DNA of 64,000 bases. Origin: Streptomyces sp. NBC_00440. Its GTDB lineage: Bacteria; Actinomycetota; Actinomycetes; Streptomycetales; Streptomycetaceae. The stretch's first letter is position 1; each line of letters starts with the position of its first letter. The position numbers and the translations under genes are program-made. The stretch is taken from assembly GCF_036014215.1 (NCBI RefSeq), contig NZ_CP107921.1, positions 3,149,001 through 3,213,000 of the forward strand. Direction: 5' to 3'. A model generated the notes under the pieces. It saw only the letters and a list, made by a program, of their open reading frames with translations, did no database searches and was not told the origin of the DNA. Shown here piece by piece: positions 1 to 64,000 of this stretch.

Positions 1-1606
1 CGAGCAGATACTCACGGGTCGCGCCCTGCACCGTGCGCTGCACCATCTCGATGTAGCGGCCCACGCCGTGCTGCTCGTGGACGATGAAGTCGCCCGTCAC
101 CAGCGTCAGCGGGTCGATGGACTTCCGGCGCCTGACCGGCATCCGGCCCAGGTCCTTGGACGTGGTGCGCTGGCCGGTGAGGTCGGTCTCGGAGAGCACC
201 GCGAGCTTGATCGCCGGGTCGATGAACCCGTGGTCGATGGAGCCGCACGATACATGCACGACCGAGGGCGTCAGCTCGGCCAGGTCGGCGTCGAGCCGGG
301 CCGCGATGCCCTCGCCGCTCAGGACCTCGACCGTACGGCTCGCGGGACCGTGGCCCTCCGTGAGATACACCGTGCGCCAGCCGTCGGCGATCCAGCCCTT
401 GGTGTCGGCGAGGGCCCGCGCGGTATCGCCCCGGTACGTCTCCGGCGCGTGCATCCCCAGTTTGATCGTGTCGTCGGCGATGTCCTCGTCGGCGGCGAAC
501 GGGCTCACCGCCCACCACATCATGCCCAGCTCACGGGCATGGTCGCGGACCTCGGCGATCCCCCGGAGCGAGGCCGCGCCGACATCGATCGGCGCGTCCC
601 CACCCCCGGCCGTGGCCGCCCACGACGCCTGGAGGAACTCCTGCGAGGTCGCCACCAGGTCGGCCGCCCGGCTCCGGACCCGCTCCGGGTCGCAGACCAC
701 GGCCATCGAACCGGCGGGGAGCACATCGATCAGCAGCTCCATGTCGTCGACCAGGACCGGAGCCAGGGACTCCATGCCCTCGACGGCGATCCCCTCGGCG
801 ATCTTGTCGAGCAGCTCGCCCAGCTCGGGGTGGGCCAGCGCCAGCGCGGCCGCCCGCTCCCGTACGTCGTCGGTCAGCAGCAGCTCGCGGCAGGGCGGCG
901 CCCACAGCCCGTGCTCGGCGATCTCCAGGGAGCGCTGGTCCGCGACCTTGAAGTAACGGATCTCCTCGACCTCGTCCCCCCAGAACTCCACCCGCAGGGG
1001 GTGCTCCTCGGTCGGCGGGAACACATCGAGGATGCCGCCCCTGACGGCGAACTCGCCGCGCTTCTCGACCAGTTCGACCCGCGCGTACGCGGCGGCCGCC
1101 AGCGCCTCGGTGATCTCGCCCAGATCGACGGACTCCCCCTGGCGCAGTGCGACGGGCTCCAGATCGCCGAGCCCCTTGACCTGCGGCTGGAGTACGGACC
1201 TGATCGGCGCGACGACCACGCTGACCGGACCGGCGGACGGGTCGTCGGAGCGCGGGTGCGCCAGCCTGCGCAGCACCGCGATCCGCCGCCCCACCGTGTC
1301 GGACCGGGGCGAGAGCCGCTCGTGCGGCAGCGTCTCCCAGGACGGGTACTCCACCACCGCGTCCTCCTGGTCCGCCGGGAAGAGCGAGCGCAGGGCGGCC
1401 GCCAGGTCCTCGGCCTCGCGGCCGGTGGCGGTCACCGCCAGCACCGTACGGCGGGTCTCGCGGGCCAGCGCGGCGACGGCGAAGGGCCGGGCGGCGGGCG
1501 GGCCGACCAGATCGACATGCATCCGGTGCCCGTCGCCCGCGGCCTTCACCGCTTCGGCGAGCGCGGGGTCCGAGATGGCGGCATCGAGCAGACCGTGCAG
1601 GCTCAT
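1..1606 (-). CDS. mfd: Transcription-repair coupling factor Mfd (N-terminal part, cut by window start)
   Basis: Mfd is an ATP-dependent translocase that displaces stalled RNA polymerase and recruits UvrA to transcribed-strand lesions. Only the first 535 codons are present; the translocase and C-terminal UvrA-release domains lie outside the window. The start MSLHGLLDAAI is at 1606. The visible part holds the UvrB-homology module: PSWETLPHERLSP (about residues 88-100), RRIAVLRRL, and VRGGILDVFPPTEEHPLRVE, which is the Mfd/UvrB D2-D1b signature. Close to the cut edge is VHEQHGVGRY, the beginning of the RNA-polymerase-interacting (Tudor-like) domain. It is read away from the divergent sigma factor gene, with about 290 bp between the two starts. 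The identification rests on family-typical motifs and is firm. Nothing in the visible part looks broken. Confidence 0.95.
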   Translation of the reverse strand, partial: MSLHGLLDAAISDPALAEAVKAAGDGHRMHVDLVGPPAARPFAVAALARETRRTVLAVTATGREAEDLAAALRSLFPADQEDAVVEYPSWETLPHERLSPRSDTVGRRIAVLRRLAHPRSDDPSAGPVSVVVAPIRSVLQPQVKGLGDLEPVALRQGESVDLGEITEALAAAAYARVELVEKRGEFAVRGGILDVFPPTEEHPLRVEFWGDEVEEIRYFKVADQRSLEIAEHGLWAPPCRELLLTDDVRERAAALALAHPELGELLDKIAEGIAVEGMESLAPVLVDDMELLIDVLPAGSMAVVCDPERVRSRAADLVATSQEFLQASWAATAGGGDAPIDVGAASLRGIAEVRDHARELGMMWWAVSPFAADEDIADDTIKLGMHAPETYRGDTARALADTKGWIADGWRTVYLTEGHGPASRTVEVLSGEGIAARLDADLAELTPSVVHVSCGSIDHGFIDPAIKLAVLSETDLTGQRTTSKDLGRMPVRRRKSIDPLTLVTGDFIVHEQHGVGRYIEMVQRTVQGATREYLL

Positions 1607-1782
1607 GGAGAACGCTTTCCGTCCGGGGAGGTGGTGCGGGTGGTGCGGTATGCAACGCGAAGGGCCCGACACGTCTTACGGGCCGGGGGCTCTCCAGCGT
1701 ACGACTTCACGAAGAAGTCGGCGTCCCCTGTCAACCGGACCGGCCTCCCCGACGTATTCATCCATGAGACCCGTCCAGGTCC

Positions 1783-1860
1783 GATGCCCTGCCGATGCCC
1801 CGCCCGCTGACCCTGACCCATGTCCTGACCACTGTCCTGTCCGATGTCCTGCCCGATGAC
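1783..1860. repeat. Degenerate short tandem repeats (CCGATGTCCTG-like)
   Basis: About six imperfect copies of an 11-12 bp unit, best written CCGATGTCCTG, run through the mfd/sigma divergent intergenic region (CGATGCCCTG, CGATGCCCC, CATGTCCTG, TGTCCTG, CGATGTCCTG, CGATGACC). It lies directly upstream of the sigma factor start. It is too irregular to be a CRISPR and resembles local slippage or a multi-site operator. No function can be assigned from sequence. Confidence 0.5.
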
Positions 1861-1897
1861 CGTCCACGTCTGAGATCTGTCCACGCCTGGGAGCCGC

Positions 1898-2389
1898 ATG
1901 ACCGTCGAGGAGTTCGAGGAGTTCTACGCTCACTCCGCGAAACAGCTGGTGGGACAGGTCTACCTGATGACCGGCGACCTCCATGAGGCCCAGGACGTGG
2001 TGCAGGAGGCGTTCGTACGGGCCTGGGGCCGGCGCTCCGCGCTGTACCGGGACGCGGGCCCCGAGGCGTGGATACGGACCGTGGCCTGGCGGCTCGCGGT
2101 GAGCCGCTGGCGCAGGCGGGGCCGGAGCGCCGAGGCCTGGCGCCGCCACAGCGACGCCCGCCCCGCGACGGTGCCCGAGCCCGATCCGGGCACCGTGGCC
2201 ATGGTCTCCGCACTGCGGCAGCTGACCGAGCGGCAGCGGCGGGTGGCGGTCCTGCACTACGTGTGCGACCTCACCGTCGAGCAGGTGGCCGCCGAGACGG
2301 GCATATCGGCGGGAACCGTCAAGACCCATCTCTCCCGCGCCCGCGCCTCGCTCGCGCCGCATCTCTCCGAGGAGGAACACGGTGTCTGA
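1898..2389 (+). CDS. ECF (SigE-family) RNA polymerase sigma factor
   Basis: A 163-residue group 4 sigma factor that would direct core RNA polymerase to a small regulon. Region 2 occupies about residues 8-75 (HEAQDVVQEAFVRAW is the helix that contacts core and the -10 element). Region 4 lies at about 105-155, with LTERQRRVAVLHY followed by the recognition helix TGISAGTVKTHLSRA. The length is normal for the SigE-type ECF class. The ATG at 1898 has GGGAG 4-8 bases upstream. The 3' end overlaps the next gene by 8 bases, so the two are co-transcribed and probably translationally coupled. The partner is a candidate for holding the sigma factor at the membrane. The inducing signal is unknown. Confidence 0.92.
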   Translation: MTVEEFEEFYAHSAKQLVGQVYLMTGDLHEAQDVVQEAFVRAWGRRSALYRDAGPEAWIRTVAWRLAVSRWRRRGRSAEAWRRHSDARPATVPEPDPGTVAMVSALRQLTERQRRVAVLHYVCDLTVEQVAAETGISAGTVKTHLSRARASLAPHLSEEEHGV

Positions 2390-2828
2390 GACCGAGTACC
2401 AGCCCGCGTACGAGAACGGGCCGGGCCGTGCAGCCGCTCACAGGTCCGACCTCGCCCTCGCCCGTGCGATGAAGCAGGCCGCCGAATCGGCGGGCCGGAG
2501 AGCCACCCCCGCACCGGCCGCGTATGTCTCGGCGCGGGGCGCCGGACGCAGGCGCCGGGTCCTGGCGTCGGCCGCCGCCGGCACCGTGTGCGTCCTGGCG
2601 AGCGGGGTCGTGGCGGCCGTGCTGCAGCTCCAGCCCAGCGCTCCCGCACTCCCCGCTGCGCCGCCGAGCCCCCGGCACTCCGCGGTCGGCGAGCGCCCGG
2701 GCCCGTCCATGGGGTCCGGCTCGGCCTCACCCTCCGGATCGGAGGACGCCACGCCCGCCAGCACGCTGGGGACGACGCCCACCGCCCCGGCCACCACGCC
2801 CGGGTGGTCGCCCCCGCCCACCTGGTGA
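2382..2828 (+). CDS. Single-pass membrane protein, possible anti-sigma-like partner of the ECF sigma factor
   Basis: A 148-residue protein starting with GTG inside the end of the sigma gene. The N-terminal half is hydrophilic (about residues 1-58, with LALARAMKQAAESAGRR). A single hydrophobic segment follows at about 60-82 (VLASAAAGTVCVLASGVVAA) after an RRRR stretch, suggesting the N-terminus in the cytoplasm. The C-terminal 60 residues are Pro/Ser/Thr-rich and probably lie outside the membrane. The layout (short cytoplasmic part, one membrane span, extracytoplasmic tail, overlap with an ECF sigma gene) fits a regulator of sigma activity. I see no HxxxCxxC zinc-binding anti-sigma motif, so the anti-sigma role is inferred from context only. 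Confidence 0.75.
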   Translation: MSETEYQPAYENGPGRAAAHRSDLALARAMKQAAESAGRRATPAPAAYVSARGAGRRRRVLASAAAGTVCVLASGVVAAVLQLQPSAPALPAAPPSPRHSAVGERPGPSMGSGSASPSGSEDATPASTLGTTPTAPATTPGWSPPPTW

Positions 2829-2859
2829 CAGCAGGCCCGCTCGTGGCGGTGGACACGAC

Positions 2860-2898
2860 CCAGCCCCGGCCGACGCACCTGGCGTCAACCGGGGCTGG
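2860..2898. terminator. Bidirectional terminator between sigma partner and ABC permease
   Basis: A perfect 10-bp stem CCAGCCCCGG / CCGGGGCTGG encloses an inner GACGC / GCGTC stem. It sits 32 bases after the + strand stop at 2828 and about 117 bases beyond the minus-strand stop at 3016, so it can serve both convergent units. A short direct repeat of CCCCCGTACCCCC follows at about 2905-2935. Confidence 0.65.
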
Positions 2899-3015
2899 AT
2901 CTTCCCCCGTACCCCCGTCGTCCCCCGTACCCCCGGTCAGCGGGCCCGGTCATCCCGGACAGTCATGCGTACCGAGCCGTGGAGTGAACAGAAACGCACC
3001 GCGTCGGTCAGTCAG

Positions 3016-5589
3016 TCAGTCGGTCGCGATCGCGTTCAGTACGTTCATCCGGCCCGCCCGGAACGCCGGGATCAGGGCGGCGAACAGGCCCACGAACGCC
3101 GAGGCGACGAAGACCGTGATGATCGTCGACCACGGGATCTCCAGGACCCCCATGCCCTCCAGGGCGAGGATCTTCTGGGCCGACGTGCCCCAGCCCATCC
3201 CGAGCCCCAGACCGAGCAGCGCACCGAAGAGCGCGATGACCACCGACTCCAGCCGGATCATCCGGCGCAGCTGCCGGCGCGAGAGGCCGATCGCCCGCAT
3301 CAGGCCGATCTCCCTGGTCCGCTCGACGACCGACAGGGCCAGCGTGTTCACCACACCGAGCACCGCGACGATGATCGCCAGCGCCAGCAGCCCGTAGACG
3401 ATGTTGAGCAGCTGCCCGATCTGGTCCTTCAGGTCCTGCTTGAAGTCGGTCTGGTCCTGCACCTTGTACTGCGGGTACTTGGCCAGGGACTTCTTCAGCC
3501 CGGCGTAGGCGGCCTTCTCCTGGCCGTCCTTGGCCTTGGCGAACATGATGACGTTCGGCGGCATCCTGTCGGCGGGCACGTACCGCGCGGCCGTCGTGAT
3601 GTTCAGATACATCGCGCCCTTGTCGACGTTCGTGTCGTCCGAGGTGATGGCCGCGATCTTCAGCTTCGCCGTCCGGCCGCCCCTGAACGCGACGGACATG
3701 GTGTCGCCGACCTTGATGTGGTGCTTCTTGGCGTAGGCGTCACCGACCGACATGGCGTCCTTGCCGTACGCAGCCGAGAGGTCACCCGAGACGGTCTCGC
3801 GCCGCAGGTCCTGTGCGTACGTCGGGTCGGCCGCGATGACCGACTGGTCCTCGCTCTTCCCGTCGGGCCCGGTCAGCCGGGAGTCGACCGCCTTGTAGTT
3901 GGTGACGTGCTCGATGCCCGGCGCCGCTTCCAGGGCCTTCTGGGCCTGCGGCACGATCAGCTGGCCGCTGCCGCTCTGGATGATGAAGTCCGCGCCGACC
4001 GACCTGTCGAGCTCATCGGTGGCCGAGGCCACCATCGACGAGCCGACGACCGAGAGACAGGCCACCAGCGCGAGCCCGATCATCAGCGCGGCGCCCGTCG
4101 CTCCCGTACGCCGCGGGTTGCGCAGCGCGTTGCGCTCGGCCATCCGCCCGACCGGGCCGAAGATCCGCAGCACGACCGTGCTGATCCCCCGGACCACCAC
4201 ACCCGCGAGGAGCGGGCCGATGACCACGAAGCCGATGAGCGTGAGGACCACACCCAGGCCGAGGTAGAGCGAACCCTGCCCCGACTTGTTCGCGGCGGCC
4301 GCGGCGAGCAGCGCCGCCGCACCGCCTCCGGTGAGCACCAGGCCGATCGCCGCCCTGATCCGGCCGGCGCTGCCGTCTGCGGGCATACCGGAGTCCCGCA
4401 GCGCGGCCATCGGGGAGATCTTCCCGGCCCGGCGGGCCGGAACGTACGCGGCGACGATCGTCACGATGACACCGAGCAGCATGCCGACGACCGGAGTCGT
4501 CCACTTGACCGTCAGATCCTCCGTGGACAGGTCCATGCCCACGGAACTCATCACCTTCATCAGCCCGACCGCGAGGCCGACACCGGCACCGACCCCGAGG
4601 ACCGAGCCGAAGACACCGAGCAGCAGCGCCTCGACCAGTACCGAGCGGTTGACCTGCTTGCGGCTGGAACCGAGCGCCCGCATCAGGCCGATCTCACGGG
4701 TGCGCTGGGCGACCAGCATCGAGAAGGTGTTGATGATCAGGAAGATGCCGACGAGGAAGGCGATTCCGGCGAAGCCGAGCATCGCGTACTTCATGACGTC
4801 GAGGAACGAGCCGACCTCCGAGCGGTTGGCGTCCGCGTTCTCCTTCTGCGTCTCGAACTTGTACGGGCCGTGCAGCACCGCTTCCACGTTCTGCTTCAGC
4901 CGGGCATCGCTCACACCGGGCTCGGCGTTGACGGAGATGTTCGTGAAGAGGCCGGGGCCGCCCAGCAGTTCGTGCTGCGCGGTGGCGGTGTCGAAGTACA
5001 CGACGGCCGCGCCCGGGTTGGTCACCTTGAAGGTGGCGATACCGGATATCCGGGCCCTGATGTCACCGCTGACGGTGATCGTGCGCAGCTCGTCACCCAG
5101 CTTGAGGTGGTGCTTCTTCGCGGTGTCCGCGTCGACCATCACCTCGGTGGGACCGCGCGGCGCGTGGCCGGAGCTGATCTCCATCGACTTGGTCTCGTTG
5201 GGCGTCCAGTTGCCGGCGATCGTCGGGGCGCCGTTGCTGGAACCCACGTCCTTGTTGTGGCCGTTGACGACCGTCACGCTCATGCTGCTGACGCCGCCCT
5301 GCGCCGACCGCACCCCGTCGGCCTTCTCGACCTGCCGCACCGCGGAGGCGGGCAGCGAGTCCGGCTTGCCGTTCTGGGTGCTGTTGTCGGCGCCCTTGAC
5401 GGACTTGGGGCTGACCGTGACGTCCGACGCGGTGGCCGCGAAGAGCTTGTCGAACGTGGTGTTCATGGTGTCGGTGAAGACGAGCGTGCCGCACACGAAG
5501 CCGACCGACAGCAGGACGGCGACTGCGGAGAGCGCCATCCGCCCCTTGTGCGCGAAGAAGTTGCGCATCGAGGTCTTCCAGACGGTCAT
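3016..5589 (-). CDS. FtsX/MacB-type ABC transporter permease (large, two FtsX domains)
   Basis: An 857-residue permease of the FtsX superfamily. It begins with a cytoplasmic stretch MTVWKTSMRNFFAHKGRMA and a first membrane span (about 20-42). A large extracytoplasmic MacB_PCD-type domain follows (about 45-255), then a first three-helix FtsX unit (about 265-385, with TREIGLMRALGSSRKQV), further spans, a second extracytoplasmic domain, and a C-terminal FtsX unit (about 735-850, with TREIGLMRAIGLSRRQLRR). This double-FtsX form pairs with one ATPase and moves hydrophobic or peptide substrates across the membrane. The ATPase gene lies immediately upstream and overlaps by four bases (ATGA), so the pair is one operon. 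The substrate is not indicated. Confidence 0.92.
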   Translation of the reverse strand: MTVWKTSMRNFFAHKGRMALSAVAVLLSVGFVCGTLVFTDTMNTTFDKLFAATASDVTVSPKSVKGADNSTQNGKPDSLPASAVRQVEKADGVRSAQGGVSSMSVTVVNGHNKDVGSSNGAPTIAGNWTPNETKSMEISSGHAPRGPTEVMVDADTAKKHHLKLGDELRTITVSGDIRARISGIATFKVTNPGAAVVYFDTATAQHELLGGPGLFTNISVNAEPGVSDARLKQNVEAVLHGPYKFETQKENADANRSEVGSFLDVMKYAMLGFAGIAFLVGIFLIINTFSMLVAQRTREIGLMRALGSSRKQVNRSVLVEALLLGVFGSVLGVGAGVGLAVGLMKVMSSVGMDLSTEDLTVKWTTPVVGMLLGVIVTIVAAYVPARRAGKISPMAALRDSGMPADGSAGRIRAAIGLVLTGGGAAALLAAAAANKSGQGSLYLGLGVVLTLIGFVVIGPLLAGVVVRGISTVVLRIFGPVGRMAERNALRNPRRTGATGAALMIGLALVACLSVVGSSMVASATDELDRSVGADFIIQSGSGQLIVPQAQKALEAAPGIEHVTNYKAVDSRLTGPDGKSEDQSVIAADPTYAQDLRRETVSGDLSAAYGKDAMSVGDAYAKKHHIKVGDTMSVAFRGGRTAKLKIAAITSDDTNVDKGAMYLNITTAARYVPADRMPPNVIMFAKAKDGQEKAAYAGLKKSLAKYPQYKVQDQTDFKQDLKDQIGQLLNIVYGLLALAIIVAVLGVVNTLALSVVERTREIGLMRAIGLSRRQLRRMIRLESVVIALFGALLGLGLGMGWGTSAQKILALEGMGVLEIPWSTIITVFVASAFVGLFAALIPAFRAGRMNVLNAIATD

Positions 5590-6374
5590 GACGTCCGCCC
5601 GCGCGCGTCGAAGTCCTTCATCCGGTCGAGGACCTGGTCGGCCGTCGGGCCGTACATCTCGTCCACGATCCTGCCGTCCGCGAGGTAGAGCACCCGGTCC
5701 GCGTACGAGGCGGCCACCGGGTCGTGCGTGACCATGACGATGGTCTGGCCCAGCTCGGAGACCGACTTGCGCAGGAAGCCCAGCACCTCGGCCCCCGCAC
5801 GGGAGTCGAGGTTCCCGGTCGGCTCGTCACCGAAGATGATCTCGGGCTGCGCGGCCAGGGCACGCGCCACGGCGACCCGCTGCTGCTGACCGCCGGAGAG
5901 CTGCGTCGGCCGGTGCTTGAGCCGGTCCGCGAGCCCGACGGTCTCCACCACCTGCCGCAGCCACTGCGCGTCCGGCCTGCGGCCCGCGATGTCCATCGGC
6001 AGCGTGATGTTCTCGATGGCGTTGAGCGTGGGCAGCAGGTTGAACGCCTGGAAGATGAAGCCGATACGGTCCCGGCGCAGCTGGGTGAGCTTCTTGTCCT
6101 TGAGCCCGGTGATCTCGGTCTCGTCCAGATAGATCTGGCCGCTGCTCACGGTGTCGAGGCCGGCGAGGCAGTGCATCAGCGTCGACTTGCCGGAGCCCGA
6201 AGGGCCCATGATCGCGGTGAACTGGCCGCGGGCGATGTCCACATCGACGTGGTCGAGCGCGACGACCCGGGTCTCGCCCGATCCGTACGCCTTGACGACC
6301 TGCCGCGCTCGCACGGCAACGGCCGTACGCCCTCCAGTACCCCCGTGCCTGGGAATGGTCACAGCCGTTGTCAC
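5586..6374 (-). CDS. ABC transporter ATP-binding protein (MacB/LolD type)
   Basis: A 262-residue nucleotide-binding subunit. The key motifs are in order: Walker A GPSGSGKST, Q-loop FIFQAFNLLP, signature LSGGQQQRVAVARAL, Walker B IIFGDEPTGNLD, and the H-loop in IVMVTHD. The LSGGQ, DEPTGNLD and NLLP combination is characteristic of the MacB/LolD/FtsE group, which works with FtsX-like permeases. About 25 extra residues precede the first strand. It is the first gene of the two-gene operon with the permease, whose ATG overlaps its stop codon. Confidence 0.94.
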   Translation of the reverse strand: MTTAVTIPRHGGTGGRTAVAVRARQVVKAYGSGETRVVALDHVDVDIARGQFTAIMGPSGSGKSTLMHCLAGLDTVSSGQIYLDETEITGLKDKKLTQLRRDRIGFIFQAFNLLPTLNAIENITLPMDIAGRRPDAQWLRQVVETVGLADRLKHRPTQLSGGQQQRVAVARALAAQPEIIFGDEPTGNLDSRAGAEVLGFLRKSVSELGQTIVMVTHDPVAASYADRVLYLADGRIVDEMYGPTADQVLDRMKDFDARGRTS

Positions 6375-6761
6375 GGTAAGTCTCCTATGTCGGTCTTGCC
6401 TTGCTTGTCAGCAGGCATGGTTGAAGTCTGTCGATCCGGAGTGCGCGGCACACTGGTGCACGTAGCCGCATCCGCCCTGGGGTTTTCCCCACCCCCACCA
6501 CTGCGGGCGGCCATAAACAAACGCTAAGGACCAGCCCACCTCGCCACCTCCTCCGGCCGGACGAACGCGCCCCGGCCGTAAGCAGGGGTCGGCCCCTAGG
6601 GGGTTTCCACCCCTGGGAACACGGCGTCTCAGGGAAGGCTGAACCCTGACACCGCTGGAGACGCAAGAGGCGGCCACCCGGCCGGAAAAGGTGTACGGGG
6701 AACGCGTCTGCGGGGGTGGGGACGTGGTGACGTCAACCCGGGGACGGGCAGGACTCGCCGC
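6375..6761. other. Non-coding stretch upstream of the ABC transporter operon
   Basis: This stretch of nearly 400 bases carries the leftward promoter region of the ABC operon. It includes a locally A-rich patch (ATAAACAAACGCTAAGG, about 6511-6530) and a short palindrome around CCCCTAGGGG at 6593-6602. No open frame with coding character and no RNA gene was recognised. Its right part grades into the open frame of the decayed gene that follows. Confidence 0.4.
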
Positions 6762-7007
6762 GCGCAGCAGGTCCGCGAGGAAGGCCGCGAAGAAGGGCGC
6801 GAAGAAGGACTGGAAGAGGGACGCGAAGAAGGCCGCGCGGAGGCGCAGGCAGGGGCGGTACTGATGGTGCTTGAACGGCGCGGCCTCGCCGTCTCCCCCG
6901 CGGCACGGGCCCGCGTCACCGCCTGCACGGACCTCACCACGCTCGCCGGCCGGCTGGACCGGGCCTGGACGGCCGGCGTGGCCGACGAACTCTTCACCCG
7001 CCCCTGA
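6762..7007 (+). pseudogene. C-terminal remnant of an EGREEGR-repeat protein (Rpn/PD-(D/E)XK-like family)
   Basis: The frame reads a charged repeat (REEGREEGREEGLEEGREEG, about 6774-6833), then AEAQAGAVLMVLERRGLAVS and a C-terminal helix pair ending ...GVADELFTRP at the TGA at 7005-7007. This is the usual tail of Streptomyces Rpn-like (recombination-promoting nuclease/transposase-like) proteins, in which REGREEGR repeats precede 'VL..RGL.V....R.RI..CTD...L...L.RA..A...'. The open frame extends back to a TAG at 6597 but has no ATG or GTG before an internal Met at 6864, and the catalytic nuclease domain is absent. I therefore read it as a decayed fragment. A 47-residue peptide from ATG 6864 is the only alternative. 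Confidence 0.5.
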
Positions 7008-7065
7008 CCGGCCGCGTCTGCCGCCCTGCCCTCTGTCGCGGCGGGAGGGCAGGGCCGTCCGTCGG

Positions 7066-7962
7066 TCAGCTGCCCTCTGTCGCCGGGGCCCTTCCCGTCA
7101 GTGAGGCCAGGCTGCTCCTCACATGGGACATGTGCGCCCGCAGCTCGTCCTGCGCCTCGCCGTTCTCGCGCAGGACCCGATCCGCCTCCCGTGCTGTGCG
7201 CTCCGCGCGGGCCCGGGCGTGCGCAACCAGCTCCGCCGCCTGCGCCTCCGCATCCTCCTGGCCGTGCCGCGCCGACTCCTCCGTCACCGACAGCGCCCGC
7301 CGCGCCTCCGCCAGACGGGCCTCGGCCCGGGCGATCAGATCCGCATGACGGGCATCGAAGTCGGCCTCCCTGGCGGCCAGTTCACGCTCAGCCGCATCGG
7401 CGCGCTCGCCGTGCTCCTTCTCCAGCTCCGCCAGCGCAGCCGCCGTGCGCTCCCGCATCTCCCGCAGCACGCCCAGCGCCTCACCGCGCCACTGCTTCGC
7501 GTCCTTGCGCGAACCGATCCGCAGCTCGTCGGACGTGCCCTGCGCGGCCGCCAGCACCTGCTGGGCGTGCGCCTCGGCCGCGGCCAGCGCCGCGTCCGCG
7601 TCCGCCCGCGCCGCGTCCCGCAGCCCCCGTTCCACCACGCCCGCCTCGTCATGGAGCTGCTGGGCCACCGCCAGCGCCTCGCCGCGCAGCCCGGCAGCCT
7701 CCTCAGTGACCAGCGTGATCAGCGTCCGGGCCCGCTCCCCCAACGTCTCGTACGTCTGCGGGGCGAGCCCGGCCACCTGCTCGGCCAGCGCGGCGGACGT
7801 GGCCTCCATCTCCTTGGTGAGGACGGTCAGCCGCGCCGCGCGCTCCCAGGCACCGTCGCGGTCGTCCGAGAGTTCCGCGACGAACCGGTCGACCTGCTCG
7901 GGCCGGTACCCACGACCCCGCACGCCCGTGAAGCCATGAGGTGACACCGCTGCTGAACTCAT
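7066..7962 (-). CDS. Coiled-coil protein with DivIVA-like N-terminus ('cellulose-binding' family, Scy/FilP-like)
   Basis: A 298-residue protein, nearly all alpha-helical. The N-terminus FTGVRGRGYRPEQVDRF (about residues 10-26) resembles the DivIVA lipid-binding motif, where an exposed aromatic/Arg turn precedes 'GY...QVD.F'. The rest, about residues 45-285, is a long Ala/Glu/Arg heptad-rich coiled coil with several AEAHAQ/ARAEA blocks. Streptomyces genomes usually call such proteins 'cellulose-binding protein', and relatives (Scy, FilP, DivIVA) organise hyphal tips. A role in polar or cytoskeletal scaffolding is inferred from this resemblance; actual cellulose binding is not supported by anything visible. 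The gene is monocistronic. The ATG at 7962 has GAAGG nearby. Confidence 0.8.
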   Translation of the reverse strand: MSSAAVSPHGFTGVRGRGYRPEQVDRFVAELSDDRDGAWERAARLTVLTKEMEATSAALAEQVAGLAPQTYETLGERARTLITLVTEEAAGLRGEALAVAQQLHDEAGVVERGLRDAARADADAALAAAEAHAQQVLAAAQGTSDELRIGSRKDAKQWRGEALGVLREMRERTAAALAELEKEHGERADAAERELAAREADFDARHADLIARAEARLAEARRALSVTEESARHGQEDAEAQAAELVAHARARAERTAREADRVLRENGEAQDELRAHMSHVRSSLASLTGRAPATEGS

Positions 7963-8142
7963 CCTTCAAGCCCCTCTTCCCACACGACGTGCGACGGGCC
8001 GCCCCACGCGTCCCGGCGCACATCTTGGTAGATCATCGCGAAGTGCCCATACCGCGACACTCCGCCCATCCCATCCACCCAGGATGCGTCACTCGGCGCA
8101 GGAAGTCGGCATCGCCGTCCGGGACGGCTGATTTCGGACCCC
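7963..8142. promoter_or_regulatory. Upstream region of the coiled-coil gene
   Basis: Together with the following repeat tract, this makes up a 392-bp gene-free gap. It must carry the leftward promoter of the gene that starts at 7962. No clear -10/-35 pair, RNA gene or coding frame was recognised. Confidence 0.3.
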
Positions 8143-8146
8143 ATGG

Positions 8147-8252
8147 ACCGCGCGTACGGACGGTCCGCGCGTACGGACAAACCGCGCCGTACGGACAGAC
8201 CCCGGCGTAAGGACGGACCTGGTGTACGGACAGACCTGACGTACGGACGGAC
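8147..8252. repeat. Imperfect 17-19 bp tandem repeat built on GTACGGAC
   Basis: Six consecutive copies share a CGTACGGAC core followed by a GGTCC/AAACC/AGACC spacer. They end with GTAAGGACGGACC, GTACGGACAGACC and GTACGGACGGACC. The period is 17-19 bp, about two helical turns if read as pairs. It lies in the gap between the coiled-coil gene (start 7962) and the terminator at 8288, in no coding frame that I trust. Possible roles are a multi-site protein-binding array or simple expansion. Confidence 0.6.
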
Positions 8253-8287
8253 CCCCGGGCAACCCCACGCGTGCGCACACACAGCAG

Positions 8288-8320
8288 AGGCGCCCGGCCG
8301 CGGCTCGCGGTCGGGCGCCT
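8288..8320 (-). terminator. Terminator of the toxin/immunity fusion operon
   Basis: A 15-bp stem (AGGCGCCCGGCCGCG / CGCGGTCGGGCGCCT, one G-T pair) with a GCT loop. It lies 35 bases beyond the minus-strand stop at 8355. There is no U-tract, as is usual in Streptomyces. Confidence 0.7.
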
Positions 8321-8354
8321 CCTCCGGCGTGCGGGGGCCGTGCCAGGGATTACG

Positions 8355-11150
8355 TCAGAGCAGCCCGTCCCACATCTGCTCCAGCAGGACCGACCACCAG
8401 CTCTCCGGCGAACCGAGCGCCGCCGGATCCAGCATCAGCAACTGCGCCTGGAAGTCGACCGTCCACCGGCCGGCCTGCTCCGGGGTGAGGCCGAAGCGCA
8501 GCCGCCACATCCGGCCCAGCAGCGCCAGCGACCGTACGAACTCGGGCAGCCCGGAGTTCACGAACTGCGGCGCCACCGGACGGCCGCCAGGACCCGCCTC
8601 CACCGGCACGGCCACGATGTTCGCCGTGCCGTACTGCACACAGATCGCCCGCCCGAAGTCGGAGCCCATCACCAGATACGACCCCGCGTCGGACGCGGGC
8701 TGCACCTGGCGCTGCGCGGCCAGCTCGGCCAGCGTCGGCACCGGCTGGCCCGGCACCGCCTGCGCCCAGAAGAACGGGCCGAAATCGACCGGCAGCCCCG
8801 CCCACACCAGCGTCTGCGCCACGGCCTCCGGCACACCCTGGCGGGACACGGCCCGCTGGTCGAAACGGAAGACGCCCTGCGGCCCGAAGGCCTGCGCCAG
8901 TTCGTGCGCGACACCCTGCGGCGGGACCGGCGGCGCCGGCTGCACCGCCGGCAGCGGGGCCCGCACCGGCGCCGGCCGCGCCGGACCGTCCGCGACCTGG
9001 TGCAACTCGCCCTGATGGGTCAGCAGATGCTGCATCCCCTGCTGGCGGCTGGCGTGATCCTTGCCGTACGGGGCGACGCTGGTGATCCGGACCTGCGGCC
9101 AGGTCTCCCGGATCATCCGCGCACAGTACCCACCCGGCAGCTCGCACGACTCCAGCTCCGTGTGCAGCTCGATGACCTGCTGCGGCGGCACGTTCATGGC
9201 CCGCAGCTCGTGCAGCATCTGCCACTCGGGGTGCGGGGTGCCGGGCGCGGAACGGCGGATGAGCTGCTGCTCCGAACCGTCCTGCGCGCGGTAGCGCAGC
9301 ACGGCCTGATAGCCGGGGCCCACCGTCGGCAGCCCACCGGGGGGCTGCTGCGGATACCCGTACGCGGCACCCTGCGGCGGCGGCACGGGACCGGGCGGCT
9401 GCGCAGGACCGGGAGGCGGAATCCGGCCGGGCGGCGGCGTGCCCCCGGGGCCGGCCAGCATGGTGGCCGCGTGGTGCACATCGCCACCGATGCTCCCACC
9501 GGGCGGCGGAGGCGTCGGCGGAGCGGCCTGACCGGGCCGGCCCGGCGGACCGGGCGGCTGCGGCACACCCGCACCGGGCACACCGGGCGGACCCGGCGGC
9601 TGCGGCGCACCGGGCGGACCGGCAGGCCTGGCACCGCCGAGACCGCCCTGGCCCCCGGGACCGCGACCACCGAGACTGCCCTGGCCGCCCAGACTCGGAC
9701 CCGCCAGCATCGTCGCCGCCTGGTGCACATCGCCACCGGAGCCCCCACCGGTACTTCCGCCGGGCGGCGGAGGCGTCGGCGGCACGGGCGGCTGCGGCAC
9801 GCCGGGCTGACCGGGCGGCTGCTGACCGGGAGTCTGCGGCGCACCCGGGGCACCGGACGCACCGGGCGGTCCGGGCGGCTGCGGGCCCTCGGGGCCGAGG
9901 TGCGAGACCAGCTGCGTACGTACGTAACCACCGGCCGGAACACCCGGCGGCAGCGGCGGAGCAGCATCGGGCCGCGCACCCGGGGTGCCCGGGGCGCCGG
10001 GCGGGGGCGGCGTGGTCACACCACTGCCTCGCGCCGACCGCGGGGGCGCGGTGGCCTTGCTGGTCGCGGCGTCGGCGATGTCACCGGCACCGGGGCCGGC
10101 AGCGGGGCCCTGGCCCGGAACCTGACCGGCGGCGGGCGGCAGAGGCGCACCCGGACCCGGCGGCGTCTGCGACGGGGGCTGCGGCAACGACTGCGGCGGC
10201 TGCTGACCCCCCATCGACGGCTGCTGAGGCAGCGGCGAGGGCTGCGGGAACTGCGGCGGCTGAGGCTGCTGCGGCGGCTGGGGCTGCTGCGGCGGCTGGG
10301 GCTGCTGCTGGGGTCCGCTCAGCGCGGGCGCGATGGTCGTCCTCGGCAGCCCGCTGCCACCGGACATCAGCGCCGTCTTGGCCTCGGGCGCCACACCGGG
10401 CGGCGGGGCACCCTCGTCGTCCGAACCGGCCAGCGGCGGCGCGAACACGGTCCCGGGCAGCGGAACCGAACCGTCCGGACCACCCGGCGCCGCATTGGTG
10501 TCGGTCCCGGCCCACGGGGTCCCGTCCGCCGGGACGCCCGCACCGGCTGCGGGCGCATGGCCCCCGCCGGCACCACCGGACGCACTGGAACCACCGGACA
10601 CGTCGGACCCTGCCGACGCACCCGCGCCCACGCCCGCGCCTGCTCCCGGCCAGGAAGGCGACGCACCGCCGCCGGCCGACGGGCTCCCACCCGACGTACC
10701 CCAACTGCCCCCCGCAGCAGGCGCACCAGCACCCGCACCATCCCCGGATCCAGCCCCGGACCCCGACCGCCGGTCAGGAATCCCCAGCTTGTCCGCCGCG
10801 TCCTGCAGCCACTCCGGCGGAGTCAGCAGGAACGACGTCTGGTTCAGATCGATCCGCTGCGGCGGCTCCGGCGCCGCAGGCGCATCGCCCGTCACCCCGT
10901 ACTCCTCCTCGTACCGCCGCACCACCTCGCCGACCGGCAGCCCGGGCCACAGCGTCGCCTCACCGCCGTCCCGCGCGATCACCAGCCTCTGACGGCCGCC
11001 ACCACCCGAAGGGCCCTCCGCGCGGTCCTCCGCCCACACCACGAAACCGAGGTCGAACTCCCGTACCCGCACCTCACGGTGCTGATACGCGGCCACGTCC
11101 CCGTTGACCCACTCTTCCGCGCGCTCCTGCGCCTGCGCAAAGGTCACCAT
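8355..11150 (-). CDS. Multidomain protein: YrhB/Imm35-like domain, Pro/Gly/Gln linker, nucleotide-deaminase-like domain, SUKH-4 domain
   Basis: 931 residues. Residues 1-88 (AEEWVNGDVAAY, FDLGFVVWAEDR, RLVIARDGGEATLWPGLPV) match the YrhB/Imm35 immunity fold. About 130-610 is a low-complexity linker of Pro, Gly, Gln and Ser. About 614-720 looks like a zinc deaminase of the polymorphic-toxin class: PHPEW supplies H640-x-E642, and SCELPGGYC supplies C669 and C676. About 750-931 (FRFDQRAVSRQGVPEAV, GPFFWAQAVPG, DFGRAICVQ) resembles SUKH-4 immunity proteins. So a toxin-type catalytic domain sits between two immunity-type domains in one chain. There is no signal peptide, WXG100, LXG or other export module. 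The gene starts 7 bases after the WHH-SUKH gene and is co-transcribed with it. Domain names come from motif recall; the deaminase subtype is uncertain. Confidence 0.75.
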   Translation of the reverse strand: MVTFAQAQERAEEWVNGDVAAYQHREVRVREFDLGFVVWAEDRAEGPSGGGGRQRLVIARDGGEATLWPGLPVGEVVRRYEEEYGVTGDAPAAPEPPQRIDLNQTSFLLTPPEWLQDAADKLGIPDRRSGSGAGSGDGAGAGAPAAGGSWGTSGGSPSAGGGASPSWPGAGAGVGAGASAGSDVSGGSSASGGAGGGHAPAAGAGVPADGTPWAGTDTNAAPGGPDGSVPLPGTVFAPPLAGSDDEGAPPPGVAPEAKTALMSGGSGLPRTTIAPALSGPQQQPQPPQQPQPPQQPQPPQFPQPSPLPQQPSMGGQQPPQSLPQPPSQTPPGPGAPLPPAAGQVPGQGPAAGPGAGDIADAATSKATAPPRSARGSGVTTPPPPGAPGTPGARPDAAPPLPPGVPAGGYVRTQLVSHLGPEGPQPPGPPGASGAPGAPQTPGQQPPGQPGVPQPPVPPTPPPPGGSTGGGSGGDVHQAATMLAGPSLGGQGSLGGRGPGGQGGLGGARPAGPPGAPQPPGPPGVPGAGVPQPPGPPGRPGQAAPPTPPPPGGSIGGDVHHAATMLAGPGGTPPPGRIPPPGPAQPPGPVPPPQGAAYGYPQQPPGGLPTVGPGYQAVLRYRAQDGSEQQLIRRSAPGTPHPEWQMLHELRAMNVPPQQVIELHTELESCELPGGYCARMIRETWPQVRITSVAPYGKDHASRQQGMQHLLTHQGELHQVADGPARPAPVRAPLPAVQPAPPVPPQGVAHELAQAFGPQGVFRFDQRAVSRQGVPEAVAQTLVWAGLPVDFGPFFWAQAVPGQPVPTLAELAAQRQVQPASDAGSYLVMGSDFGRAICVQYGTANIVAVPVEAGPGGRPVAPQFVNSGLPEFVRSLALLGRMWRLRFGLTPEQAGRWTVDFQAQLLMLDPAALGSPESWWSVLLEQMWDGLL

Positions 11151-11157
11151 CGGCTCT

Positions 11158-12141
11158 TCACCCCTCGGCCGAGACCGGGACGGCCTGCGCGAAGCCGCCG
11201 TCCACCATCAGGTTCGCCACTGTCTCCAGCTCCGGCGGATTCCCCGCGAGCCGCTCCAGGAACGCATCGAAATCCTCACCGCACGGCAGCAGCAACCGCT
11301 CCACCCGCTCCGCCGGCGGCCACGCGTCCTGGTCCCTGGCATCGTCGTACGCACAGAACCAGACCGTGCCGACAGCGCCGCCCTTCACCTTCACGGCGAC
11401 GATCCCGCCCTGGACGAAACCCACGCCCAGATAGTCCTTCGTCAGATGGTCCCGCAGACACTTGTTCACGTACACCAGGTCATTGACAGCGGCCTCGTCG
11501 CGCACCGTGAAGAACGGCTGGTCCACCAGCAGGCCCAACTCCGCGTCCAGCGCGGTCCCGACCGGCGCACAGCCGCCCGCCGCCTTCAGGAACGACCGGT
11601 ACGCGGCAGGCAGCCGGTACCCGAGATCCTCCTCAGCGGCCAGAACCAGCTGCTCGCCGACCGCCACCGCACCCCTGGGCAGCCCGAAATGGACCGGCCG
11701 GGTGTCCTGCAGCGGACGCGTACCCCGCTTGTTCTGGTCGACGGCCGCCGTCGCCAGCCCGCCGTGATGCCGCAACAGCGCCTTGACCTCGACCGGTACG
11801 AGTTCCAGACGGCGCGCACCGGGCACGTGGTGCCAGGTCCAGCCGTGCGGCGTGGCAACGGCCGGGATCGTGTCCCACAGCTCGTGCCCCGAGGCCGCCA
11901 GCGCGGCATTGGCCGACACATAGTCCGTCAGCCGCAACTCGTCGACGCCGAACCCCTCCGGGGGTTCCGCGATCTCCGCGGCCGCGCGCGCGTACGGCGA
12001 GAAATCCGGGAAGCCGTTCCCGTCCACCCGCACCCCACGGGGGTGGCGCGCGGCCCGGACCGGGTCCGGGAAGCTCACGAGCTGCCCGGCATAAGCCGCG
12101 TTCGGTGGCGCGGCTTGCTGCCCGAGCCGACCTGTCGTCAT
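11158..12141 (-). CDS. WHH (HNH/EndoVII) nuclease domain fused to SUKH-1 (SMI1/KNR4) domain
   Basis: 327 residues. The N-terminal 135 carry the WHH-type HNH/endonuclease VII signature: FPDFSPYA (44-51), LTDYVSAN (71-78), WTWHHVPGARRLELVPVEV (101-119, W103-H104-H105) and RHHGG (124-128). In polymorphic toxins this domain is a DNase with a single bound metal. Residues about 160-305 (VLAAEEDLGYRLPAAYRSFL, GCAPVG, FDAFLERL) are a SUKH-1/SMI1-KNR4 fold, the usual immunity protein for HNH toxins. The fusion places effector and antidote in one polypeptide with no export signal. It is the promoter-proximal gene of a two-gene leftward operon. One canonical lysine/histidine position reads VEVK instead of the common EIH, so nuclease activity may be lost. 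Confidence 0.8.
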   Translation of the reverse strand: MTTGRLGQQAAPPNAAYAGQLVSFPDPVRAARHPRGVRVDGNGFPDFSPYARAAAEIAEPPEGFGVDELRLTDYVSANAALAASGHELWDTIPAVATPHGWTWHHVPGARRLELVPVEVKALLRHHGGLATAAVDQNKRGTRPLQDTRPVHFGLPRGAVAVGEQLVLAAEEDLGYRLPAAYRSFLKAAGGCAPVGTALDAELGLLVDQPFFTVRDEAAVNDLVYVNKCLRDHLTKDYLGVGFVQGGIVAVKVKGGAVGTVWFCAYDDARDQDAWPPAERVERLLLPCGEDFDAFLERLAGNPPELETVANLMVDGGFAQAVPVSAEG

Positions 12142-12404
12142 GGCGGTTGCCCCCTGCTGCGAATGGCGTGGAACGACAGCCTATGCGGTGGTGCAAGAGG
12201 CGGTCCCGCCCCGTCACCGCACTGTCGGGCACCCCGCGCACCGACGTAACGGACGGTCACGTTCGAGTGACCCGCAGCCGACACACCACGCCGATCACAG
12301 GCCCCAGCTTCCCCACCCGGCGCCCCATTTGGCAGGCTGACCCCGCAACACGGGGGCGCAACACCGGCGGCAGCCGCCGCGGGGGTGGGAGGGGCAGCAC
12401 AACC
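12142..12404. promoter_or_regulatory. Divergent promoter region of the toxin/immunity island
   Basis: This gap lies between the leftward WHH-SUKH operon (start 12141) and the rightward deaminase/SUKH-3 pair (start 12405). Both promoters must be here. No operator palindrome was clear. A GGAGG-like ribosome site (GGGAGGGGC, about 12387-12395) precedes the ATG at 12405. Confidence 0.4.
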
Positions 12405-12965
12405 ATGCACACCGCACAGACACCGCACACACCACACACAGTGCCGTCACCGCAGACCGGAGCGCCGTCACCGCAGACCGGGCCGGCCGGCGACCCACGT
12501 CTGCGCTGGAGCAGTACGGAAACCCGCCCGCCCGAACTCCTCCACCGCAGAGACGGCATCCTCCCCACAGTCGCCGCGGCACTCTCCGTCCGCGGCGCCG
12601 ACACCCTCACCTCCACCGCGGGCAAGGCCGACCAGCCCCCCACACTCCACCCGCTGGTCCACGACTTCCTCACCACCCTCACCAGCGGCCAGCGCGAACG
12701 ATTCACCGGACGCTGCCCCGAAGCGATCCTGCTCTCCCGCCACCTCACCGCCGTAGAAGGCACCCGCTCCAAACGGGCCTCCCGCAAACCCCTCACCAAC
12801 GGCGAAGCCCGCCGCACCCTCAAACACGCCAAAGTCACCGCCCGCCACATCCGCGAGGACGGCGACCCCCTCCACGGCAGCTACGCACCGCCCTGCCGCT
12901 CCTGTACGGCGATGCTCGCCCACTTCGGCGTACGCGCAGTCGACCCCACCACCGAGAAGGGCTGA
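12405..12965 (+). CDS. YwqJ-type deaminase domain protein
   Basis: 186 residues from the ATG at 12405; a longer open frame to 12105 runs through the divergent promoter and is unlikely. The catalytic pattern of YwqJ-like deaminases is visible: GRCPEA (C104-x-E106, the variant in which Cys replaces the usual zinc-ligand His) and HGSYAPPCRSC (C164 and C167), with HIREDGDP between them. In polymorphic toxin systems this family is proposed to deaminate nucleic acid bases or nucleotides. The N-terminus (about 1-30) is His/Pro/Thr-rich and not an export signal. A SUKH-3 immunity-type gene follows after 10 bases, the standard toxin-then-antidote order. Substrate and toxicity are inferred from family. 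Confidence 0.8.
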   Translation: MHTAQTPHTPHTVPSPQTGAPSPQTGPAGDPRLRWSSTETRPPELLHRRDGILPTVAAALSVRGADTLTSTAGKADQPPTLHPLVHDFLTTLTSGQRERFTGRCPEAILLSRHLTAVEGTRSKRASRKPLTNGEARRTLKHAKVTARHIREDGDPLHGSYAPPCRSCTAMLAHFGVRAVDPTTEKG

Positions 12966-12975
12966 ACCACCGCCG

Positions 12976-13494
12976 ATGCCGCCGCACCCGCAGGACGCGC
13001 CGGACGCACCCGCCGTCCCCAGCACCCGCTTCCCCGACACCGTGGACGCCGCGCTGCGCGAAGCGGGCTGGCTGCCCGGCCGCTGGGACATCCGGGGCGC
13101 CGAACAGTGGGCCGACACCCTGCGCGCCCACGTCTCACCCGCCGGCCACCAGCACGCGGTCTTCCCCGCGGCCGTCGAAGCCTGGGCCGAATTCGGCGGA
13201 CTGCGCATCACCGGCCCCGCACCCGGCCGCCAGACAGCACCCGCCCCGGTCCTGATCGACCCGCTCAGCGGCCTGCACCTCGCCCGCACCCTCGCCGACC
13301 TGGGCCGCGCACTCGACACCGAGATCGCCCCGCTCGGCGACGAAGGAGACGGCCGGGCACTGCTCGCCATCGACTCCGAAGGCCGCATCTACAGCATCGA
13401 CCACACCGGCGACTGGTACCTCGGCCACGACATCGACCAGGGCCTCGTCACCCTCATCACCGGACTCCAGGCAGTCAGACTGGGCTCGGGGTAA
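12976..13494 (+). CDS. SUKH-3 family immunity-type protein
   Basis: 172 residues. The SUKH-3 pattern runs the length of the chain: an N-terminal helix (FPDTVDAALREAGWLPGRW), AVEAWAEFGGLRITGP (about 66-81), LIDPLSG, the PLG...LLAIDSEGRIYSIDH block (about 118-142), and GDWYLGHDIDQGLVTLITG near the end. SUKH-3 proteins are the usual cognates of deaminase toxins, and this gene starts 10 bases after a YwqJ-type deaminase. Binding and neutralising that deaminase is the likely role, inferred from family and operon structure. Confidence 0.85.
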   Translation: MPPHPQDAPDAPAVPSTRFPDTVDAALREAGWLPGRWDIRGAEQWADTLRAHVSPAGHQHAVFPAAVEAWAEFGGLRITGPAPGRQTAPAPVLIDPLSGLHLARTLADLGRALDTEIAPLGDEGDGRALLAIDSEGRIYSIDHTGDWYLGHDIDQGLVTLITGLQAVRLGSG

Positions 13495-13518
13495 CGGAAG
13501 CGGCGACAGAGGGCCCCC

Positions 13519-13560
13519 GTCAGGTCAGGTCAGGTCCGGTGAGGTCCGGTCAGCTCAGCT
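13519..13560. repeat. Short GGTCA/GGTCCGGT direct repeats
   Basis: A run of GTCAG GTCAG GTCAG GTCCG GTGAG GTCCG GTCAG CTCAG lies between the convergent SUKH-3 and histidine kinase genes and touches the last codons of the kinase gene. It looks like pentanucleotide slippage. A similar pattern occurs at 33124-33168. Confidence 0.5.
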
Positions 13561-14874
13561 CTGTCCGGCCGGCCGCTGCTCCGGCAACACCGCCGACACC
13601 CGGAACCCCCCGGCCTCCGTGGGCCCCGACACGAACACCCCGCCCAGCGCGGTCACCCGCTCCCGCATCCCCAGCAGCCCGTTCCCCCCGCTGGGCAGCC
13701 CCGCATCGGCCGCACCCGCGTCCGAAGGACCGTTCTCGATCTGCAGAGCGACCTCGGCTGTCCGATGCGCCAGCCGCACCCGGGTCTTCGCCCCGGCAGC
13801 GTGCTTGTGCACATTCGTCAGCGCCTCCTGCACCACCCGGTACGCCGTCTGCTCCACCAGCGCGTCGTACGGTCCGGCCACACCCTCCACCAGCAGCTCC
13901 ACCACCATCCCCGCCGCCCGCGACTGCCCCACGAGCACATCCAGCTCATCCAGGCACGGCCCGTCCTCCACCGCTGCCGCAGCAGCCGCCGCAGCAGCCA
14001 CCCCGACCGCCGCCAGCGGCACCGCCGCCGGAGCCCTCACCGGCTCACCGGAACGCAGCACCCCGAGCATCTCCCGCAACTCGGTCAGCGCCTGCCGCCC
14101 CATGTCCCCCACCAGCGCCGCGTTCTTCGACGCCTTCGCCGGATCCTTCAACGCCACCGCCTGCAGAGCCGCCGCATGCACCACCATCAGACTCACCCGG
14201 TGCGCGACCACATCGTGCATCTCCCGCGCGATCCGCGTCCGCTCCTCCGTACGCGCCCACTCGGCCCGCTCCTCGGCCCGGTCCGCCAGCAGCGACAGCT
14301 CACGCTCCAGACTGTCCGCCCGCTCCCGCAGACTCTCCATGAGCCGGCGGCGCGCCCCGGTGTACAGCCCCAGCAGCACGGGCGGGGCCGTCAGCCCCAG
14401 CGACATGAAGACGGATCCGAGCACGACGAACTGCGATCCCGGACTGCCGTCCTCGGCCCCCATGCCGTGCCGCAGCCGCACGAACGTCACGATGAGCGTG
14501 CCGAGCGTCGCCATCACCGTCAGCGCACCGGTCAGCCGACGCGGCACATCGGACGCGGCGAGCGTGTAGAGCCCGACGATGCCCATCAGGAAACCCATCT
14601 GGGCGGGCGTGGTGGCGATCGACACCAGCACCACCGCGATCGGCCACCGCCGCCGAAGCACCAGTACGAATCCGGCCAACAGCCCGAACACCACCCCGAA
14701 CGGCACGGGAAGCCCGGCCTGCCCGGAGAAATCGACACCCTCCAACGCACACTCAAGAGCCGAGACAACACCCAGCCCCACATCCAGCACGGCACTGCGC
14801 CGCCGTTCCCACCACCACCAGCCACGGGCGGTCAGCCCCGTGGCCGTGGCGTCGTGCGCCCCCGTTGCGGTCAT
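13555..14874 (-). CDS. Orphan sensor histidine kinase (HisKA_3 family)
   Basis: A 439-residue NarL-class sensor kinase. Four to five membrane spans fill about residues 20-180. A coiled coil follows (LRERADSLERELSLLADRAEERA, about 190-215), then the HisKA_3 phosphoacceptor box REMHDVVAHRVSLMVVHA (His in MHDVVAHR). The ATP-binding domain contains ALTNVHKHAAG (N-box) and GNGLLGMRERVTALGG (G-box). An Ala-rich insertion (VAAAAAAAAAV) interrupts the linker between HisKA_3 and ATPase. I chose MTATGAHD at 14874; an upstream ATG at 14979 would add 35 residues without family character. No response regulator is adjacent, so its partner is elsewhere. The LuxR-type regulators at 42384 and 58009 are candidates in the window but not linked. 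Confidence 0.88.
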   Translation of the reverse strand: MTATGAHDATATGLTARGWWWWERRRSAVLDVGLGVVSALECALEGVDFSGQAGLPVPFGVVFGLLAGFVLVLRRRWPIAVVLVSIATTPAQMGFLMGIVGLYTLAASDVPRRLTGALTVMATLGTLIVTFVRLRHGMGAEDGSPGSQFVVLGSVFMSLGLTAPPVLLGLYTGARRRLMESLRERADSLERELSLLADRAEERAEWARTEERTRIAREMHDVVAHRVSLMVVHAAALQAVALKDPAKASKNAALVGDMGRQALTELREMLGVLRSGEPVRAPAAVPLAAVGVAAAAAAAAAVEDGPCLDELDVLVGQSRAAGMVVELLVEGVAGPYDALVEQTAYRVVQEALTNVHKHAAGAKTRVRLAHRTAEVALQIENGPSDAGAADAGLPSGGNGLLGMRERVTALGGVFVSGPTEAGGFRVSAVLPEQRPAGQS

Positions 14875-15017
14875 GGCAACCAGCGTACGGGCGGGCGCAC
14901 CCCCTGCCCCACGAATTTCGATGTGGGAGGTTACGCGCAATACGCCCGGATCACTCGATCCAGTGAATCGAGCAGACATTCGAACCAGACGTCCGCATTC
15001 CGGACGATGCTGATTCT

Positions 15018-15869
15018 GTGACCGGTATCCGCAACAAAAACAGCAAGTACTCCGACTTCGAAGGACTGCGCGAACAGGCCATCGCGCTGCGCCGCGAGGG
15101 GCTCAGCCGCCGCCAGATCCGCGACCGGCTCTTCGTCGACAACAACGACATCCTGAACCGCCTGCTGGACGGCGAGCCCGCCCCTGACTGGACCAGGCGC
15201 CCGAACGCGAAGGACGACCTGCGGGCAGAGGCCCGCGAACTCCGACGGCAGGGCATGACGTACGACCAGATACAGGTGGAGCTGGGGTGCTCGAAGAGTT
15301 CGATCTCGCTGTGGGTACGGGATCTGCCGAAGCCACCGCGACGCACCCGCGAGGACGCGTCGGCGATCGCGAAGCGCGGCTGGGAGGTCACGCTCCAGCG
15401 GCGCGAGGTGGAGCGCCGGCGGACCAAGCGAGCCGCCACGGAGGAAATCGGCACCCTGTCCGAACGGGAGCTAATGATTGTGGGGACCGCGCTCTACTGG
15501 GCAGAAGGGACCAAGAGCAAGCCTCATCGACCCCAGGAGCGGGTGGTCTTCATCAACAGCGACCCCCACATGATCAAGGTCTTCCTCGCGTGGCTGCGCC
15601 TGCTGAAAGTCGATCCGGACAACCTGAAGTTCCACGTACACATTCACGAGACGGCCGACACCTCCGCAGCCGAGCGGTACTGGGCCGATGTGGTGGGCGG
15701 GATCGGCTCGTTCGGCAAGACGAGCATCAAGAAGCACAACCCGCTGACCAACCGCAAGAACATCGGTGAGCATTATCAGGGCCGCCTGATGGTCCGCGTG
15801 AACCAAAGCGCTGACCTATACCGTCGCATCGAGGGCTGGTGGTACGGCATAGTGTTGGATGGCAATTGA
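15018..15869 (+). CDS. HTH protein with possible LAGLIDADG-like region, upstream of tRNA-Gln
   Basis: 283 residues from GTG 15018. Two helix-turn-helix-like stretches are visible: LREQAIALRREGLSRRQIRDRL (about 17-38) and ARELRRQGMTYDQIQVELGCSKSSISLWVRDL (about 72-104, homeodomain-like, as in resolvases and transposases). A basic linker follows (ERRRTKRAA). The C-terminal part contains MIVGTALYWAEGTKSK and VFINSDPHMIKVFLAWLRLL. That order (G..LYWAEG followed by a '.f.s.d..mi..fl..l' stretch) resembles half of a LAGLIDADG endonuclease fold. I do not recognise a named family. It sits 36 bases ahead of tRNA-Gln, in the same orientation. DNA binding is likely; nuclease activity is a guess. Confidence 0.7.
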   Translation: MTGIRNKNSKYSDFEGLREQAIALRREGLSRRQIRDRLFVDNNDILNRLLDGEPAPDWTRRPNAKDDLRAEARELRRQGMTYDQIQVELGCSKSSISLWVRDLPKPPRRTREDASAIAKRGWEVTLQRREVERRRTKRAATEEIGTLSERELMIVGTALYWAEGTKSKPHRPQERVVFINSDPHMIKVFLAWLRLLKVDPDNLKFHVHIHETADTSAAERYWADVVGGIGSFGKTSIKKHNPLTNRKNIGEHYQGRLMVRVNQSADLYRRIEGWWYGIVLDGN

Positions 15870-15905
15870 GCGACCCGACCCGATGTCCGGTTTAGCTCGA
15901 TATAT

Positions 15906-15978
15906 TCCCCCATGGTGTAATCAGGCAGCACTGCGAGTTTTGGTCTCGTATGTCCAGGTTCAAATCCTGGTGGGGGAG
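15906..15978 (+). tRNA. tRNA-Gln (anticodon TTG)
   Basis: The 73-base cloverleaf has acceptor TCCCCCA/TGGGGGA, D-arm TGGTGTAATCAGGCAGCA, anticodon stem TGCGAG/CTCGTA with loop TTTTGGT (anticodon TTG, reading CAA), and T-arm CCAGG-TTCAAAT-CCTGG. The discriminator is G and the 3' CCA is not encoded. A strong hairpin follows at 15986. Confidence 0.95.
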
Positions 15979-15985
15979 CGGCAAC

Positions 15986-16016
15986 GCGGGGCTTGACCTA
16001 CCTGGTCAAGCCCCGC
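15986..16016 (+). terminator. Terminator after tRNA-Gln
   Basis: A perfect 13-bp stem GCGGGGCTTGACC / GGTCAAGCCCCGC with loop TACCT, starting 8 bases after the tRNA and 71 bases before glmU. Confidence 0.8.
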
Positions 16017-16086
16017 CCCCATTTCCACCCCCCGGCCCCCCGGTATTCTGCGGATATCCACCCACCCGCACCCGAAGGGCACCACC

Positions 16087-17580
16087 GTGAGCGCCAATCC
16101 CCCCCAAGGTCTCGGATCCGCGCGAACAGGGGGAGAGGCTCCCTCGGTCGCCGCCGTCGTCGTGCTCGCGGCCGGTGCGGGCACCCGGATGAAGTCGGCC
16201 ACGCCGAAGGTCCTGCACGAGGTCAGCGGGCGCTCGCTCGTCGGGCATGTCGTCGCCGCCTCCCGTGAGCTGGAGCCGGAGCAGCTCGTCGTGGTCGTCG
16301 GGCACGAGCGCGAGAAGGTCCAGGCGCATCTCGCCGAGACCGACGCGAACGTACGGACCGCCGTGCAGCTCGAACAGAACGGCACCGGGCACGCCGTCCG
16401 TACCGCCCTCGAAGAGCTGGGCGCGTCCCCCGAAGGCACCGTTCTCGTCGTCTGCGGCGACACCCCGCTGCTCACCGGGGCGACCCTGGCGGCGCTCGCC
16501 GCCACGCACACCACCGACGGCAACGCCGTCACCGTGCTGACCGCGGAGGTCCCCGACGCCACCGGGTACGGGCGGATCGTGCGCGACCACGCCACCGGCG
16601 CGGTGATCTCGATCGTCGAGCACAAGGACGCTTCCGAGGCGGAGTTGGCGATCCGGGAGATCAACTCGGGGGTGTTCGCCTTCGACGGGCGGCTGCTGGC
16701 GGAGGCCCTGGGCAAGGTGCGCACCGACAACAGCCAGGGCGAGGAGTATCTGACCGATGTGCTCGGCATCCTGCGGACGGCCGGTCACCGGGTCGGGGCG
16801 TCGGTGGCCGGTGACCACCGGGAGATCGTCGGGATCAACAACCGGGTGCAGCTGGCGCAGGCGCGTGCGCTGCTCAATGCCCGGCTGCTTGAGCGGGCGA
16901 TGCTCGCCGGTGTGAGTGTGATCGATCCCGCGTCGGTTTTCGTCGATGTGCTGGTGACGTTCGAGCCGGATTCGGTGATCCATCCCGGTACGCAGCTGCT
17001 GGGTACGACGCATCTCGCGGAGGGTGCGGAGGTCGGGCCCAACTCGCGGCTGAAGGACACCGTGGTGGGTGCGTATGCCCGGGTGGACAACACGGTGGCG
17101 GACGGTGCGGAGGTCGGGGAGCGCGCGACGGTGGGCCCGTACGCCTATCTGCGGCCCGGTACGCGGCTCGGTACGCGGGGCAAGATCGGGACGTATGTGG
17201 AGACGAAGAACGCCACGATCGGCGAGGGTTCGAAGGTGCCGCATCTGTCGTATGTCGGTGACGCGACGATCGGTGAGTTCAGCAACATCGGTGCGGCGAG
17301 TGTCTTCGTGAACTATGACGGACAGGACAAACACCACACAACGATCGGGTCGCACTGCCGGACCGGTTCGGACAACATGTTTGTGGCTCCCATCACGGTC
17401 GGGGACGGTGTCTACACCGCTGCGGGCTCCGTGATCACGAAGAGCGTGCCGGCCGGTGCGCTGGCCGTCGCCCGGGGCCAGCAAAGGAATATCGACGGTT
17501 GGGTGGCCAGGAAGCGGCCGGGAAGTGCTGCCGCGCGGGCCGCTCAGGCCGCCTCTGATCAGCCCCGTGACGAAAGCTGA
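16087..17580 (+). CDS. glmU: Bifunctional GlmU: glucosamine-1-P acetyltransferase / GlcNAc-1-P uridyltransferase
   Basis: 497 residues. It makes UDP-GlcNAc, the first committed precursor of peptidoglycan, in the cytoplasm. The N-terminal pyrophosphorylase domain has LAAGAGTRMKS (Gly-rich nucleotide loop, about 27-37), KVLHEVSGRS, QNGTGHAV and VVCGDTPLL. The C-terminal left-handed beta-helix (about residues 265-470) has the hexapeptide repeats and the acetyltransferase residues within VETKNATIGEGSKVPHLSY and NYDGQDKHHT. The GTG at 16087 is the likely start and gives a 20-residue lead before the fold. prs follows 140 bases downstream, the usual actinobacterial pairing. Confidence 0.97.
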   Translation: MSANPPQGLGSARTGGEAPSVAAVVVLAAGAGTRMKSATPKVLHEVSGRSLVGHVVAASRELEPEQLVVVVGHEREKVQAHLAETDANVRTAVQLEQNGTGHAVRTALEELGASPEGTVLVVCGDTPLLTGATLAALAATHTTDGNAVTVLTAEVPDATGYGRIVRDHATGAVISIVEHKDASEAELAIREINSGVFAFDGRLLAEALGKVRTDNSQGEEYLTDVLGILRTAGHRVGASVAGDHREIVGINNRVQLAQARALLNARLLERAMLAGVSVIDPASVFVDVLVTFEPDSVIHPGTQLLGTTHLAEGAEVGPNSRLKDTVVGAYARVDNTVADGAEVGERATVGPYAYLRPGTRLGTRGKIGTYVETKNATIGEGSKVPHLSYVGDATIGEFSNIGAASVFVNYDGQDKHHTTIGSHCRTGSDNMFVAPITVGDGVYTAAGSVITKSVPAGALAVARGQQRNIDGWVARKRPGSAAARAAQAASDQPRDES

Positions 17581-17719
17581 CCGGAAACACGTGCGTTCAT
17601 CTGCGCGTACCGTGATAGACGCATGCTCGGCTTACGGGCCGGGACTCCGGGATACGCCCCCGTACATACCGCCGGCTGGCTCGCCCAGCAGCGATCAACA
17701 CGTCTGAGGAGACTGTGCT

Positions 17720-18697
17720 GTGACCGGGATCAAGACGACCGGCGAGAAGAAGCTGATGCTCTTCTCCGGCCGCGCCCACCCCGAGCTGGCCGAGGAGGTC
17801 GCGTCCCAGCTGGGGGTCGACCTGGTGCCGACTAAGGCTTTCGACTTCGCGAACGGCGAGATCTACGTCCGCTTCCAGGAGTCGGCCCGTGGCGCCGACT
17901 GCTTCCTGATGCAGAGCCACACGGCTCCCATCAACCAGTGGATCATGGAACAGCTGATCATGATCGACGCTCTGAAGCGGGCCTCGGCCAGGAGCATCAC
18001 CGTGATCGTGCCGTTCTACGGTTACGCGCGGCAGGACAAGAAGCACCGCGGCCGTGAGCCGATCTCGGCCCGGCTGATCGCGGACCTGATGAAGACCGCG
18101 GGTGCGGACCGTATCCTCACGGTCGATCTGCACACGGACCAGATCCAGGGCTTCTTCGACGGCCCGGTGGACCACCTGTTCGCGCTGCCGATACTGGCGG
18201 ACTACGTGGGCGCCAAGGTGGACCGTTCGAAGCTGACCATCGTCTCCCCGGACGCCGGCCGGGTGCGTGTGGCCGACCGCTGGTGCGACCGGCTGGGTGC
18301 GCCGCTGGCCATCGTGCACAAGCGCCGTGACAAGGACGTCGCCAACCAGGTCACCGTGCACGAGGTCGTGGGTGAGGTGAAGGGCCGCGTCTGTGTCCTG
18401 GTCGACGACATGATCGACACCGGTGGCACGATCTGTGCCGCCGCGGACGCGCTGTTCGCGAACGGCGCCGAGGACGTCATCGTGACGGCGACGCACGGTG
18501 TGCTCTCCGGCCCGGCCGCGGACCGTCTGAAGAACTCCAAGGTGAGCGAGTTCGTCTTCACGAACACGCTGCCGGACCCGGACAACCTGGAGCTCGACAA
18601 GATCACGGTGCTCTCGATGGCGCCGACGATCGCCCGCGCGGTGCGTGAGGTCTTCGAGGACGGCTCGGTCACCAGCCTCTTCGAGGAGCAGGCGTAA
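17720..18697 (+). CDS. prs: Ribose-phosphate pyrophosphokinase (PRPP synthetase)
   Basis: 325 residues. It converts ribose-5-phosphate and ATP to PRPP for purine, pyrimidine, His and Trp synthesis. The class I motifs are present: FANGEIYVRFQES (about 43-55), YGYARQDKKHRGREPIS (flexible catalytic loop), DLHTDQIQGFFDGPVDHL, and the PRPP-binding loop VLVDDMIDTGGTI (about 228-240). GTG at 17720 has GAGGAG (about 17706-17711) upstream. It lies downstream of glmU with its own likely promoter in the 139-bp gap. Confidence 0.97.
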   Translation: MTGIKTTGEKKLMLFSGRAHPELAEEVASQLGVDLVPTKAFDFANGEIYVRFQESARGADCFLMQSHTAPINQWIMEQLIMIDALKRASARSITVIVPFYGYARQDKKHRGREPISARLIADLMKTAGADRILTVDLHTDQIQGFFDGPVDHLFALPILADYVGAKVDRSKLTIVSPDAGRVRVADRWCDRLGAPLAIVHKRRDKDVANQVTVHEVVGEVKGRVCVLVDDMIDTGGTICAAADALFANGAEDVIVTATHGVLSGPAADRLKNSKVSEFVFTNTLPDPDNLELDKITVLSMAPTIARAVREVFEDGSVTSLFEEQA

Positions 18698-18723
18698 CAG
18701 CGGCCTGAAGATCGATTTCTGGG

Positions 18724-18774
18724 ACGGCCTCCCCGCCGGGTAGACTCACGGAGTTGCTCGGCGAGGGAGGCCGT
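18724..18774 (+). promoter_or_regulatory. Hairpin and putative promoter in the rplY leader
   Basis: ACGGCCTCCCCGCCG (18724-18738) pairs with CGGCGAGGGAGGCCGT (18759-18774) through 10 + 5 bp with a one-base bulge. The loop region contains TAGACT, a plausible -10 hexamer. It may act as the prs terminator, or as an rplY leader structure if transcription starts further upstream. It lies 102 bases before the L25 start. Confidence 0.45.
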
Positions 18775-18875
18775 ACTCATGGGTACGGGACTCCGTTATC
18801 GACGCGCTCTTCGTAGCAGGCCGCGATACGTGGCCGGGTGACCCATCCGTTTTCGTCACCTCCGAGGAGTGCCAC

Positions 18876-19466
18876 ATGGCTGAGGTCAAGCTCACCGCTG
18901 AAGTCCGTACCGAGTTCGGCAAGGGCGCTGCCCGCCAGATCCGTCGCGAGAACAAGGTTCCCGCGGTCATCTACGGCCACGGCGCCGACACCGTGCACAT
19001 CACCCTCCCGGGCCACGAGCTCATGATGGCGCTCAAGACCGCCAACGCGCTGCTCCGTCTGGACATCGAGGGCCGCACCGAGCTGGTCATCCCGAAGGCG
19101 ATCCAGCGTGACGCCATCAAGCGCAACCTGACCCACGTCGACCTGCTCGCGGTCAAGCTGGGCGAGAAGGTCACGGTCGAGGTCTCGGTGCACGCCGAGG
19201 GCGACCTGGCGCCGGGCGCCAACCTGCTGGAGTACGTGCTGAACACCCTGACCGTCGAGGCCGAGGCCACCCACATCCCCGAGTCGGTCACCGTCTCGGT
19301 CGCGGGCATGGACGCGGGCGACTCGATCCTGGCCAAGGATGTTCCGCTGCCGTCCGGCACGACTCTCGCGACCGACGAGGACGCGGTGGTCATCCAGGTC
19401 GTGTCCGCGCAGGCCGAGGAGCCGGCTGCGGAGACCGCCGAGGCGGCCGAGGGCGCCGAGGCCTGA
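18876..19466 (+). CDS. rplY: 50S ribosomal protein L25/general stress protein Ctc
   Basis: 196 residues, the long Ctc form. The N-terminal L25 beta-barrel (about 1-90: VRTEFGKGAARQIRRENKVP, AVIYGHG) binds 5S rRNA. A C-terminal TL5-type domain follows (about 95-180), and the tail is acidic and Ala-rich (EEPAAETAEAAEGAEA). GAGGAG (about 18861-18866) lies upstream of the ATG at 18876. pth follows in the same direction, a conserved neighbour in actinobacteria. Confidence 0.96.
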   Translation: MAEVKLTAEVRTEFGKGAARQIRRENKVPAVIYGHGADTVHITLPGHELMMALKTANALLRLDIEGRTELVIPKAIQRDAIKRNLTHVDLLAVKLGEKVTVEVSVHAEGDLAPGANLLEYVLNTLTVEAEATHIPESVTVSVAGMDAGDSILAKDVPLPSGTTLATDEDAVVIQVVSAQAEEPAAETAEAAEGAEA

Positions 19467-19658
19467 GCCTCGCGCTGATTCCGCCGACTGTTCCGGCGGC
19501 CCGGGGTCCTGTTGTCCCGGAGTTCCCGGAGTGAGTCCCGGAGTGTGTCCGAAACCGCCGTCCGTGCCGCAAGGTGCGGGCGGCGGCTGGCTGTTCACCG
19601 GCTTCACCGGCCTGCCGGCTCAACAGGTGGCCGGACACGTGCAGATGGAGACGTGCAG

Positions 19659-20255
19659 ATGACGACGCCCGACCCGACCGCTCCCTGGCTCGTCGTGGGC
19701 CTCGGCAATCCAGGCCCCGACTATGCGGCCAACCGCCACAACGTGGGCTTCATGGTGGCCGATCTGCTCGCCGAGCGCATCGGGGGCCGGTTCAAGGCGC
19801 ACAAGGCCCGCGCCCAGGTCGTGGAGGGCCGGCTGGGGCCGCCGGGGCCGGCCGGCCGGCGGGTGGTGCTGGCCAAGCCGATGTCGTACATGAATCTCTC
19901 GGGTGGCCCGGTCACGGCGCTGCGCGATTTCTACAAGGTGGGGACGGCGAACATCGTCGCCGTCCATGACGAGCTGGACATCGATTACGGGACGCTGCGG
20001 CTCAAGCTGGGTGGCGGGGACAACGGCCACAACGGTCTGAAGTCGATGACCAAGTCGCTGGGTCCGGACTACCACCGGGTCCGGTTCGGTATCGGCCGTC
20101 CGCCGGGCCGGATGCAGGTCGCCGACTTCGTGCTGAAGGATTTCTCGTCGGCCGAGCGCAAGGAGCTGGGGTACTTCGTGGACCGGGCGGCGGACGCGGT
20201 GGAGGCGCTGATCATCGAGGGCCTCGACCGGGCGCAGACCACGTACAACTCCTGA
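19659..20255 (+). CDS. pth: Peptidyl-tRNA hydrolase
   Basis: 198 residues. It releases peptides from peptidyl-tRNA that drops off ribosomes. The family motifs are [20 protein letters not shown] (catalytic His in NRHN), [32 protein letters not shown], and [10 protein letters not shown]. The ATG at 19659 is favoured because GGAG at 19647-19650 is 8 bases upstream. An in-frame GTG two codons earlier is the only close alternative. The sequence GTGCAGATG occurs twice (19640-19661), which puts a second out-of-frame ATG just upstream. Confidence 0.96.
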
Positions 20256-20336
20256 GGCTGCTCCTTGTGCGGCTGGTGCTGCCGGGTTCCCTGATGGGTT
20301 GACCTGGCGTGGTCCTATGGCCAAGGATCGCGCCCC

Positions 20337-20801
20337 ATGAAGCGGAGTCGTGGCGTCCTGCTGTACGCGTGCCGGGCAGCGATGGGCTGTGTCGCGGTGC
20401 TGATCCTGGTGGCCGGTTTCTGGTCGTCGTGGGGGACGGCGCAGCATGTGATTCTTGCGAAGGGCCGTGACCACGGGACTCTGACGGTGGCCTCGTGTGC
20501 GGGTGACACGTGTTCGGGGCCGTTTGTGCCGGCGGCCGGTTCGGCTGCGCACAGCGGGCTGGTCATCGACAAGTCGACGGCGGCGGAGAAGGGCGAGCGG
20601 CTGCCGGTGGTGGTCCGTCCGGGCAGCCATGAGGCGATCAGGACGGGCTGGGCCGGGGGGCTGCACGCGTGGGTGCCGCTGGGCGGCGCGCTGCTGCTGG
20701 CGGCGCTGGTGATCGGGGGCGGGCTGCGGATGACACGTACGGCGTGGGCGGTGGGGGCGGCGGGCGCGGGGCTGCTGGTGGCGGCGTTCGTCGCGCTGTG
20801 A
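20337..20801 (+). CDS. Small membrane protein of unknown function
   Basis: 154 residues. A first span lies at about 12-34 (AAMGCVAVLILVAGFW). An extracytoplasmic region of about 75 residues carries two cysteines in CAGDTCSG, which could form a disulfide. Two closely spaced C-terminal spans follow at about 110-152 (LHAWVPLGGALLLAALVIGGG and AWAVGAAGAGLLVAAFVAL). No family was recognised. It follows pth by 80 bases in the same direction and ends at a strong terminator. Confidence 0.75.
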   Translation: MKRSRGVLLYACRAAMGCVAVLILVAGFWSSWGTAQHVILAKGRDHGTLTVASCAGDTCSGPFVPAAGSAAHSGLVIDKSTAAEKGERLPVVVRPGSHEAIRTGWAGGLHAWVPLGGALLLAALVIGGGLRMTRTAWAVGAAGAGLLVAAFVAL

Positions 20802-20808
20802 GCAGTCC

Positions 20809-20860
20809 CCGGGACCGGGGGGCCCGGCGCGACGTGCGCGCCCGGGCCCCCCGGTCCCGG
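20809..20860. terminator. Bidirectional terminator between the membrane protein and ppc
   Basis: A perfect 19-bp stem (20809-20827 with 20842-20860) surrounds a GCGC-rich loop. It sits 8 bases from both the + strand stop (20801) and the minus-strand ppc stop (20868), so it serves the two convergent genes. Confidence 0.85.
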
Positions 20861-20867
20861 CCGGAGG

Positions 20868-23603
<2,736 letters not shown>

Positions 23604-23848
23604 AGGTGCGGCTCCTTGCAGTGTTGGCACGACTGGCAAAGGGGTCTGGGTGTCATTCCCAGAAGTCACAGAACGGACCGCGCTGTCCGACGACACGCAC
23701 ACAGGATAGGTGTCCGGTTGTCCGGCTCGCCGGGGCGTCCACAGCCCTCTTGCCGCGAGGCTGCTCGCTGACATACTTACGAGGCCGTAGGTTACGGAAC
23801 CGTAGCCGGGCATCAGCCGCATTCCTCACCCCACGGGGGACGTCCCTT

Positions 23849-24832
23849 ATGACCATTGGTCCCGATCTGATCGATGACGCCCAGACCCCGACCGGACCTG
23901 TAGTCCCCCGCGCGACGCTGGGCGGGGACAGCAAAGGCTCCGTCGAGCAGTTCGGTCTGCTGCTCTTCATCATCGTGCCGTTTCTCGCTCTGGTCGCGGC
24001 GGTGCCGCTGGCCTGGAGCTGGGGCGGTGTGAGCTGGCTCGATCTGGGTCTGCTCGTGGTGATGTATTACGTCGGTTGCCATGGCATCACGATCGGTTTC
24101 CACCGGTATTTCACGCATGGCGCCTTCAAGGCGAACCGTCCGCTGCGTCTCGTGCTGGCGATGATGGGTTCGCTGGCGGTCGAGGGGCCGCTGGTCCGCT
24201 GGGTGGCCGATCACCGCAAGCACCACAAGTTCTCCGACGCGGAGGGTGACCCGCACTCTCCGTGGCGTTACGGCGAGACCTTCCCTGCCCTGCTCAAGGG
24301 GTTGTGGTGGGCGCACATGGCCTGGATGTTCGACGAGGAGCAGACGCCACAGCACAAGTACGCCCCGGATCTGATCAAGGACCCGGCGATCCGCTGGATC
24401 TCGCGGAACTTCATCTACTGGACGGCTGTGTCGCTGGCGATTCCGCCGCTGGTGGGCGGTCTGGTGACGATGTCGTGGTGGGGCGCTTTCACGGCGTTCT
24501 TCTGGGGTTCGCTGGTCCGGGTGGCGCTGCTCCACCATGTGACCTGGTCGATCAACTCGATCTGTCACGCGGTGGGCAGGCGGCCGTTCAAGTCGCGTGA
24601 CCGCTCGGGCAATGTGTGGTGGCTGGCGATCCTGTCCTGCGGGGAGTCCTGGCACAACCTGCACCACGCGGACCCGACGTCCGCCCGGCACGGTGTCCTG
24701 CGGGGCCAGCTGGATTCCAGTGCGCGTCTGATCCGCTGGTGCGAGCAGCTGGGCTGGGCGACCGATGTGCGCTGGCCGTCGGCTTCCCGGATCGATGCAC
24801 GGCGCAAGAGCGCGCTCACAGAAACGGCATGA
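23849..24832 (+). CDS. Membrane fatty acid desaturase (acyl-CoA delta-9 type)
   Basis: 327 residues. The three histidine boxes of the di-iron membrane desaturases are present: HRYFTH (about residue 85), HRKHH (about 122) and HNLHH (about 274), interleaved with four membrane spans (VPFLALVAAVPLAW, LGLLVVMYYVGCHG, FIYWTAVSLAIPPLVG, WGAFTAFFWGSLV). It would introduce a double bond into saturated acyl chains to adjust membrane fluidity. The ATG at 23849 is divergent from ppc. A TetR gene overlaps its stop codon by four bases (ATGA) and probably regulates it. Confidence 0.93.
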   Translation: MTIGPDLIDDAQTPTGPVVPRATLGGDSKGSVEQFGLLLFIIVPFLALVAAVPLAWSWGGVSWLDLGLLVVMYYVGCHGITIGFHRYFTHGAFKANRPLRLVLAMMGSLAVEGPLVRWVADHRKHHKFSDAEGDPHSPWRYGETFPALLKGLWWAHMAWMFDEEQTPQHKYAPDLIKDPAIRWISRNFIYWTAVSLAIPPLVGGLVTMSWWGAFTAFFWGSLVRVALLHHVTWSINSICHAVGRRPFKSRDRSGNVWWLAILSCGESWHNLHHADPTSARHGVLRGQLDSSARLIRWCEQLGWATDVRWPSASRIDARRKSALTETA

Positions 24833-25518
24833 TGACAGACGTGGCGATCGAAGGCAGCAGTACCAGCGGTGGCAAGAACCGCCCGCCCGCGGCCCGGCGT
24901 GCGCGCCGGGTCCGTATGACCGGGAAGGAACGCCGCGAGCAGCTGCTGGACATCGGCCGCACCCTCTTCGCCGCGAAGGGGTTCGAGGGCACGTCGGTGG
25001 AGGAGATCGCGGCGAAGGCCGGGGTCTCCAAGCCGGTGGTGTACGAGCACTTCGGCGGCAAGGAGGGCCTGTACGCGGTGGTGGTCGACCGGGAGATGCG
25101 TCAGCTGCTGGATCTGGTGACGGGTTCGCTGACGGCCGGCCATCCGCGTGAGCTGTGCGAGCAGGCGGCTTTCGCGCTGCTGGATTACATCGAGGAGTAC
25201 ACGGACGGTTTCCGCATCCTGGTGCGGGACTCGCCGGTGGCGCAGTCGACGGGGACGTTCGCATCGCTGATCAGCGATATCGCCACCCAGGTGGAGGACA
25301 TCCTGGGGATGGAGTTCAAGGCGCGCGGCTTCGACCCGAAGCTGGCGCCGCTGTACGCGCAGGCGCTGGTCGGCATGGTGGCGCTGACGGGCCAGTGGTG
25401 GCTGGACGTCCGCAAGCCGCCGAAGGCGGAGGTGGCGGCGCATCTGGTGAACCTGGCGTGGCACGGTCTGGACGGTCTGGAGCCGAAGCCGCGGCTGATA
25501 GGCCACCGGAAGGGGTGA
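24829..25518 (+). CDS. TetR-family transcriptional regulator of the desaturase operon
   Basis: 229 residues from ATG 24829. The N-terminal 30 residues are basic and flexible. The TetR HTH spans about 31-80: REQLLDIGRTLFAAKGFEGT, VEEIAAKAGVSKPVVYEHFGGKEGLYAVVV. The C-terminal ligand-binding domain is typical in length. Its start overlaps the desaturase stop, so the two are translationally coupled. By analogy with actinobacterial desaturase regulators the ligand may be an acyl-CoA. That is inference. Confidence 0.92.
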   Translation: MMTDVAIEGSSTSGGKNRPPAARRARRVRMTGKERREQLLDIGRTLFAAKGFEGTSVEEIAAKAGVSKPVVYEHFGGKEGLYAVVVDREMRQLLDLVTGSLTAGHPRELCEQAAFALLDYIEEYTDGFRILVRDSPVAQSTGTFASLISDIATQVEDILGMEFKARGFDPKLAPLYAQALVGMVALTGQWWLDVRKPPKAEVAAHLVNLAWHGLDGLEPKPRLIGHRKG

Positions 25519-25629
25519 CGGTTCCGGCCGTGGTGCGAAGGCCGTGGCGTCACCCGTTGTGATGACTCATGTGGTTTTCGGCCGCTACCGTGGTGGCGCA
25601 GGCCGAGAATTCCGCCTATGGGAGGAACC

Positions 25630-26232
25630 ATGACCGCCGAGCCGCTCGCCGGGCACAGCTTCCGCTGGCCCGTGCCGCCCCAGGACGGATACACCGTGGA
25701 CGACCTGTTCACGCTGCCCGGCCTCCCGCCGCACACCGAGCTGCTCGACGGGAGCCTTGTTTTCGTGAGTCCACAGCGGATTTTCCACAGCCGCATGATC
25801 GATCTCCTGATGACCGGCCTGCGCAGCACAGTGCCCGGGCACCTGAAGGTCCGCCGGGAGATGACGGTCGTCCTGGACCGCCGCAATGGTCCCGAGCCCG
25901 ATATCTCCGTCATCCGGGCCAGTGCAGTCACCGGTCCGGAGCAGACCAGCTTCGAAGCCGCGGATGTTCTGCTCGCCGTCGAGGTCGTCTCCCCCGACTC
26001 GGAGGCCCGTGACCGCGACACGAAGCCACGCGAGTACGCGGCCGCCGGTATCGAGCACTTCTGGCTGGTGGAGATGACCGGCGAGAGCCGGCATCCGGTG
26101 GTGCGGGTGTACGAGCTCGACCCGGTGACCAAGGCGTACGCGCTGACCGGTATTCACCACGACCAGCTCAAGCTCGGTGTCCCGTACGACCTGGGCATCG
26201 ACATCACGACGGACGCTCTCACGCAGTTGTAG
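25630..26232 (+). CDS. Uma2-family PD-(D/E)XK nuclease-fold protein
   Basis: 200 residues from ATG 25630, which has GGAGG directly upstream (25621-25625). An upstream ATG at 25618 lacks a ribosome site. The Uma2 (DUF820) pattern is clear: [31 protein letters not shown] (acidic residue), [19 protein letters not shown] (E-x-V plus the Lys in [12 protein letters not shown]), IEHFWLVEM. The fold is that of restriction-like endonucleases. Streptomyces carry many copies and their role is unknown. It stands alone, convergent with sdaA. Confidence 0.88.
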
Positions 26233-26320
26233 CCGCAAGGCTGGTCAGCTGTGCCGGGGCAGTGGCATTCCGCTCGGCTGCACCGGACTACGCACCCCCC
26301 GCTGGGGCGGTCCGTCCGCG

Positions 26321-27703
26321 TCAGCAGTCGATGACGTTGACCGCGAGCCCGCCTCGCGCCGTCTCCTTGTACTTGATCTTCATGTCCGCGCCGGTCTCCT
26401 TCATGGTCTTGATGACCTTGTCGAGGGACACGTGGTGCCGGCCGTCGCCGCGCAGCGCCATCCGTGCGGCGGTGATCGCCTTGACCGCGGCCATTCCGTT
26501 CCGCTCGATGCAGGGGATCTGCACCAGACCGCCGACCGGGTCGCAGGTCAGCCCCAGGTTGTGCTCCATGCCGATCTCCGCGGCGTTCTCCACCTGCTCC
26601 GGGGAGCCGCCGAGCACCTCGGCCAGGGCGCCGGCGGCCATCGAGCAGGCTGAGCCGACCTCGCCCTGGCAGCCCACCTCGGCCCCGGAGATCGAGGCGT
26701 TCTCCTTGAACAGCATGCCGATCGCCGCGGCCGCCAGCAGGAACCGCACGGTGCCGTCGTCGTCGGCGCCGGGCACGAAGGTGCGGTAGTAGTGCAGGAC
26801 GGCCGGGATGATGCCGGCCGCGCCGTTGGTCGGGGCGGTGACGACCCGGCCGCCGGCGGCGTTCTCCTCGTTGACCGCCATGGCGTACAGGGTGACCCAC
26901 TCCATGGCCCGGCCGGCCGCGTCGCCCTCGGCGTGCAGCGCGCGGGCGGACGTGGTCGCGCGGCGGCGGACCTTCAGCCCGCCGGGCAGGATGCCCTCGC
27001 GGGACAGGCCGCGTGCCACGCAGGCCTGCATGACGCGCCAGATCTCCAGCAGGCCGGTGCGGATCTCGTCCTCGGTGCGCCAGGCCTTCTCGTTCTCCAG
27101 CATCAGGGCGGAGATCGACAAACCGGTCTCGCGGGAGCGGCGCAGCAGTTCGTCGCCGGTGTGGAAGGGGTGCTTGAGCTCGGTGTCGTCGAGCTTGATC
27201 CGGTTTTCGCCGACCGCGTCCTCGTCGACGACGAAGCCGCCGCCGACCGAGTAGTAGGTCTTGTCGAGCAGCGGTGGCCCGCCGTGGTCGTGGGCGGAGA
27301 GGGTCATGCCGTTGGCGTGGTGGGGCAGGGAGCGGCGGCGGTGCAGCACCAGCTGGGTGTCGGGGTCGAAGGCGATCTCGTGGGCGTCGCCGAGGTCGGT
27401 GCCCAGCAGCCGCAGGCGCCGGGCGGTACGGATCCGGGTGACCTCCTCGTCGGCGCTGTCCACGTCCACGGTGTGCGGCTCGTGGCCTTCCAGGCCCAGC
27501 AGTACGGCCTTGGGTGTGCCGTGGCCGTGGCCGGTGGCGCCGAGCGAGCCGAAGAGTTCCGCCCGCACCGAGGCCGTCTGCGCGAGCAGACCGTCCTCCT
27601 TCAGCCGGCCGACGAACATCCGGGCGGCCCGCATCGGGCCCACCGTGTGTGAGCTGGAGGGGCCGATGCCGATGGAGAAGAGATCGAAGACGGAGATGGG
27701 CAT
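26321..27703 (-). CDS. sdaA: L-serine dehydratase (single-chain, iron-sulfur)
   Basis: 460 residues. It deaminates L-serine to pyruvate using a [4Fe-4S] cluster. The N-terminal beta domain starts [20 protein letters not shown], and the alpha domain contains [17 protein letters not shown] and the cluster cysteines in [19 protein letters not shown] and [19 protein letters not shown]. It is the last gene of the gcvP-gcvT-gcvH-lipA-sdaA run, 94 bases after lipA. In this setting it would drain serine, formed from glycine plus methylene-THF by a serine hydroxymethyltransferase encoded elsewhere, to pyruvate. The glycine riboswitch upstream of gcvP probably controls it. Confidence 0.96.
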
Positions 27704-27797
27704 GGCGGTGCCTCCTGTGGAAGGTGAAGGGTGGGCGGAGGGAAAGGGATGCAGGTGCGACGTGGGCGTGGCCCCCGCGCAGCGTCGTCAGCGGTGT

Positions 27798-28760
27798 TCA
27801 GCCGGCCGGGTCCTGCCGGTGCTTCCTGTCGCGTGCTTGCCGGTAGAGCCGTCCGGCGCGGTAGGAGGAGCGGACCAGGGGGCCGGACATCACTCCGGCG
27901 AAGCCGGTCTCCTCGGCTTCTTCCCTGAGCTCGGCGAACTCCTCGGGCCTGACCCACCGCTCCACCGGGTGGTGCCGTACGGAGGGCCGCAGGTACTGGG
28001 TGATGGTGATCAGGTCGCATCCGGCGTCGTGCAGGTCCCGCAACGCGGTCGAGATCTCGTCCCGGGTCTCGCCCATGCCCAGGATCAGGTTCGACTTGGT
28101 GACCAGCCCGGCCTCCCGTGCCGCGGTGAGCACACCGAGCGACCGGTCGTAGCGGAACGCGGGCCGGATCCGTTTGAAGATCCGTGGCACCGTCTCCACG
28201 TTGTGCGCCAGCACCTCCGGACGGGACTCGAAGACCTTGGTGAGCAGTTCGGGGACACCGTTGAAGTCCGGGACCAGGTTCTCCACCCCGGTGTCGGGGT
28301 TCAGTGCGCGGATCTGCCGGACCGTCTCGGCGTACAGCCAGGCACCCCCGTCGGGCAGGTCGTCGCGGGCCACCCCGGTGATGGTGGCGTACCTCAGCCC
28401 CATCGCGGCCACGGACTCCGCCACCCGGCGCGGCTCGTCCCGGTCCAGGGGCCGGGGCTTGCCGGTGTCGATCTGGCAGAAGTCGCAGCGCCGGGTGCAC
28501 TGGTCGCCGCCGATGAGGAAGGTGGCCTCGCGGTCCTCCCAGCATTCGTAGATGTTGGGACAGCCCGCCTCCTGGCAGACCGTGTGCAGCCCATCGGACT
28601 CCACCAGGGCTCGCATCTTCGTGTACTCGGGCCCCATCCTGGCCCGGGTCCTGACCCACTCGGGCTTGCGCTCGATGGGGGTCCGGCTGTTCCGCACCTC
28701 AAGACGGAGCAGCCTGCGGCCGTCGGGGGAAGCGGGAGGGCCGAGGTCCGGTACGGACAT
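27798..28760 (-). CDS. lipA: Lipoyl synthase, in a glycine-cleavage operon
   Basis: 320 residues. This radical-SAM enzyme inserts two sulfurs into the octanoyl group on lipoyl domains. The auxiliary cluster Cys set is in [13 protein letters not shown], the radical-SAM cluster in [11 protein letters not shown], and the C-terminal family signature in SSYRAGRLY. It starts one base after the gcvH stop, so the H protein and its maturation enzyme are coupled. Streptomyces usually carry a housekeeping lipA-lipB locus, so this is probably a dedicated second copy. That needs the rest of the genome to confirm. Confidence 0.96.
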
Positions 28761-28761
28761 C

Positions 28762-29136
28762 TCAGGCTCCTGCGGTGAGGGCCGCGTAGGCGGCGGCGTC
28801 CAGCAGGTCCGGCGAGCCGGTGATCCGCATCCGGAACAGCCAACCTGCCCCGAAAGGGGTGGCGTTGACCCGGCCGGGGTCAGCGACCGCGTCTTCGTTG
28901 ATCTCGACGATCTCGCCGTCGGCCGGCGCGTACAGGTCGCTCACCGACTTGGTCGACTCGATCTCTCCGCACACGTCGCCGGCCTTGACCGTCGCGCCGA
29001 CGGCGGGCAGGTCGAGGTAGACGACGTCGCCGAGCGCGTCGGCGGCGTGGGCGGTGACCCCGACGGTCGACAGGTCACCGTCGGTCGCGATCCACTCGTG
29101 GTCGCTGGTGTACATGAGGTCGGTGGGCAGGTTCAT
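28762..29136 (-). CDS. gcvH: Glycine cleavage system H protein
   Basis: 124 residues, normal length. It shuttles the aminomethyl group on a lipoyl arm between P, T and L proteins. The lipoylation site is the Lys in [12 protein letters not shown] (about residue 62), inside a lipoyl beta-barrel ([31 protein letters not shown]). Its ATG overlaps the gcvT stop by four bases, and lipA follows after one base. Confidence 0.97.
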
Positions 29137-29960
29137 GGTTGTTCCCTCCGGAAATGGTCAGGCCCGGCGGCGGTGGAAGGGCGGCCGGGTCCTGGGTCGA
29201 ACAGCGTGGTGCGGACGGTGAGTTCCCTGCCGTACAGCGGCAGGCCGGCCTCACGGCGCAGCGTGTCGCGGCAGGCCAGGCCGCACGGGACCAGGCCGTG
29301 TTCCGCGCCCGCCGCGCTGACGGCCCGCCAGAGGGGCACCGCGTCCTGGGGGCGGCAGTAGATCTCCAGGCCGTCCTCGCCGGTGCGGCCGGTGCGGGCG
29401 AGCAGCACGTCGTGGTCCGCCAGCCGTGCCGGTCCGATCGCGTCGTACCGCAGCAACGGCACGTCGACGTCGGCCAGTTCGCTGACGATCTCCGGCGACT
29501 TCGGGCCCGGGACCGCGATCAGTGCCCAGTCGCCGGACGCGTCCCGGATCGTGGCGGCGTAGCCGTCGATCCGGTCACGCAGGCTGGAGAGCACGATCAG
29601 GGTGTTGGCGGCGTTGGCCACGACGAGGTATCGCTGCCCGGCCAGGCGGTGGACGAGGAGGTCGTCGAGTACTGCGCCGGTCTCGTGGACCAGCGTGGAG
29701 CTGCTGGTGCGGCCGACGGCGGTCTTCGACGGTTCCCCGGCCAGGGCGTGGTCGAGGGCCCGGCCCGCCTCGGGGCCGGACAGTTCGATCTCGCCCAGGT
29801 GGGTGAGGTCGAAGATTCCGGCGGTGGTCCGTACGGCGTGGTGCTCAGCCGGTCCGGAGGCGTAGCACAGCGGCATGGACCAGCCGGCGACGTCGGTGAA
29901 CCGCGCACCGAGCTCCGTGTGGACGTCGTGCAGTGGTGACTTCTTGGACAGGGTGGACAT
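29133..29960 (-). CDS. gcvT: Glycine cleavage T protein (aminomethyltransferase), C-terminally truncated
   Basis: 275 residues against about 365-375 for the family. It should transfer the methylene group from H protein to tetrahydrofolate. Residues 1-250 align in pattern with GcvT: LHDVHTELGARFTDVAGWSM, GIFDLTHLGEIELSGP, LDDLLVHRL, RTGRTGEDGLEIYC, LRREAGLPLYGRELT. After the usual FDPGPGR (normally followed by VV and the C-terminal barrel) the chain ends with [15 protein letters not shown] and stops, 4 bases inside gcvH. About 90-100 residues (GCV_T_C domain) are missing, and no room exists for them in another frame. It may be inactive or need a full copy elsewhere. The gap to gcvP is 27 bases. 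Confidence 0.88.
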   Translation of the reverse strand: MSTLSKKSPLHDVHTELGARFTDVAGWSMPLCYASGPAEHHAVRTTAGIFDLTHLGEIELSGPEAGRALDHALAGEPSKTAVGRTSSSTLVHETGAVLDDLLVHRLAGQRYLVVANAANTLIVLSSLRDRIDGYAATIRDASGDWALIAVPGPKSPEIVSELADVDVPLLRYDAIGPARLADHDVLLARTGRTGEDGLEIYCRPQDAVPLWRAVSAAGAEHGLVPCGLACRDTLRREAGLPLYGRELTVRTTLFDPGPGRPSTAAGPDHFRREQP

Positions 29961-29987
29961 GGTGGTTTCCCCTCGGACCGTGACCGG

Positions 29988-32849
29988 TCAGATCGACTCG
30001 AACGACTCGGGGGACGGGCAGGAACAGACCAGGTTCCGGTCGCCGTGTGCCTGGTCGATCCGGCCGACCGGCGGCCAGTACTTGTCCGGTGTGACGCCCG
30101 CCGGGAAGACGGCCCGTTCGCGCGAGTAGGCGTGGGTCCACCGACCGGCGAGCGCGGCCGCGGTGTGCGGTGCCTGTCGCAGCGGGGACCCGTCAAGGGT
30201 CCAGACGCCCTTGTCCACCAGGTCGGTCTCCGCGCGGATCGCGATCATCGCCTCGCAGAAGCGGTCCAGCTCCGCCAGGCTTTCGCTTTCCGTCGGCTCG
30301 ACCATCAGCGTGCCGGCGACCGGGAAACTCATCGTCGGCGCGTGGAAGCCGTAGTCGATGAGCCGCTTGGCGATGTCGTCGACCGTCACACCCGTCGCAG
30401 CGGTGATCGGGCGTACGTCGAGGATGCACTCGTGTGCGACGAGGCCGTCCTCCCCGGCGTACAGGACGGGGAAGTGCTGCGCGAGCCGGCGGGCGACGTA
30501 GTTGGCGCTCAGCACGGCTGTCTGTGTCGCCCTGGTCAGCCCTTCCCCGCCCATCATCCGGATGTAGGCCCACGGGATCGGCAGGATGCCGGCGCTGCCG
30601 AACGGTGCGGCGCTCACCGGTCCGGTCCCTGCCCGGCTCCCGGTGTCGGGGTGCAGCCGGTGCGTGGGCAGGTACGGCGCGAGGTGCTCGGCCACCGCGA
30701 CCGGGCCGACGCCCGGCCCGCCGCCGCCGTGCGGGATGCAGAACGTCTTGTGCAGGTTGAGGTGGGACACGTCGCCACCGAACTCACCGGGCTTGGCGAC
30801 GCCGAGCAGCGCGTTGAGATTGGCCCCGTCGACGTACACCTGTCCGCCGTGCTCGTGCACCAGCTCGCACAGCCGGGTGATGCTCTCCTCGTAGACACCG
30901 TGCGTCGAGGGGTACGTCACCATGATCGCGGCCAGGGCTTCGGCGTGCTCGGCGCACTTCGCCTTGAGGTCGTCGAGGTCGACCGTGCCGTCGGGCCGTG
31001 ATGCCACCACGACCACACGCATCCCGGCCATGACGGCGGACGCCGCGTTGGTGCCGTGGGCGCTTGCCGGTATCAGGCACACGTCGCGTCCGGCCTGGCC
31101 GTTGCTGCCGTGGTAGCCGCGGATCGCCAGCAGGCCCGCGAGTTCGCCCTGTGATCCGGCGTTCGGCTGGACGGAGACCTTGGCGTAGCCGGTGACCTCG
31201 GCCAGCCATGTCTCCAGCTGCCCGATGAGGGTCAGGTACCCGGCCGCGTCGGTGACCGGCGCGAACGGGTGCAGGTCCGCGAAGCCGGGCCAACTGACCG
31301 GTTCCATCTCTGTGGTCGCGTTGAGCTTCATCGTGCAGGACCCGAGCGGGATCATGCCGCGGTCCAGCGCGAAGTCACGGCCCGAGAGCTTGCGCAGGTA
31401 GCGAAGCATCGCGGTTTCGGAGCGGTGCTGGTGGAAGACGGGATGGGTGAGGAAGGGGGAGGTACGGCGCAGTCCCGGCGGAATCGTCACCGGAGCGTCG
31501 GCCGCCGGCTCGTCCTGGTCGCCCCCGGACCGGCCGAACGCGTCGAGTACGAGGCGGACATGGTCCTCGGTCGTGACCTCGGAGCAGGAGACGCCGACGT
31601 GGTCGCCGTCCACCAGCCGCAGCCGCAGGCCCTTGCCGTGCGCAGCCGCGACGACCTCTTCGGCGCGGCCGTCGACCCGTACCAGCAGGGTGTCGAAGAT
31701 CGCGCGGTGCACCACCGTGATCCCGGCCGTCCGCAGCCCGGCGGCAATGAGCGTGGCGTGCCGGTGCGTTCGCCGGGCGATCTCGGCCAGGCCTTCGGGG
31801 CCGTGGTGGACGGCGTACATCGATGCGACCACGGCCAGCAGCACCTGCGCGGTACAGATGTTGGACGTCGCCTTGTCGCGCCGGATGTGCTGCTCTCGGG
31901 TCTGCAGGGCGAGCCGGTACGCCGGCCGGCCCGCGCTGTCCACGGACACGCCCACGAGCCGGCCGGGCACATGACGTTCCAGCCCTGCGCGGACGGCGAT
32001 GTAGCCGGCGTGCGGCCCGCCGTAGAACAGCGGGACACCGAACCGCTGGGACGAGCCCACGGCGATGTCGGCGCCGAACTCACCCGGTGGCACGAGCAGG
32101 GTGAGCGCCAGCAGGTCGGCGGTCACGGTGACCAGCGCCCCGCGGGCCCGTGCCGCAGCGGTCACCTCGCGCAGGTCGCGGACGGCGCCCGAGCAGCCCG
32201 GGTAGGACAGCACCACTCCGAAGAAGTCCCCATCGGGCAGCGGCTCGTCGACATCGATCCCGACGACCTCGATGCCGACCGCGGCGGCGCGCGTGCGCAG
32301 GACGTCGAGGGTCTGCGGCAGGGTGTCGCGGTCGACCAGGACGCGGGGGCGGACTCCGCGTACGGCGCGGCGCATGACGGTGACGGCTTCGGCGACGGCG
32401 GTGCCTTCGTCGAGCAGCGACGCGTTGGCGGTCGGCAGCCCGGTGAGGTCGCCGACCATGGTCTGGAAGTTGATCAGCGCTTCGAGCCGCCCCTGGCTGA
32501 TCTCCGGCTGGTACGGCGTGTAGGCGGTGTACCACGCCGGGTCCTCCAGCACGTTGCGCCGGATCACCGCGGGCGTGGTGGTCGCGTGGTAGCCGAGGCC
32601 GATCATCGGGACGGCCGCGGTATTCCTGCTCGCCATCTCCTGCAGTTCGGCGCGTGCCTCCGCCTCGGTGGCGGCGGCGGGCAGGTTCAGTTCGGAGGTG
32701 TTCCGGATGCCGCCCGGAACGGCCGCGTCCATGAGGCCGGCCAGTGTCGGGTAACCGACTTCGGCCAGCATCTTGGCCTGGTCGGTTTCGCTGACACCGA
32801 TGTGACGGGTGGCGAACTCTCCGGACGCGGAGGCACCGGGTGAGGTCAT
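29988..32849 (-). CDS. gcvP: Glycine dehydrogenase (decarboxylating), P protein
   Basis: 953 residues from ATG 32849, chosen for GGGAG just upstream; an ATG at 32867 lies before that ribosome site. It decarboxylates glycine using pyridoxal phosphate and loads the aminomethyl group onto GcvH. The two homologous halves of the fused P protein are present. The PLP lysine lies in [17 protein letters not shown] in the second half. The N-terminus has the usual [17 protein letters not shown] and [17 protein letters not shown]. It is the first gene of the operon behind the glycine riboswitch. Confidence 0.97.
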
Positions 32850-32910
32850 GGCGGGAGGCTCCCTCATGAGGGCACCGCGGAAGCGGCGCCGTGGATGGGT
32901 GACCTCCCCG

Positions 32911-33092
32911 CTCTGTCATCGGTACCTGAGAGCTTCACCGCCGGGTCGGGCGGTTTGCACCGTGGGCGCAGGACACGCGGTCCTGACTTTCCAGAGTTGC
33001 CTCACCGAAGCGGTAGTTGGGCCTGAGAGATTCTGGGGAAGGTTGCTCCTTCGGCGCCTCGCCAAGGATGGGCGAGGGCTCTCCCGCTTCGG
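32911..33092 (-). ncRNA. Tandem glycine riboswitch upstream of gcvP
   Basis: Read on the minus strand there are two glycine aptamers in series. Aptamer 1 (33092 to 33005): P1 is CCGAAGCGG/CCGCTTCGG (9 bp, perfect), followed by GGGAGAG, the conserved GCGCCGAAGGAGCAA and AATCTCTCAGG. Aptamer 2 (about 32997 to 32911): CTCTGGAAAG, GCGCCCACGGTGCAAA, GAAGCTCTCAGG and closing GACAGAG. Between aptamer 2 and the gcvP start a hairpin (GGCGCCGC-TTCC-GCGGTGCC, about 32874-32893) and the GGGAGCCTCCC element that contains the ribosome site could form the expression platform. Glycine binding would be expected to switch the catabolic operon on, as in other gcv leaders. Confidence 0.9.
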
Positions 33093-33123
33093 TTCGAACG
33101 GCACGATGTGGAGTTGTCGGGCC

Positions 33124-33168
33124 TGACCGAAAGGTCAGGTGAAGTGAGGTGCGGTGAGGTGCGGTTTG
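33124..33168. repeat. Short AGGT(C/G)(A/C)GGTG direct repeats
   Basis: AGGTCAGGTGAAGTGAGGTGCGGTGAGGTGCGG, a run of 5-10 base near-repeats, separates the third glycine-aptamer-like element from the tandem riboswitch. It looks like slippage, and it lies inside the 536-bp gene-free gap between gcvP and the pucR-type gene. Confidence 0.45.
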
Positions 33169-33214
33169 CGGATGCGAGCACGGGGCCGGCGACGGGATCC
33201 TTCGTCACTTCTCA

Positions 33215-33305
33215 TGTGCCGAACGGTCCTGAGAGCTTCGCCGCGATTCCGCGGCCCGCACCCTGGGCGAGACGCCTGAGCGTCTGCTCTTCCGGAGTCC
33301 GCCGG
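33215..33305 (-). ncRNA. Third glycine-aptamer-like element upstream of the tandem riboswitch
   Basis: On the minus strand from about 33305: CTCCGGAAGAGC, then P2 AGACGC/GCGTCT, the core GCCCAGGGTGC (compare GCCCACGGTGC in aptamer 2), P3 GCCGCG-GAAT-CGCGGC, then GAAGCTCTCAGGACC. The spacing and core bases match the second aptamer of the tandem unit, while the closing stem (CTCC.. with ..CATGAG) is weaker. It has the same direction as the tandem riboswitch and is about 120 bases upstream of it. It could be a working singlet or a decayed duplicate. Confidence 0.65.
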
Positions 33306-33385
33306 AGAGTTGCCGGCGGATGGCCGGATCTTGCGAGGAACATACGAGCTCGCCACGCGGCCGTCAAGTGCCCCCCGTTCCGGGA

Positions 33386-34963
33386 TCATCGGTCGTCCCC
33401 GGCCCTGTCATCACTCCCCCGAGCGCGATGTGCGTTCCTGCCGGTGCCTTCCGGTTCAGCGGCGCCCGGCAGCATCGAACGCGCTTGCAGGGCAAGCCAC
33501 AGCTCGGCGATGTCCCGGGTGCGGTCGAGGTTGAGCCCGGTGATGTCTTCGACCTTGCGGATCCGGTAGAGCACTGTCTGCCGGTGCACATGCAAGGCAT
33601 TCGCCGTCTTCTGCCAGGAGCGCTGATGGTCGAAGAAGCTCTCCAGGGTGGGCAGGAGTTCGCCCCGGTGCTTGGACTCATGCTCCAGGAGCCGCCCGAG
33701 CACACGGTCGACGAGTGCCATCGCGTCGTCGATGCCGGAAACACCGAGGAACGGCGTGGCCTCCCCGTAGCGGAAGGTAGGCGTCTTGTTGTGCTCGGCC
33801 GACTGGCTCGCCCAGCGTGCCTCCCGTGCCGCCTCGGGGATGCGGTCCATGGTCTTGACCGGGCTGCTCACCCCCACCGACGCGGAGGGACCGACGTGGG
33901 AATGGACGATGCGCAGCACCCTCTCCTTGTCGTGCGCCAGCAGGTAGAGCACCCCGGAGCGGTGCACGACCAGATGCGGAACCCCGTTGCGCCACAGAGC
34001 GACGTGCACTTCACGCAGCCGGGCGCTGTCGTCGGATGAGACGGCGTACAGGACCGCGGACGCCGGATCGATCCCGGCTTCGAGGAGTTGGCTGCGACCG
34101 CCCCTGGGCTCGGCGCTGCCGTCGATGAGCCGGGCCAGGAACTCGGCACCTTGCCGCCGGCGGTGCTCCAGGTCCACCAGGGCCTGGGACATCTCCAGGG
34201 CGATCACGGTCGCGGCGTGCTGCATGAGGATGGCGTCGAGCACGCTCTGCCCGTCGGAGACCAGGACGAGCACGGCACCGGGCTGGGTGGGAATGTCCGC
34301 CAGCCGCATCTCCCGGCCGTCGCCCAGATACGTGACGAACGCCCCGGCGCTGACCTGCCGGGAACCGAGGTGGGCCTGCGACAGGGCCTGGCGAAGCCTC
34401 TCGTCGAGTCCGGGGCTGTCGGGAAACCACGGTTCGGCGGACTCGCGGTGGCACACATGCAGCGCACAGCCCAACTGCTGCGACAACGCGGTGGCCAGCT
34501 GGGACGGCTTACGTTTTTCGGTGACCGCGCGTTGCAGTGCGTAATATATTCGCTCGGTCCGGATCAGCCGGTCCGACTGTTCCAGCAGGTTGGCGGCTGC
34601 CACCGCGCGGGAAATCGCGATGAACGGCATCGGATAGTCCACCAGAAGCACCGGGAGCGAGAGTGACTCGCTGACCTCGGTGAACCGCGCGGTGAGCGGT
34701 GGGCAGTACATCTTCTCGCCGATGGCGAGAGCGCTGGCGCCCGCTCCCATCAGCCGCCTCAGGAGTTCCTCCTGCTCACCGGCCGTCTTCGGAAACGACA
34801 TGCCGTTGGTCATCAGCAGCTCCCCGCCCGTCAGCCACTGCCACGGCTCAGGCAGGTCGGAGGTGTGCGTCCAGCTGACCTCCCGTTGCAGCCCGTCCCG
34901 GCCGGACAGGAGACGGAGCCGCAGGTGCGGCATCTCCAGCAGTTCTGCAACGGTGATCGTCAT
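33386..34963 (-). CDS. PucR-family transcriptional regulator
   Basis: 525 residues from ATG 34963; GTG 34981 would add six residues and neither has a strong ribosome site. The N-terminal PucR domain (about 1-120: ITVAELLEMPHLRLRLLSG, WTHTSDLPEPWQWLTGGELL) is followed by a GGDEF-like middle region. The C-terminal PucR HTH_30 domain (about 445-505) has TLESFFDHQRSWQKTANALH, VHRQTVLYRIRKVEDITG. PucR-type proteins activate purine, GABA and related nitrogen-compound pathways. The gene is divergent from the aldehyde dehydrogenase cluster across 207 bp and is the obvious regulator of it. It is also the gene nearest the glycine operon on its other side. Confidence 0.92.
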   Translation of the reverse strand: MTITVAELLEMPHLRLRLLSGRDGLQREVSWTHTSDLPEPWQWLTGGELLMTNGMSFPKTAGEQEELLRRLMGAGASALAIGEKMYCPPLTARFTEVSESLSLPVLLVDYPMPFIAISRAVAAANLLEQSDRLIRTERIYYALQRAVTEKRKPSQLATALSQQLGCALHVCHRESAEPWFPDSPGLDERLRQALSQAHLGSRQVSAGAFVTYLGDGREMRLADIPTQPGAVLVLVSDGQSVLDAILMQHAATVIALEMSQALVDLEHRRRQGAEFLARLIDGSAEPRGGRSQLLEAGIDPASAVLYAVSSDDSARLREVHVALWRNGVPHLVVHRSGVLYLLAHDKERVLRIVHSHVGPSASVGVSSPVKTMDRIPEAAREARWASQSAEHNKTPTFRYGEATPFLGVSGIDDAMALVDRVLGRLLEHESKHRGELLPTLESFFDHQRSWQKTANALHVHRQTVLYRIRKVEDITGLNLDRTRDIAELWLALQARSMLPGAAEPEGTGRNAHRARGSDDRAGDDR

Positions 34964-35000
34964 GCCAGGACGGTAGTTCACCCGGCGATCGTTATCACCT

Positions 35001-35056
35001 ATTTGTACAGAAGTGGCAGGCGCAGCCAGTCCACAGGACTGTGCGTCTGCACAAAT
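35001..35056. promoter_or_regulatory. Paired inverted repeats in the pucR/aldehyde dehydrogenase divergent promoter
   Basis: ATTTGTACAGA (35001-35011) and TCTGCACAAAT (35046-35056) are inverted copies matching at 10 of 11 bases. A perfect palindrome CAGTCC-ACA-GGACTG (35027-35041) lies between them. This A/T-rich symmetry stands out in a GC-rich genome and sits where a shared operator would be. Binding by the PucR-type protein is inferred. Confidence 0.55.
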
Positions 35057-35170
35057 CCGATGTCATCGCTTTGACGGATTGAGCAGAGCTCATGAGCGCG
35101 GTGGCGCGCACCATCGTGGGCAAGGCCTCACCTGCCGGGTGGGGTCAGCACCTGCAGAAAGGTTTCGTCC

Positions 35171-36733
35171 ATGTCTCTGGCTCTGCACACCACGAATGGG
35201 ACTCATCTGGTCCGTCCCTCACCGGACGCTCCGGCGCCGGTTCCCCCGGAGCTGCTTGCACCCATGAAGCACTTCATCAACGGTGTCTCCACCTCGGGGG
35301 CGAGCGTCGATGCCATCCCGGTGTACAACCCCGCCACCGGTTGCCGGATCAGCCAAGTCCTCCGGGGCACCGCGGAGGACGTCGACGCGGCCGTGCAAGC
35401 GGCCCAGGCCGCCTTCCTCACCTGGCGGGCTCTGACCCCCAAGGACCGGGCAGGTCTCCTGCTCAAGGCCGCGTCGGTGATGGAGGCGCACCGGGAGGAG
35501 CTCGCTGCCCTTGAGTCGGTGAACACCGGCAAGCCGCTGTGGCTCGCGCGCGAGGACGTCGACGGGTCGATCGACACCATGCAGTTCATGGCGGGCGCCG
35601 TCCGTGCGCAGCTCAGCCTCAGCGCCGGTGAGTACGCCGAGGGCCGGACGTCGATGATCGTCCGCGAGCCGGTGGGGGTGGTCGCCGCCATCACGCCATG
35701 GAACTACCCGTTGCTGACCGGGCTCTGGAAGATCGCGCCGATCCTGGCGGCCGGCAACACCTGTGTGCTCAAGCCGTCCGAGGCCACGCCCCTGACCTCG
35801 CTCCGTCTCGCCGGACTCCTCGCCGACGTACTGCCGCCGGGAGTGCTCAACGTCGTCACGGGCGAAGGGGCTGTCGTGGGTGAGGCGCTGGCCAGGCACC
35901 CCCAGGTCGCGATGATCTCGGTCACCGGCTCGGTGCGCAGCGGCCAGGCCGTCGCACGGGCGGCTTCCGACTCGGTGAAGCGGGTGCACCTGGAGCTCGG
36001 CGGCAAGGCCGCGGTCGTGGTCTTCCCCGATGCCGACATCGCGGCTGTTGCCGAGACCCTGCGCTTCGCCGGTTTCGGCAACAGCGGCCAGGACTGTGGC
36101 GCCGCCTGTCGCGTTCTGGTCCATGAGTCGGTGGCGGCCGACTTCGTCGACGCGCTCGTCGAACGGGCCGGGACGCTCGTGGTGGGTGACCCCGCCGCCG
36201 GCGACCAGGTGGAGATGGGCCCCGTCGTGTCCGAGGCGCACCACCGGACCGTTGCCGGCTTCGTGGAGCGCGCGGTCGCGGAAGGCGCGCGTGCGGCGAT
36301 CGGCGGCCACGCCCCCGAGGGGCCCGGATGGTTCTTTCCTCCGACGGTTCTCGTGGACGTGCCGGCCGGCGCCGAGTGCACGAAGGAGGAGATCTTCGGT
36401 CCCGTCGTCACCGTCGAGACGTTCACCGATGAGCAGGCCGCGGTCACGGCGGCCAATGCGACGCCGTACGGCCTGTCGGCATCGGTGTGGACGGAGAACG
36501 CGCGACGCGCCGCCGACCTGCCGCGGCAGCTCGACTTCGGCACGGTGTGGGTCAACGACCATCTGACGTTCGCGACCGAGATGCCCTGGGGCGGCTTCAA
36601 GGCGTCGGGCTACGGCCGGGACCTGTCGGCCTACGCACTCGACGACTACTCCCGCACCAAGCACGTGATGGTGAACCGGTCACGCCCGGAAGCCCCGGCG
36701 GCCGATGGACGCGAAGGGGCCGACGCACGATGA
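35171..36733 (+). CDS. Aldehyde dehydrogenase (gamma-aminobutyraldehyde/betaine-aldehyde type)
   Basis: 520 residues. NAD(P)-dependent oxidation of an aldehyde to its acid. The ALDH elements are present: ITPWNYPLLTGLWKIAPILAAGN (cofactor region), VTGSVRSGQ, LELGGKAAVV (general-base Glu near 275), and GQDCGAACRV with the catalytic Cys309; EEIFGPVVTVETF and PWGGFKASGYGRDL follow. The closest family feel is aminobutyraldehyde/puuC-patD dehydrogenases. An extra N-terminal 30 residues precede MKHFINGVSTSG; an internal start at 35264 is possible. Its last bases overlap the FAD oxidase start (ATGA), and the permease and ureohydrolase follow, so it is likely part of an aminoaldehyde or guanidino-aldehyde pathway. 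Confidence 0.93.
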   Translation: MSLALHTTNGTHLVRPSPDAPAPVPPELLAPMKHFINGVSTSGASVDAIPVYNPATGCRISQVLRGTAEDVDAAVQAAQAAFLTWRALTPKDRAGLLLKAASVMEAHREELAALESVNTGKPLWLAREDVDGSIDTMQFMAGAVRAQLSLSAGEYAEGRTSMIVREPVGVVAAITPWNYPLLTGLWKIAPILAAGNTCVLKPSEATPLTSLRLAGLLADVLPPGVLNVVTGEGAVVGEALARHPQVAMISVTGSVRSGQAVARAASDSVKRVHLELGGKAAVVVFPDADIAAVAETLRFAGFGNSGQDCGAACRVLVHESVAADFVDALVERAGTLVVGDPAAGDQVEMGPVVSEAHHRTVAGFVERAVAEGARAAIGGHAPEGPGWFFPPTVLVDVPAGAECTKEEIFGPVVTVETFTDEQAAVTAANATPYGLSASVWTENARRAADLPRQLDFGTVWVNDHLTFATEMPWGGFKASGYGRDLSAYALDDYSRTKHVMVNRSRPEAPAADGREGADAR

Positions 36734-37983
36734 GCGGCATCCGCACCGGCCTCAAGCGCGGAATCGTCTGGCAGAACTGGGGAGAGAACCAGGTCTTCAG
36801 CCCGGCCCAGTACGCCGAGCCGTCGAACGAGGCCGAGTTGCTGGCTGTCGTACGCCGGGCGATCGCCGAGGGGCTAAGCGTCCGGGTCGCCGGCACCGGG
36901 CACTCAAGTACACCGCTGGTGCAGACCGGCGGCCTGCTGCTGAGCCTCAAGCATCTCTCCGGCGTGACCGGCACGGATGTGACCCGGCGGCGGGCCCGGG
37001 CCCTGGCCGGTACCCCGATCAGTGCCTTCGGCGATGCGCTCTGGGAGGCCGGACTGGCACTGTCCAACCAGGGGGACATCGACAAGCAGACCATCGCCGG
37101 TGCGATCGCCACCGGCACCCACGGCTCGGGATCCGGTCTCGCGAGTTTCTCGGCAGCGGTCCGCTATGTCCGGCTCATCGACGGGAACGGCGATGTGGTG
37201 GAGATCGGTGAGGACGACCTCGACGTGCTCCGCGCCGCACAGGTGTCGCTGGGCTCGCTGGGCGTCGTCATCGAGGTGGAGCTCGAAGTGTCGCCCAAGT
37301 ACCACCTGCGCGAGACGATCACCTACCCGCACGTCGACGAGCTGATCAGCGGCTGGGACGTCAACCCCGACGCCCACCGGCACTTCTCGTTCCTCTGGTG
37401 CCCGACAGATGGAGGAGCCGAGCTCTTCGAGCTGCCCACGCCGGCCGGCCGGCCCATGGCGGACCGCGCGTACACCAAGGTGTACGACCTCGCGGAGATC
37501 CGTGAGCCGGAGGGCATCGACACCACCGAGGGCCACCGTGCCGACCGGTCCTACCGGATCTACCCCGACGGCTTCGGGCGCATCTTCAACGAGCTGGAGT
37601 ACTTCGTACCTCGTGAGCAGGGGCTCGACGCCTTCCGCGAGATCCGCGAACTCATCCACCGGAAGTACCCGAACGAGACCTACCCCGTCGAGGTGCGCTG
37701 GGTGGCCGCCGACGACGCCTACCTCTCGCAGCAGTACAAGCGGGACAACACGGTGATCACCATCACCGTCACGGCCGGCACCGACTACTGGGGTTACCTC
37801 TCCGACGTCGATGCCGTCCTGCAGCCGTACAACGCCCGTCCCCACTGGGGAAAGCTGCATTTCACGACCCGGGCTCGTATGGAGCAGATGTTTCCCGAGC
37901 TCGACAGATTCATCGGTATCCGCAAGCAGTTCGACCCCAGGGGTCTCTTTCTCAACGATCACCTGCGCCCGCTGCTCGGGTGA
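36730..37983 (+). CDS. FAD-linked alditol oxidase / D-arabinono-1,4-lactone oxidase family protein
   Basis: 417 residues from ATG 36730. VAO-type flavoenzyme with VRVAGTGHSSTPLV, in which His58 is the expected covalent-FAD histidine; TGTHGSGSGLASFS binds the pyrophosphate; RPHWGKLHF near the C-terminus is the ALO-domain HWGK motif. Characterised Streptomyces relatives (AldO) oxidise the C1 alcohol of alditols with O2, giving an aldehyde and H2O2. Here it is translationally coupled to an aldehyde dehydrogenase, which suggests alcohol to aldehyde to acid in two steps. The actual substrate is not evident. No export signal is seen, so it is cytoplasmic. Confidence 0.88.
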   Translation: MSGIRTGLKRGIVWQNWGENQVFSPAQYAEPSNEAELLAVVRRAIAEGLSVRVAGTGHSSTPLVQTGGLLLSLKHLSGVTGTDVTRRRARALAGTPISAFGDALWEAGLALSNQGDIDKQTIAGAIATGTHGSGSGLASFSAAVRYVRLIDGNGDVVEIGEDDLDVLRAAQVSLGSLGVVIEVELEVSPKYHLRETITYPHVDELISGWDVNPDAHRHFSFLWCPTDGGAELFELPTPAGRPMADRAYTKVYDLAEIREPEGIDTTEGHRADRSYRIYPDGFGRIFNELEYFVPREQGLDAFREIRELIHRKYPNETYPVEVRWVAADDAYLSQQYKRDNTVITITVTAGTDYWGYLSDVDAVLQPYNARPHWGKLHFTTRARMEQMFPELDRFIGIRKQFDPRGLFLNDHLRPLLG

Positions 37984-38101
37984 TCCGCACCGCGCGCACA
38001 CCGGGATCCCTGGTCGTGGCTCACGTCAACGGCCGCTCCCCACACCGGTTTTCGGCAGCTGCGCCGGCAGGTCATGGACCTTGCTTCGGAAGGACAGAGC
38101 A

Positions 38102-39565
38102 ATGAGCGGGACATCTGAACCTCGCAGTGGGACATCTGAACCTCACCACGACTCGGCGAAGACCATTGAGTCGGCAACCATCCAGCCGATCCCTGACAGC
38201 GAGCGCCACGGCACGAACCGCGACCTGTTCACGATCTGGTTCGGATCGAACATCATGGTGCTGTCCATCGTCACCGGTGGACTGTCGACCACGCTCTTCG
38301 GTCAGCCGCTCTGGACCGCGGTGCTGGGTGTCGTCGTCGGGAACCTGATCGGCGCGGTCTTCATGGCGCTGCACTCCGCACAGGGCCCGACCCTCGGCAT
38401 CCCGCAAATGGTGCAGACCCGAGGCCAGTTCGGCTCCTACGGGTCCGTGCTGATCATCCTGGTCGTCATCGTGATGTACATCGGCTGGTTCGTGGCGAAC
38501 CTGGTGTTCGGCGGGCAGTCTCTGGCGACCATCACGCCGATCAGTACCAAGGGCGGCATCACCATCATCGCGGTCGCGAGCCTGATCGCGACCATCTACG
38601 GCTACCGGCTCATCCACGCCTACACCCGGATCATGACCTACCTTTCGGGAGCGATGCTGGCACTCGCTTTTGTGTGGGTCCTGTTCGTGCACCCGCTGCC
38701 GCACGACTTCTTCGGTACCGGCGGCGCCACGCTCGCAGGGTTCATGGGCACGGTGTCGGCAGCCGCCGTGTGGCAGATCGCGTACGCGCCGTACGTCTCG
38801 GACTACTCGCGCTACATGCCGGCCGGCACCGGCGCGAAGCCGGCCTTCTGGATGAGTTACTGGGGCAGCACCATCGGCTCCATCCTGCCGATGCTGCTCG
38901 GTGCCTCCGTCGGTCTTGCGCTGCCCGGTGCGGATGTGATCGCGGGTCTCACGAAGCTCACCGGCGTCTTCGCCGTCCCGATCGTCGTCGTCTTCACCGT
39001 GGGGATCGCGGCGACCAACGCCATGAATCTCTACTGCAGCACCCTGTCGACGATCACCGTCGCGCAGACCTTCGCTCCCCGCTGGTCCGCCCGGGCTCGC
39101 GAGCGCGCCGTCGTGGCCGCGGTGCTCTGCGGGATCGCGCTGGCCATCGCCCTCCTCGGCGAGAAGGGCTTCCTGGCGAGCTACAACAACTTCATCGTCC
39201 TGCTGCTCAGCGCCCTGGTCCCATGGACCGCGGTGAACCTCGTCGACTACTACCTGGTGCGCCACGGCGACTACGTGGTCGAGGACTTCTTCAAGGCCGA
39301 CGGCGGCCGCTACGGCCGGATCAACTGGCCGGCGGTCCTGTGTTACCTCGTCGGCGCCGCGGTGCAGGTGCCGTTCCTCGTCACGACCATCTACACGGGT
39401 CCCCTCGGCGCGAAGCTCGGCGGTGTCGACATCTCGTGGTGCGTCGGCCTGGTCGTCGCGTCACCCGTCTACTACCTCGTGATGAAGCGGTACCAGGCCA
39501 GGAAATCGGCGGTGGAGGACCCTCCCGCCTTCGACACGGACGTGGAACTGGCGGCGCTCGACTAG
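38102..39565 (+). CDS. NCS1-family permease (cytosine/purine/allantoin type)
   Basis: 487 residues from ATG 38102, with GGAAGGA upstream. About twelve membrane spans. NCS1 features: NRDLFTIWFGSNIMVLSI at the start of helix 1, GPTLGIPQMVQTRGQFGSYG before helix 3, and APYVSDYSRYMP in helix 6/loop. It would import a nucleobase or a hydantoin/ureide-like compound with a cation. The N-terminus carries a 21-base tandem duplication encoding SGTSEPR SGTSEPH (38105-38146). It lies between the FAD oxidase and the ureohydrolase gene, 118 and 70 bases away. Together with the PucR regulator it suggests uptake of a nitrogen-rich substrate for this cluster. Confidence 0.92.
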   Translation: MSGTSEPRSGTSEPHHDSAKTIESATIQPIPDSERHGTNRDLFTIWFGSNIMVLSIVTGGLSTTLFGQPLWTAVLGVVVGNLIGAVFMALHSAQGPTLGIPQMVQTRGQFGSYGSVLIILVVIVMYIGWFVANLVFGGQSLATITPISTKGGITIIAVASLIATIYGYRLIHAYTRIMTYLSGAMLALAFVWVLFVHPLPHDFFGTGGATLAGFMGTVSAAAVWQIAYAPYVSDYSRYMPAGTGAKPAFWMSYWGSTIGSILPMLLGASVGLALPGADVIAGLTKLTGVFAVPIVVVFTVGIAATNAMNLYCSTLSTITVAQTFAPRWSARARERAVVAAVLCGIALAIALLGEKGFLASYNNFIVLLLSALVPWTAVNLVDYYLVRHGDYVVEDFFKADGGRYGRINWPAVLCYLVGAAVQVPFLVTTIYTGPLGAKLGGVDISWCVGLVVASPVYYLVMKRYQARKSAVEDPPAFDTDVELAALD

Positions 39566-39635
39566 GGCCTGTCCGGCCGATCCTCATGGGCCTGCAGCAG
39601 CCCACCCACCCCCCAGCACGACAGGAGAAGACAGC

Positions 39636-40619
39636 ATGACCGACTTCACCCCCATGGGCGCGCTCGACGCCACCCAGGTGCCCCGGTTCGCGGGTCGTGG
39701 AACCTTCGCCCGCGTCCCGGAGATCAGGGACGTCTCCGACTACGACATCGCGCTGTTGGGCGTCCCGTTCGACGGCGGTACGTCGTACCGCCCCGGTGCC
39801 CGCTTCGGTCCGATGGGGATCCGTCAGGCGTCACGGCACCTTCGGCCGCGGTTCCACGTCGACCTCGATGTCGCCCCGCTGGAGCAGGTCCAGGTCGTCG
39901 ATGCGGGTGACGTGCCGTGCACCCCGTACGACACCACCTCCGCGCTCCGCTCGATCGAGGGCTTCGCCCGTGACGTCGCCGGGAACAGGAACCGGCGCAT
40001 CGTGGCGCTCGGCGGGGACCACACGGTGGCTCTGCCGCTGCTCCGGGCGGCCCACCAGCAGCACGGACCGATCGCCCTGGTCCACTTCGACGCGCACCTC
40101 GACACCTGGGACACCTATTTCGACGCTCCCACGACGCACGGCACCGTGTTCCGTCGCGCCGCCGAGGAGGGCCTGCTCGCCCAGGACAAGTCGATCCACC
40201 TCGGCATCCGCGGGCCCATCTACGACCGGCTCGACCTCGTCGAGGACGCCAAGCTCGGGTTCCGGGTGATCCGCGCCGGTGATCTCGACGTGCTCGGCAT
40301 CGACGGAGCGGCGGACGCGGTGCGCCGGCGGGTGGGCGATGCCCCGGTCTACGTGTCGGTCGACATCGACGTGCTCGACCCCGCGTTCGCGCCGGGCACG
40401 GGCACACCGGAGATGGGCGGCTTCACCGGCCGCGAACTGCTGCACCTCCTGCGCCGGTTGCAGGGACTGAACATGATCGGAGGCGACGTGGTCGAGACCG
40501 CGCCGGCCTACGACCATGCCGAGATCACGTGCCTGGCGGCAGCCACGGTGGCCTTCGACCTGGTGACCCTCATGTCGAAGACCCACTCCGGTCCCACGCC
40601 GGGCGGCGCCGGCCAGTGA
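39636..40619 (+). CDS. Ureohydrolase (agmatinase/guanidinobutyrase family)
   Basis: 327 residues. It hydrolyses a guanidino compound to urea plus an amine using two Mn ions. The metal ligands are all present: GGDHT (H129), FDAHLDTWD (D152, H154, D156) and SVDIDVLDP (D243, D245). The substrate-loop THGTVFRRA (about 168-176) is of the agmatinase/guanidinobutyrase/guanidinopropionase kind, not arginase. With an aldehyde dehydrogenase and an amine/alcohol-type oxidase in the same cluster, a guanidino acid such as 4-guanidinobutyrate is a reasonable guess for the substrate. That is inference from context. The gene ends at a hairpin terminator. Confidence 0.92.
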   Translation: MTDFTPMGALDATQVPRFAGRGTFARVPEIRDVSDYDIALLGVPFDGGTSYRPGARFGPMGIRQASRHLRPRFHVDLDVAPLEQVQVVDAGDVPCTPYDTTSALRSIEGFARDVAGNRNRRIVALGGDHTVALPLLRAAHQQHGPIALVHFDAHLDTWDTYFDAPTTHGTVFRRAAEEGLLAQDKSIHLGIRGPIYDRLDLVEDAKLGFRVIRAGDLDVLGIDGAADAVRRRVGDAPVYVSVDIDVLDPAFAPGTGTPEMGGFTGRELLHLLRRLQGLNMIGGDVVETAPAYDHAEITCLAAATVAFDLVTLMSKTHSGPTPGGAGQ

Positions 40620-40637
40620 GCGGCTCAGGGCACTGAG

Positions 40638-40657
40638 CTGCCCGGCCGTCCGGGCAG
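40638..40657. terminator. Bidirectional terminator between ureohydrolase and VOC genes
   Basis: A perfect 8-bp stem CTGCCCGG/CCGGGCAG with CCGT loop, placed between the convergent stops at 40619 and 40677. Confidence 0.65.
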
Positions 40658-40676
40658 CCGGGCCGGGGCGGCCGGG

Positions 40677-41039
40677 TCAGGCCACCGGCTCCAGGAACTC
40701 GATCCTGTTTCCCGCCGGGTCCCACGAGTAGAACCGGCGGTGGCCCGGCAGGTCGGTGTCCCAGGTGATCTTCGCGCCCCGGGATTCCAGCAACTGCCCG
40801 TACGCCTCGATACCGGTGACGCGCAGCGCCGGGTGCGCCTTCGCCGAGGGGCGGTGGCCCTCTTCCATACCGAGGTGCAGCTGTACCTGGCCCGACTGGA
40901 ACCAGCAGCCTCCCCGGACGGCGAGCACCGGGGGCTTGGGGATCTCCGTCATGCCGAGCACTCCTGTGTAGTACGCGCGGAGTTCGTCCTCCGTACCGGG
41001 CGGGGCGCCCAGCTGTACGTGGTCGAGAGCAGTGATCAC
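40677..41039 (-). CDS. VOC (glyoxalase/bleomycin-resistance fold) protein
   Basis: 120 residues from GTG 41039, which overlaps the tam stop codon. A longer open frame runs back through the methyltransferase in another frame and is not used. The VOC pattern is: LDHVQLGAPPGTEDELRAYY, VLGMTEIPKP, GGCWFQSGQVQLHLGME (metal-side strand), and HRRFYSWDPAGNRIEFLEP at the C-terminus (Glu of IEFLEP is a usual metal ligand). Two beta-alpha-beta-beta-beta units make one monomer. The chemistry is unknown. It is co-transcribed with trans-aconitate methyltransferase. Confidence 0.88.
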   Translation of the reverse strand: MITALDHVQLGAPPGTEDELRAYYTGVLGMTEIPKPPVLAVRGGCWFQSGQVQLHLGMEEGHRPSAKAHPALRVTGIEAYGQLLESRGAKITWDTDLPGHRRFYSWDPAGNRIEFLEPVA

Positions 41040-41824
41040 TGGTTCCCCCTGCGGGCGACGGCGAAGATGCGGCGGAACGGGAAGACCGTGCCGTGCGGGC
41101 CCGGCGGGTACGCCTCGCGGAGCAGGTCGCGGTATTCGGTGAGGAAGGCCGCCGCGGCCCCCTCGTCCTCGGCGAGCGCGGTGAGGACGGGGCGCAGAGC
41201 GGTGCCCTTGACCCAGTCGAGGACCGGGTCCTCGCCGGTGAGGAGCTGAAGGTAGGTGGTCTCCCAGACGTCCGCGGTGCAGCCGAGGTCCGTGAGGCGG
41301 GAGAGGTATCCGGCGGGTTCCAGGACGGCTCCGGCGCGGTCGCCGACGCCGGAGAGCCGGGACTTCCAGCGCGGGGATTCGCGCAGCGCGGCGAGGAGGG
41401 TGTGGCTGGGGGCGGTGAAGTTGCCGGGCACCTGGAAGGCGAAGGTGCCGCCGGGGGCGAGGCCGTCCAGCCAGTCGGCGAAGCGGTCCGCGTGGCCGGG
41501 GACCCACTGGAGCAGGGCGTTGGAGACGAGCAGGTCGTACGGGACCGCGGGGGTCCAGGTGGCGGCGTCGGCGTGGGCGAAGCCGAGCCTGGGCCCCGCG
41601 TACCGCTGGGCCTGTTCCAGCATCTGCGGGGAGTTGTCGAAGCCGGTGATCCGGGCGTCCGGCCAGCGGTCGGCGAGCAGGGCGGTGACGTTCCCGGCGC
41701 CGCAGCCGAGGTCGGCGATGGTGGCCGGGGTGCCGGGGATGCGGCTGAGGAGGTCGTGGAAGGGGCGGGTGCGGTGGTCCGCGTGGCGCAGGTACTGCTG
41801 CGGATCCCAGGTGGGTGCGGTCAT
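41036..41824 (-). CDS. tam: Trans-aconitate 2-methyltransferase (SAM-dependent)
   Basis: 262 residues from ATG 41824. Class I methyltransferase: IADLGCGAGNVTALLADRWP (SAM motif I, about 37-56), ITGFDNSPQML (motif II), ADAATWTP, YDLLVSNALLQWVP (motif IV). The sequence following motif IV (DGLAPGGTFAFQVPGNF, PSHTLLAALRESPRWKS) is typical of Tam, which methylates trans-aconitate, an aconitase inhibitor formed from cis-aconitate. The gene is divergent from a MarR-family gene whose S. coelicolor counterpart, TamR, is known to control tam in response to citrate and aconitate. The VOC gene follows with a four-base overlap. Confidence 0.93.
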   Translation of the reverse strand: MTAPTWDPQQYLRHADHRTRPFHDLLSRIPGTPATIADLGCGAGNVTALLADRWPDARITGFDNSPQMLEQAQRYAGPRLGFAHADAATWTPAVPYDLLVSNALLQWVPGHADRFADWLDGLAPGGTFAFQVPGNFTAPSHTLLAALRESPRWKSRLSGVGDRAGAVLEPAGYLSRLTDLGCTADVWETTYLQLLTGEDPVLDWVKGTALRPVLTALAEDEGAAAAFLTEYRDLLREAYPPGPHGTVFPFRRIFAVARRGNQ

Positions 41825-41848
41825 GGAACCAGCATTCCCCCGAAAATC

Positions 41849-41892
41849 TCTTGATGTCAAGATAGTTGTTCCCGAGATAGTTGATACCAAGA
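41849..41892. promoter_or_regulatory. TamR-type MarR operator(s) between tam and its regulator
   Basis: A near-perfect palindrome TCTTGATGTCAAGA (41849-41862) is followed by a weaker copy AGTTGATACCAAGA (41879-41892). The TCTTGA...TCAAGA form is the usual MarR-family operator. The two sites overlap the divergent tam and regulator promoters, so the regulator probably represses both. Confidence 0.8.
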
Positions 41893-41927
41893 GACTTCAT
41901 GTCGACAGACCCTCTACACTGATCCAC

Positions 41928-42425
41928 ATGGAGGATGAGGTCGACCGGCTGGTAGCTGCGTGGCGCCGTGAGCGCCCCGACCTCGACGTGGAACCACTTG
42001 AGGTCCTCAGCCGGGTGTCCAGGCTGGCACGCCACCTCGACCGCGCCCGCCGGCTCGCGTTCTCCGAGCACAGCCTGGAGCCGTGGGAGTTCGACGTCCT
42101 GACATCACTGCGCCGCGCGGGCGACCCGTACCAGCTCTCCCCCGGGCAGCTGCTGACCCAGACCCTGGTCACGTCGGGCACCATGACCAACCGCATCGAC
42201 CGGCTCGCCACCAAGGGCCTCGTCGAGCGGCTGCCCGACCCCAGCGACCGGCGCGGGGTGCTGGTCCGGCTCACCGCCGAGGGGCGCGACCGGGCCGACC
42301 AGGCACTGGCCGGACTGCTCGCCCAGGAGCGCGCCCTGCTCGCCGAGCTCTCCCGCACCCAGCGGGGCGAACTGGCCAGCCTGCTACGCCAGTTGACTGC
42401 CCCGTTCGACAACATCCCCGGCTAG
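41928..42425 (+). CDS. tamR: MarR-family regulator (TamR-like)
   Basis: 165 residues from ATG 41928. Winged-helix MarR protein: LSRVSRLARHLDRARRLAF (dimer helix), WEFDVLTSLRRAGDPYQLSP, LLTQTLVTSGTMTNRIDRLA (recognition helix), RLPDPSDRRGVLVRLTAEG (wing DxRG motif). Divergent from tam with TCTTGA-type operators between, the arrangement described for TamR in S. coelicolor, where citrate or trans-aconitate relieves repression. Its 3' end overlaps the convergent response regulator gene by 42 bases. Confidence 0.9.
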   Translation: MEDEVDRLVAAWRRERPDLDVEPLEVLSRVSRLARHLDRARRLAFSEHSLEPWEFDVLTSLRRAGDPYQLSPGQLLTQTLVTSGTMTNRIDRLATKGLVERLPDPSDRRGVLVRLTAEGRDRADQALAGLLAQERALLAELSRTQRGELASLLRQLTAPFDNIPG

Positions 42426-43163
42426 GGGCTGTACCGGCTCGGCAGGCCCCACGCCTGCCCGTCTCGCCAGGGCGACCGCGGCCAGTGTGGAGTGCACACC
42501 CAGCTTCCCCAGCACGTTCTGCATATGGGTACGGACGGTGTGCGGGGAGAGGAAGAGCCGCTCCGCCACCGCCTTGCGCCCCAGGCCCGCGACCATGCAC
42601 CGCAGCACCTCGCGCTCCCTGGGCGTCAGCGCCTCGACCAGCACCTCACCCTCGGAGCGGTGCCGGTGGGCCGCGGTCAGCTCCCGTACGACACCGGTGA
42701 GCAGGGCGGGCGGCAGATGGGTCTCGTCCCGCAGGACACCCCGGACCACCGCGAGCAGGCGCTGCAGCGAACAGTCCTTGGCGACCCACCCCGAAGCCCC
42801 GGTCCGCAGGGCCAGCGCGGCCCGGCGCGGGTCGTCCCGCACCGCGAGGACGACGGTGCGCAGCGCGGGCCGGGCCGCGCGCACCGCGGCGGCCAGCGAG
42901 ATGCCGTCCGCCGGGGCGCTCTCCCCTGCGGCGGGGACGACCGCCGGGCGGGCGCCCCACCCCGCGGTGACCCCGAGGTCGGCGTCGACGAGCAGCACGT
43001 CGAAGGCGCGCCCGTCCGCCGCGGCCCGGTCCAGACAGCGCAGCGCGGCCGGTCCGCTGCCCGCGGCGGTGACCTCCACGTCGGGTTCGGCGGCGAGGGC
43101 CGCGGCGAGCGATTCGGCGAAGATGCGGTGGTCGTCGACGACGAGAACACGGATATGACCCAT
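42384..43163 (-). CDS. Orphan NarL/LuxR-type response regulator
   Basis: 259 residues from ATG 43163, with GGGGG 6-10 bases upstream. Receiver domain: VLVVDDHRIFAESLAAAL (acidic pair D10-D11), LLVDADLGV with D60 as the likely phosphoacceptor, an insertion of about 20 residues rich in Ala/Pro/Gly after it, then TVVLAVRDDPRRAALALRTGASGWVAKD. The LuxR HTH is at about 190-245: LTPREREVLRCMVAGLGRKAVAERLFLSPHTVRTHMQNVLGKLGV. No kinase gene is adjacent. It is convergent with tamR, overlapping its end. It resembles the regulator at 58009 in size and domain layout. Confidence 0.9.
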   Translation of the reverse strand: MGHIRVLVVDDHRIFAESLAAALAAEPDVEVTAAGSGPAALRCLDRAAADGRAFDVLLVDADLGVTAGWGARPAVVPAAGESAPADGISLAAAVRAARPALRTVVLAVRDDPRRAALALRTGASGWVAKDCSLQRLLAVVRGVLRDETHLPPALLTGVVRELTAAHRHRSEGEVLVEALTPREREVLRCMVAGLGRKAVAERLFLSPHTVRTHMQNVLGKLGVHSTLAAVALARRAGVGPAEPVQPLAGDVVERGSQLA

Positions 43164-43352
43164 AGGTACCCCCACGCCCGCGCACCGGCCCCCACCGGTG
43201 ACTCTGATTCAGCGTACGGGCGTACATCGGGCGCGTCCGGTGATTGGCGAACACCGGTGGGTGACGGGTATTGGTGGCCGCGTACCTCAGGACTTCCGGC
43301 CCGGCTCCCTCTGCCAGCTCGATCCGTGATGGATCGCGGTCGGGCGGCCGTG

Positions 43353-44393
43353 TCAGGGCGTGATGAGGATTCCGACGCTGGAGCCGCCGACGGTCGCGCT
43401 CGCGGTGATCTGGCCCGACGCGCTGACGCCTGTGCCGTTGTCGACCGTCATGCCGGCAGTGGCGGCGAGAGTGGTGAGATCGACCAGGCCGCTGGTGTTG
43501 TTCTCCGTGAAGCCCACGGCGGGGCTGCCGATGGACCCCACGATGTCGTCGTTGGGACCCACATCGGATCCTGCGCTGTCGCTAGGGATCACCGGCGCGG
43601 GAGGCGACCCGCTGAAGAACCGGGTTACGCCGGTGAGCCCGCCTCCACCGTCCGAGGTTCCGATGATCGTGCCGTTGTCGTTGATCCCGAACGCGCTGCT
43701 GTTGCCGAGGAAGCTGCCCGGATTGGCGGGGTCGGGGAGCAGAGTACCGAGATCCGCCAGGAAGCCCGATCCCGCCGTGCTGAGGAAGGCGCGCTCGACC
43801 GGGGTTCCGCTCGTGTCCAGGGAGTTGCTGACGCCCACGACGTCACCCTGGCTGTTGATGCTCGTGGCCCGGCTCGTATCGGTCGTTCCGGACGCCCCGG
43901 CAAGGACCAGGGCGCCCAGATCAGTCATGGACGCCGTTGTGGGATCGAAGAGGAAGGCGTGCTCTGCACCCGTCGCGGAATCCGAAGCCCCCACGATCTG
44001 GCCGTTGTCGTTGATGTGGAGGGCTCGGCTGTTTCCGACGAAGAACCCGGGATTGCCGGGGTCGGGAATGAGGGTCCCCAAGTCCTGGATCCCCGCCGAG
44101 GTCCACAGGACAGCGCGGGTGACCGGGTTTCCGGAGGCGTCGAGCCCTTCGGACTCTCCGCAGATCACCCCGTTGGCGTTGATCGAGCGGGCCCGCGCCT
44201 TCCCGGGCGCACCTACTGTCGGCAGCGCCGGCAGCTGGGTCGGTGTTCCGATCGTGCCGTTGGGCTGGGTGGGGTTCCAGACGTAGGCGAAGACGGTGTC
44301 TTCCTGGCCCACGACGGAACCTGTGGCGTTCAGGCCGTTGGCTTCGCTCATTCCGGTGACGGTTGCGGCGACCAAAGTGGTGACAGTGGCCAT
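43353..44393 (-). CDS. HAF-repeat protein (third gene of an unrecognised beta-protein operon)
   Basis: 346 residues. It is made of about seven 45-50 residue repeats of the HAF type: INANGVICGESEG, INDNGQIVGASDSATGAEHAFLF, INSQGDVVGVSNS, INDNGTIIGTSDG, alternating with DLGTLIPDP/DLGALV/DLGTLLPDP strands. The fold is probably a beta-propeller. HAF proteins are often annotated as extracellular, but this one starts MATVTTLVAATVTGM with no signal peptide or lipobox. A GGAGGAG ribosome site lies in the 27-base gap after the 1174-residue gene, so it is the third gene of that operon. Function unknown. Confidence 0.82.
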   Translation of the reverse strand: MATVTTLVAATVTGMSEANGLNATGSVVGQEDTVFAYVWNPTQPNGTIGTPTQLPALPTVGAPGKARARSINANGVICGESEGLDASGNPVTRAVLWTSAGIQDLGTLIPDPGNPGFFVGNSRALHINDNGQIVGASDSATGAEHAFLFDPTTASMTDLGALVLAGASGTTDTSRATSINSQGDVVGVSNSLDTSGTPVERAFLSTAGSGFLADLGTLLPDPANPGSFLGNSSAFGINDNGTIIGTSDGGGGLTGVTRFFSGSPPAPVIPSDSAGSDVGPNDDIVGSIGSPAVGFTENNTSGLVDLTTLAATAGMTVDNGTGVSASGQITASATVGGSSVGILITP

Positions 44394-44420
44394 GGCTGTT
44401 CTCCTCCTGGTGTCCGAGGG

Positions 44421-47400
44421 TCAGACGTTCACGGGAAGGGGGATGGCGTCCACGAAGACCGTGCGTTCGGTCAGTTCGACGGAGACGTCGATGTCCGTGC
44501 GGTCGGCGGGAATGCTCTCCACCTCGCGTACGACCACCCGCAGCCGCCCGGCCCCCGGATCGCGCGAGGGCGTCCCGGTCTGCGGACCGGCAGGCGCGGG
44601 GGGCAGCGGCGTGAGTGTCTCGTTCAGTGTTCCCTCGACCTGGCATCCCGGGACGCGCGTCCAGGCCGGCAGGCCCGCCGTACCGGGGTCCGCCGCCAGC
44701 GAGGTGAGCTGGACGGAGTCAGCTCCCGCGCCCGGTTGCTCGGTGTACGCCTCCAGCGTGGCGATGACCCGGTTGGCTGCAGGGCCTTGGGGAGCGAGGC
44801 CCGAGAGCGTCACCAGGACTCCGTCGGGGCCGCGTTCGAGCCGTAGGGTCCGGTCGGGCAGGAGCTGCACCAGGGACGTGCGCACCACCGTGGACAGCTC
44901 CAGCCCCGCCAGGCTCTCCTCCTGGTAGCGGGCCAGGGCCAGTTGCACGAACGGGCTGTACGAGGCCGCGGCCACTCCCGGCAGGACCACATCGCTGAAC
45001 CAGTGCCCGCCTTCCTCCGCCACCGGGAACCCCACCACGTCCACGTCGAGGTCGGGCCGGCCGGCGGGGTGGACGCTCCTGGCCCCGGCTGCCTGTGTGA
45101 CGCACGACGAGGTCCGCACGATCCCGGACGGTCCCGGCGTGGACCACAGCGGATCTCTGGCCGTGCAGGTCAGCAACTCCGGGACCGTCAGCACGGGATC
45201 GCCGGCGCCGGCCGCGTCGGGGCACACGACCAGGGCGAGCCGTTCGCCCTCCCCGGTCGTGAACCAGGGGCGGGCGAGCTCGACCCGCAGCCTGTCTCCG
45301 AGCCTGGTCCGTTCGACCACGTCCCATTGGTCGGGCACCTCACCTTCCCACAGGAAAGCGGGGCGCACCGAGAGGACCCGGGGCGGTACCGGCCGGGCCG
45401 AACTCGGCACACTCACCGGCCCCAGGGTCTGCGTCCTGACGAAGGCGTCGTCGGGTTCCTCAGCCGCGAAGAACTGCCGGAACCTGGTGACGGCGGTCAT
45501 GGTGTAGCTCACCCTCCGGTGTCGCGTGTCGCCGAACTCGTGCCTGATCGTGGCGAGTTCGGAGTCGCGACGGCCGATCGCCAGCGAGGGGAGCCCCTGG
45601 GACAACTGCTGCGGGGCGGTGCTGTCGTTCACCTCCTGCCAGGAGGCGACGATGTCGAGCTGTGCTGTGCTCCCCGCATCGAGGGAGAGCAACGGCGCCT
45701 GGTCGTGTGCCAGCACGGCGAAGGGATCTCCTTCGTTGCGTACGGGGACGAGGTGGCCGTCCGGCGCCTGCAGCGGATGCCGTACCGCGTGGACCAGGGT
45801 CACGACATGGGGTGGGGTGACCATCGGGTGGCGGCCGTTGAGGACCGCCGATTCGGGCGAATCGTGGTCGCCGGGCGGATCCGGGACCGACGAGTCGGAG
45901 AGCCAGTTCTTGATCACGAAGTTGTCGAGGTCCTGCAGCTTCAGGTACGAGGCCAGCTCGACGGTGACCTGTCGTCCGGGGGCCAGGGCCAGCAAACCAT
46001 CGTCATTGGCCCAGCGCAGTTCAGGATCGCTGCCGGCGGCGCCCGGGACCAAGCGGAGTGACTTGGCGGCGAAGTCCGGCCATATGCCGCTCCAGTCCCT
46101 CGTGTCCGTCATCTGGTCGTCCTGCCCGGTGGGCTGTTCGCGTACGAAGTACACGGCCACGCCGGCGGCGAGCGGTTCCGGCAGTCCCGGGCCGTCCGCC
46201 TGCACGGCCCGCTGCACCAGGCCCGTCGTCTCCTCGTCCGATCCGTCGAGTCTGCCGTGCTGCTCGGCCAGATCGACGGTGGTGCGCGGTGGCAGGAGCG
46301 TGCGTTCGGCATTGTCCACGTAGGAGGTCGCTCCGAGATCACTGCGGATGACCAACTGGTCGATGCTGCCTCCGGGGCCCAGCGCGTCCGGGTGGACGAC
46401 CGGCTTCCCGTCCGCCCCGGTGACCACGAGGCCGTCGGGGGGTGGAATCTGCGGTGCCGGGAGCGGCTCATGGCGGGCGTACGGCGTCAAGTCGCTGAAG
46501 CAGCGGTCTGCGGCGGGGTCATCGTGTTCCAGACCGCCCCCGGCGATGTCGGCGACGCGCAGCCGCACACTGTACGACGTGTTGAAGCGCAACTCAGGCA
46601 GCGACCCCGGCACGGGTTCGAACTGCCATGAGAAGTCGAAGGGAAGGGCCGGTGCGGGGTTCGGGGCCGGGGGCAGGGGTGCGCCCAGGGCCGGGCGCGG
46701 CACCGCCAGGCTCCAGCCGCTCCAGCGGCTGACGACCTCGTCGGCGCGCAGCTCGCCGGTGCGCTCGTCGCGGATGGCGGCGTTGGCCTTCACATGCCCT
46801 TCCTCAAGTTGCTGCGGACCGATCGGGTTCTTGTTGAGGAAGTACGTTGCGTTCCGCCGGCACAGTGACAGCGAGTCACCGGCCCCATGGAGCCTGACGT
46901 CCATCCGGTATCCGAGCACCAGGTCGTCCGCGGTCAACGGGGGCCCGTCGCTGAGGTCGTCGCGCGCCGCGTTGGCCCGCGCCGCGTCGGAGCGCGCGGC
47001 GAAGTGCTCGGCCCGGTCGCGCCGCATGAGCAGCAGCCCCGCCGATCGCAGGGCGGGAAGCGTCGCGTCGTTGGCCGGCGGGGTCTGCCCGTCCGTCCTG
47101 TCCGTTGCGTAGGTGCGTGCGGCGTCCCGCAGCCGGCTCACGGCACCGTCGATGTCCACGGTGGCCACCTGCCAACGCGGATTCCCGGCCGGGTCCTTCA
47201 CGTCCAGGTCGACCAGGCCTGAGCTGATCGTCGCGGTCGACGCGGGCAGGAACAGTCCGCTGTCGAGTTCGTAGGCCGTCCACGGCGAGACCACCTCGGG
47301 AGCGATCGTCGAGGCGGGCCAACGGACCCGGACGGCGCCCGGGGCGGTCGGGGTGGCGGGCGGCAGGCCCTTGTCGCCGGTGCCGAGGGTGAGTTCCACG

Positions 47401-47945
47401 ATCAGGCCGAGCTCGCGCAGGACGGCCGGGTGCTCGCGCAGCATGGCGACGGCGCGGTGGAAGTCCACGTCGCTCCGCCCCGTGCGCGGCGGCGGCGAAG
47501 GAGCGCCGTTCGAGGCGACCCCGTCGGGGGAGCCGACGTGCCAGGACGCCAGTTGGTCGTGGACGACGTCGGGTGTGGCGACGGCCTTGGCGGAAGTGGC
47601 ATACGTCTTCCGGATGTTGTCGTGCTGCACCGTGGAGGGTTCGACGGTGGGCGGGTCATAGGCCGGCGGCTGCTGCCAGCCCCGTACGTCGACGGCGCTG
47701 AAGAACTGCTGCCACACGTCCGAACTGCCGCTGCTCACCAGCGTGTACGGCACCTCACTGCCGCTGCCGTCGGGCTGGCGCACCTCCACCGAGAGCTCCG
47801 CGTGGCCCAGCACCGCCGGCCAGTCCGCCAGCCCGTTGTCCTTGAGCGTGCCCTCGGTCAGCTGCGGGACGATCAGGATGCGCAGGGTGGCCTGCCCGTC
47901 GGTGACCGCACCGCCGGGCACCGCGATCCACAGCAGTCGACTCAT
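44421..47945 (-). CDS. Large beta-rich protein of unknown function (second gene of the operon)
   Basis: 1174 residues from ATG 47945; an upstream ATG at 48011 lies inside the preceding gene. I do not recognise a family. The N-terminus MSRLLWIAVPGGAV is not a signal peptide. The composition alternates predicted beta-strands with Pro/Asp-rich loops and has no repeats, transmembrane spans or obvious enzyme motif. FDFSWQFEPVPGSLPELRFNTSYSVRLRVADIAGG (given here as two adjoining parts FDFSWQFEPVPG and LRFNTSYSVRLRVAD, about 445-480) looks like a fibronectin/Ig-type strand pair. Its start overlaps the stop of the 1408-residue gene (ATGA), and the HAF-repeat gene follows. Conserved coupling suggests the three products act together or form one assembly. 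Confidence 0.78.
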   Translation of the reverse strand: MSRLLWIAVPGGAVTDGQATLRILIVPQLTEGTLKDNGLADWPAVLGHAELSVEVRQPDGSGSEVPYTLVSSGSSDVWQQFFSAVDVRGWQQPPAYDPPTVEPSTVQHDNIRKTYATSAKAVATPDVVHDQLASWHVGSPDGVASNGAPSPPPRTGRSDVDFHRAVAMLREHPAVLRELGLIVELTLGTGDKGLPPATPTAPGAVRVRWPASTIAPEVVSPWTAYELDSGLFLPASTATISSGLVDLDVKDPAGNPRWQVATVDIDGAVSRLRDAARTYATDRTDGQTPPANDATLPALRSAGLLLMRRDRAEHFAARSDAARANAARDDLSDGPPLTADDLVLGYRMDVRLHGAGDSLSLCRRNATYFLNKNPIGPQQLEEGHVKANAAIRDERTGELRADEVVSRWSGWSLAVPRPALGAPLPPAPNPAPALPFDFSWQFEPVPGSLPELRFNTSYSVRLRVADIAGGGLEHDDPAADRCFSDLTPYARHEPLPAPQIPPPDGLVVTGADGKPVVHPDALGPGGSIDQLVIRSDLGATSYVDNAERTLLPPRTTVDLAEQHGRLDGSDEETTGLVQRAVQADGPGLPEPLAAGVAVYFVREQPTGQDDQMTDTRDWSGIWPDFAAKSLRLVPGAAGSDPELRWANDDGLLALAPGRQVTVELASYLKLQDLDNFVIKNWLSDSSVPDPPGDHDSPESAVLNGRHPMVTPPHVVTLVHAVRHPLQAPDGHLVPVRNEGDPFAVLAHDQAPLLSLDAGSTAQLDIVASWQEVNDSTAPQQLSQGLPSLAIGRRDSELATIRHEFGDTRHRRVSYTMTAVTRFRQFFAAEEPDDAFVRTQTLGPVSVPSSARPVPPRVLSVRPAFLWEGEVPDQWDVVERTRLGDRLRVELARPWFTTGEGERLALVVCPDAAGAGDPVLTVPELLTCTARDPLWSTPGPSGIVRTSSCVTQAAGARSVHPAGRPDLDVDVVGFPVAEEGGHWFSDVVLPGVAAASYSPFVQLALARYQEESLAGLELSTVVRTSLVQLLPDRTLRLERGPDGVLVTLSGLAPQGPAANRVIATLEAYTEQPGAGADSVQLTSLAADPGTAGLPAWTRVPGCQVEGTLNETLTPLPPAPAGPQTGTPSRDPGAGRLRVVVREVESIPADRTDIDVSVELTERTVFVDAIPLPVNV

Positions 47946-50900
47946 GGGGTCCTCCGGTCGGTGAGTGCGTCCGTCGGGGTGGGGGCGAAGGCGGCTCGAT
48001 AGGCCGTCCACGAAGCGGCCAGGGATGCCGGATCGGCGTCCTCCGCGTTCGGCGCGTCCGCGGCACGTGCCTGCGTCGGCGGCTCGGTGAACGCTCCGCC
48101 CGGCGGGCGCAGCCCTCCGGGTTCGCCGGCCACGGGCCTGGACGGTGGCAGGGGAGGCGGGGCGGGGTGCGCGGCGTTCGGATCACCTGCGAGGACCCAC
48201 ACCCCGCTGTCCAGCTCCACCGAGTCGGAGTACAGGGTGAGATCGATGTCGATCACGAGGGTGGCCCGGCCGGACAGCACGTTGGTGGTGTCGTCGTAGG
48301 CCAGAGTCACCACCAGTTCCACGGACACGGAGATCAGGCCCAGCACCTCGACTGTTCCACCGATGCGGAAGAACCCGCTCAACTTGGCCTCTCCGTCGGC
48401 CAACTCGTAGCGCACACCCCCCATGGCGTGCACCTCGCCCCGGGCGACGCCGAAGTCCACGCCGACGACCGCCCCGAAGTCCAGCGACGCCTCCAGCCTC
48501 CGCAGCCCCGACTTGTCCATCTCCAGCTCGACGTAGCCGCCCCCGCCGAAGGCCAACACGCTCAAGGTGAACGGGTGCTCGCGGCTGGCGAAGCCCAGCA
48601 TCACCGAGACGGGCCGCCCGTCGAAGGGCACGAGAACCGCGGCCCGGAAAACCATCCCGTCCATCACGAAGACACCCGTCTCCACCGGAGGTACGGGGAG
48701 TTGGTAGCTCGCGACGATGTCCGTCCCGGTGACTCGGATGTCCGGACCGGCCTTGTCGAGGTCCACGGCTTCCTGGAGCTTCTGCAGGAGCAGGAGTTGG
48801 CCCTCGAAGGCGGCGGTCACGTGGTTCACGGCCAGGTCGGGTGCCTTCCCCGCGACCTGGCTGTACTTCAGCTCCTCGAAGTGCAGCGTGAGCAGCGCAG
48901 CCGCGCCCGGGGGCATCTCCAGGTCGAAGTCCGTCACGTCGCACGTGGTCGTGACGCTGTCCGCCGAACGCTCCACGGTGAGTTCCAGTGTCGACTGGGG
49001 TCCGCCTTTGAACGGGGGCTTGTCCTGCAGCGTGAGGTCGCCCCAGGTCATCTTGGTCGTCGGTGGCGTGTGGGTGAGGTCCGAGAGGATCTGTGGAGGA
49101 CCAGTCAGTCCCGAGACCACGTCCCGCAGGTCGAACCCGAGCAGGGTGGCGCCGTCCGCGAGGACGTCCTTGGGGTCGGACGTGGTCAGCCCGGCCAGCT
49201 GGACGGGCCCGTGCTTGCGGGAGATTCCGTCGGCGACCAGATCGGGCGTCACCAGTCCGCCCGAGCGGTCGGCGACGCCCGAGAACGTGATCGGCAGTGT
49301 GCCTCCGGCCACCTCCAGCACGGCGTCCACCGCATCGCTTCCCTGCGCCAGGTAGTCCTTGGAGTAGGACAGGGCGGTGTCCTTCGCGTACTGCGCCAGG
49401 ACCGCCGGAGGCTGGGGCGCGTCGCTCATGATGGTGCGCAGGGCGGGCATGCCGACGCGGACGCCCCAGGCCTGGGCGGCGGCGGTTTCCGTAGCCGTCG
49501 TCGCGGCCGGCGGCAGCGCGTAGGGGTCGGGATCCGGCGTCCCGAGCCGGGGCCGGAAGGTGTCCTCGACGGGGTCCGGAACGCCGGCGATGTGGAGGGC
49601 GTGAACCTCGTGCAGGTCCCCCGGGGCCGGTGTGGCGGCGCCGATGAGGTCGACCGTGACGCCGGGGAGTTCGACGATGCCCTGGAGGGAGCTCTCGTAG
49701 GCACGGATCACCTCGCACTGTGCGGAGAAATCCCGCAACGAGGTGAACGCCGGGTACCCCGATCCCCGGGGGAACCGCACATCGGCGTAGAAGACCAGTG
49801 GCAGTTCGAAGTGCACCTCTCCGGCGGCGCCTTGGCACCGGACGGGGAAGCGTATGGGCTCGCTCTCGTCGCCGGTCTGCCTGAGCGGCCAGAAGTACAG
49901 CGGCACGGGACGCGTTGCCGGGTGCTGCTCAGCAGCCTGGATCTCCGCGTTGAGCTGGTCGGTCGTGACGATCTGGCTGAGGTAGTCGGCCGCGTCGCTG
50001 CTGCCGGGCGCCATGTCCTCGGCTGTCGGCGTGCCCGGCTGCCAGCCCATGTCCCCGCCGTAGATCCGTGCCTTGAGAGTCCTCATCTTGTAGTCCGCCT
50101 GCGCGAGTTCCTGCTCCAGTTCTTCGACGTCGGAGGCCGTGCGGTCGACGGTGTGCCAGTCGGCTTCGAGGTCCGTGAACCGCAGGGTGGTGATCTCCAC
50201 GTCGGAGAAAGGGAACGCGCGGGCGGCCTGGGGATCGCTGGGGGCGTGTCTGACCGGCTCGGTGACGGTGAGGATCTGCTGCGTGACCAGCTCGGCGGGC
50301 ATACCGGAGCCGGGGTCCACGACGCGGCGGGTGATCCGCTCGTACTGGGCGCGATGCCCCAGCGGGAACAGCACGCCATGCTGCACGGTACGGACCACTT
50401 CGTCGCGGCCGAGCACCGCTTCGTGGTCCCAGCCGAAGGTTTCCCACTGCTGGTGGACCGTCAAAGAGCCGCCGAGAGAGCTCAACTCCAGCCGCTGCGT
50501 TGCCGCGGGGTCGCCCTGCTGTGCGATGGTCAGCCGCTCCGCGACCGACAGGGGCGCCGTGAACTCGTCTGTGTGGGACGCGAGTTCGACGTCGAGGGGG
50601 CGCAGGGCGAGCCCCACGTCCGAACCGTCGTCGGCCCGGCCGACCGCCATCAGGCGGCTGCGCCAGAGCCCGACGGCGCCGACGTCGGTGGCGACAGGTT
50701 GCGAGCGGTGGTCGGATACGACGCCTGCCGCGCTGTCGCGGCTCTCCGGCGCCGACAGCAGCCGCCACGGCAGTTCGACGGCCGAGTCGTCGGGCGTCCA
50801 CTGGCCGTCCGAGCGGGCCAGCGCGGTGCACACATCGAGCACCCGCTCGGCTGTGGGGGTGACGACGGTGCCGGCCGGCACCGAGAACGCCAGCTGGCTG

Positions 50901-52168
50901 GGCCCTGCCAGGCGCCCCTCGCTGAGGTCCTGGGGGCCGCCGATCGCAGGCCAGGTCTGTTCGCCGATGTGCTGGGGCGGAAAGGTGAGCACCAGCCGTG
51001 CGTTGTCATCCATGGAAACGAGTTCGGTTCCGCCGCCTGTGCGGCTCGCCTGCTGCTGGAACCCGGAGAACCGCACTCCCAGAATGACCAGGTCATCGGG
51101 CCGCACCAGAAGGAACTGAGCATCGGGTAGCCGAGGCCCCGGGGGAGGCGGGCGCGCCGGCAGGAGTGAGGCATCCAGCTGCTCCGAACCCCAGGTGACC
51201 GCGTCCGATGACCACCAGTGCAGCAGCGGGCCCGCAGCCGAGCGGGCGAAGACGTCGAGCCGGTCCGGGCCCCACGACACCACGCTGGGACATCCCAGGA
51301 TCTGGTCCGATCCGAGACGCTCCGGCCCCTCCCACACCTGCGAACCGGAGTTGAAGCGCCAGTGCACCGGGAACCCGTCCGTGTCACGGGCGAAGACGTC
51401 GACGTGCTCCGGCACGCGGGTCACGGCGACCGGGTCGCAGGCAAGTTGGCCTGCGGCGTTGTTCTCCGGCCCGAACCACCGTCCGCCGTTCCAGCCCCAG
51501 TGCACCCACCGTCCGTCCGGCTGACGCCCGATGATGTCGAGGCGCTCCGGTCCGAAGGACGCGACAGCCGGCGCTCCCGCCAGCTGCCCTCCCATGTCGA
51601 CCGGAGCGGTCCACGCCTGCGCGTCGTCGGTCACCAGACCGGAGAAGGTGGAGCGCTGCAGTGTCCCGGAGTCGCCGGGGTAGAACACGTCGAGCAGGTT
51701 GGGGGTGCGCGAGACCGCGCCGAGTTCTGCTCCGACGCCCACGATGTCGGCCCTGTGCGACCGGGTGCCCGGCGAGAAGCTCCAATGCCGCAACGCACCC
51801 TCGACCGAGGCGGAGAACAGCTCGTATCGGTCCGTCGTAATCGGCAGGACCACCGGATCGTGACTGACCCAGCTGACTTCGATCTCCTCAGGCTCCCAGA
51901 AACCCTCGGCTGAGGTACGGCTGTAGAGGCCGTGGTTCAGGTCGTTGTCCAGCTCGGTGACGAACAGGTGCAGGGAGTCGGGCCGCAGCGCCATGCCGAC
52001 CGGAGCTGACAGCAGGCGACCGCCCATGTTCTCGAACTGCCAACTGCCCTGGGCGTACTGCCAGTGGTGGAGGGAGGCGTCGTCCGCCCGGTAGAAGACA
52101 TCGAGCAGTTGGTCACCCCCCGACAGGGCCGTGGTGTTGGCAAGTCTGACGTCGGAGGGTGTGCTCAC
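47942..52168 (-). CDS. Giant protein with N-terminal PLL-lectin-like propeller (first gene of the operon)
   Basis: 1408 residues from GTG 52168, which has GAGGAG upstream. Residues about 10-340 contain six to seven Trp-rich units (LLDVFYRADDASLHHWQYA, RPDSLHLFVTELDNDLNHGL, GPERLDIIGRQPDGRWVHWG, GPDRLDVFARSAAGPLLHWW), the pattern of PLL-type lectin propellers. A short coiled coil follows at about 690-715 (VEELEQELAQADYKMRTLKA). The C-terminal third (about 1080-1350) is beta-rich with a repeating alternation (GYVELEMDKSGLRRLEASLD, VSVELVVTLAYDDTTNV). The tail is Pro/Ala-rich. There is no signal peptide, LPxTG or transmembrane span. Sugar binding by the propeller is inferred from resemblance; the rest is unrecognised. 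Confidence 0.78.
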   Translation of the reverse strand: MSTPSDVRLANTTALSGGDQLLDVFYRADDASLHHWQYAQGSWQFENMGGRLLSAPVGMALRPDSLHLFVTELDNDLNHGLYSRTSAEGFWEPEEIEVSWVSHDPVVLPITTDRYELFSASVEGALRHWSFSPGTRSHRADIVGVGAELGAVSRTPNLLDVFYPGDSGTLQRSTFSGLVTDDAQAWTAPVDMGGQLAGAPAVASFGPERLDIIGRQPDGRWVHWGWNGGRWFGPENNAAGQLACDPVAVTRVPEHVDVFARDTDGFPVHWRFNSGSQVWEGPERLGSDQILGCPSVVSWGPDRLDVFARSAAGPLLHWWSSDAVTWGSEQLDASLLPARPPPPGPRLPDAQFLLVRPDDLVILGVRFSGFQQQASRTGGGTELVSMDDNARLVLTFPPQHIGEQTWPAIGGPQDLSEGRLAGPSQLAFSVPAGTVVTPTAERVLDVCTALARSDGQWTPDDSAVELPWRLLSAPESRDSAAGVVSDHRSQPVATDVGAVGLWRSRLMAVGRADDGSDVGLALRPLDVELASHTDEFTAPLSVAERLTIAQQGDPAATQRLELSSLGGSLTVHQQWETFGWDHEAVLGRDEVVRTVQHGVLFPLGHRAQYERITRRVVDPGSGMPAELVTQQILTVTEPVRHAPSDPQAARAFPFSDVEITTLRFTDLEADWHTVDRTASDVEELEQELAQADYKMRTLKARIYGGDMGWQPGTPTAEDMAPGSSDAADYLSQIVTTDQLNAEIQAAEQHPATRPVPLYFWPLRQTGDESEPIRFPVRCQGAAGEVHFELPLVFYADVRFPRGSGYPAFTSLRDFSAQCEVIRAYESSLQGIVELPGVTVDLIGAATPAPGDLHEVHALHIAGVPDPVEDTFRPRLGTPDPDPYALPPAATTATETAAAQAWGVRVGMPALRTIMSDAPQPPAVLAQYAKDTALSYSKDYLAQGSDAVDAVLEVAGGTLPITFSGVADRSGGLVTPDLVADGISRKHGPVQLAGLTTSDPKDVLADGATLLGFDLRDVVSGLTGPPQILSDLTHTPPTTKMTWGDLTLQDKPPFKGGPQSTLELTVERSADSVTTTCDVTDFDLEMPPGAAALLTLHFEELKYSQVAGKAPDLAVNHVTAAFEGQLLLLQKLQEAVDLDKAGPDIRVTGTDIVASYQLPVPPVETGVFVMDGMVFRAAVLVPFDGRPVSVMLGFASREHPFTLSVLAFGGGGYVELEMDKSGLRRLEASLDFGAVVGVDFGVARGEVHAMGGVRYELADGEAKLSGFFRIGGTVEVLGLISVSVELVVTLAYDDTTNVLSGRATLVIDIDLTLYSDSVELDSGVWVLAGDPNAAHPAPPPLPPSRPVAGEPGGLRPPGGAFTEPPTQARAADAPNAEDADPASLAASWTAYRAAFAPTPTDALTDRRTP

Positions 52169-52513
52169 AGCTCCTCCTCGCACTTATGTGCGGCATCGGG
52201 ATGGAAGAGGGAGGGTTGGCTTGTGTCCCCGCGCAGCGGCGAAAACCGGTGCGCGGGGTGCGTGCCCCGTTACGGTGCGGCGAGACCGGAGCCCGCGGCG
52301 TCGTCGTCGGCGACGCACGGCGACGCGTGCCGTCCCGGCCTTGAGATTCCCCCGTCACCCGCACTTCCGGTCTCACCCCACCATTGCACCGGGGGGCGCG
52401 GCCCGCATCTGGGTGGGGTTGCCGCGCCGGGCGGCATGCGCCGGCCCGTGGTGAAGGCGCCGCCGTTGACGTGGACCGGGAGGAATACGGCTTCTCAGCT
52501 CAACAGGCGTACC
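52169..52513. other. Gap between the beta-protein operon and galK
   Basis: 345 bases with no convincing coding frame. It must contain the promoter of the leftward three-gene operon that starts at 52168 and the 3' end of the leftward gal mRNA. I saw no clear terminator hairpin or operator in it. Confidence 0.4.
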
Positions 52514-53644
52514 TCAGGACAGCCGGCGCGCACCCGCCGATGCCGTGGCCGTGAAGATCCGCGGCTCCGTGTGCCCGGCCGCGGCGAACGCCTCGGTCAC
52601 CGCCTTGGCCACCGCCTCCGCGTGCACCTCCTCGACCAGCACGATCACCGAACCGCCGAACCCGCCGCCGGTCATCCGCGCACCCAGCGCGCCGCCCGCG
52701 TTCGCCGATGCCACCACCAGGTCCAGCTCGTCGCAGGAGACCAGCAGGTCGTCGCGGAGCGAGGCGTGGCCGTCGGTGAGGATCGGCCCGACGCCGCGTA
52801 CGTCGCCCGCGTCGAGCAGCGCGACCGTACGCGCCACCCGGTGGTTGTCCGATACGACATGGCGGATGTAACCGCGCACCTTCGGATCGGAGAGCTTCGC
52901 CAGCGCGCCGGCCAGCTGCTCGTACGGCACGTCGCGCAGCGCGGGGACGCCCAGGATCCGGGCGCCCTCCTCGCAGCCCGCGCGCCGTTCCGCGTACGCG
53001 CCGTCGCCCAGGGCGTGCTTGACCCTGGTGTCCACGACGAGCAGCCGCAGCCCCTGCGCCGCCAGGTCGAAGGGGACCTGCCGGACCGAGTGGTCCCGGC
53101 AGTCGAGGTGCAGCGCGTGGCCCTCGGCGCAGCAGGCCGACGCCGTCTGGTCCATGACGCCGCAGGGCACTCCGACGAAGGCGTTCTCGGCGCGCTGCGC
53201 GATCAGCGCCAACTGGCCGCAGTCCAGGCCCAGTTCGTACAGGTCGTTGAGGGCGAGCGCGGTGACGACCTCCAGGGCTGCGGACGAGGAGAGTCCGGCG
53301 CCGGTGGGGACCGTGGAGCTGAGGTGGATGTCGGCGCCCGTCACCGGGTGGCCCGCCTCGCGCAGCGCCCAGACGATGCCCGCCGGGTAGGCCGCCCAGC
53401 TGGTGTTGGTGAGCGGTTCGAGTTCGTCGGTGCGGAGCTGGACGATGCCGCCCTCGATGTCCGCCGAGTACAGCCGCAGTACGCCGTCGGTGCGTCGGGA
53501 GACCTGGGCGACGGCGGTGTGCGGCAGGGCGAGCGGCATGACGAAGCCGTCGTTGAAGTCGGTGTACTCACCGATGAGGTTGACGCGGCCGGGCGCGGCC
53601 CAGGTGCCCTCGGGGGCACCGCCGTACAGCTCCTCGAAACTCAT
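52514..53644 (-). CDS. galK: Galactokinase
   Basis: 376 residues. Phosphorylates galactose at C1 (Leloir pathway). GHMP-kinase motifs: GRVNLIGEYTDFNDGFVMP (galactose-binding signature, about residue 18-36), TVPTGAGLSSSAALEVV (ATP loop, about 112-128), and MTGGGFGGSVIVLV near the C-terminus. It is the third gene of the galT-galE-galK operon, starting three bases after galE. Confidence 0.96.
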   Translation of the reverse strand: MSFEELYGGAPEGTWAAPGRVNLIGEYTDFNDGFVMPLALPHTAVAQVSRRTDGVLRLYSADIEGGIVQLRTDELEPLTNTSWAAYPAGIVWALREAGHPVTGADIHLSSTVPTGAGLSSSAALEVVTALALNDLYELGLDCGQLALIAQRAENAFVGVPCGVMDQTASACCAEGHALHLDCRDHSVRQVPFDLAAQGLRLLVVDTRVKHALGDGAYAERRAGCEEGARILGVPALRDVPYEQLAGALAKLSDPKVRGYIRHVVSDNHRVARTVALLDAGDVRGVGPILTDGHASLRDDLLVSCDELDLVVASANAGGALGARMTGGGFGGSVIVLVEEVHAEAVAKAVTEAFAAAGHTEPRIFTATASAGARRLS

Positions 53645-53647
53645 TCC

Positions 53648-54673
53648 TCAGCAACTCCCCTGGGGTCGGACAACACTGTCGGACAACACTGTCTGAGCGG
53701 ATGTGCGGGTGTTCTGCGCGGTGTTCTGCGCGAAGGCCCAGGCGTCGGAGACGATCCCGGCCAGGTCGGAGCGCGAGGGGGTCCAGCCGAGCCGCTCGCG
53801 CGCGGTGTCGGCTGAGGCGACGAGCGCGGCCGGGTCGCCCGCGCGGCGGCCCGCTGCCTGCTCGGGGACGGGGTGGCCGGTGACCTTGCGTACGGTCTCG
53901 ATGACCTCGCGGACCGAGAACCCGCTGCCGTTGCCGAGGTTGCAGATCAGGTGCTCGCCCGCGGTGGCCGCGTCCAGGGCGAGCAGGTGCGCCTCCGCGA
54001 GGTCGGCGACATGGATGTAGTCGCGGACGCAGGTGCCGTCCGGGGTGGGGTAGTCGTCGCCGTACACCGAGATGGCGTCCCGGCTGCCCTGGGCGACCTG
54101 GAGCACCAGCGGGATGAGGTGCGACTCGGGGTCGTGGCGCTCGCCGTACGTCTTGTAGGCGCCCGCGACGTTGAAGTACCGGAGGCTGGCCGCGGCCAGG
54201 CCGTGCGCCGCGCACTCACCGCTGATCATGTGGTCGACGGCGAGCTTGGTCGCGCCGTACGGGTTGGTCGGCGCGGTGGGGGCGCTCTCCCTGATCGGTA
54301 CGGTGTCGGGCTCGCCGTAGGTCGCGGCCGTGGAGGAGAACACCAGGGTGCGGACGCCGGCGGACCGCATCGCGGCGAGCAGTGCGGTGGTGCCGCCGAC
54401 GTTGTTCAGCCAGTACTTCTCGGGGTTGACGACCGACTCGCCGACCTGCGAGGACGCGGCGAAGTGCAGCACCCCGTCGTACGAGGAGTCGAGCCACCGG
54501 GCGGCGTCCTGGATGCGGCCCTCGATGAACGCGGCGCCCTCGGGGACGGACACCCGGAAGCCGGTGGAGAGGTCGTCGAGCACGGTCACCTCATGACCGG
54601 CCTCCAGGAGATGGGCGGCCACGACACTGCCGACGTATCCCGCGCCACCGGTGACCAGATACTTCTTGCTCAC
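53648..54673 (-). CDS. galE: UDP-glucose 4-epimerase
   Basis: 341 residues. Interconverts UDP-galactose and UDP-glucose. SDR motifs: [20 protein letters not shown] (NAD site), [11 protein letters not shown] (catalytic YxxxK), [11 protein letters not shown]. The C-terminus is unusual: [20 protein letters not shown] is encoded by two adjacent tandem duplications (12 bp at 53709-53732 and 13 bp at 53665-53690), so the tail has probably grown by slippage. Its ATG overlaps the galT stop by four bases. Confidence 0.96.
53665..53732. repeat. Two adjacent tandem duplications at the 3' end of galE
   Basis: GTCGGACAACACT occurs twice in tandem (53665-53690) and GTGTTCTGCGCG occurs twice in tandem (53709-53732). 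Both lie in the last codons of galE and alter only its C-terminal tail. Confidence 0.75.
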
Positions 54674-55755
54674 TTGCTCGCTACCTCTCGCAGTCGCTCG
54701 GCCGCGGTCTCCGGCGGCACGTCATTCACGAAGACGTTCATGCCCGACTCGGAACCCGCGAGGAACTTCAGCTTGCCCGAAGTGCGGCGAATGGTGAAAA
54801 GCTCAAGATGCAGGGCGAATTCGTCCCGGTTGATGCCGTATCCCTCCAGCTCACCGAAGGGCGCCTGGTGGATGGCGGAGATGTACGGCGTCGGAGGCTC
54901 ACCCGCCCCTTCCTTCCCGCCGCCCGGCCCGTCGAAGATCCGGTCGAAGCGCCTCAACAGTTCCAGATACATCTGTGGAAACTCTGTGCGCGCCTCGTCG
55001 CCGAGGAAGCGCAGGTCGGGGACGCGCTGCTTCGGGTAGAGGTGCACCTCGTACGGCCAGTGCGCGGCGTACGGGACGAACGCGACCCAGTGTTCACCTT
55101 CCAGCACCACCCGGGAGCCGTCGGCCACTTCGCGTGCCACGGTCTCGTCGAAGAGGTTCCGGCCGCCGCTGCTCTCCTGGAACGCGTCGGCGGAGCGCAG
55201 CATCAGTGCGGTGCGCGGGGTGACGAAGGGGTAGCCGTAGATCTGGCCGTGCGGGTGACCGAGGGTCACGCCGATCTCGGCGCCGCGGTTCTCGAAGCAG
55301 AACACCTGCTTGACCGCAGGGAGTTCGGCAAGCTCCGCGGTCCTGTCGGTCCAGGCCTCCAGGACCAGGGCGGCCTGTTCGGGGGTGAGGTCGGCGAAGG
55401 AGGCGTCGTGGTCGGAGGTGAAGCAGACGACCTCGCAGCGGCCGGAGTCCCCGGCGAGCGAGGGGAAGCGGTTCTCGAAGACGGCGACGTCGTACTCCGA
55501 GTCCGGGATCTCGCTGAGCCGTCCGTCGCGCGAGGGGCAGAGCGGGCACTCGTCGGCCGGCGGGTGATAGGTGCGTTCCTGGCGGTGCGAGGAGACGGCG
55601 ACCGCGTCGCCGAGCAGCGGGTCGGTGCGGATCTCGGACGCGGTGGCGACAGGGCCGAGGGGGCGCCGGTCCACGGCGTCGCGGACCACGTCGTCCCGGC
55701 CGTCGTAGTAGAGCAGCTCACGACCGTCGGCGAGACGGGTCGATGTCTTCTTCAC
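54670..55755 (-). CDS. galT: Galactose-1-phosphate uridylyltransferase
   Basis: 361 residues. Transfers UMP between UDP-glucose and galactose-1-phosphate. HIT-superfamily signature [15 protein letters not shown] holds the catalytic [20 protein letters not shown] supplies metal cysteines; ENRFPSLAG and the C-terminal [20 protein letters not shown] (split by the active-site edge) are typical. It is the promoter-proximal gene of galT-galE-galK and is divergent from the sodium:solute symporter across 219 bp. Confidence 0.96.
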
Positions 55756-55974
55756 TCTGGCGCTCCTCGCCCACTGCTACCTACCCAAACAGAACCGCAC
55801 ACAACAAACCACAAGTCAACAGAACAGTCAATGGAGCAGGAGCAAGCGCTTTCATCAGGACATACCAACCAGCCCGATCACAATCAAACAAAGAACACCA
55901 GCCAAGTGTTCATTTTTTGAACACGGGAGCGTAGGTTCCGCAGCGGAAAAGTTCTGGCAACGAAGCGAGTACTC
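55756..55974. promoter_or_regulatory. Divergent galT / symporter control region with two inverted repeats
   Basis: An unusually A-rich stretch for this genome. GTGTTCA-TTTTT-TGAACAC (55906-55924) is a perfect 7-bp inverted repeat 51 bases before the symporter ATG. AAGCGCTT within GCAAGCGCTTTCA (55842-55854) looks like a LacI/GalR-family half-palindrome. Either could bind a galactose-responsive repressor controlling both operons. The first could instead act as a small hairpin. No regulator gene is adjacent. Confidence 0.6.
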
Positions 55975-57645
55975 ATGCAATACCTGGCTGCCGGACTCCG
56001 GCTCCCCACGAACGGGCTCGACTACACGATTCTGGCGATCTACTTCATCGTGGTCCTGGGCATCGGATTCGCCGCCAGAGCGAGCGTGAAGACGAGCCTG
56101 GACTTCTTCCTGTCGGGCCGTTCACTGCCCGCCTGGGTCACCGGCCTGGCCTTTGTCGCCGCCAACCTCGGCGCCACCGAGATCCTCGGCATGGCGGCGA
56201 CCGGCGCGCAGTACGGTGTGGCCGTCGTCCACTGGTACTGGATCGGCGCCATCCCCGCCATGGTCTTCCTCGGCCTGGTGATGATGCCCTTCTACTACAA
56301 GTCGAAGGTGCGCTCCGTACCGGAGTTCCTGCTGCACCGCTTCGACAAGTCGGCGCACCTGCTGAGCTCCATACTCTTCGCCTTCTCGGCGATCCTCATC
56401 GCGGGCGTGAACCTCTACGCCCTGTCGATCGTCGTGGAGGCGCTCCTGGGCTGGCCGCAGTGGGTCGCGATCGTCGTCGCCGGCCTCTTCGTCCTCGTCT
56501 ACATCACCATCGGCGGGCTCTCGTCGGCGATCTACAACGAAGTGCTCCAGTTCTTCGTCATCCTCGCCGCGCTGATACCGCTCACCATCCTCGGCCTCAA
56601 GCGGGTCGGCGGCTGGGACGGCCTCTCCAACACCCTCACCAAGAGCCACGGCCATGACTTCATGACCGCCTGGGGCGGCACCTCGATCGGCCACGCGAAC
56701 CCGCTCGGCGCGAACTGGCTGACGATCATCCTGGGCCTTGGCTTCGTGCTCTCCTTCGGCTACTGGACGACGAACTTCGCCGAGGTGCAGCGCGCTCTCT
56801 CCGCGAAGAACCTCTCGGCCGCCCAGCGCACCCCGCTGATCGCCGCCTTCCCGAAGATGTTCATCGTCTTCCTCGTGATGATCCCCGGCCTGGTCGCCGC
56901 CGTCATCGCCCCGAAGATCGGCACCCCCGGCTCGGACCTCACGTACAACGACGCGATCCCGCTGCTGATGCAGGAACTGCTGCCCAACGGTGTGCTCGGC
57001 ATCGCGGTGACCGGTCTGCTGGCCGCCTTCATGGCCGGTATGGCCGCCAACGTCTCCTCGTTCAACACCGTCTTCACGACGGACATCTGGGCGCGGTACG
57101 TGAAGAAGGACAAGCCCGACGCGTACTACCTGCGCTTCGGACGGATGATCACCGCGGTCGGTGTGCTGGCCTCCATCGGCACGGCCTTCATCGCCGCCAG
57201 CTTCTCCAACATCATGAGCTACCTCCAGACGCTCTTCTCCTTCTTCAACGTCCCGCTGTTCGTGGTCTTCATCATCGGTATGTTCTGGAAGCGCGCCTCG
57301 ATGAAGTCCGGTGTGTGGGGCCTGCTCGCCGGTACCAGCGCCGCGATGATCAACTACTTCTGGATCTACAAGCAGGGCATCATCGACATCCCGACCGACC
57401 AGGGCGCCAACTTCGTCTCGGCGATCGTCGGCTTCGTCGCCGGTGCGGTCGTCATGGTGCTCGTCACGCTCTTCACCGCACCCAAGCCGGTGGCCGAACT
57501 GGCCGGTCTGGTATACGGAACGGAGTCGCCGGACGCGCCGGAGGTGCCGGCCGAGGGCGACGACGCCTGGTACCGCAAGCCGGCCCTGCTCGGCTGGGGC
57601 GCGATCGTCCTCGCGGCCCTCTGCTACCTGCCCTACTCGCTCTGA
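55975..57645 (+). CDS. Sodium:solute symporter (SSS family), probably galactose/sugar
   Basis: 556 residues with about 14 membrane spans. SSS features: DYTILAIYFIVVLGIGFAAR (helix 1), LDFFLSGRSLPAWVTGLAF, AANLGATEILGMAATGAQYG, and FSYGYWTTNF-type SFGYWTTNFAEVQRALSAK (SSS signature region, about 260-280). It would import a sugar with Na+. The position, divergent from galT-galE-galK behind a shared A-rich control region, suggests galactose as substrate. The small gene at 57661 follows after 15 bases. Confidence 0.93.
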   Translation: MQYLAAGLRLPTNGLDYTILAIYFIVVLGIGFAARASVKTSLDFFLSGRSLPAWVTGLAFVAANLGATEILGMAATGAQYGVAVVHWYWIGAIPAMVFLGLVMMPFYYKSKVRSVPEFLLHRFDKSAHLLSSILFAFSAILIAGVNLYALSIVVEALLGWPQWVAIVVAGLFVLVYITIGGLSSAIYNEVLQFFVILAALIPLTILGLKRVGGWDGLSNTLTKSHGHDFMTAWGGTSIGHANPLGANWLTIILGLGFVLSFGYWTTNFAEVQRALSAKNLSAAQRTPLIAAFPKMFIVFLVMIPGLVAAVIAPKIGTPGSDLTYNDAIPLLMQELLPNGVLGIAVTGLLAAFMAGMAANVSSFNTVFTTDIWARYVKKDKPDAYYLRFGRMITAVGVLASIGTAFIAASFSNIMSYLQTLFSFFNVPLFVVFIIGMFWKRASMKSGVWGLLAGTSAAMINYFWIYKQGIIDIPTDQGANFVSAIVGFVAGAVVMVLVTLFTAPKPVAELAGLVYGTESPDAPEVPAEGDDAWYRKPALLGWGAIVLAALCYLPYSL

Positions 57646-57660
57646 TCGGAGGCACCCACC

Positions 57661-57957
57661 ATGTCTGAAATGCAGAACGAAGTCTCCGAACTGGAGCAGA
57701 AGTCCGCGACGGCGGCCCGCCTCTTCGACATCCGGCGCATCATCGGCGGACTGTTCGTGGTCTACGGGATCATCGTGACGATCGCCGGGTTCACCGCGTC
57801 CGACGCGGATCTGAAGAAGGCCCAGGGGATCAACATCAACCTCTGGACCGGGCTCGCGATGCTCGCACTCGGCCTGTTCTTCCTGGTCTGGCTGTGGCTG
57901 CGCCCGGTGGCGCCGCCCACACCGGATGCCACACCGGCCGAGCAGAAGACGCCGTAG
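57661..57957 (+). CDS. Small two-span membrane protein co-transcribed with the symporter
   Basis: 98 residues. Two membrane spans: GGLFVVYGIIVTIAGFTA (about 30-47) and WTGLAMLALGLFFLVWLWL (about 62-80), joined by a short polar loop (SDADLKKAQGININ). The C-terminus is Pro/Ala-rich. It starts 15 bases after the symporter and ends at a hairpin. Small proteins of this kind often follow SSS transporters in actinobacteria; a stabilising or regulatory role is a guess. Confidence 0.85.
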   Translation: MSEMQNEVSELEQKSATAARLFDIRRIIGGLFVVYGIIVTIAGFTASDADLKKAQGININLWTGLAMLALGLFFLVWLWLRPVAPPTPDATPAEQKTP

Positions 57958-57963
57958 GCCATG

Positions 57964-57991
57964 GGCCGTTGCGGGAGATTCCGCAACGGCC
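57964..57991 (+). terminator. Terminator of the symporter operon
   Basis: An 11-bp stem GGCCGTTGCGG/CCGCAACGGCC with a GAGATT loop, 7 bases after the stop at 57957. It may also act on the convergent regulator gene that ends at 58009. Confidence 0.8.
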
Positions 57992-58008
57992 TTCCGAGGG
58001 GCCGGACT

Positions 58009-58719
58009 TCACTCCCGTGGGTCCGGCCCCTTCGGTATCCCGGTCAGTAGCCCCCGCGCCGCCGCGTGGTCGAGCAGCCCGGTGCGGGCCGCGAGCGCGG
58101 CCGCCTCAAGGCGGGAGCCGACGCCGAGCTTCACCAGGACCCGCTGCACATGCGTACGGGCGGTGCTCGGCGCGATACACATCCCGGCGGCGATCAGCCG
58201 GGTGTCCTCGCCCTCCGCGATCCGGGCCAGTACCTCGGCCTCGCGCGGGGTGAGCAGACCCAGCAGCCGCTGCCCCTCGTCGTCGGGCTGCGCCACCGGG
58301 TTGAGCAGCTCGGTGAAGACGGCCTGCAGCAGCTGCGGCGCGACCGCGGTCTCCCCCGCGCACGCCTGCGCCATGGCCCGCTCGACCCCCTCGATGCGCT
58401 CGTCGTGGCGTACGTAGCCGGCGGCGCCCGCGGCGAACGCGGCTGCGATACCGGGTGAGTTGGGCACAGGACCCAGCACCACCACGGCCACCTGCGGCCG
58501 TTCCCTCCTGATCCGCGCGACCGGGTCGAACACCCCTGGCTCGGCGGGCGCGGCCGTCCCGAACAGGCAGACGTCGGGCGCCCGGCTCACCACGAGGTCG
58601 GCCGCGCCCCCGGTGGGCGCGGCCGCCGCGAGCACCCGGTGCCCGCGGAGTCTCAGCGCCGAGGCGAGTGCCTCGGCGAGCAGTCGGTGGTCGTCGACCA
58701 CCATCAACCGCACGCCCAT
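58009..58719 (-). CDS. Atypical LuxR-type response regulator lacking the phosphoacceptor Asp
   Basis: 236 residues. The receiver begins LMVVDDHRLLAEALASAL, but the strand that normally ends in Asp reads APDVCLFGTAAP, with Gly54 at the phosphoacceptor place. The rest of the receiver is kept (VAVVVLGPVPNSPGIAAAFAAGAAGYVRHDE). The LuxR HTH is at about 160-215: LTPREAEVLARIAEGEDTRLIAAGMCIAPSTARTHVQRVLVKLGV. It is probably a phosphorylation-independent regulator responding to a ligand or to dimer state. It stands alone between convergent units. Family length and HTH are normal. Confidence 0.9.
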   Translation of the reverse strand: MGVRLMVVDDHRLLAEALASALRLRGHRVLAAAAPTGGAADLVVSRAPDVCLFGTAAPAEPGVFDPVARIRRERPQVAVVVLGPVPNSPGIAAAFAAGAAGYVRHDERIEGVERAMAQACAGETAVAPQLLQAVFTELLNPVAQPDDEGQRLLGLLTPREAEVLARIAEGEDTRLIAAGMCIAPSTARTHVQRVLVKLGVGSRLEAAALAARTGLLDHAAARGLLTGIPKGPDPRE

Positions 58720-58857
58720 GGAGCAGTCCCCCTGTTCCCCCGCCGGGAGCGGGCCCGGCTTTCCTGCCCCGGCAAGTTACACGCTTGTCCGGTGCCGCGC
58801 GCCCCGGACGGGCATAGTGCGAGGGTCTGTTGCCGCCGGAAGGCGCCCGGCGCACGA

Positions 58858-58897
58858 CGATGGGGGCGCCGCCCGTCACCGGGTGGCGCCCCCATCG
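58858..58897 (-). terminator. Terminator of the PQQ-propeller operon
   Basis: CGATGGGGGCGCC (58858-58870) pairs perfectly with GGCGCCCCCATCG (58885-58897), 13 bp, with an inner CCCG/CGGG stem. It starts 32 bases beyond the minus-strand stop at 58929. Confidence 0.8.
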
Positions 58898-58928
58898 GGT
58901 GTCCGGGAAGAGCCCCGGGCCGCTGCGG

Positions 58929-60845
58929 TCAGCTGGTGCCGAACGCGATGGCCAGGTAGTGCTTCTCCGAGTCGGACGTGTAGTCGCTGAGTGTGTCGTC
59001 GGCCAGATAGAGCCGGCCGTCGGTGAACCGGATCTCCGCGCTGTCCGCCAGGAAGCTGGACTCGGCCCCGCGGACCGACTCCTGGCCCGGGTTGCTCATC
59101 AGCAGCGTCTGCTTGAGGGTGGAGCCGTTGATCGAGACGACCTGGCCGCCCTTGTTGTACGGACCCGTCTTGTACGCGATGACGTTGGAGCCGTCCATCC
59201 GTACGGGGTAGGCCGAGTAGCCGGCGCCCGCGTCCGCACGCCCCGGGACCGGCTTGCCGGTGGCCAGGTCGAAGGCGACGATCTCGTTGGTCTGGCCGAT
59301 CGCGTCGCCGACGCCGTCGTGCTGCTCCGTCGGCACGTACAGCCGGTCGTCGCCGACGACCAGGTCGTTGCACTGCTCGACCGTGGTGCTGTCGCACTTG
59401 CCGGCGTACTTGTCCGCGTCGGCCGGGATCCGGGCGCGCAGCTTGCCGGTCTTCGCGTCGATGGAGAAGTAGTCCGAGATGCCGCTGCCGTCGCCCGCGG
59501 TGTCACCGACGTCGGCGGCCACGACCAGGGGGTCGGTGGAGACGATGTGGGCGTACTCGACACCCGACGGCATCTTGTACGAGGAGATCGGCGCGCCTGT
59601 CTTCGGGTTCAGGTTCTGAACGCTGACCTGCGGGCTGTCGTAGTCGCCGCACTTGCGGACGGCGACCAGGGTGGTGGCGCCGCCGCCGTATCCGGCGTCC
59701 TCGCACTGGTCGGTGCTGACCTTGGGCAGCCAGCGCACCTCGCCCTTCTCCAGGCCCCAGGCGGCGCCGCCGTTGGTGCTGCCGGTGGCGACGGTGTCGC
59801 CGCCGAGGGTGACCTCGTCGACGCTGACCTTGCCGTCGCCGTCCTTGTACGACTTCTGCCAGAGGAGCTTGCCGCTGTCGAGGTCGAGCGCGGCGACCTC
59901 CGAGCAGCCCCAGAACTGCTTGGCCTTCGTCGGCACCTTCGGCTGGAAGGCGATGGCCGTCTTGTCGTCCTTGCTGACGTGGCTCGTCGCGGCGCAGAGC
60001 GGGCCCGGCAGCGGAAGCTTCCAGACCTGGCTTCCCGTGACCGCGTCATAGCCGTAGACCGCGTTGACGCCGGACTTCACGTACAGCTTGTCGGTGGTCC
60101 AGGAGCCGTTGACGCCGGTGACGTCGCTGACCTTCGGGGCCGGCATCTGGAAGAGCACCTTGGAGTTGGTGTTCGCTGGCACCTTCTCCTTGCCGCCCGC
60201 GCCCTTGGCGGTGTCCGTGCCGTTCTTGTCGCCGCCGCCCGTCGGGCCCGCGCTCGACACGTTGGGCTCCTTGTCGCCCTTGCTGGACGAGTAGACGAAG
60301 CCCGCACCGACGATCAGCACGATCGCGACGACCGCGGCCGTGATGATCTTCGCGTCGATGCCGAACTTCCCGCCGCCCGCGCCGCCTCCCAGGCTGCCGC
60401 GCTGCGGCGGCATGGGCTGCGTCGCGTACTGCTGCTGCGCCGGTACGCCGGGCTGCTGCTGTTGCGGGAAGCCGTACGCGGGGCCGCCGGGCTGCTGCTG
60501 CGGATAGCCGTAGCCGGGCTGGGCGGGCTGCTGCGGATGCGGGTAGCCGTACACCGGGCCACCCTGCGGCGGACCGGCCTGCGGCGGACCGGCGGGCGGG
60601 CCAGCGGGCGGCGGGGACTGCGGTGCCGGCGGCATCTGCGGTGCCTGGGGCGGCATCTGCGGCGGGACCGAAGGGGCGCTGCCGGGCGGGGTGTTGGGGG
60701 GCGGGGTGTTGCCGGGCGGGTTGTTGGGGGGCGGGGTCGGGGCGCCGTATCCGCCTGCCGGGGACTGCTTGGACGCGCCGTACCCTCCCTGCGGCGGTCC
60801 GTTGGGAGGCTGAGGCGGCTGTGGTGGCTGTGGCGGCTGAGTCAT
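58929..60845 (-). CDS. Membrane-anchored PQQ-like beta-propeller protein with Pro/Gln-rich N-terminus (copy 1)
   Basis: 638 residues. Residues 1-155 are a Pro/Gln/Gly/Tyr-rich cytoplasmic region (MTQPPQPPQPPQPPNG, YGYPQQQPGGPAYG). A single membrane span follows at about 162-183 (KIITAAVVAIVLIVGAGFVY). Residues about 230-630 are a PQQ/BamB-like propeller: YGYDAVTGSQVWKLPLPGP, ALDLDSGKLLWQKSY, AFDLATGKPVPG, ISINGSTLKQTLLM-type blades. The ligand is unknown. It is 43 bases after its paralogue on the same strand and has the same architecture. Confidence 0.85.
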   Translation of the reverse strand: MTQPPQPPQPPQPPNGPPQGGYGASKQSPAGGYGAPTPPPNNPPGNTPPPNTPPGSAPSVPPQMPPQAPQMPPAPQSPPPAGPPAGPPQAGPPQGGPVYGYPHPQQPAQPGYGYPQQQPGGPAYGFPQQQQPGVPAQQQYATQPMPPQRGSLGGGAGGGKFGIDAKIITAAVVAIVLIVGAGFVYSSSKGDKEPNVSSAGPTGGGDKNGTDTAKGAGGKEKVPANTNSKVLFQMPAPKVSDVTGVNGSWTTDKLYVKSGVNAVYGYDAVTGSQVWKLPLPGPLCAATSHVSKDDKTAIAFQPKVPTKAKQFWGCSEVAALDLDSGKLLWQKSYKDGDGKVSVDEVTLGGDTVATGSTNGGAAWGLEKGEVRWLPKVSTDQCEDAGYGGGATTLVAVRKCGDYDSPQVSVQNLNPKTGAPISSYKMPSGVEYAHIVSTDPLVVAADVGDTAGDGSGISDYFSIDAKTGKLRARIPADADKYAGKCDSTTVEQCNDLVVGDDRLYVPTEQHDGVGDAIGQTNEIVAFDLATGKPVPGRADAGAGYSAYPVRMDGSNVIAYKTGPYNKGGQVVSINGSTLKQTLLMSNPGQESVRGAESSFLADSAEIRFTDGRLYLADDTLSDYTSDSEKHYLAIAFGTS

Positions 60846-60888
60846 CGTTATGCCTTCGCTGAGGGGGAGTTGGGGATCCGGGGACAGC

Positions 60889-62748
60889 TCACTTGCCGAA
60901 GACCAGCATCGTCTTCTCGGTGGTGTCGCCCTTCTTGCCCCTGACCTGGCCCGACATCAGGAAGAACCGGCCGTCCCGGTAGTCGACCAGCTTCGAGAAG
61001 AAGGAGTTCTCGATGGTGGACGTCGACTCCGGGTTCTGGAGGAGCACACTCGCCTTGCCGCCCGTCGACGGGATGCTGACGACCGCGCCGCCCCCGTCGT
61101 ACGAGGGCTCCTTGTACGCGATGAGGTTGGAGCCGTCCATCCGCAGCGGCAGCATCGTACGGTCGCTGCCCGAGGGGACCCGCCACTTCTCCTTGCCGGT
61201 GTTCAGGTCGAACGCGACCACGTCGTTCGCGCCGCTCTTCACCTCGGTCGGCAGATACAGCGTGTTGGCGTCGGCCGCCGTGCCAACACAGCCCTGGAGG
61301 TCACGGTCGATGATCGACAGACCGCACTCGGGCTGGAAGCTGTCCTTCGTGGTCAGCTGGGAGCGCCGGGTTCCGTTGCTCTTGAGGACGGAGATGTTCC
61401 AGGACTTCTTCTTCTCGTTGGTCGAGTAGATGACCAGCGGGTCGAGCGAGTAGACCTTCTTGACCTGCCAGCCCGCGGGGAGCGGGAACGTCCACTTGGA
61501 CTTGCCGGTCGACGGGTCGAGCTCCTGCACCTGCTCGGTCGCGTCCGGCTGGCTGTTCTTGGTGCACGACTCGACCGCGATCAGCTTGGCGCCGCCCGCG
61601 AACGCGTCGGGCTGGCACGCGCCCTGCATGCTCCCGAAGATCTTGTGCCCGTCGCTGACCGAGAAGGCGCTGGAGGGCCCCATCCGGCTGGCGGTCACGG
61701 TGTCGCCCGCGATCGTCAGCTCCAGGGAGCTCATGATGTCGAAGGCGCCCTCCTTCGGGATGGGCTTCTTCCAGCCGGGCTTGCCCGTCTTCAGGTTGAT
61801 GACCTGCATCTGGTTGCAGTCGGCCCTGTCGGTGTCGTTGCTCTTGTACGCGATGACGATCTTGCCGTCGGGAGTGGTCTGGCGGGGCGCCGCGCAGATC
61901 GCGTGCGGCGTCGGCACGCTCCACTTCTCCTTGCCGTCGTTCACCCCGTACGCGGTGACCTTCTTGTACATCGCGCGGACGACGACATCGCCGGAGAACC
62001 ACATGCCGTAGTTCTGGGCGCCGTCCTGCGGCAGCGCGACGTCGTTGGTCTGGAGCCAGAGGACCTTGTCCTCGCCGGGCTTGCGTCCGGCGTTGAGGTT
62101 GTCGTCGCTGGAGCGCCCGTCGCCGTTTCCGTCGCCCTGGTCGACGCTCGGGGACACGGACGGCTTGCCGTCGGTGTTCTTGCTGTCGCTCGCGACCGGC
62201 TTCTTGTCGCCGCCGTCACCACCGCCGACGGCGAAGAAGACACCGGCACCGACGACGAGCAGTGCCGCGACGGCCGCGCCGATGATGACGCCGGGCTTGC
62301 CCTTGAAGGGGTTCTTGCCCCCGCCCTGCGGCGGGACCGGCGCACCCGGGTACTGCTGCTGCGGGTAGCCGTAGGGGCCCTGCTGCTGGCCGTACGGGCC
62401 CTGCGGCGGCTGCTGTCCGTACGGACCGGGCTGCTGGGGCTGGCCGTACGGTCCGGGCTGCTGCGGCTGCTGGCCGTACGGGCCGGGCTGCTGCGGCTGG
62501 CCGTAAGGGCCGGACTGCGGCTGCTGGGGGGCCTGCTGGGGATATCCGTAACCGGGCTGCGGCCCGGACGGCGGTCCCTGCGGCTGGCCCTGCGGCGGTG
62601 TGGACGGCTGCCCCGGCGGCGCCTGGGGCGGCGGCGGCATCTGCGGCGGCTGGGCGGGCGGCGGCGGAGCGCCGAAACCACCCGGTGGAGGGTCCTGCGG
62701 GGCCCCGAAACCGCCCTGCGGCGGCTGCTGGTCGGGCGGCTGAGTCAT
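60889..62748 (-). CDS. Membrane-anchored PQQ-like beta-propeller protein with Pro/Gln-rich N-terminus (copy 2)
   Basis: 619 residues from ATG 62748, beginning MTQPPDQQPPQGGFG like its neighbour. A longer frame to 62850 has no matching N-terminus. The first 155 residues hold tandem QQPQQPGPYGQ units; the basic GGGKNPFKGK leads into a single membrane span (VIIGAAVAALLVVGAGVFFA). The extracytoplasmic propeller has blades with INLKTGKPGWKKPIP, QELDPSTGKSKWTFPL and AFDLNTGKEKWRVPSG. It is probably a tandem duplicate of the following gene. Function unknown; related actinobacterial proteins are annotated only by fold. Confidence 0.85.
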   Translation of the reverse strand: MTQPPDQQPPQGGFGAPQDPPPGGFGAPPPPAQPPQMPPPPQAPPGQPSTPPQGQPQGPPSGPQPGYGYPQQAPQQPQSGPYGQPQQPGPYGQQPQQPGPYGQPQQPGPYGQQPPQGPYGQQQGPYGYPQQQYPGAPVPPQGGGKNPFKGKPGVIIGAAVAALLVVGAGVFFAVGGGDGGDKKPVASDSKNTDGKPSVSPSVDQGDGNGDGRSSDDNLNAGRKPGEDKVLWLQTNDVALPQDGAQNYGMWFSGDVVVRAMYKKVTAYGVNDGKEKWSVPTPHAICAAPRQTTPDGKIVIAYKSNDTDRADCNQMQVINLKTGKPGWKKPIPKEGAFDIMSSLELTIAGDTVTASRMGPSSAFSVSDGHKIFGSMQGACQPDAFAGGAKLIAVESCTKNSQPDATEQVQELDPSTGKSKWTFPLPAGWQVKKVYSLDPLVIYSTNEKKKSWNISVLKSNGTRRSQLTTKDSFQPECGLSIIDRDLQGCVGTAADANTLYLPTEVKSGANDVVAFDLNTGKEKWRVPSGSDRTMLPLRMDGSNLIAYKEPSYDGGGAVVSIPSTGGKASVLLQNPESTSTIENSFFSKLVDYRDGRFFLMSGQVRGKKGDTTEKTMLVFGK

Positions 62749-62978
62749 CAGCACATACCTCTTTACGCGGGGTCCACTGCCCGACCGGCCTCCCCCGCAA
62801 TTCCGGCAGCCATGGCCGTCGGAATGGAGCGAATCGGGTGTGGATCCCACACATCAACGTCAGTCGAGCGGGAGTTCTTTCTATCACCCGAAGAACGGCG
62901 TGAGAGGGCCCGGTCCGCCCCTGTGCCCAAGGGAGAACCGGGCTGTAATGCCTCCGTTACGCGGCCCGCGCGGCGGAC
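62749..62978. promoter_or_regulatory. Upstream region of the PQQ-propeller operon
   Basis: 230 bases between the ABC-F gene stop (62979) and the start at 62748, all read leftwards. No strong hairpin or palindrome was recognised. It is assumed to carry the operon promoter. Confidence 0.35.
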
Positions 62979-64000
62979 CTACGCGTCTTCGGCGAGCTCC
63001 AGCCAGCGCATCTCCAACTCTTCGCGCTGACCGGCCAGTTCCCTCAGCTCGGCGTCCAGTTCGGCCACTTTCCCGAAGTCTGTGGCGTTCTCGGTGATCT
63101 GTGCGTGCAGCTTGCTCTCCCGGTCGGAGAACTTGTCCAGCTGCCGCTCGATCTTCTGGAGTTCCTTCTTCGCGGCGCGGCCGTCCTTGGCGGACACCGC
63201 ACCGGGGGCCTCCTTGGCCACGGCCTGCACGGCGGCCGGGGTCTGGGCGTCGACCACCTTCCGGCGGCGCTCCAGATACTCGTCGACACCGCGCGGCAGC
63301 ATCCGCAGGCTCGCGTCGCCGAGCAGTGCGAAGACGCGGTCCGTGGTGCGTTCGATGAAGAACCGGTCGTGCGAGATCACGATCATCGAGCCCGGCCAGC
63401 CGTCGAGGAGGTCCTCCAGCTGGGTCAGGGTCTCGATGTCCAGGTCGTTCGTCGGTTCGTCGAGGAACAGGACGTTGGGCTCGTCCATCAGCAGCCGCAG
63501 AATCTGCAGGCGCCGCCGCTCACCGCCGGACAGGTCGCCGACCGGCGTCCACTGCTTCTCCTTGGAGAAACCGAACTGCTCGCAGAGCTGACCCGCGGTC
63601 ATCTCGCGGCCCTTGCCGAGGTCGACCCGGTCCCGTACCTGCTGCACCGCCTCAAGCACCCGCAGGGTGGGCTTGAGTTCGGCGACCTCCTGCGAGAGGT
63701 AGGCGAGCTTGACGGTCTTCCCGACGACGACCTTCCCGGCGGCGGGCTGGGCGTCGCCCTGGGTACGGGCCGCCTCCGCCAGCGCCCGCAGCAGCGAGGT
63801 CTTGCCCGCGCCGTTGACCCCGACCAGGCCGATCCGGTCGCCGGGACCGAGCTGCCAGGTCAGGTGCTGGAGCAGCAGCTTGTCGCCGGCCCGGACGGTG
63901 ACGTCCTCCAGCTCGAAGACGGTCTTGCCGAGCCGTGCGTTGGCGAACTTCATCAGCTCGGAGGTGTCGCGCGGCGGCGGCACGTCGGCGATCAGTTCGT
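62979..64000 (-). CDS. ABC-F family ATPase, C-terminal part (cut by window end)
   Basis: The last 340 codons are present; the first ATPase domain is outside the window. Second nucleotide-binding domain: GLVGVNGAGKTSLLRAL (Walker A), LSGGERRRLQILRLLMDEPNVLFLDEPTND (signature and Walker B, read as LSGGERRRLQ and LFLDEPTNDLD), VISHDRFFIE. It ends with a coiled coil (about the last 80 residues, LQKIERQLDKFSDRESKLHAQ). This is the soluble ABC-F layout (Uup/EttA group), acting on ribosomes or DNA, without membrane spans. The start VPPPRDTSEL at 63983 is internal; the frame runs on. Confidence 0.93.
   Translation of the reverse strand, partial: ELIADVPPPRDTSELMKFANARLGKTVFELEDVTVRAGDKLLLQHLTWQLGPGDRIGLVGVNGAGKTSLLRALAEAARTQGDAQPAAGKVVVGKTVKLAYLSQEVAELKPTLRVLEAVQQVRDRVDLGKGREMTAGQLCEQFGFSKEKQWTPVGDLSGGERRRLQILRLLMDEPNVLFLDEPTNDLDIETLTQLEDLLDGWPGSMIVISHDRFFIERTTDRVFALLGDASLRMLPRGVDEYLERRRKVVDAQTPAAVQAVAKEAPGAVSAKDGRAAKKELQKIERQLDKFSDRESKLHAQITENATDFGKVAELDAELRELAGQREELEMRWLELAEDA

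Follow-up and report, generated by a model that had tools for sequence, protein, structure and literature searches.

A deaminase and a SUKH-4 domain fused in one chain as a core gene of the Streptomyces family

The stretch of DNA analysed here (the window) consists of 64,000 nucleotides from Streptomyces sp. NBC_00440, i.e. positions 3,149,001 to 3,213,000 of contig NZ_CP107921.1. The gene under study encodes a protein of 931 residues and lies among other genes of toxin and antidote type. The features are given below as window positions; residue numbers are those of the 931-residue protein, save for the WHH-SUKH-1 gene.

8355..11150, minus strand: gene for the 931-residue protein (N-terminal domain, motif-rich linker, XOO_2897-type deaminase, SUKH-4)
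10881..11150, minus strand: small alpha+beta N-terminal domain, residues 1-90, conserved in orthologues
9336..10880, minus strand: linker rich in Pro, Gly and Ala, residues 91-605, in which [A/P]-T-x-[FILMV] motifs recur
9703..9725, minus strand: H-Q-A-A-T-M-L-A motif of the linker, first copy in the protein
9454..9476, minus strand: H-H-A-A-T-M-L-A motif of the linker, second copy
9018..9320, minus strand: XOO_2897-type deaminase domain, residues 611-711
9225..9233, minus strand: H640-P641-E642 of the zinc motif, invariant in orthologues
9123..9146, minus strand: C669-x6-C676 of the zinc motif, invariant in orthologues
8376..8909, minus strand: SUKH-4 domain, residues 748-925
11158..12141, minus strand: fusion of a WHH nuclease (residues 96-133) and SUKH-1 (163-296), 7 bases upstream, same strand
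12405..12965, plus strand: gene for a YwqJ-type deaminase, which bears CPE and PCRSC motifs
12976..13494, plus strand: SUKH-3 gene, separate from YwqJ
7066..7962, minus strand: downstream gene whose DivIVA match is weak and falls below the cut-off
13555..14979, minus strand: histidine kinase gene (HisKA_3)

A sequence-only reading of this gene had proposed a putative HxE...C-x6-C deaminase sandwiched between two immunity-type domains in a single, non-exported chain. This was borne out in part. The motif was found, and the profile search of the region, which might have come back without any deaminase, returned PF14440 in Pfam far over its cut-off (127.6 bits against 27, profile positions 1-100 of 101); the predicted domain has a deaminase fold, and no convincing solved relative was retrieved by sequence. 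The SUKH-4-like C-terminus was likewise confirmed by PF14435 (163.4 bits against 25.5). Among close relatives of the window, deaminase and SUKH-4 were in one frame at 78 of 78 loci, which establishes the cis fusion, and the N-terminal domain was in frame with them at 67 of 69. Hydropathy revealed no signal or membrane segment and Pfam no export domain, in agreement with a non-exported form; NCBIfam gave no match. The C-terminal position is held by SUKH-4 and not by the toxin domain, so that the arrangement typical of polymorphic toxins (export domain or signal plus C-terminal toxin) is not found here. Existing database names are 'SUKH-4 family immunity protein' or nucleic acid/nucleotide deaminase of polymorphic system toxins. 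The predicted structure was poor over SUKH-4 (overall pLDDT 55.8, pTM 0.40), and a contact between SUKH-4 and the deaminase was not demonstrable from the model. As to the two flanking immunity-type domains, SUKH-4 is certain, whereas the N-terminal one is putative.

Residues 1-90 were predicted to form a helix, four strands and a helix (pLDDT 69), and they proved to be a conserved domain, with a median dN/dS of 0.122 (close relatives, pairs with dS 0.15-1). The proposed YrhB/Imm35 identity was not confirmed: Imm35/YrhB (PF15567) gave no Pfam match to this region, pairwise profile comparison was weak (E of 0.19 and 0.023 for two sets of N-termini), and the structural matches were generic, none of the 50 listed being named Imm35. 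A related domain (31% identity over 65 residues) exists as a stand-alone open frame of 121 codons adjoining a paralogue of the gene at a locus of another genome (L100, G065:C1:2662500-2682000). This is compatible with, without being proof of, an antidote-type module.

Not one of the 123 distinct orthologous deaminases, obtained from the 168 loci, out of 177 given, that passed 55% identity, had lost H-x-E or C-x6-C. The median dN/dS (pairs with dS 0.15-1) was 0.144 for the deaminase and 0.208 for SUKH-4; for the neighbours it was 0.170 (WHH), 0.180 (SUKH-1), 0.270 (YwqJ), 0.286 (SUKH-3) and 0.577 (DivIVA-like). These values and the frame counts were drawn from the best 80 matches to the window and thus describe close relatives; 81 sequences were given, and the number with enough coverage to pass the filter was 78 in the case of the deaminase, 69 in that of the N-terminal domain, and 72, 70 and 68 in those of WHH, YwqJ and SUKH-3. 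The fused gene is therefore under purifying selection, tighter on the deaminase than on SUKH-4. A zinc motif so constrained speaks against a pure decoy, and the catalytically silenced decoy suggested by the sequence-only reading, unlikely for the fused gene, was set aside.

A search for the deaminase family was positive in 188 of the 199 genomes of the genus, although in G147 at an E-value of 2.3e-23 only, possibly a match to a paralogue instead of the orthologue. Real gene loss, considered for the 11 genomes without match, was set aside as improbable for nine, where either the adjacent WHH-SUKH-1 or SUKH-4 itself was found (the other two are G127 and G144), and in the three of these nine whose contigs were read (G009, G029 and G113; L217-L219) the N-terminal domain is present, after which the contig ends or reads N inside the gene. 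These breaks, probably caused by the GC-rich repetitive linker, make a core gene look absent. At the family level, 198 of 200 genomes gave a match, 193 of them at E<=1e-29; the seven others, with a weak match or none, all come from two genera, g193 and g196, and a search for the domain pair of the window in five of them gave no match in two and 24-37% identity in three. Outside the family, 7 of 13 genomes of the order sample matched (best E 1.4e-27). In the phylum sample the 13 matches among 296 genomes comprised the source genome, 11 other members of its genus and a single further genome at E 2.6e-4. A mobile origin was also dismissed: phage records gave no match to the fused gene, and 4 of 72,556 plasmid records matched it, weakly and along roughly one third of the query. 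The PADLOC models (2023 version) matched neither the fused gene nor its three neighbours. The fused deaminase-SUKH-4 gene is thus a core gene of the Streptomyces family, not a cassette, and the patchy, fast-diversifying toxin domain expected of a polymorphic toxin is not what these counts and the dN/dS of the deaminase describe.

The surroundings were compared in 21 neighbourhoods, i.e. the window and 20 fetched ones, 15 of which came from 11 other genera. The DivIVA-like gene was downstream in all 21, WHH-SUKH-1 was present in 19 (the two without WHH, L084 and L097, are both cut by contig ends), YwqJ in 18 and SUKH-3 in 17. In several genera YwqJ and SUKH-3 are some kilobases off, so the closest unit is WHH-SUKH-1 with the fused gene, followed by the DivIVA-like gene. 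In the window YwqJ and SUKH-3 diverge from the two fusions, which puts three toxin-antidote-type units side by side. The DivIVA-like gene, for all its constant position, evolves fast, as its dN/dS indicates. Sixteen of the 21 neighbourhoods contain a relative of the histidine kinase, which in two cases lies on the opposite side of the locus. The neighbouring units differ in their make-up: WHH and SUKH-1 were fused at 72 of 72 loci, YwqJ and SUKH-3 separate at 68 of 68. The CxE and PCxxC residues, which we take to be the YwqJ motif, were kept in 87 of 88 sequences. For WHH, the conserved residues are listed as 'WHH, L, H, HxG' in Table 2 of PMC3482391; at the position aligned by eye with the listed His, Lys was found in 91 of 91 WHH-SUKH-1 sequences (90 by pattern, one by eye). 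From these residues, the nuclease of this fusion is probably degenerate.

The linker is variable in length (218-723 residues, median 461, in 67 orthologues) and rich in short recurrent motifs. ATMLA was present in 58 of the 67 linkers, with a mean of 1.6 copies, and SFLL.PP.WL after Thr in 56; ATVFA, PTQLV and [K/P]TALM were among the other commonest forms. In a set of 83 linkers, T-x-[FILMV] occurred 631 times, against 204 (sd 14) in shuffled sequences. The frequency of a hydrophobic residue two positions after Thr was 0.365 (shuffled: 0.118), as opposed to 0.136 two positions after Ser. Since linkers share ancestry, these pooled tests are not independent, and for that reason 17 linkers (that of the window and 16 from the compared neighbourhoods) were also tested one by one: the uncorrected p was below 0.05 for 15, the two exceptions being at 0.057 and 0.080. 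The [A/P]-T-x-[FILMV] motifs are kept across genera. Within the genome, one strict pattern of the ATMLA-type motif matched solely the two copies of the gene. The TSF form of the motif presumably resembles the ETTSVF kinase site of GarA/OdhI. We infer that the linker motifs are candidate docking or phosphorylation sites. The main text of a phosphoproteome study of S. rimosus (PMC9600765) does not contain the terms SUKH and deaminase.

A different picture was given by a family of paralogues without the long linker (L100 and L221-L234). It is patchy: of 121 genomes of the genus, 14 contain it, and they have 15 copies at >=55% identity between them; 14 copies were fetched, and the N-terminal domain was aligned in 13 of those. 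All 14 lack both zinc cysteines, and 13 of them lack the His. A decoy-like form thus does exist, in this paralogue family and not in the core gene. The L100 paralogue lies near a protein of 1858 residues that carries WXG100-like and Gln_amidase domains and matches XOO_2897 below the cut-off, and in two other paralogues SUKH-4 is placed before the deaminase. The apparently degenerate WHH and the dead paralogue imply that fused units at such loci need not be enzymes.

The explanation that we tentatively prefer, at a strength a little short of probable, is that a toxin-antidote fusion was domesticated and now serves the Streptomyces family as a cytosolic core protein. SUKH-4 would bind the deaminase and hold it inactive within the same chain; the tether, via its threonine motifs, and the N-terminal domain would receive a signal, such as partner binding or Ser/Thr phosphorylation, that loosens this hold; and the freed deaminase would then act on cellular or invading nucleic acid, a substrate proposed because the family annotation says so. 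A more elaborate version, which we consider rather unlikely, is that Streptomycetaceae built from a polymorphic-toxin deaminase and its antidote a permanent nucleic-acid deaminase that serves their own cell under the control of a signal, perhaps as a programmed editor of DNA or RNA in development or compartment death; the tether, with its possible Ser/Thr kinase sites, would be the switch, and the dead paralogue a side branch.

Other readings had to be weighed. SUKH domains can act as plain binding modules, and the protein might be a binding or immunity hub in which the deaminase is kept as bait or scaffold, SUKH-4 and the N-terminal domain bind partners or toxins, and no deamination occurs. 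The Lys that replaces the listed His in the WHH-SUKH-1 neighbour and the cysteine-less paralogues are in line with such a hub, polyimmunity proteins have been described (PMC3482391), and for multicellular prokaryotes it has been discussed that inactive enzymes of conflict systems may serve as decoys (PMC7159879). Nevertheless, the orthologues keep every zinc-motif residue where the related paralogue lost them, and their deaminase is more constrained than SUKH-4, which makes this reading doubtful.

An anti-phage fused toxin-antitoxin, in which SUKH-4 or the N-terminal domain senses infection and frees the deaminase to stop the infected hyphal compartment, is improbable. The logic has a precedent in CapRel-SJ46, whose C-terminal domain is antitoxin and phage sensor in one fusion (PMC9712102), and the present protein, too, unites a toxin-type enzyme and an antidote-type domain in one chain without export signal. 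Defence genes, however, are usually patchy and fast-evolving, as opposed to the near-universal presence and low dN/dS seen here. On the basis of this family-wide conservation, of the absence of PADLOC and phage matches and of plasmid matches that were four in number, weak and partial, a role in housekeeping or development fits better than one in phage defence or abortive infection; the abortive role put forward by the earlier reading is to that extent less fitting.

Finally, that the protein is an exported antibacterial toxin carrying its own antidote and cleaved on delivery is very improbable: XOO_2897 and SUKH domains do belong to polymorphic toxin systems (PMC3482391), and the same genome has a large protein ending in such a deaminase beside a separate SUKH-4 gene, but the absence of export features, a toxin domain that varies little and is not C-terminal, and the core status, which argues against any exported or phage-race role, all speak against it.

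The domesticated fusion that we favour can be compared with known systems. SUKH domains are on occasion fused to toxins, and XOO2897 is among the SUKH-associated toxins (PMC3482391). The pairs described there and that of the source genome (L104, G000:C1:552500-562500) share with the fused gene the two Pfam families and the spacing of H-x-E and C-x6-C. At L104, where the coding region seems split over two frames in the stretch read, the deaminase ends a large protein, by our reading of RHS type, and SUKH-4 has a separate gene (144 residues), whereas the fused gene is one chain, without export features and family-wide. CapRel-SJ46 likewise joins a toxin-type enzyme and an antitoxin-type domain in one chain inside the cell, but its chemistry is tRNA pyrophosphorylation and its phage trigger is demonstrated (PMC9712102), whereas the trigger of the fused deaminase is only putative. 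The WHH-SUKH-1 neighbour is similarly a nuclease-type domain fused to SUKH, although with a nuclease that is likely degenerate. UmbC1 is also a Streptomyces deaminase toxin with an immunity partner; it is a cytosine deaminase of a secreted umbrella particle, with a separate downstream umbD1 and demonstrated C-G to T-A mutation activity (PMC11062931). DddA (PDB 6u08; 16% identity) is a type VI secretion effector, a double-stranded DNA deaminase solved with a separate immunity protein. The component domains are known, as are fused toxin-antitoxins inside the cell (CapRel, PMC9712102). No paper on the fused gene was found in the open-licence library searched, and what appears to be new is the combination of a family-wide core gene, a cis fusion, a motif-bearing tether, an apparently competent deaminase and a dead paralogue.

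To conclude, an apparently competent deaminase and an antidote-type domain have been kept together almost throughout a family of antibiotic producers. Domains of this kind are usually regarded as weapons differing between strains. The conserved, motif-rich tether looks like a regulatory platform, and the domestication of a possibly mutagenic enzyme becomes directly testable, with the dead paralogue as a natural comparison.
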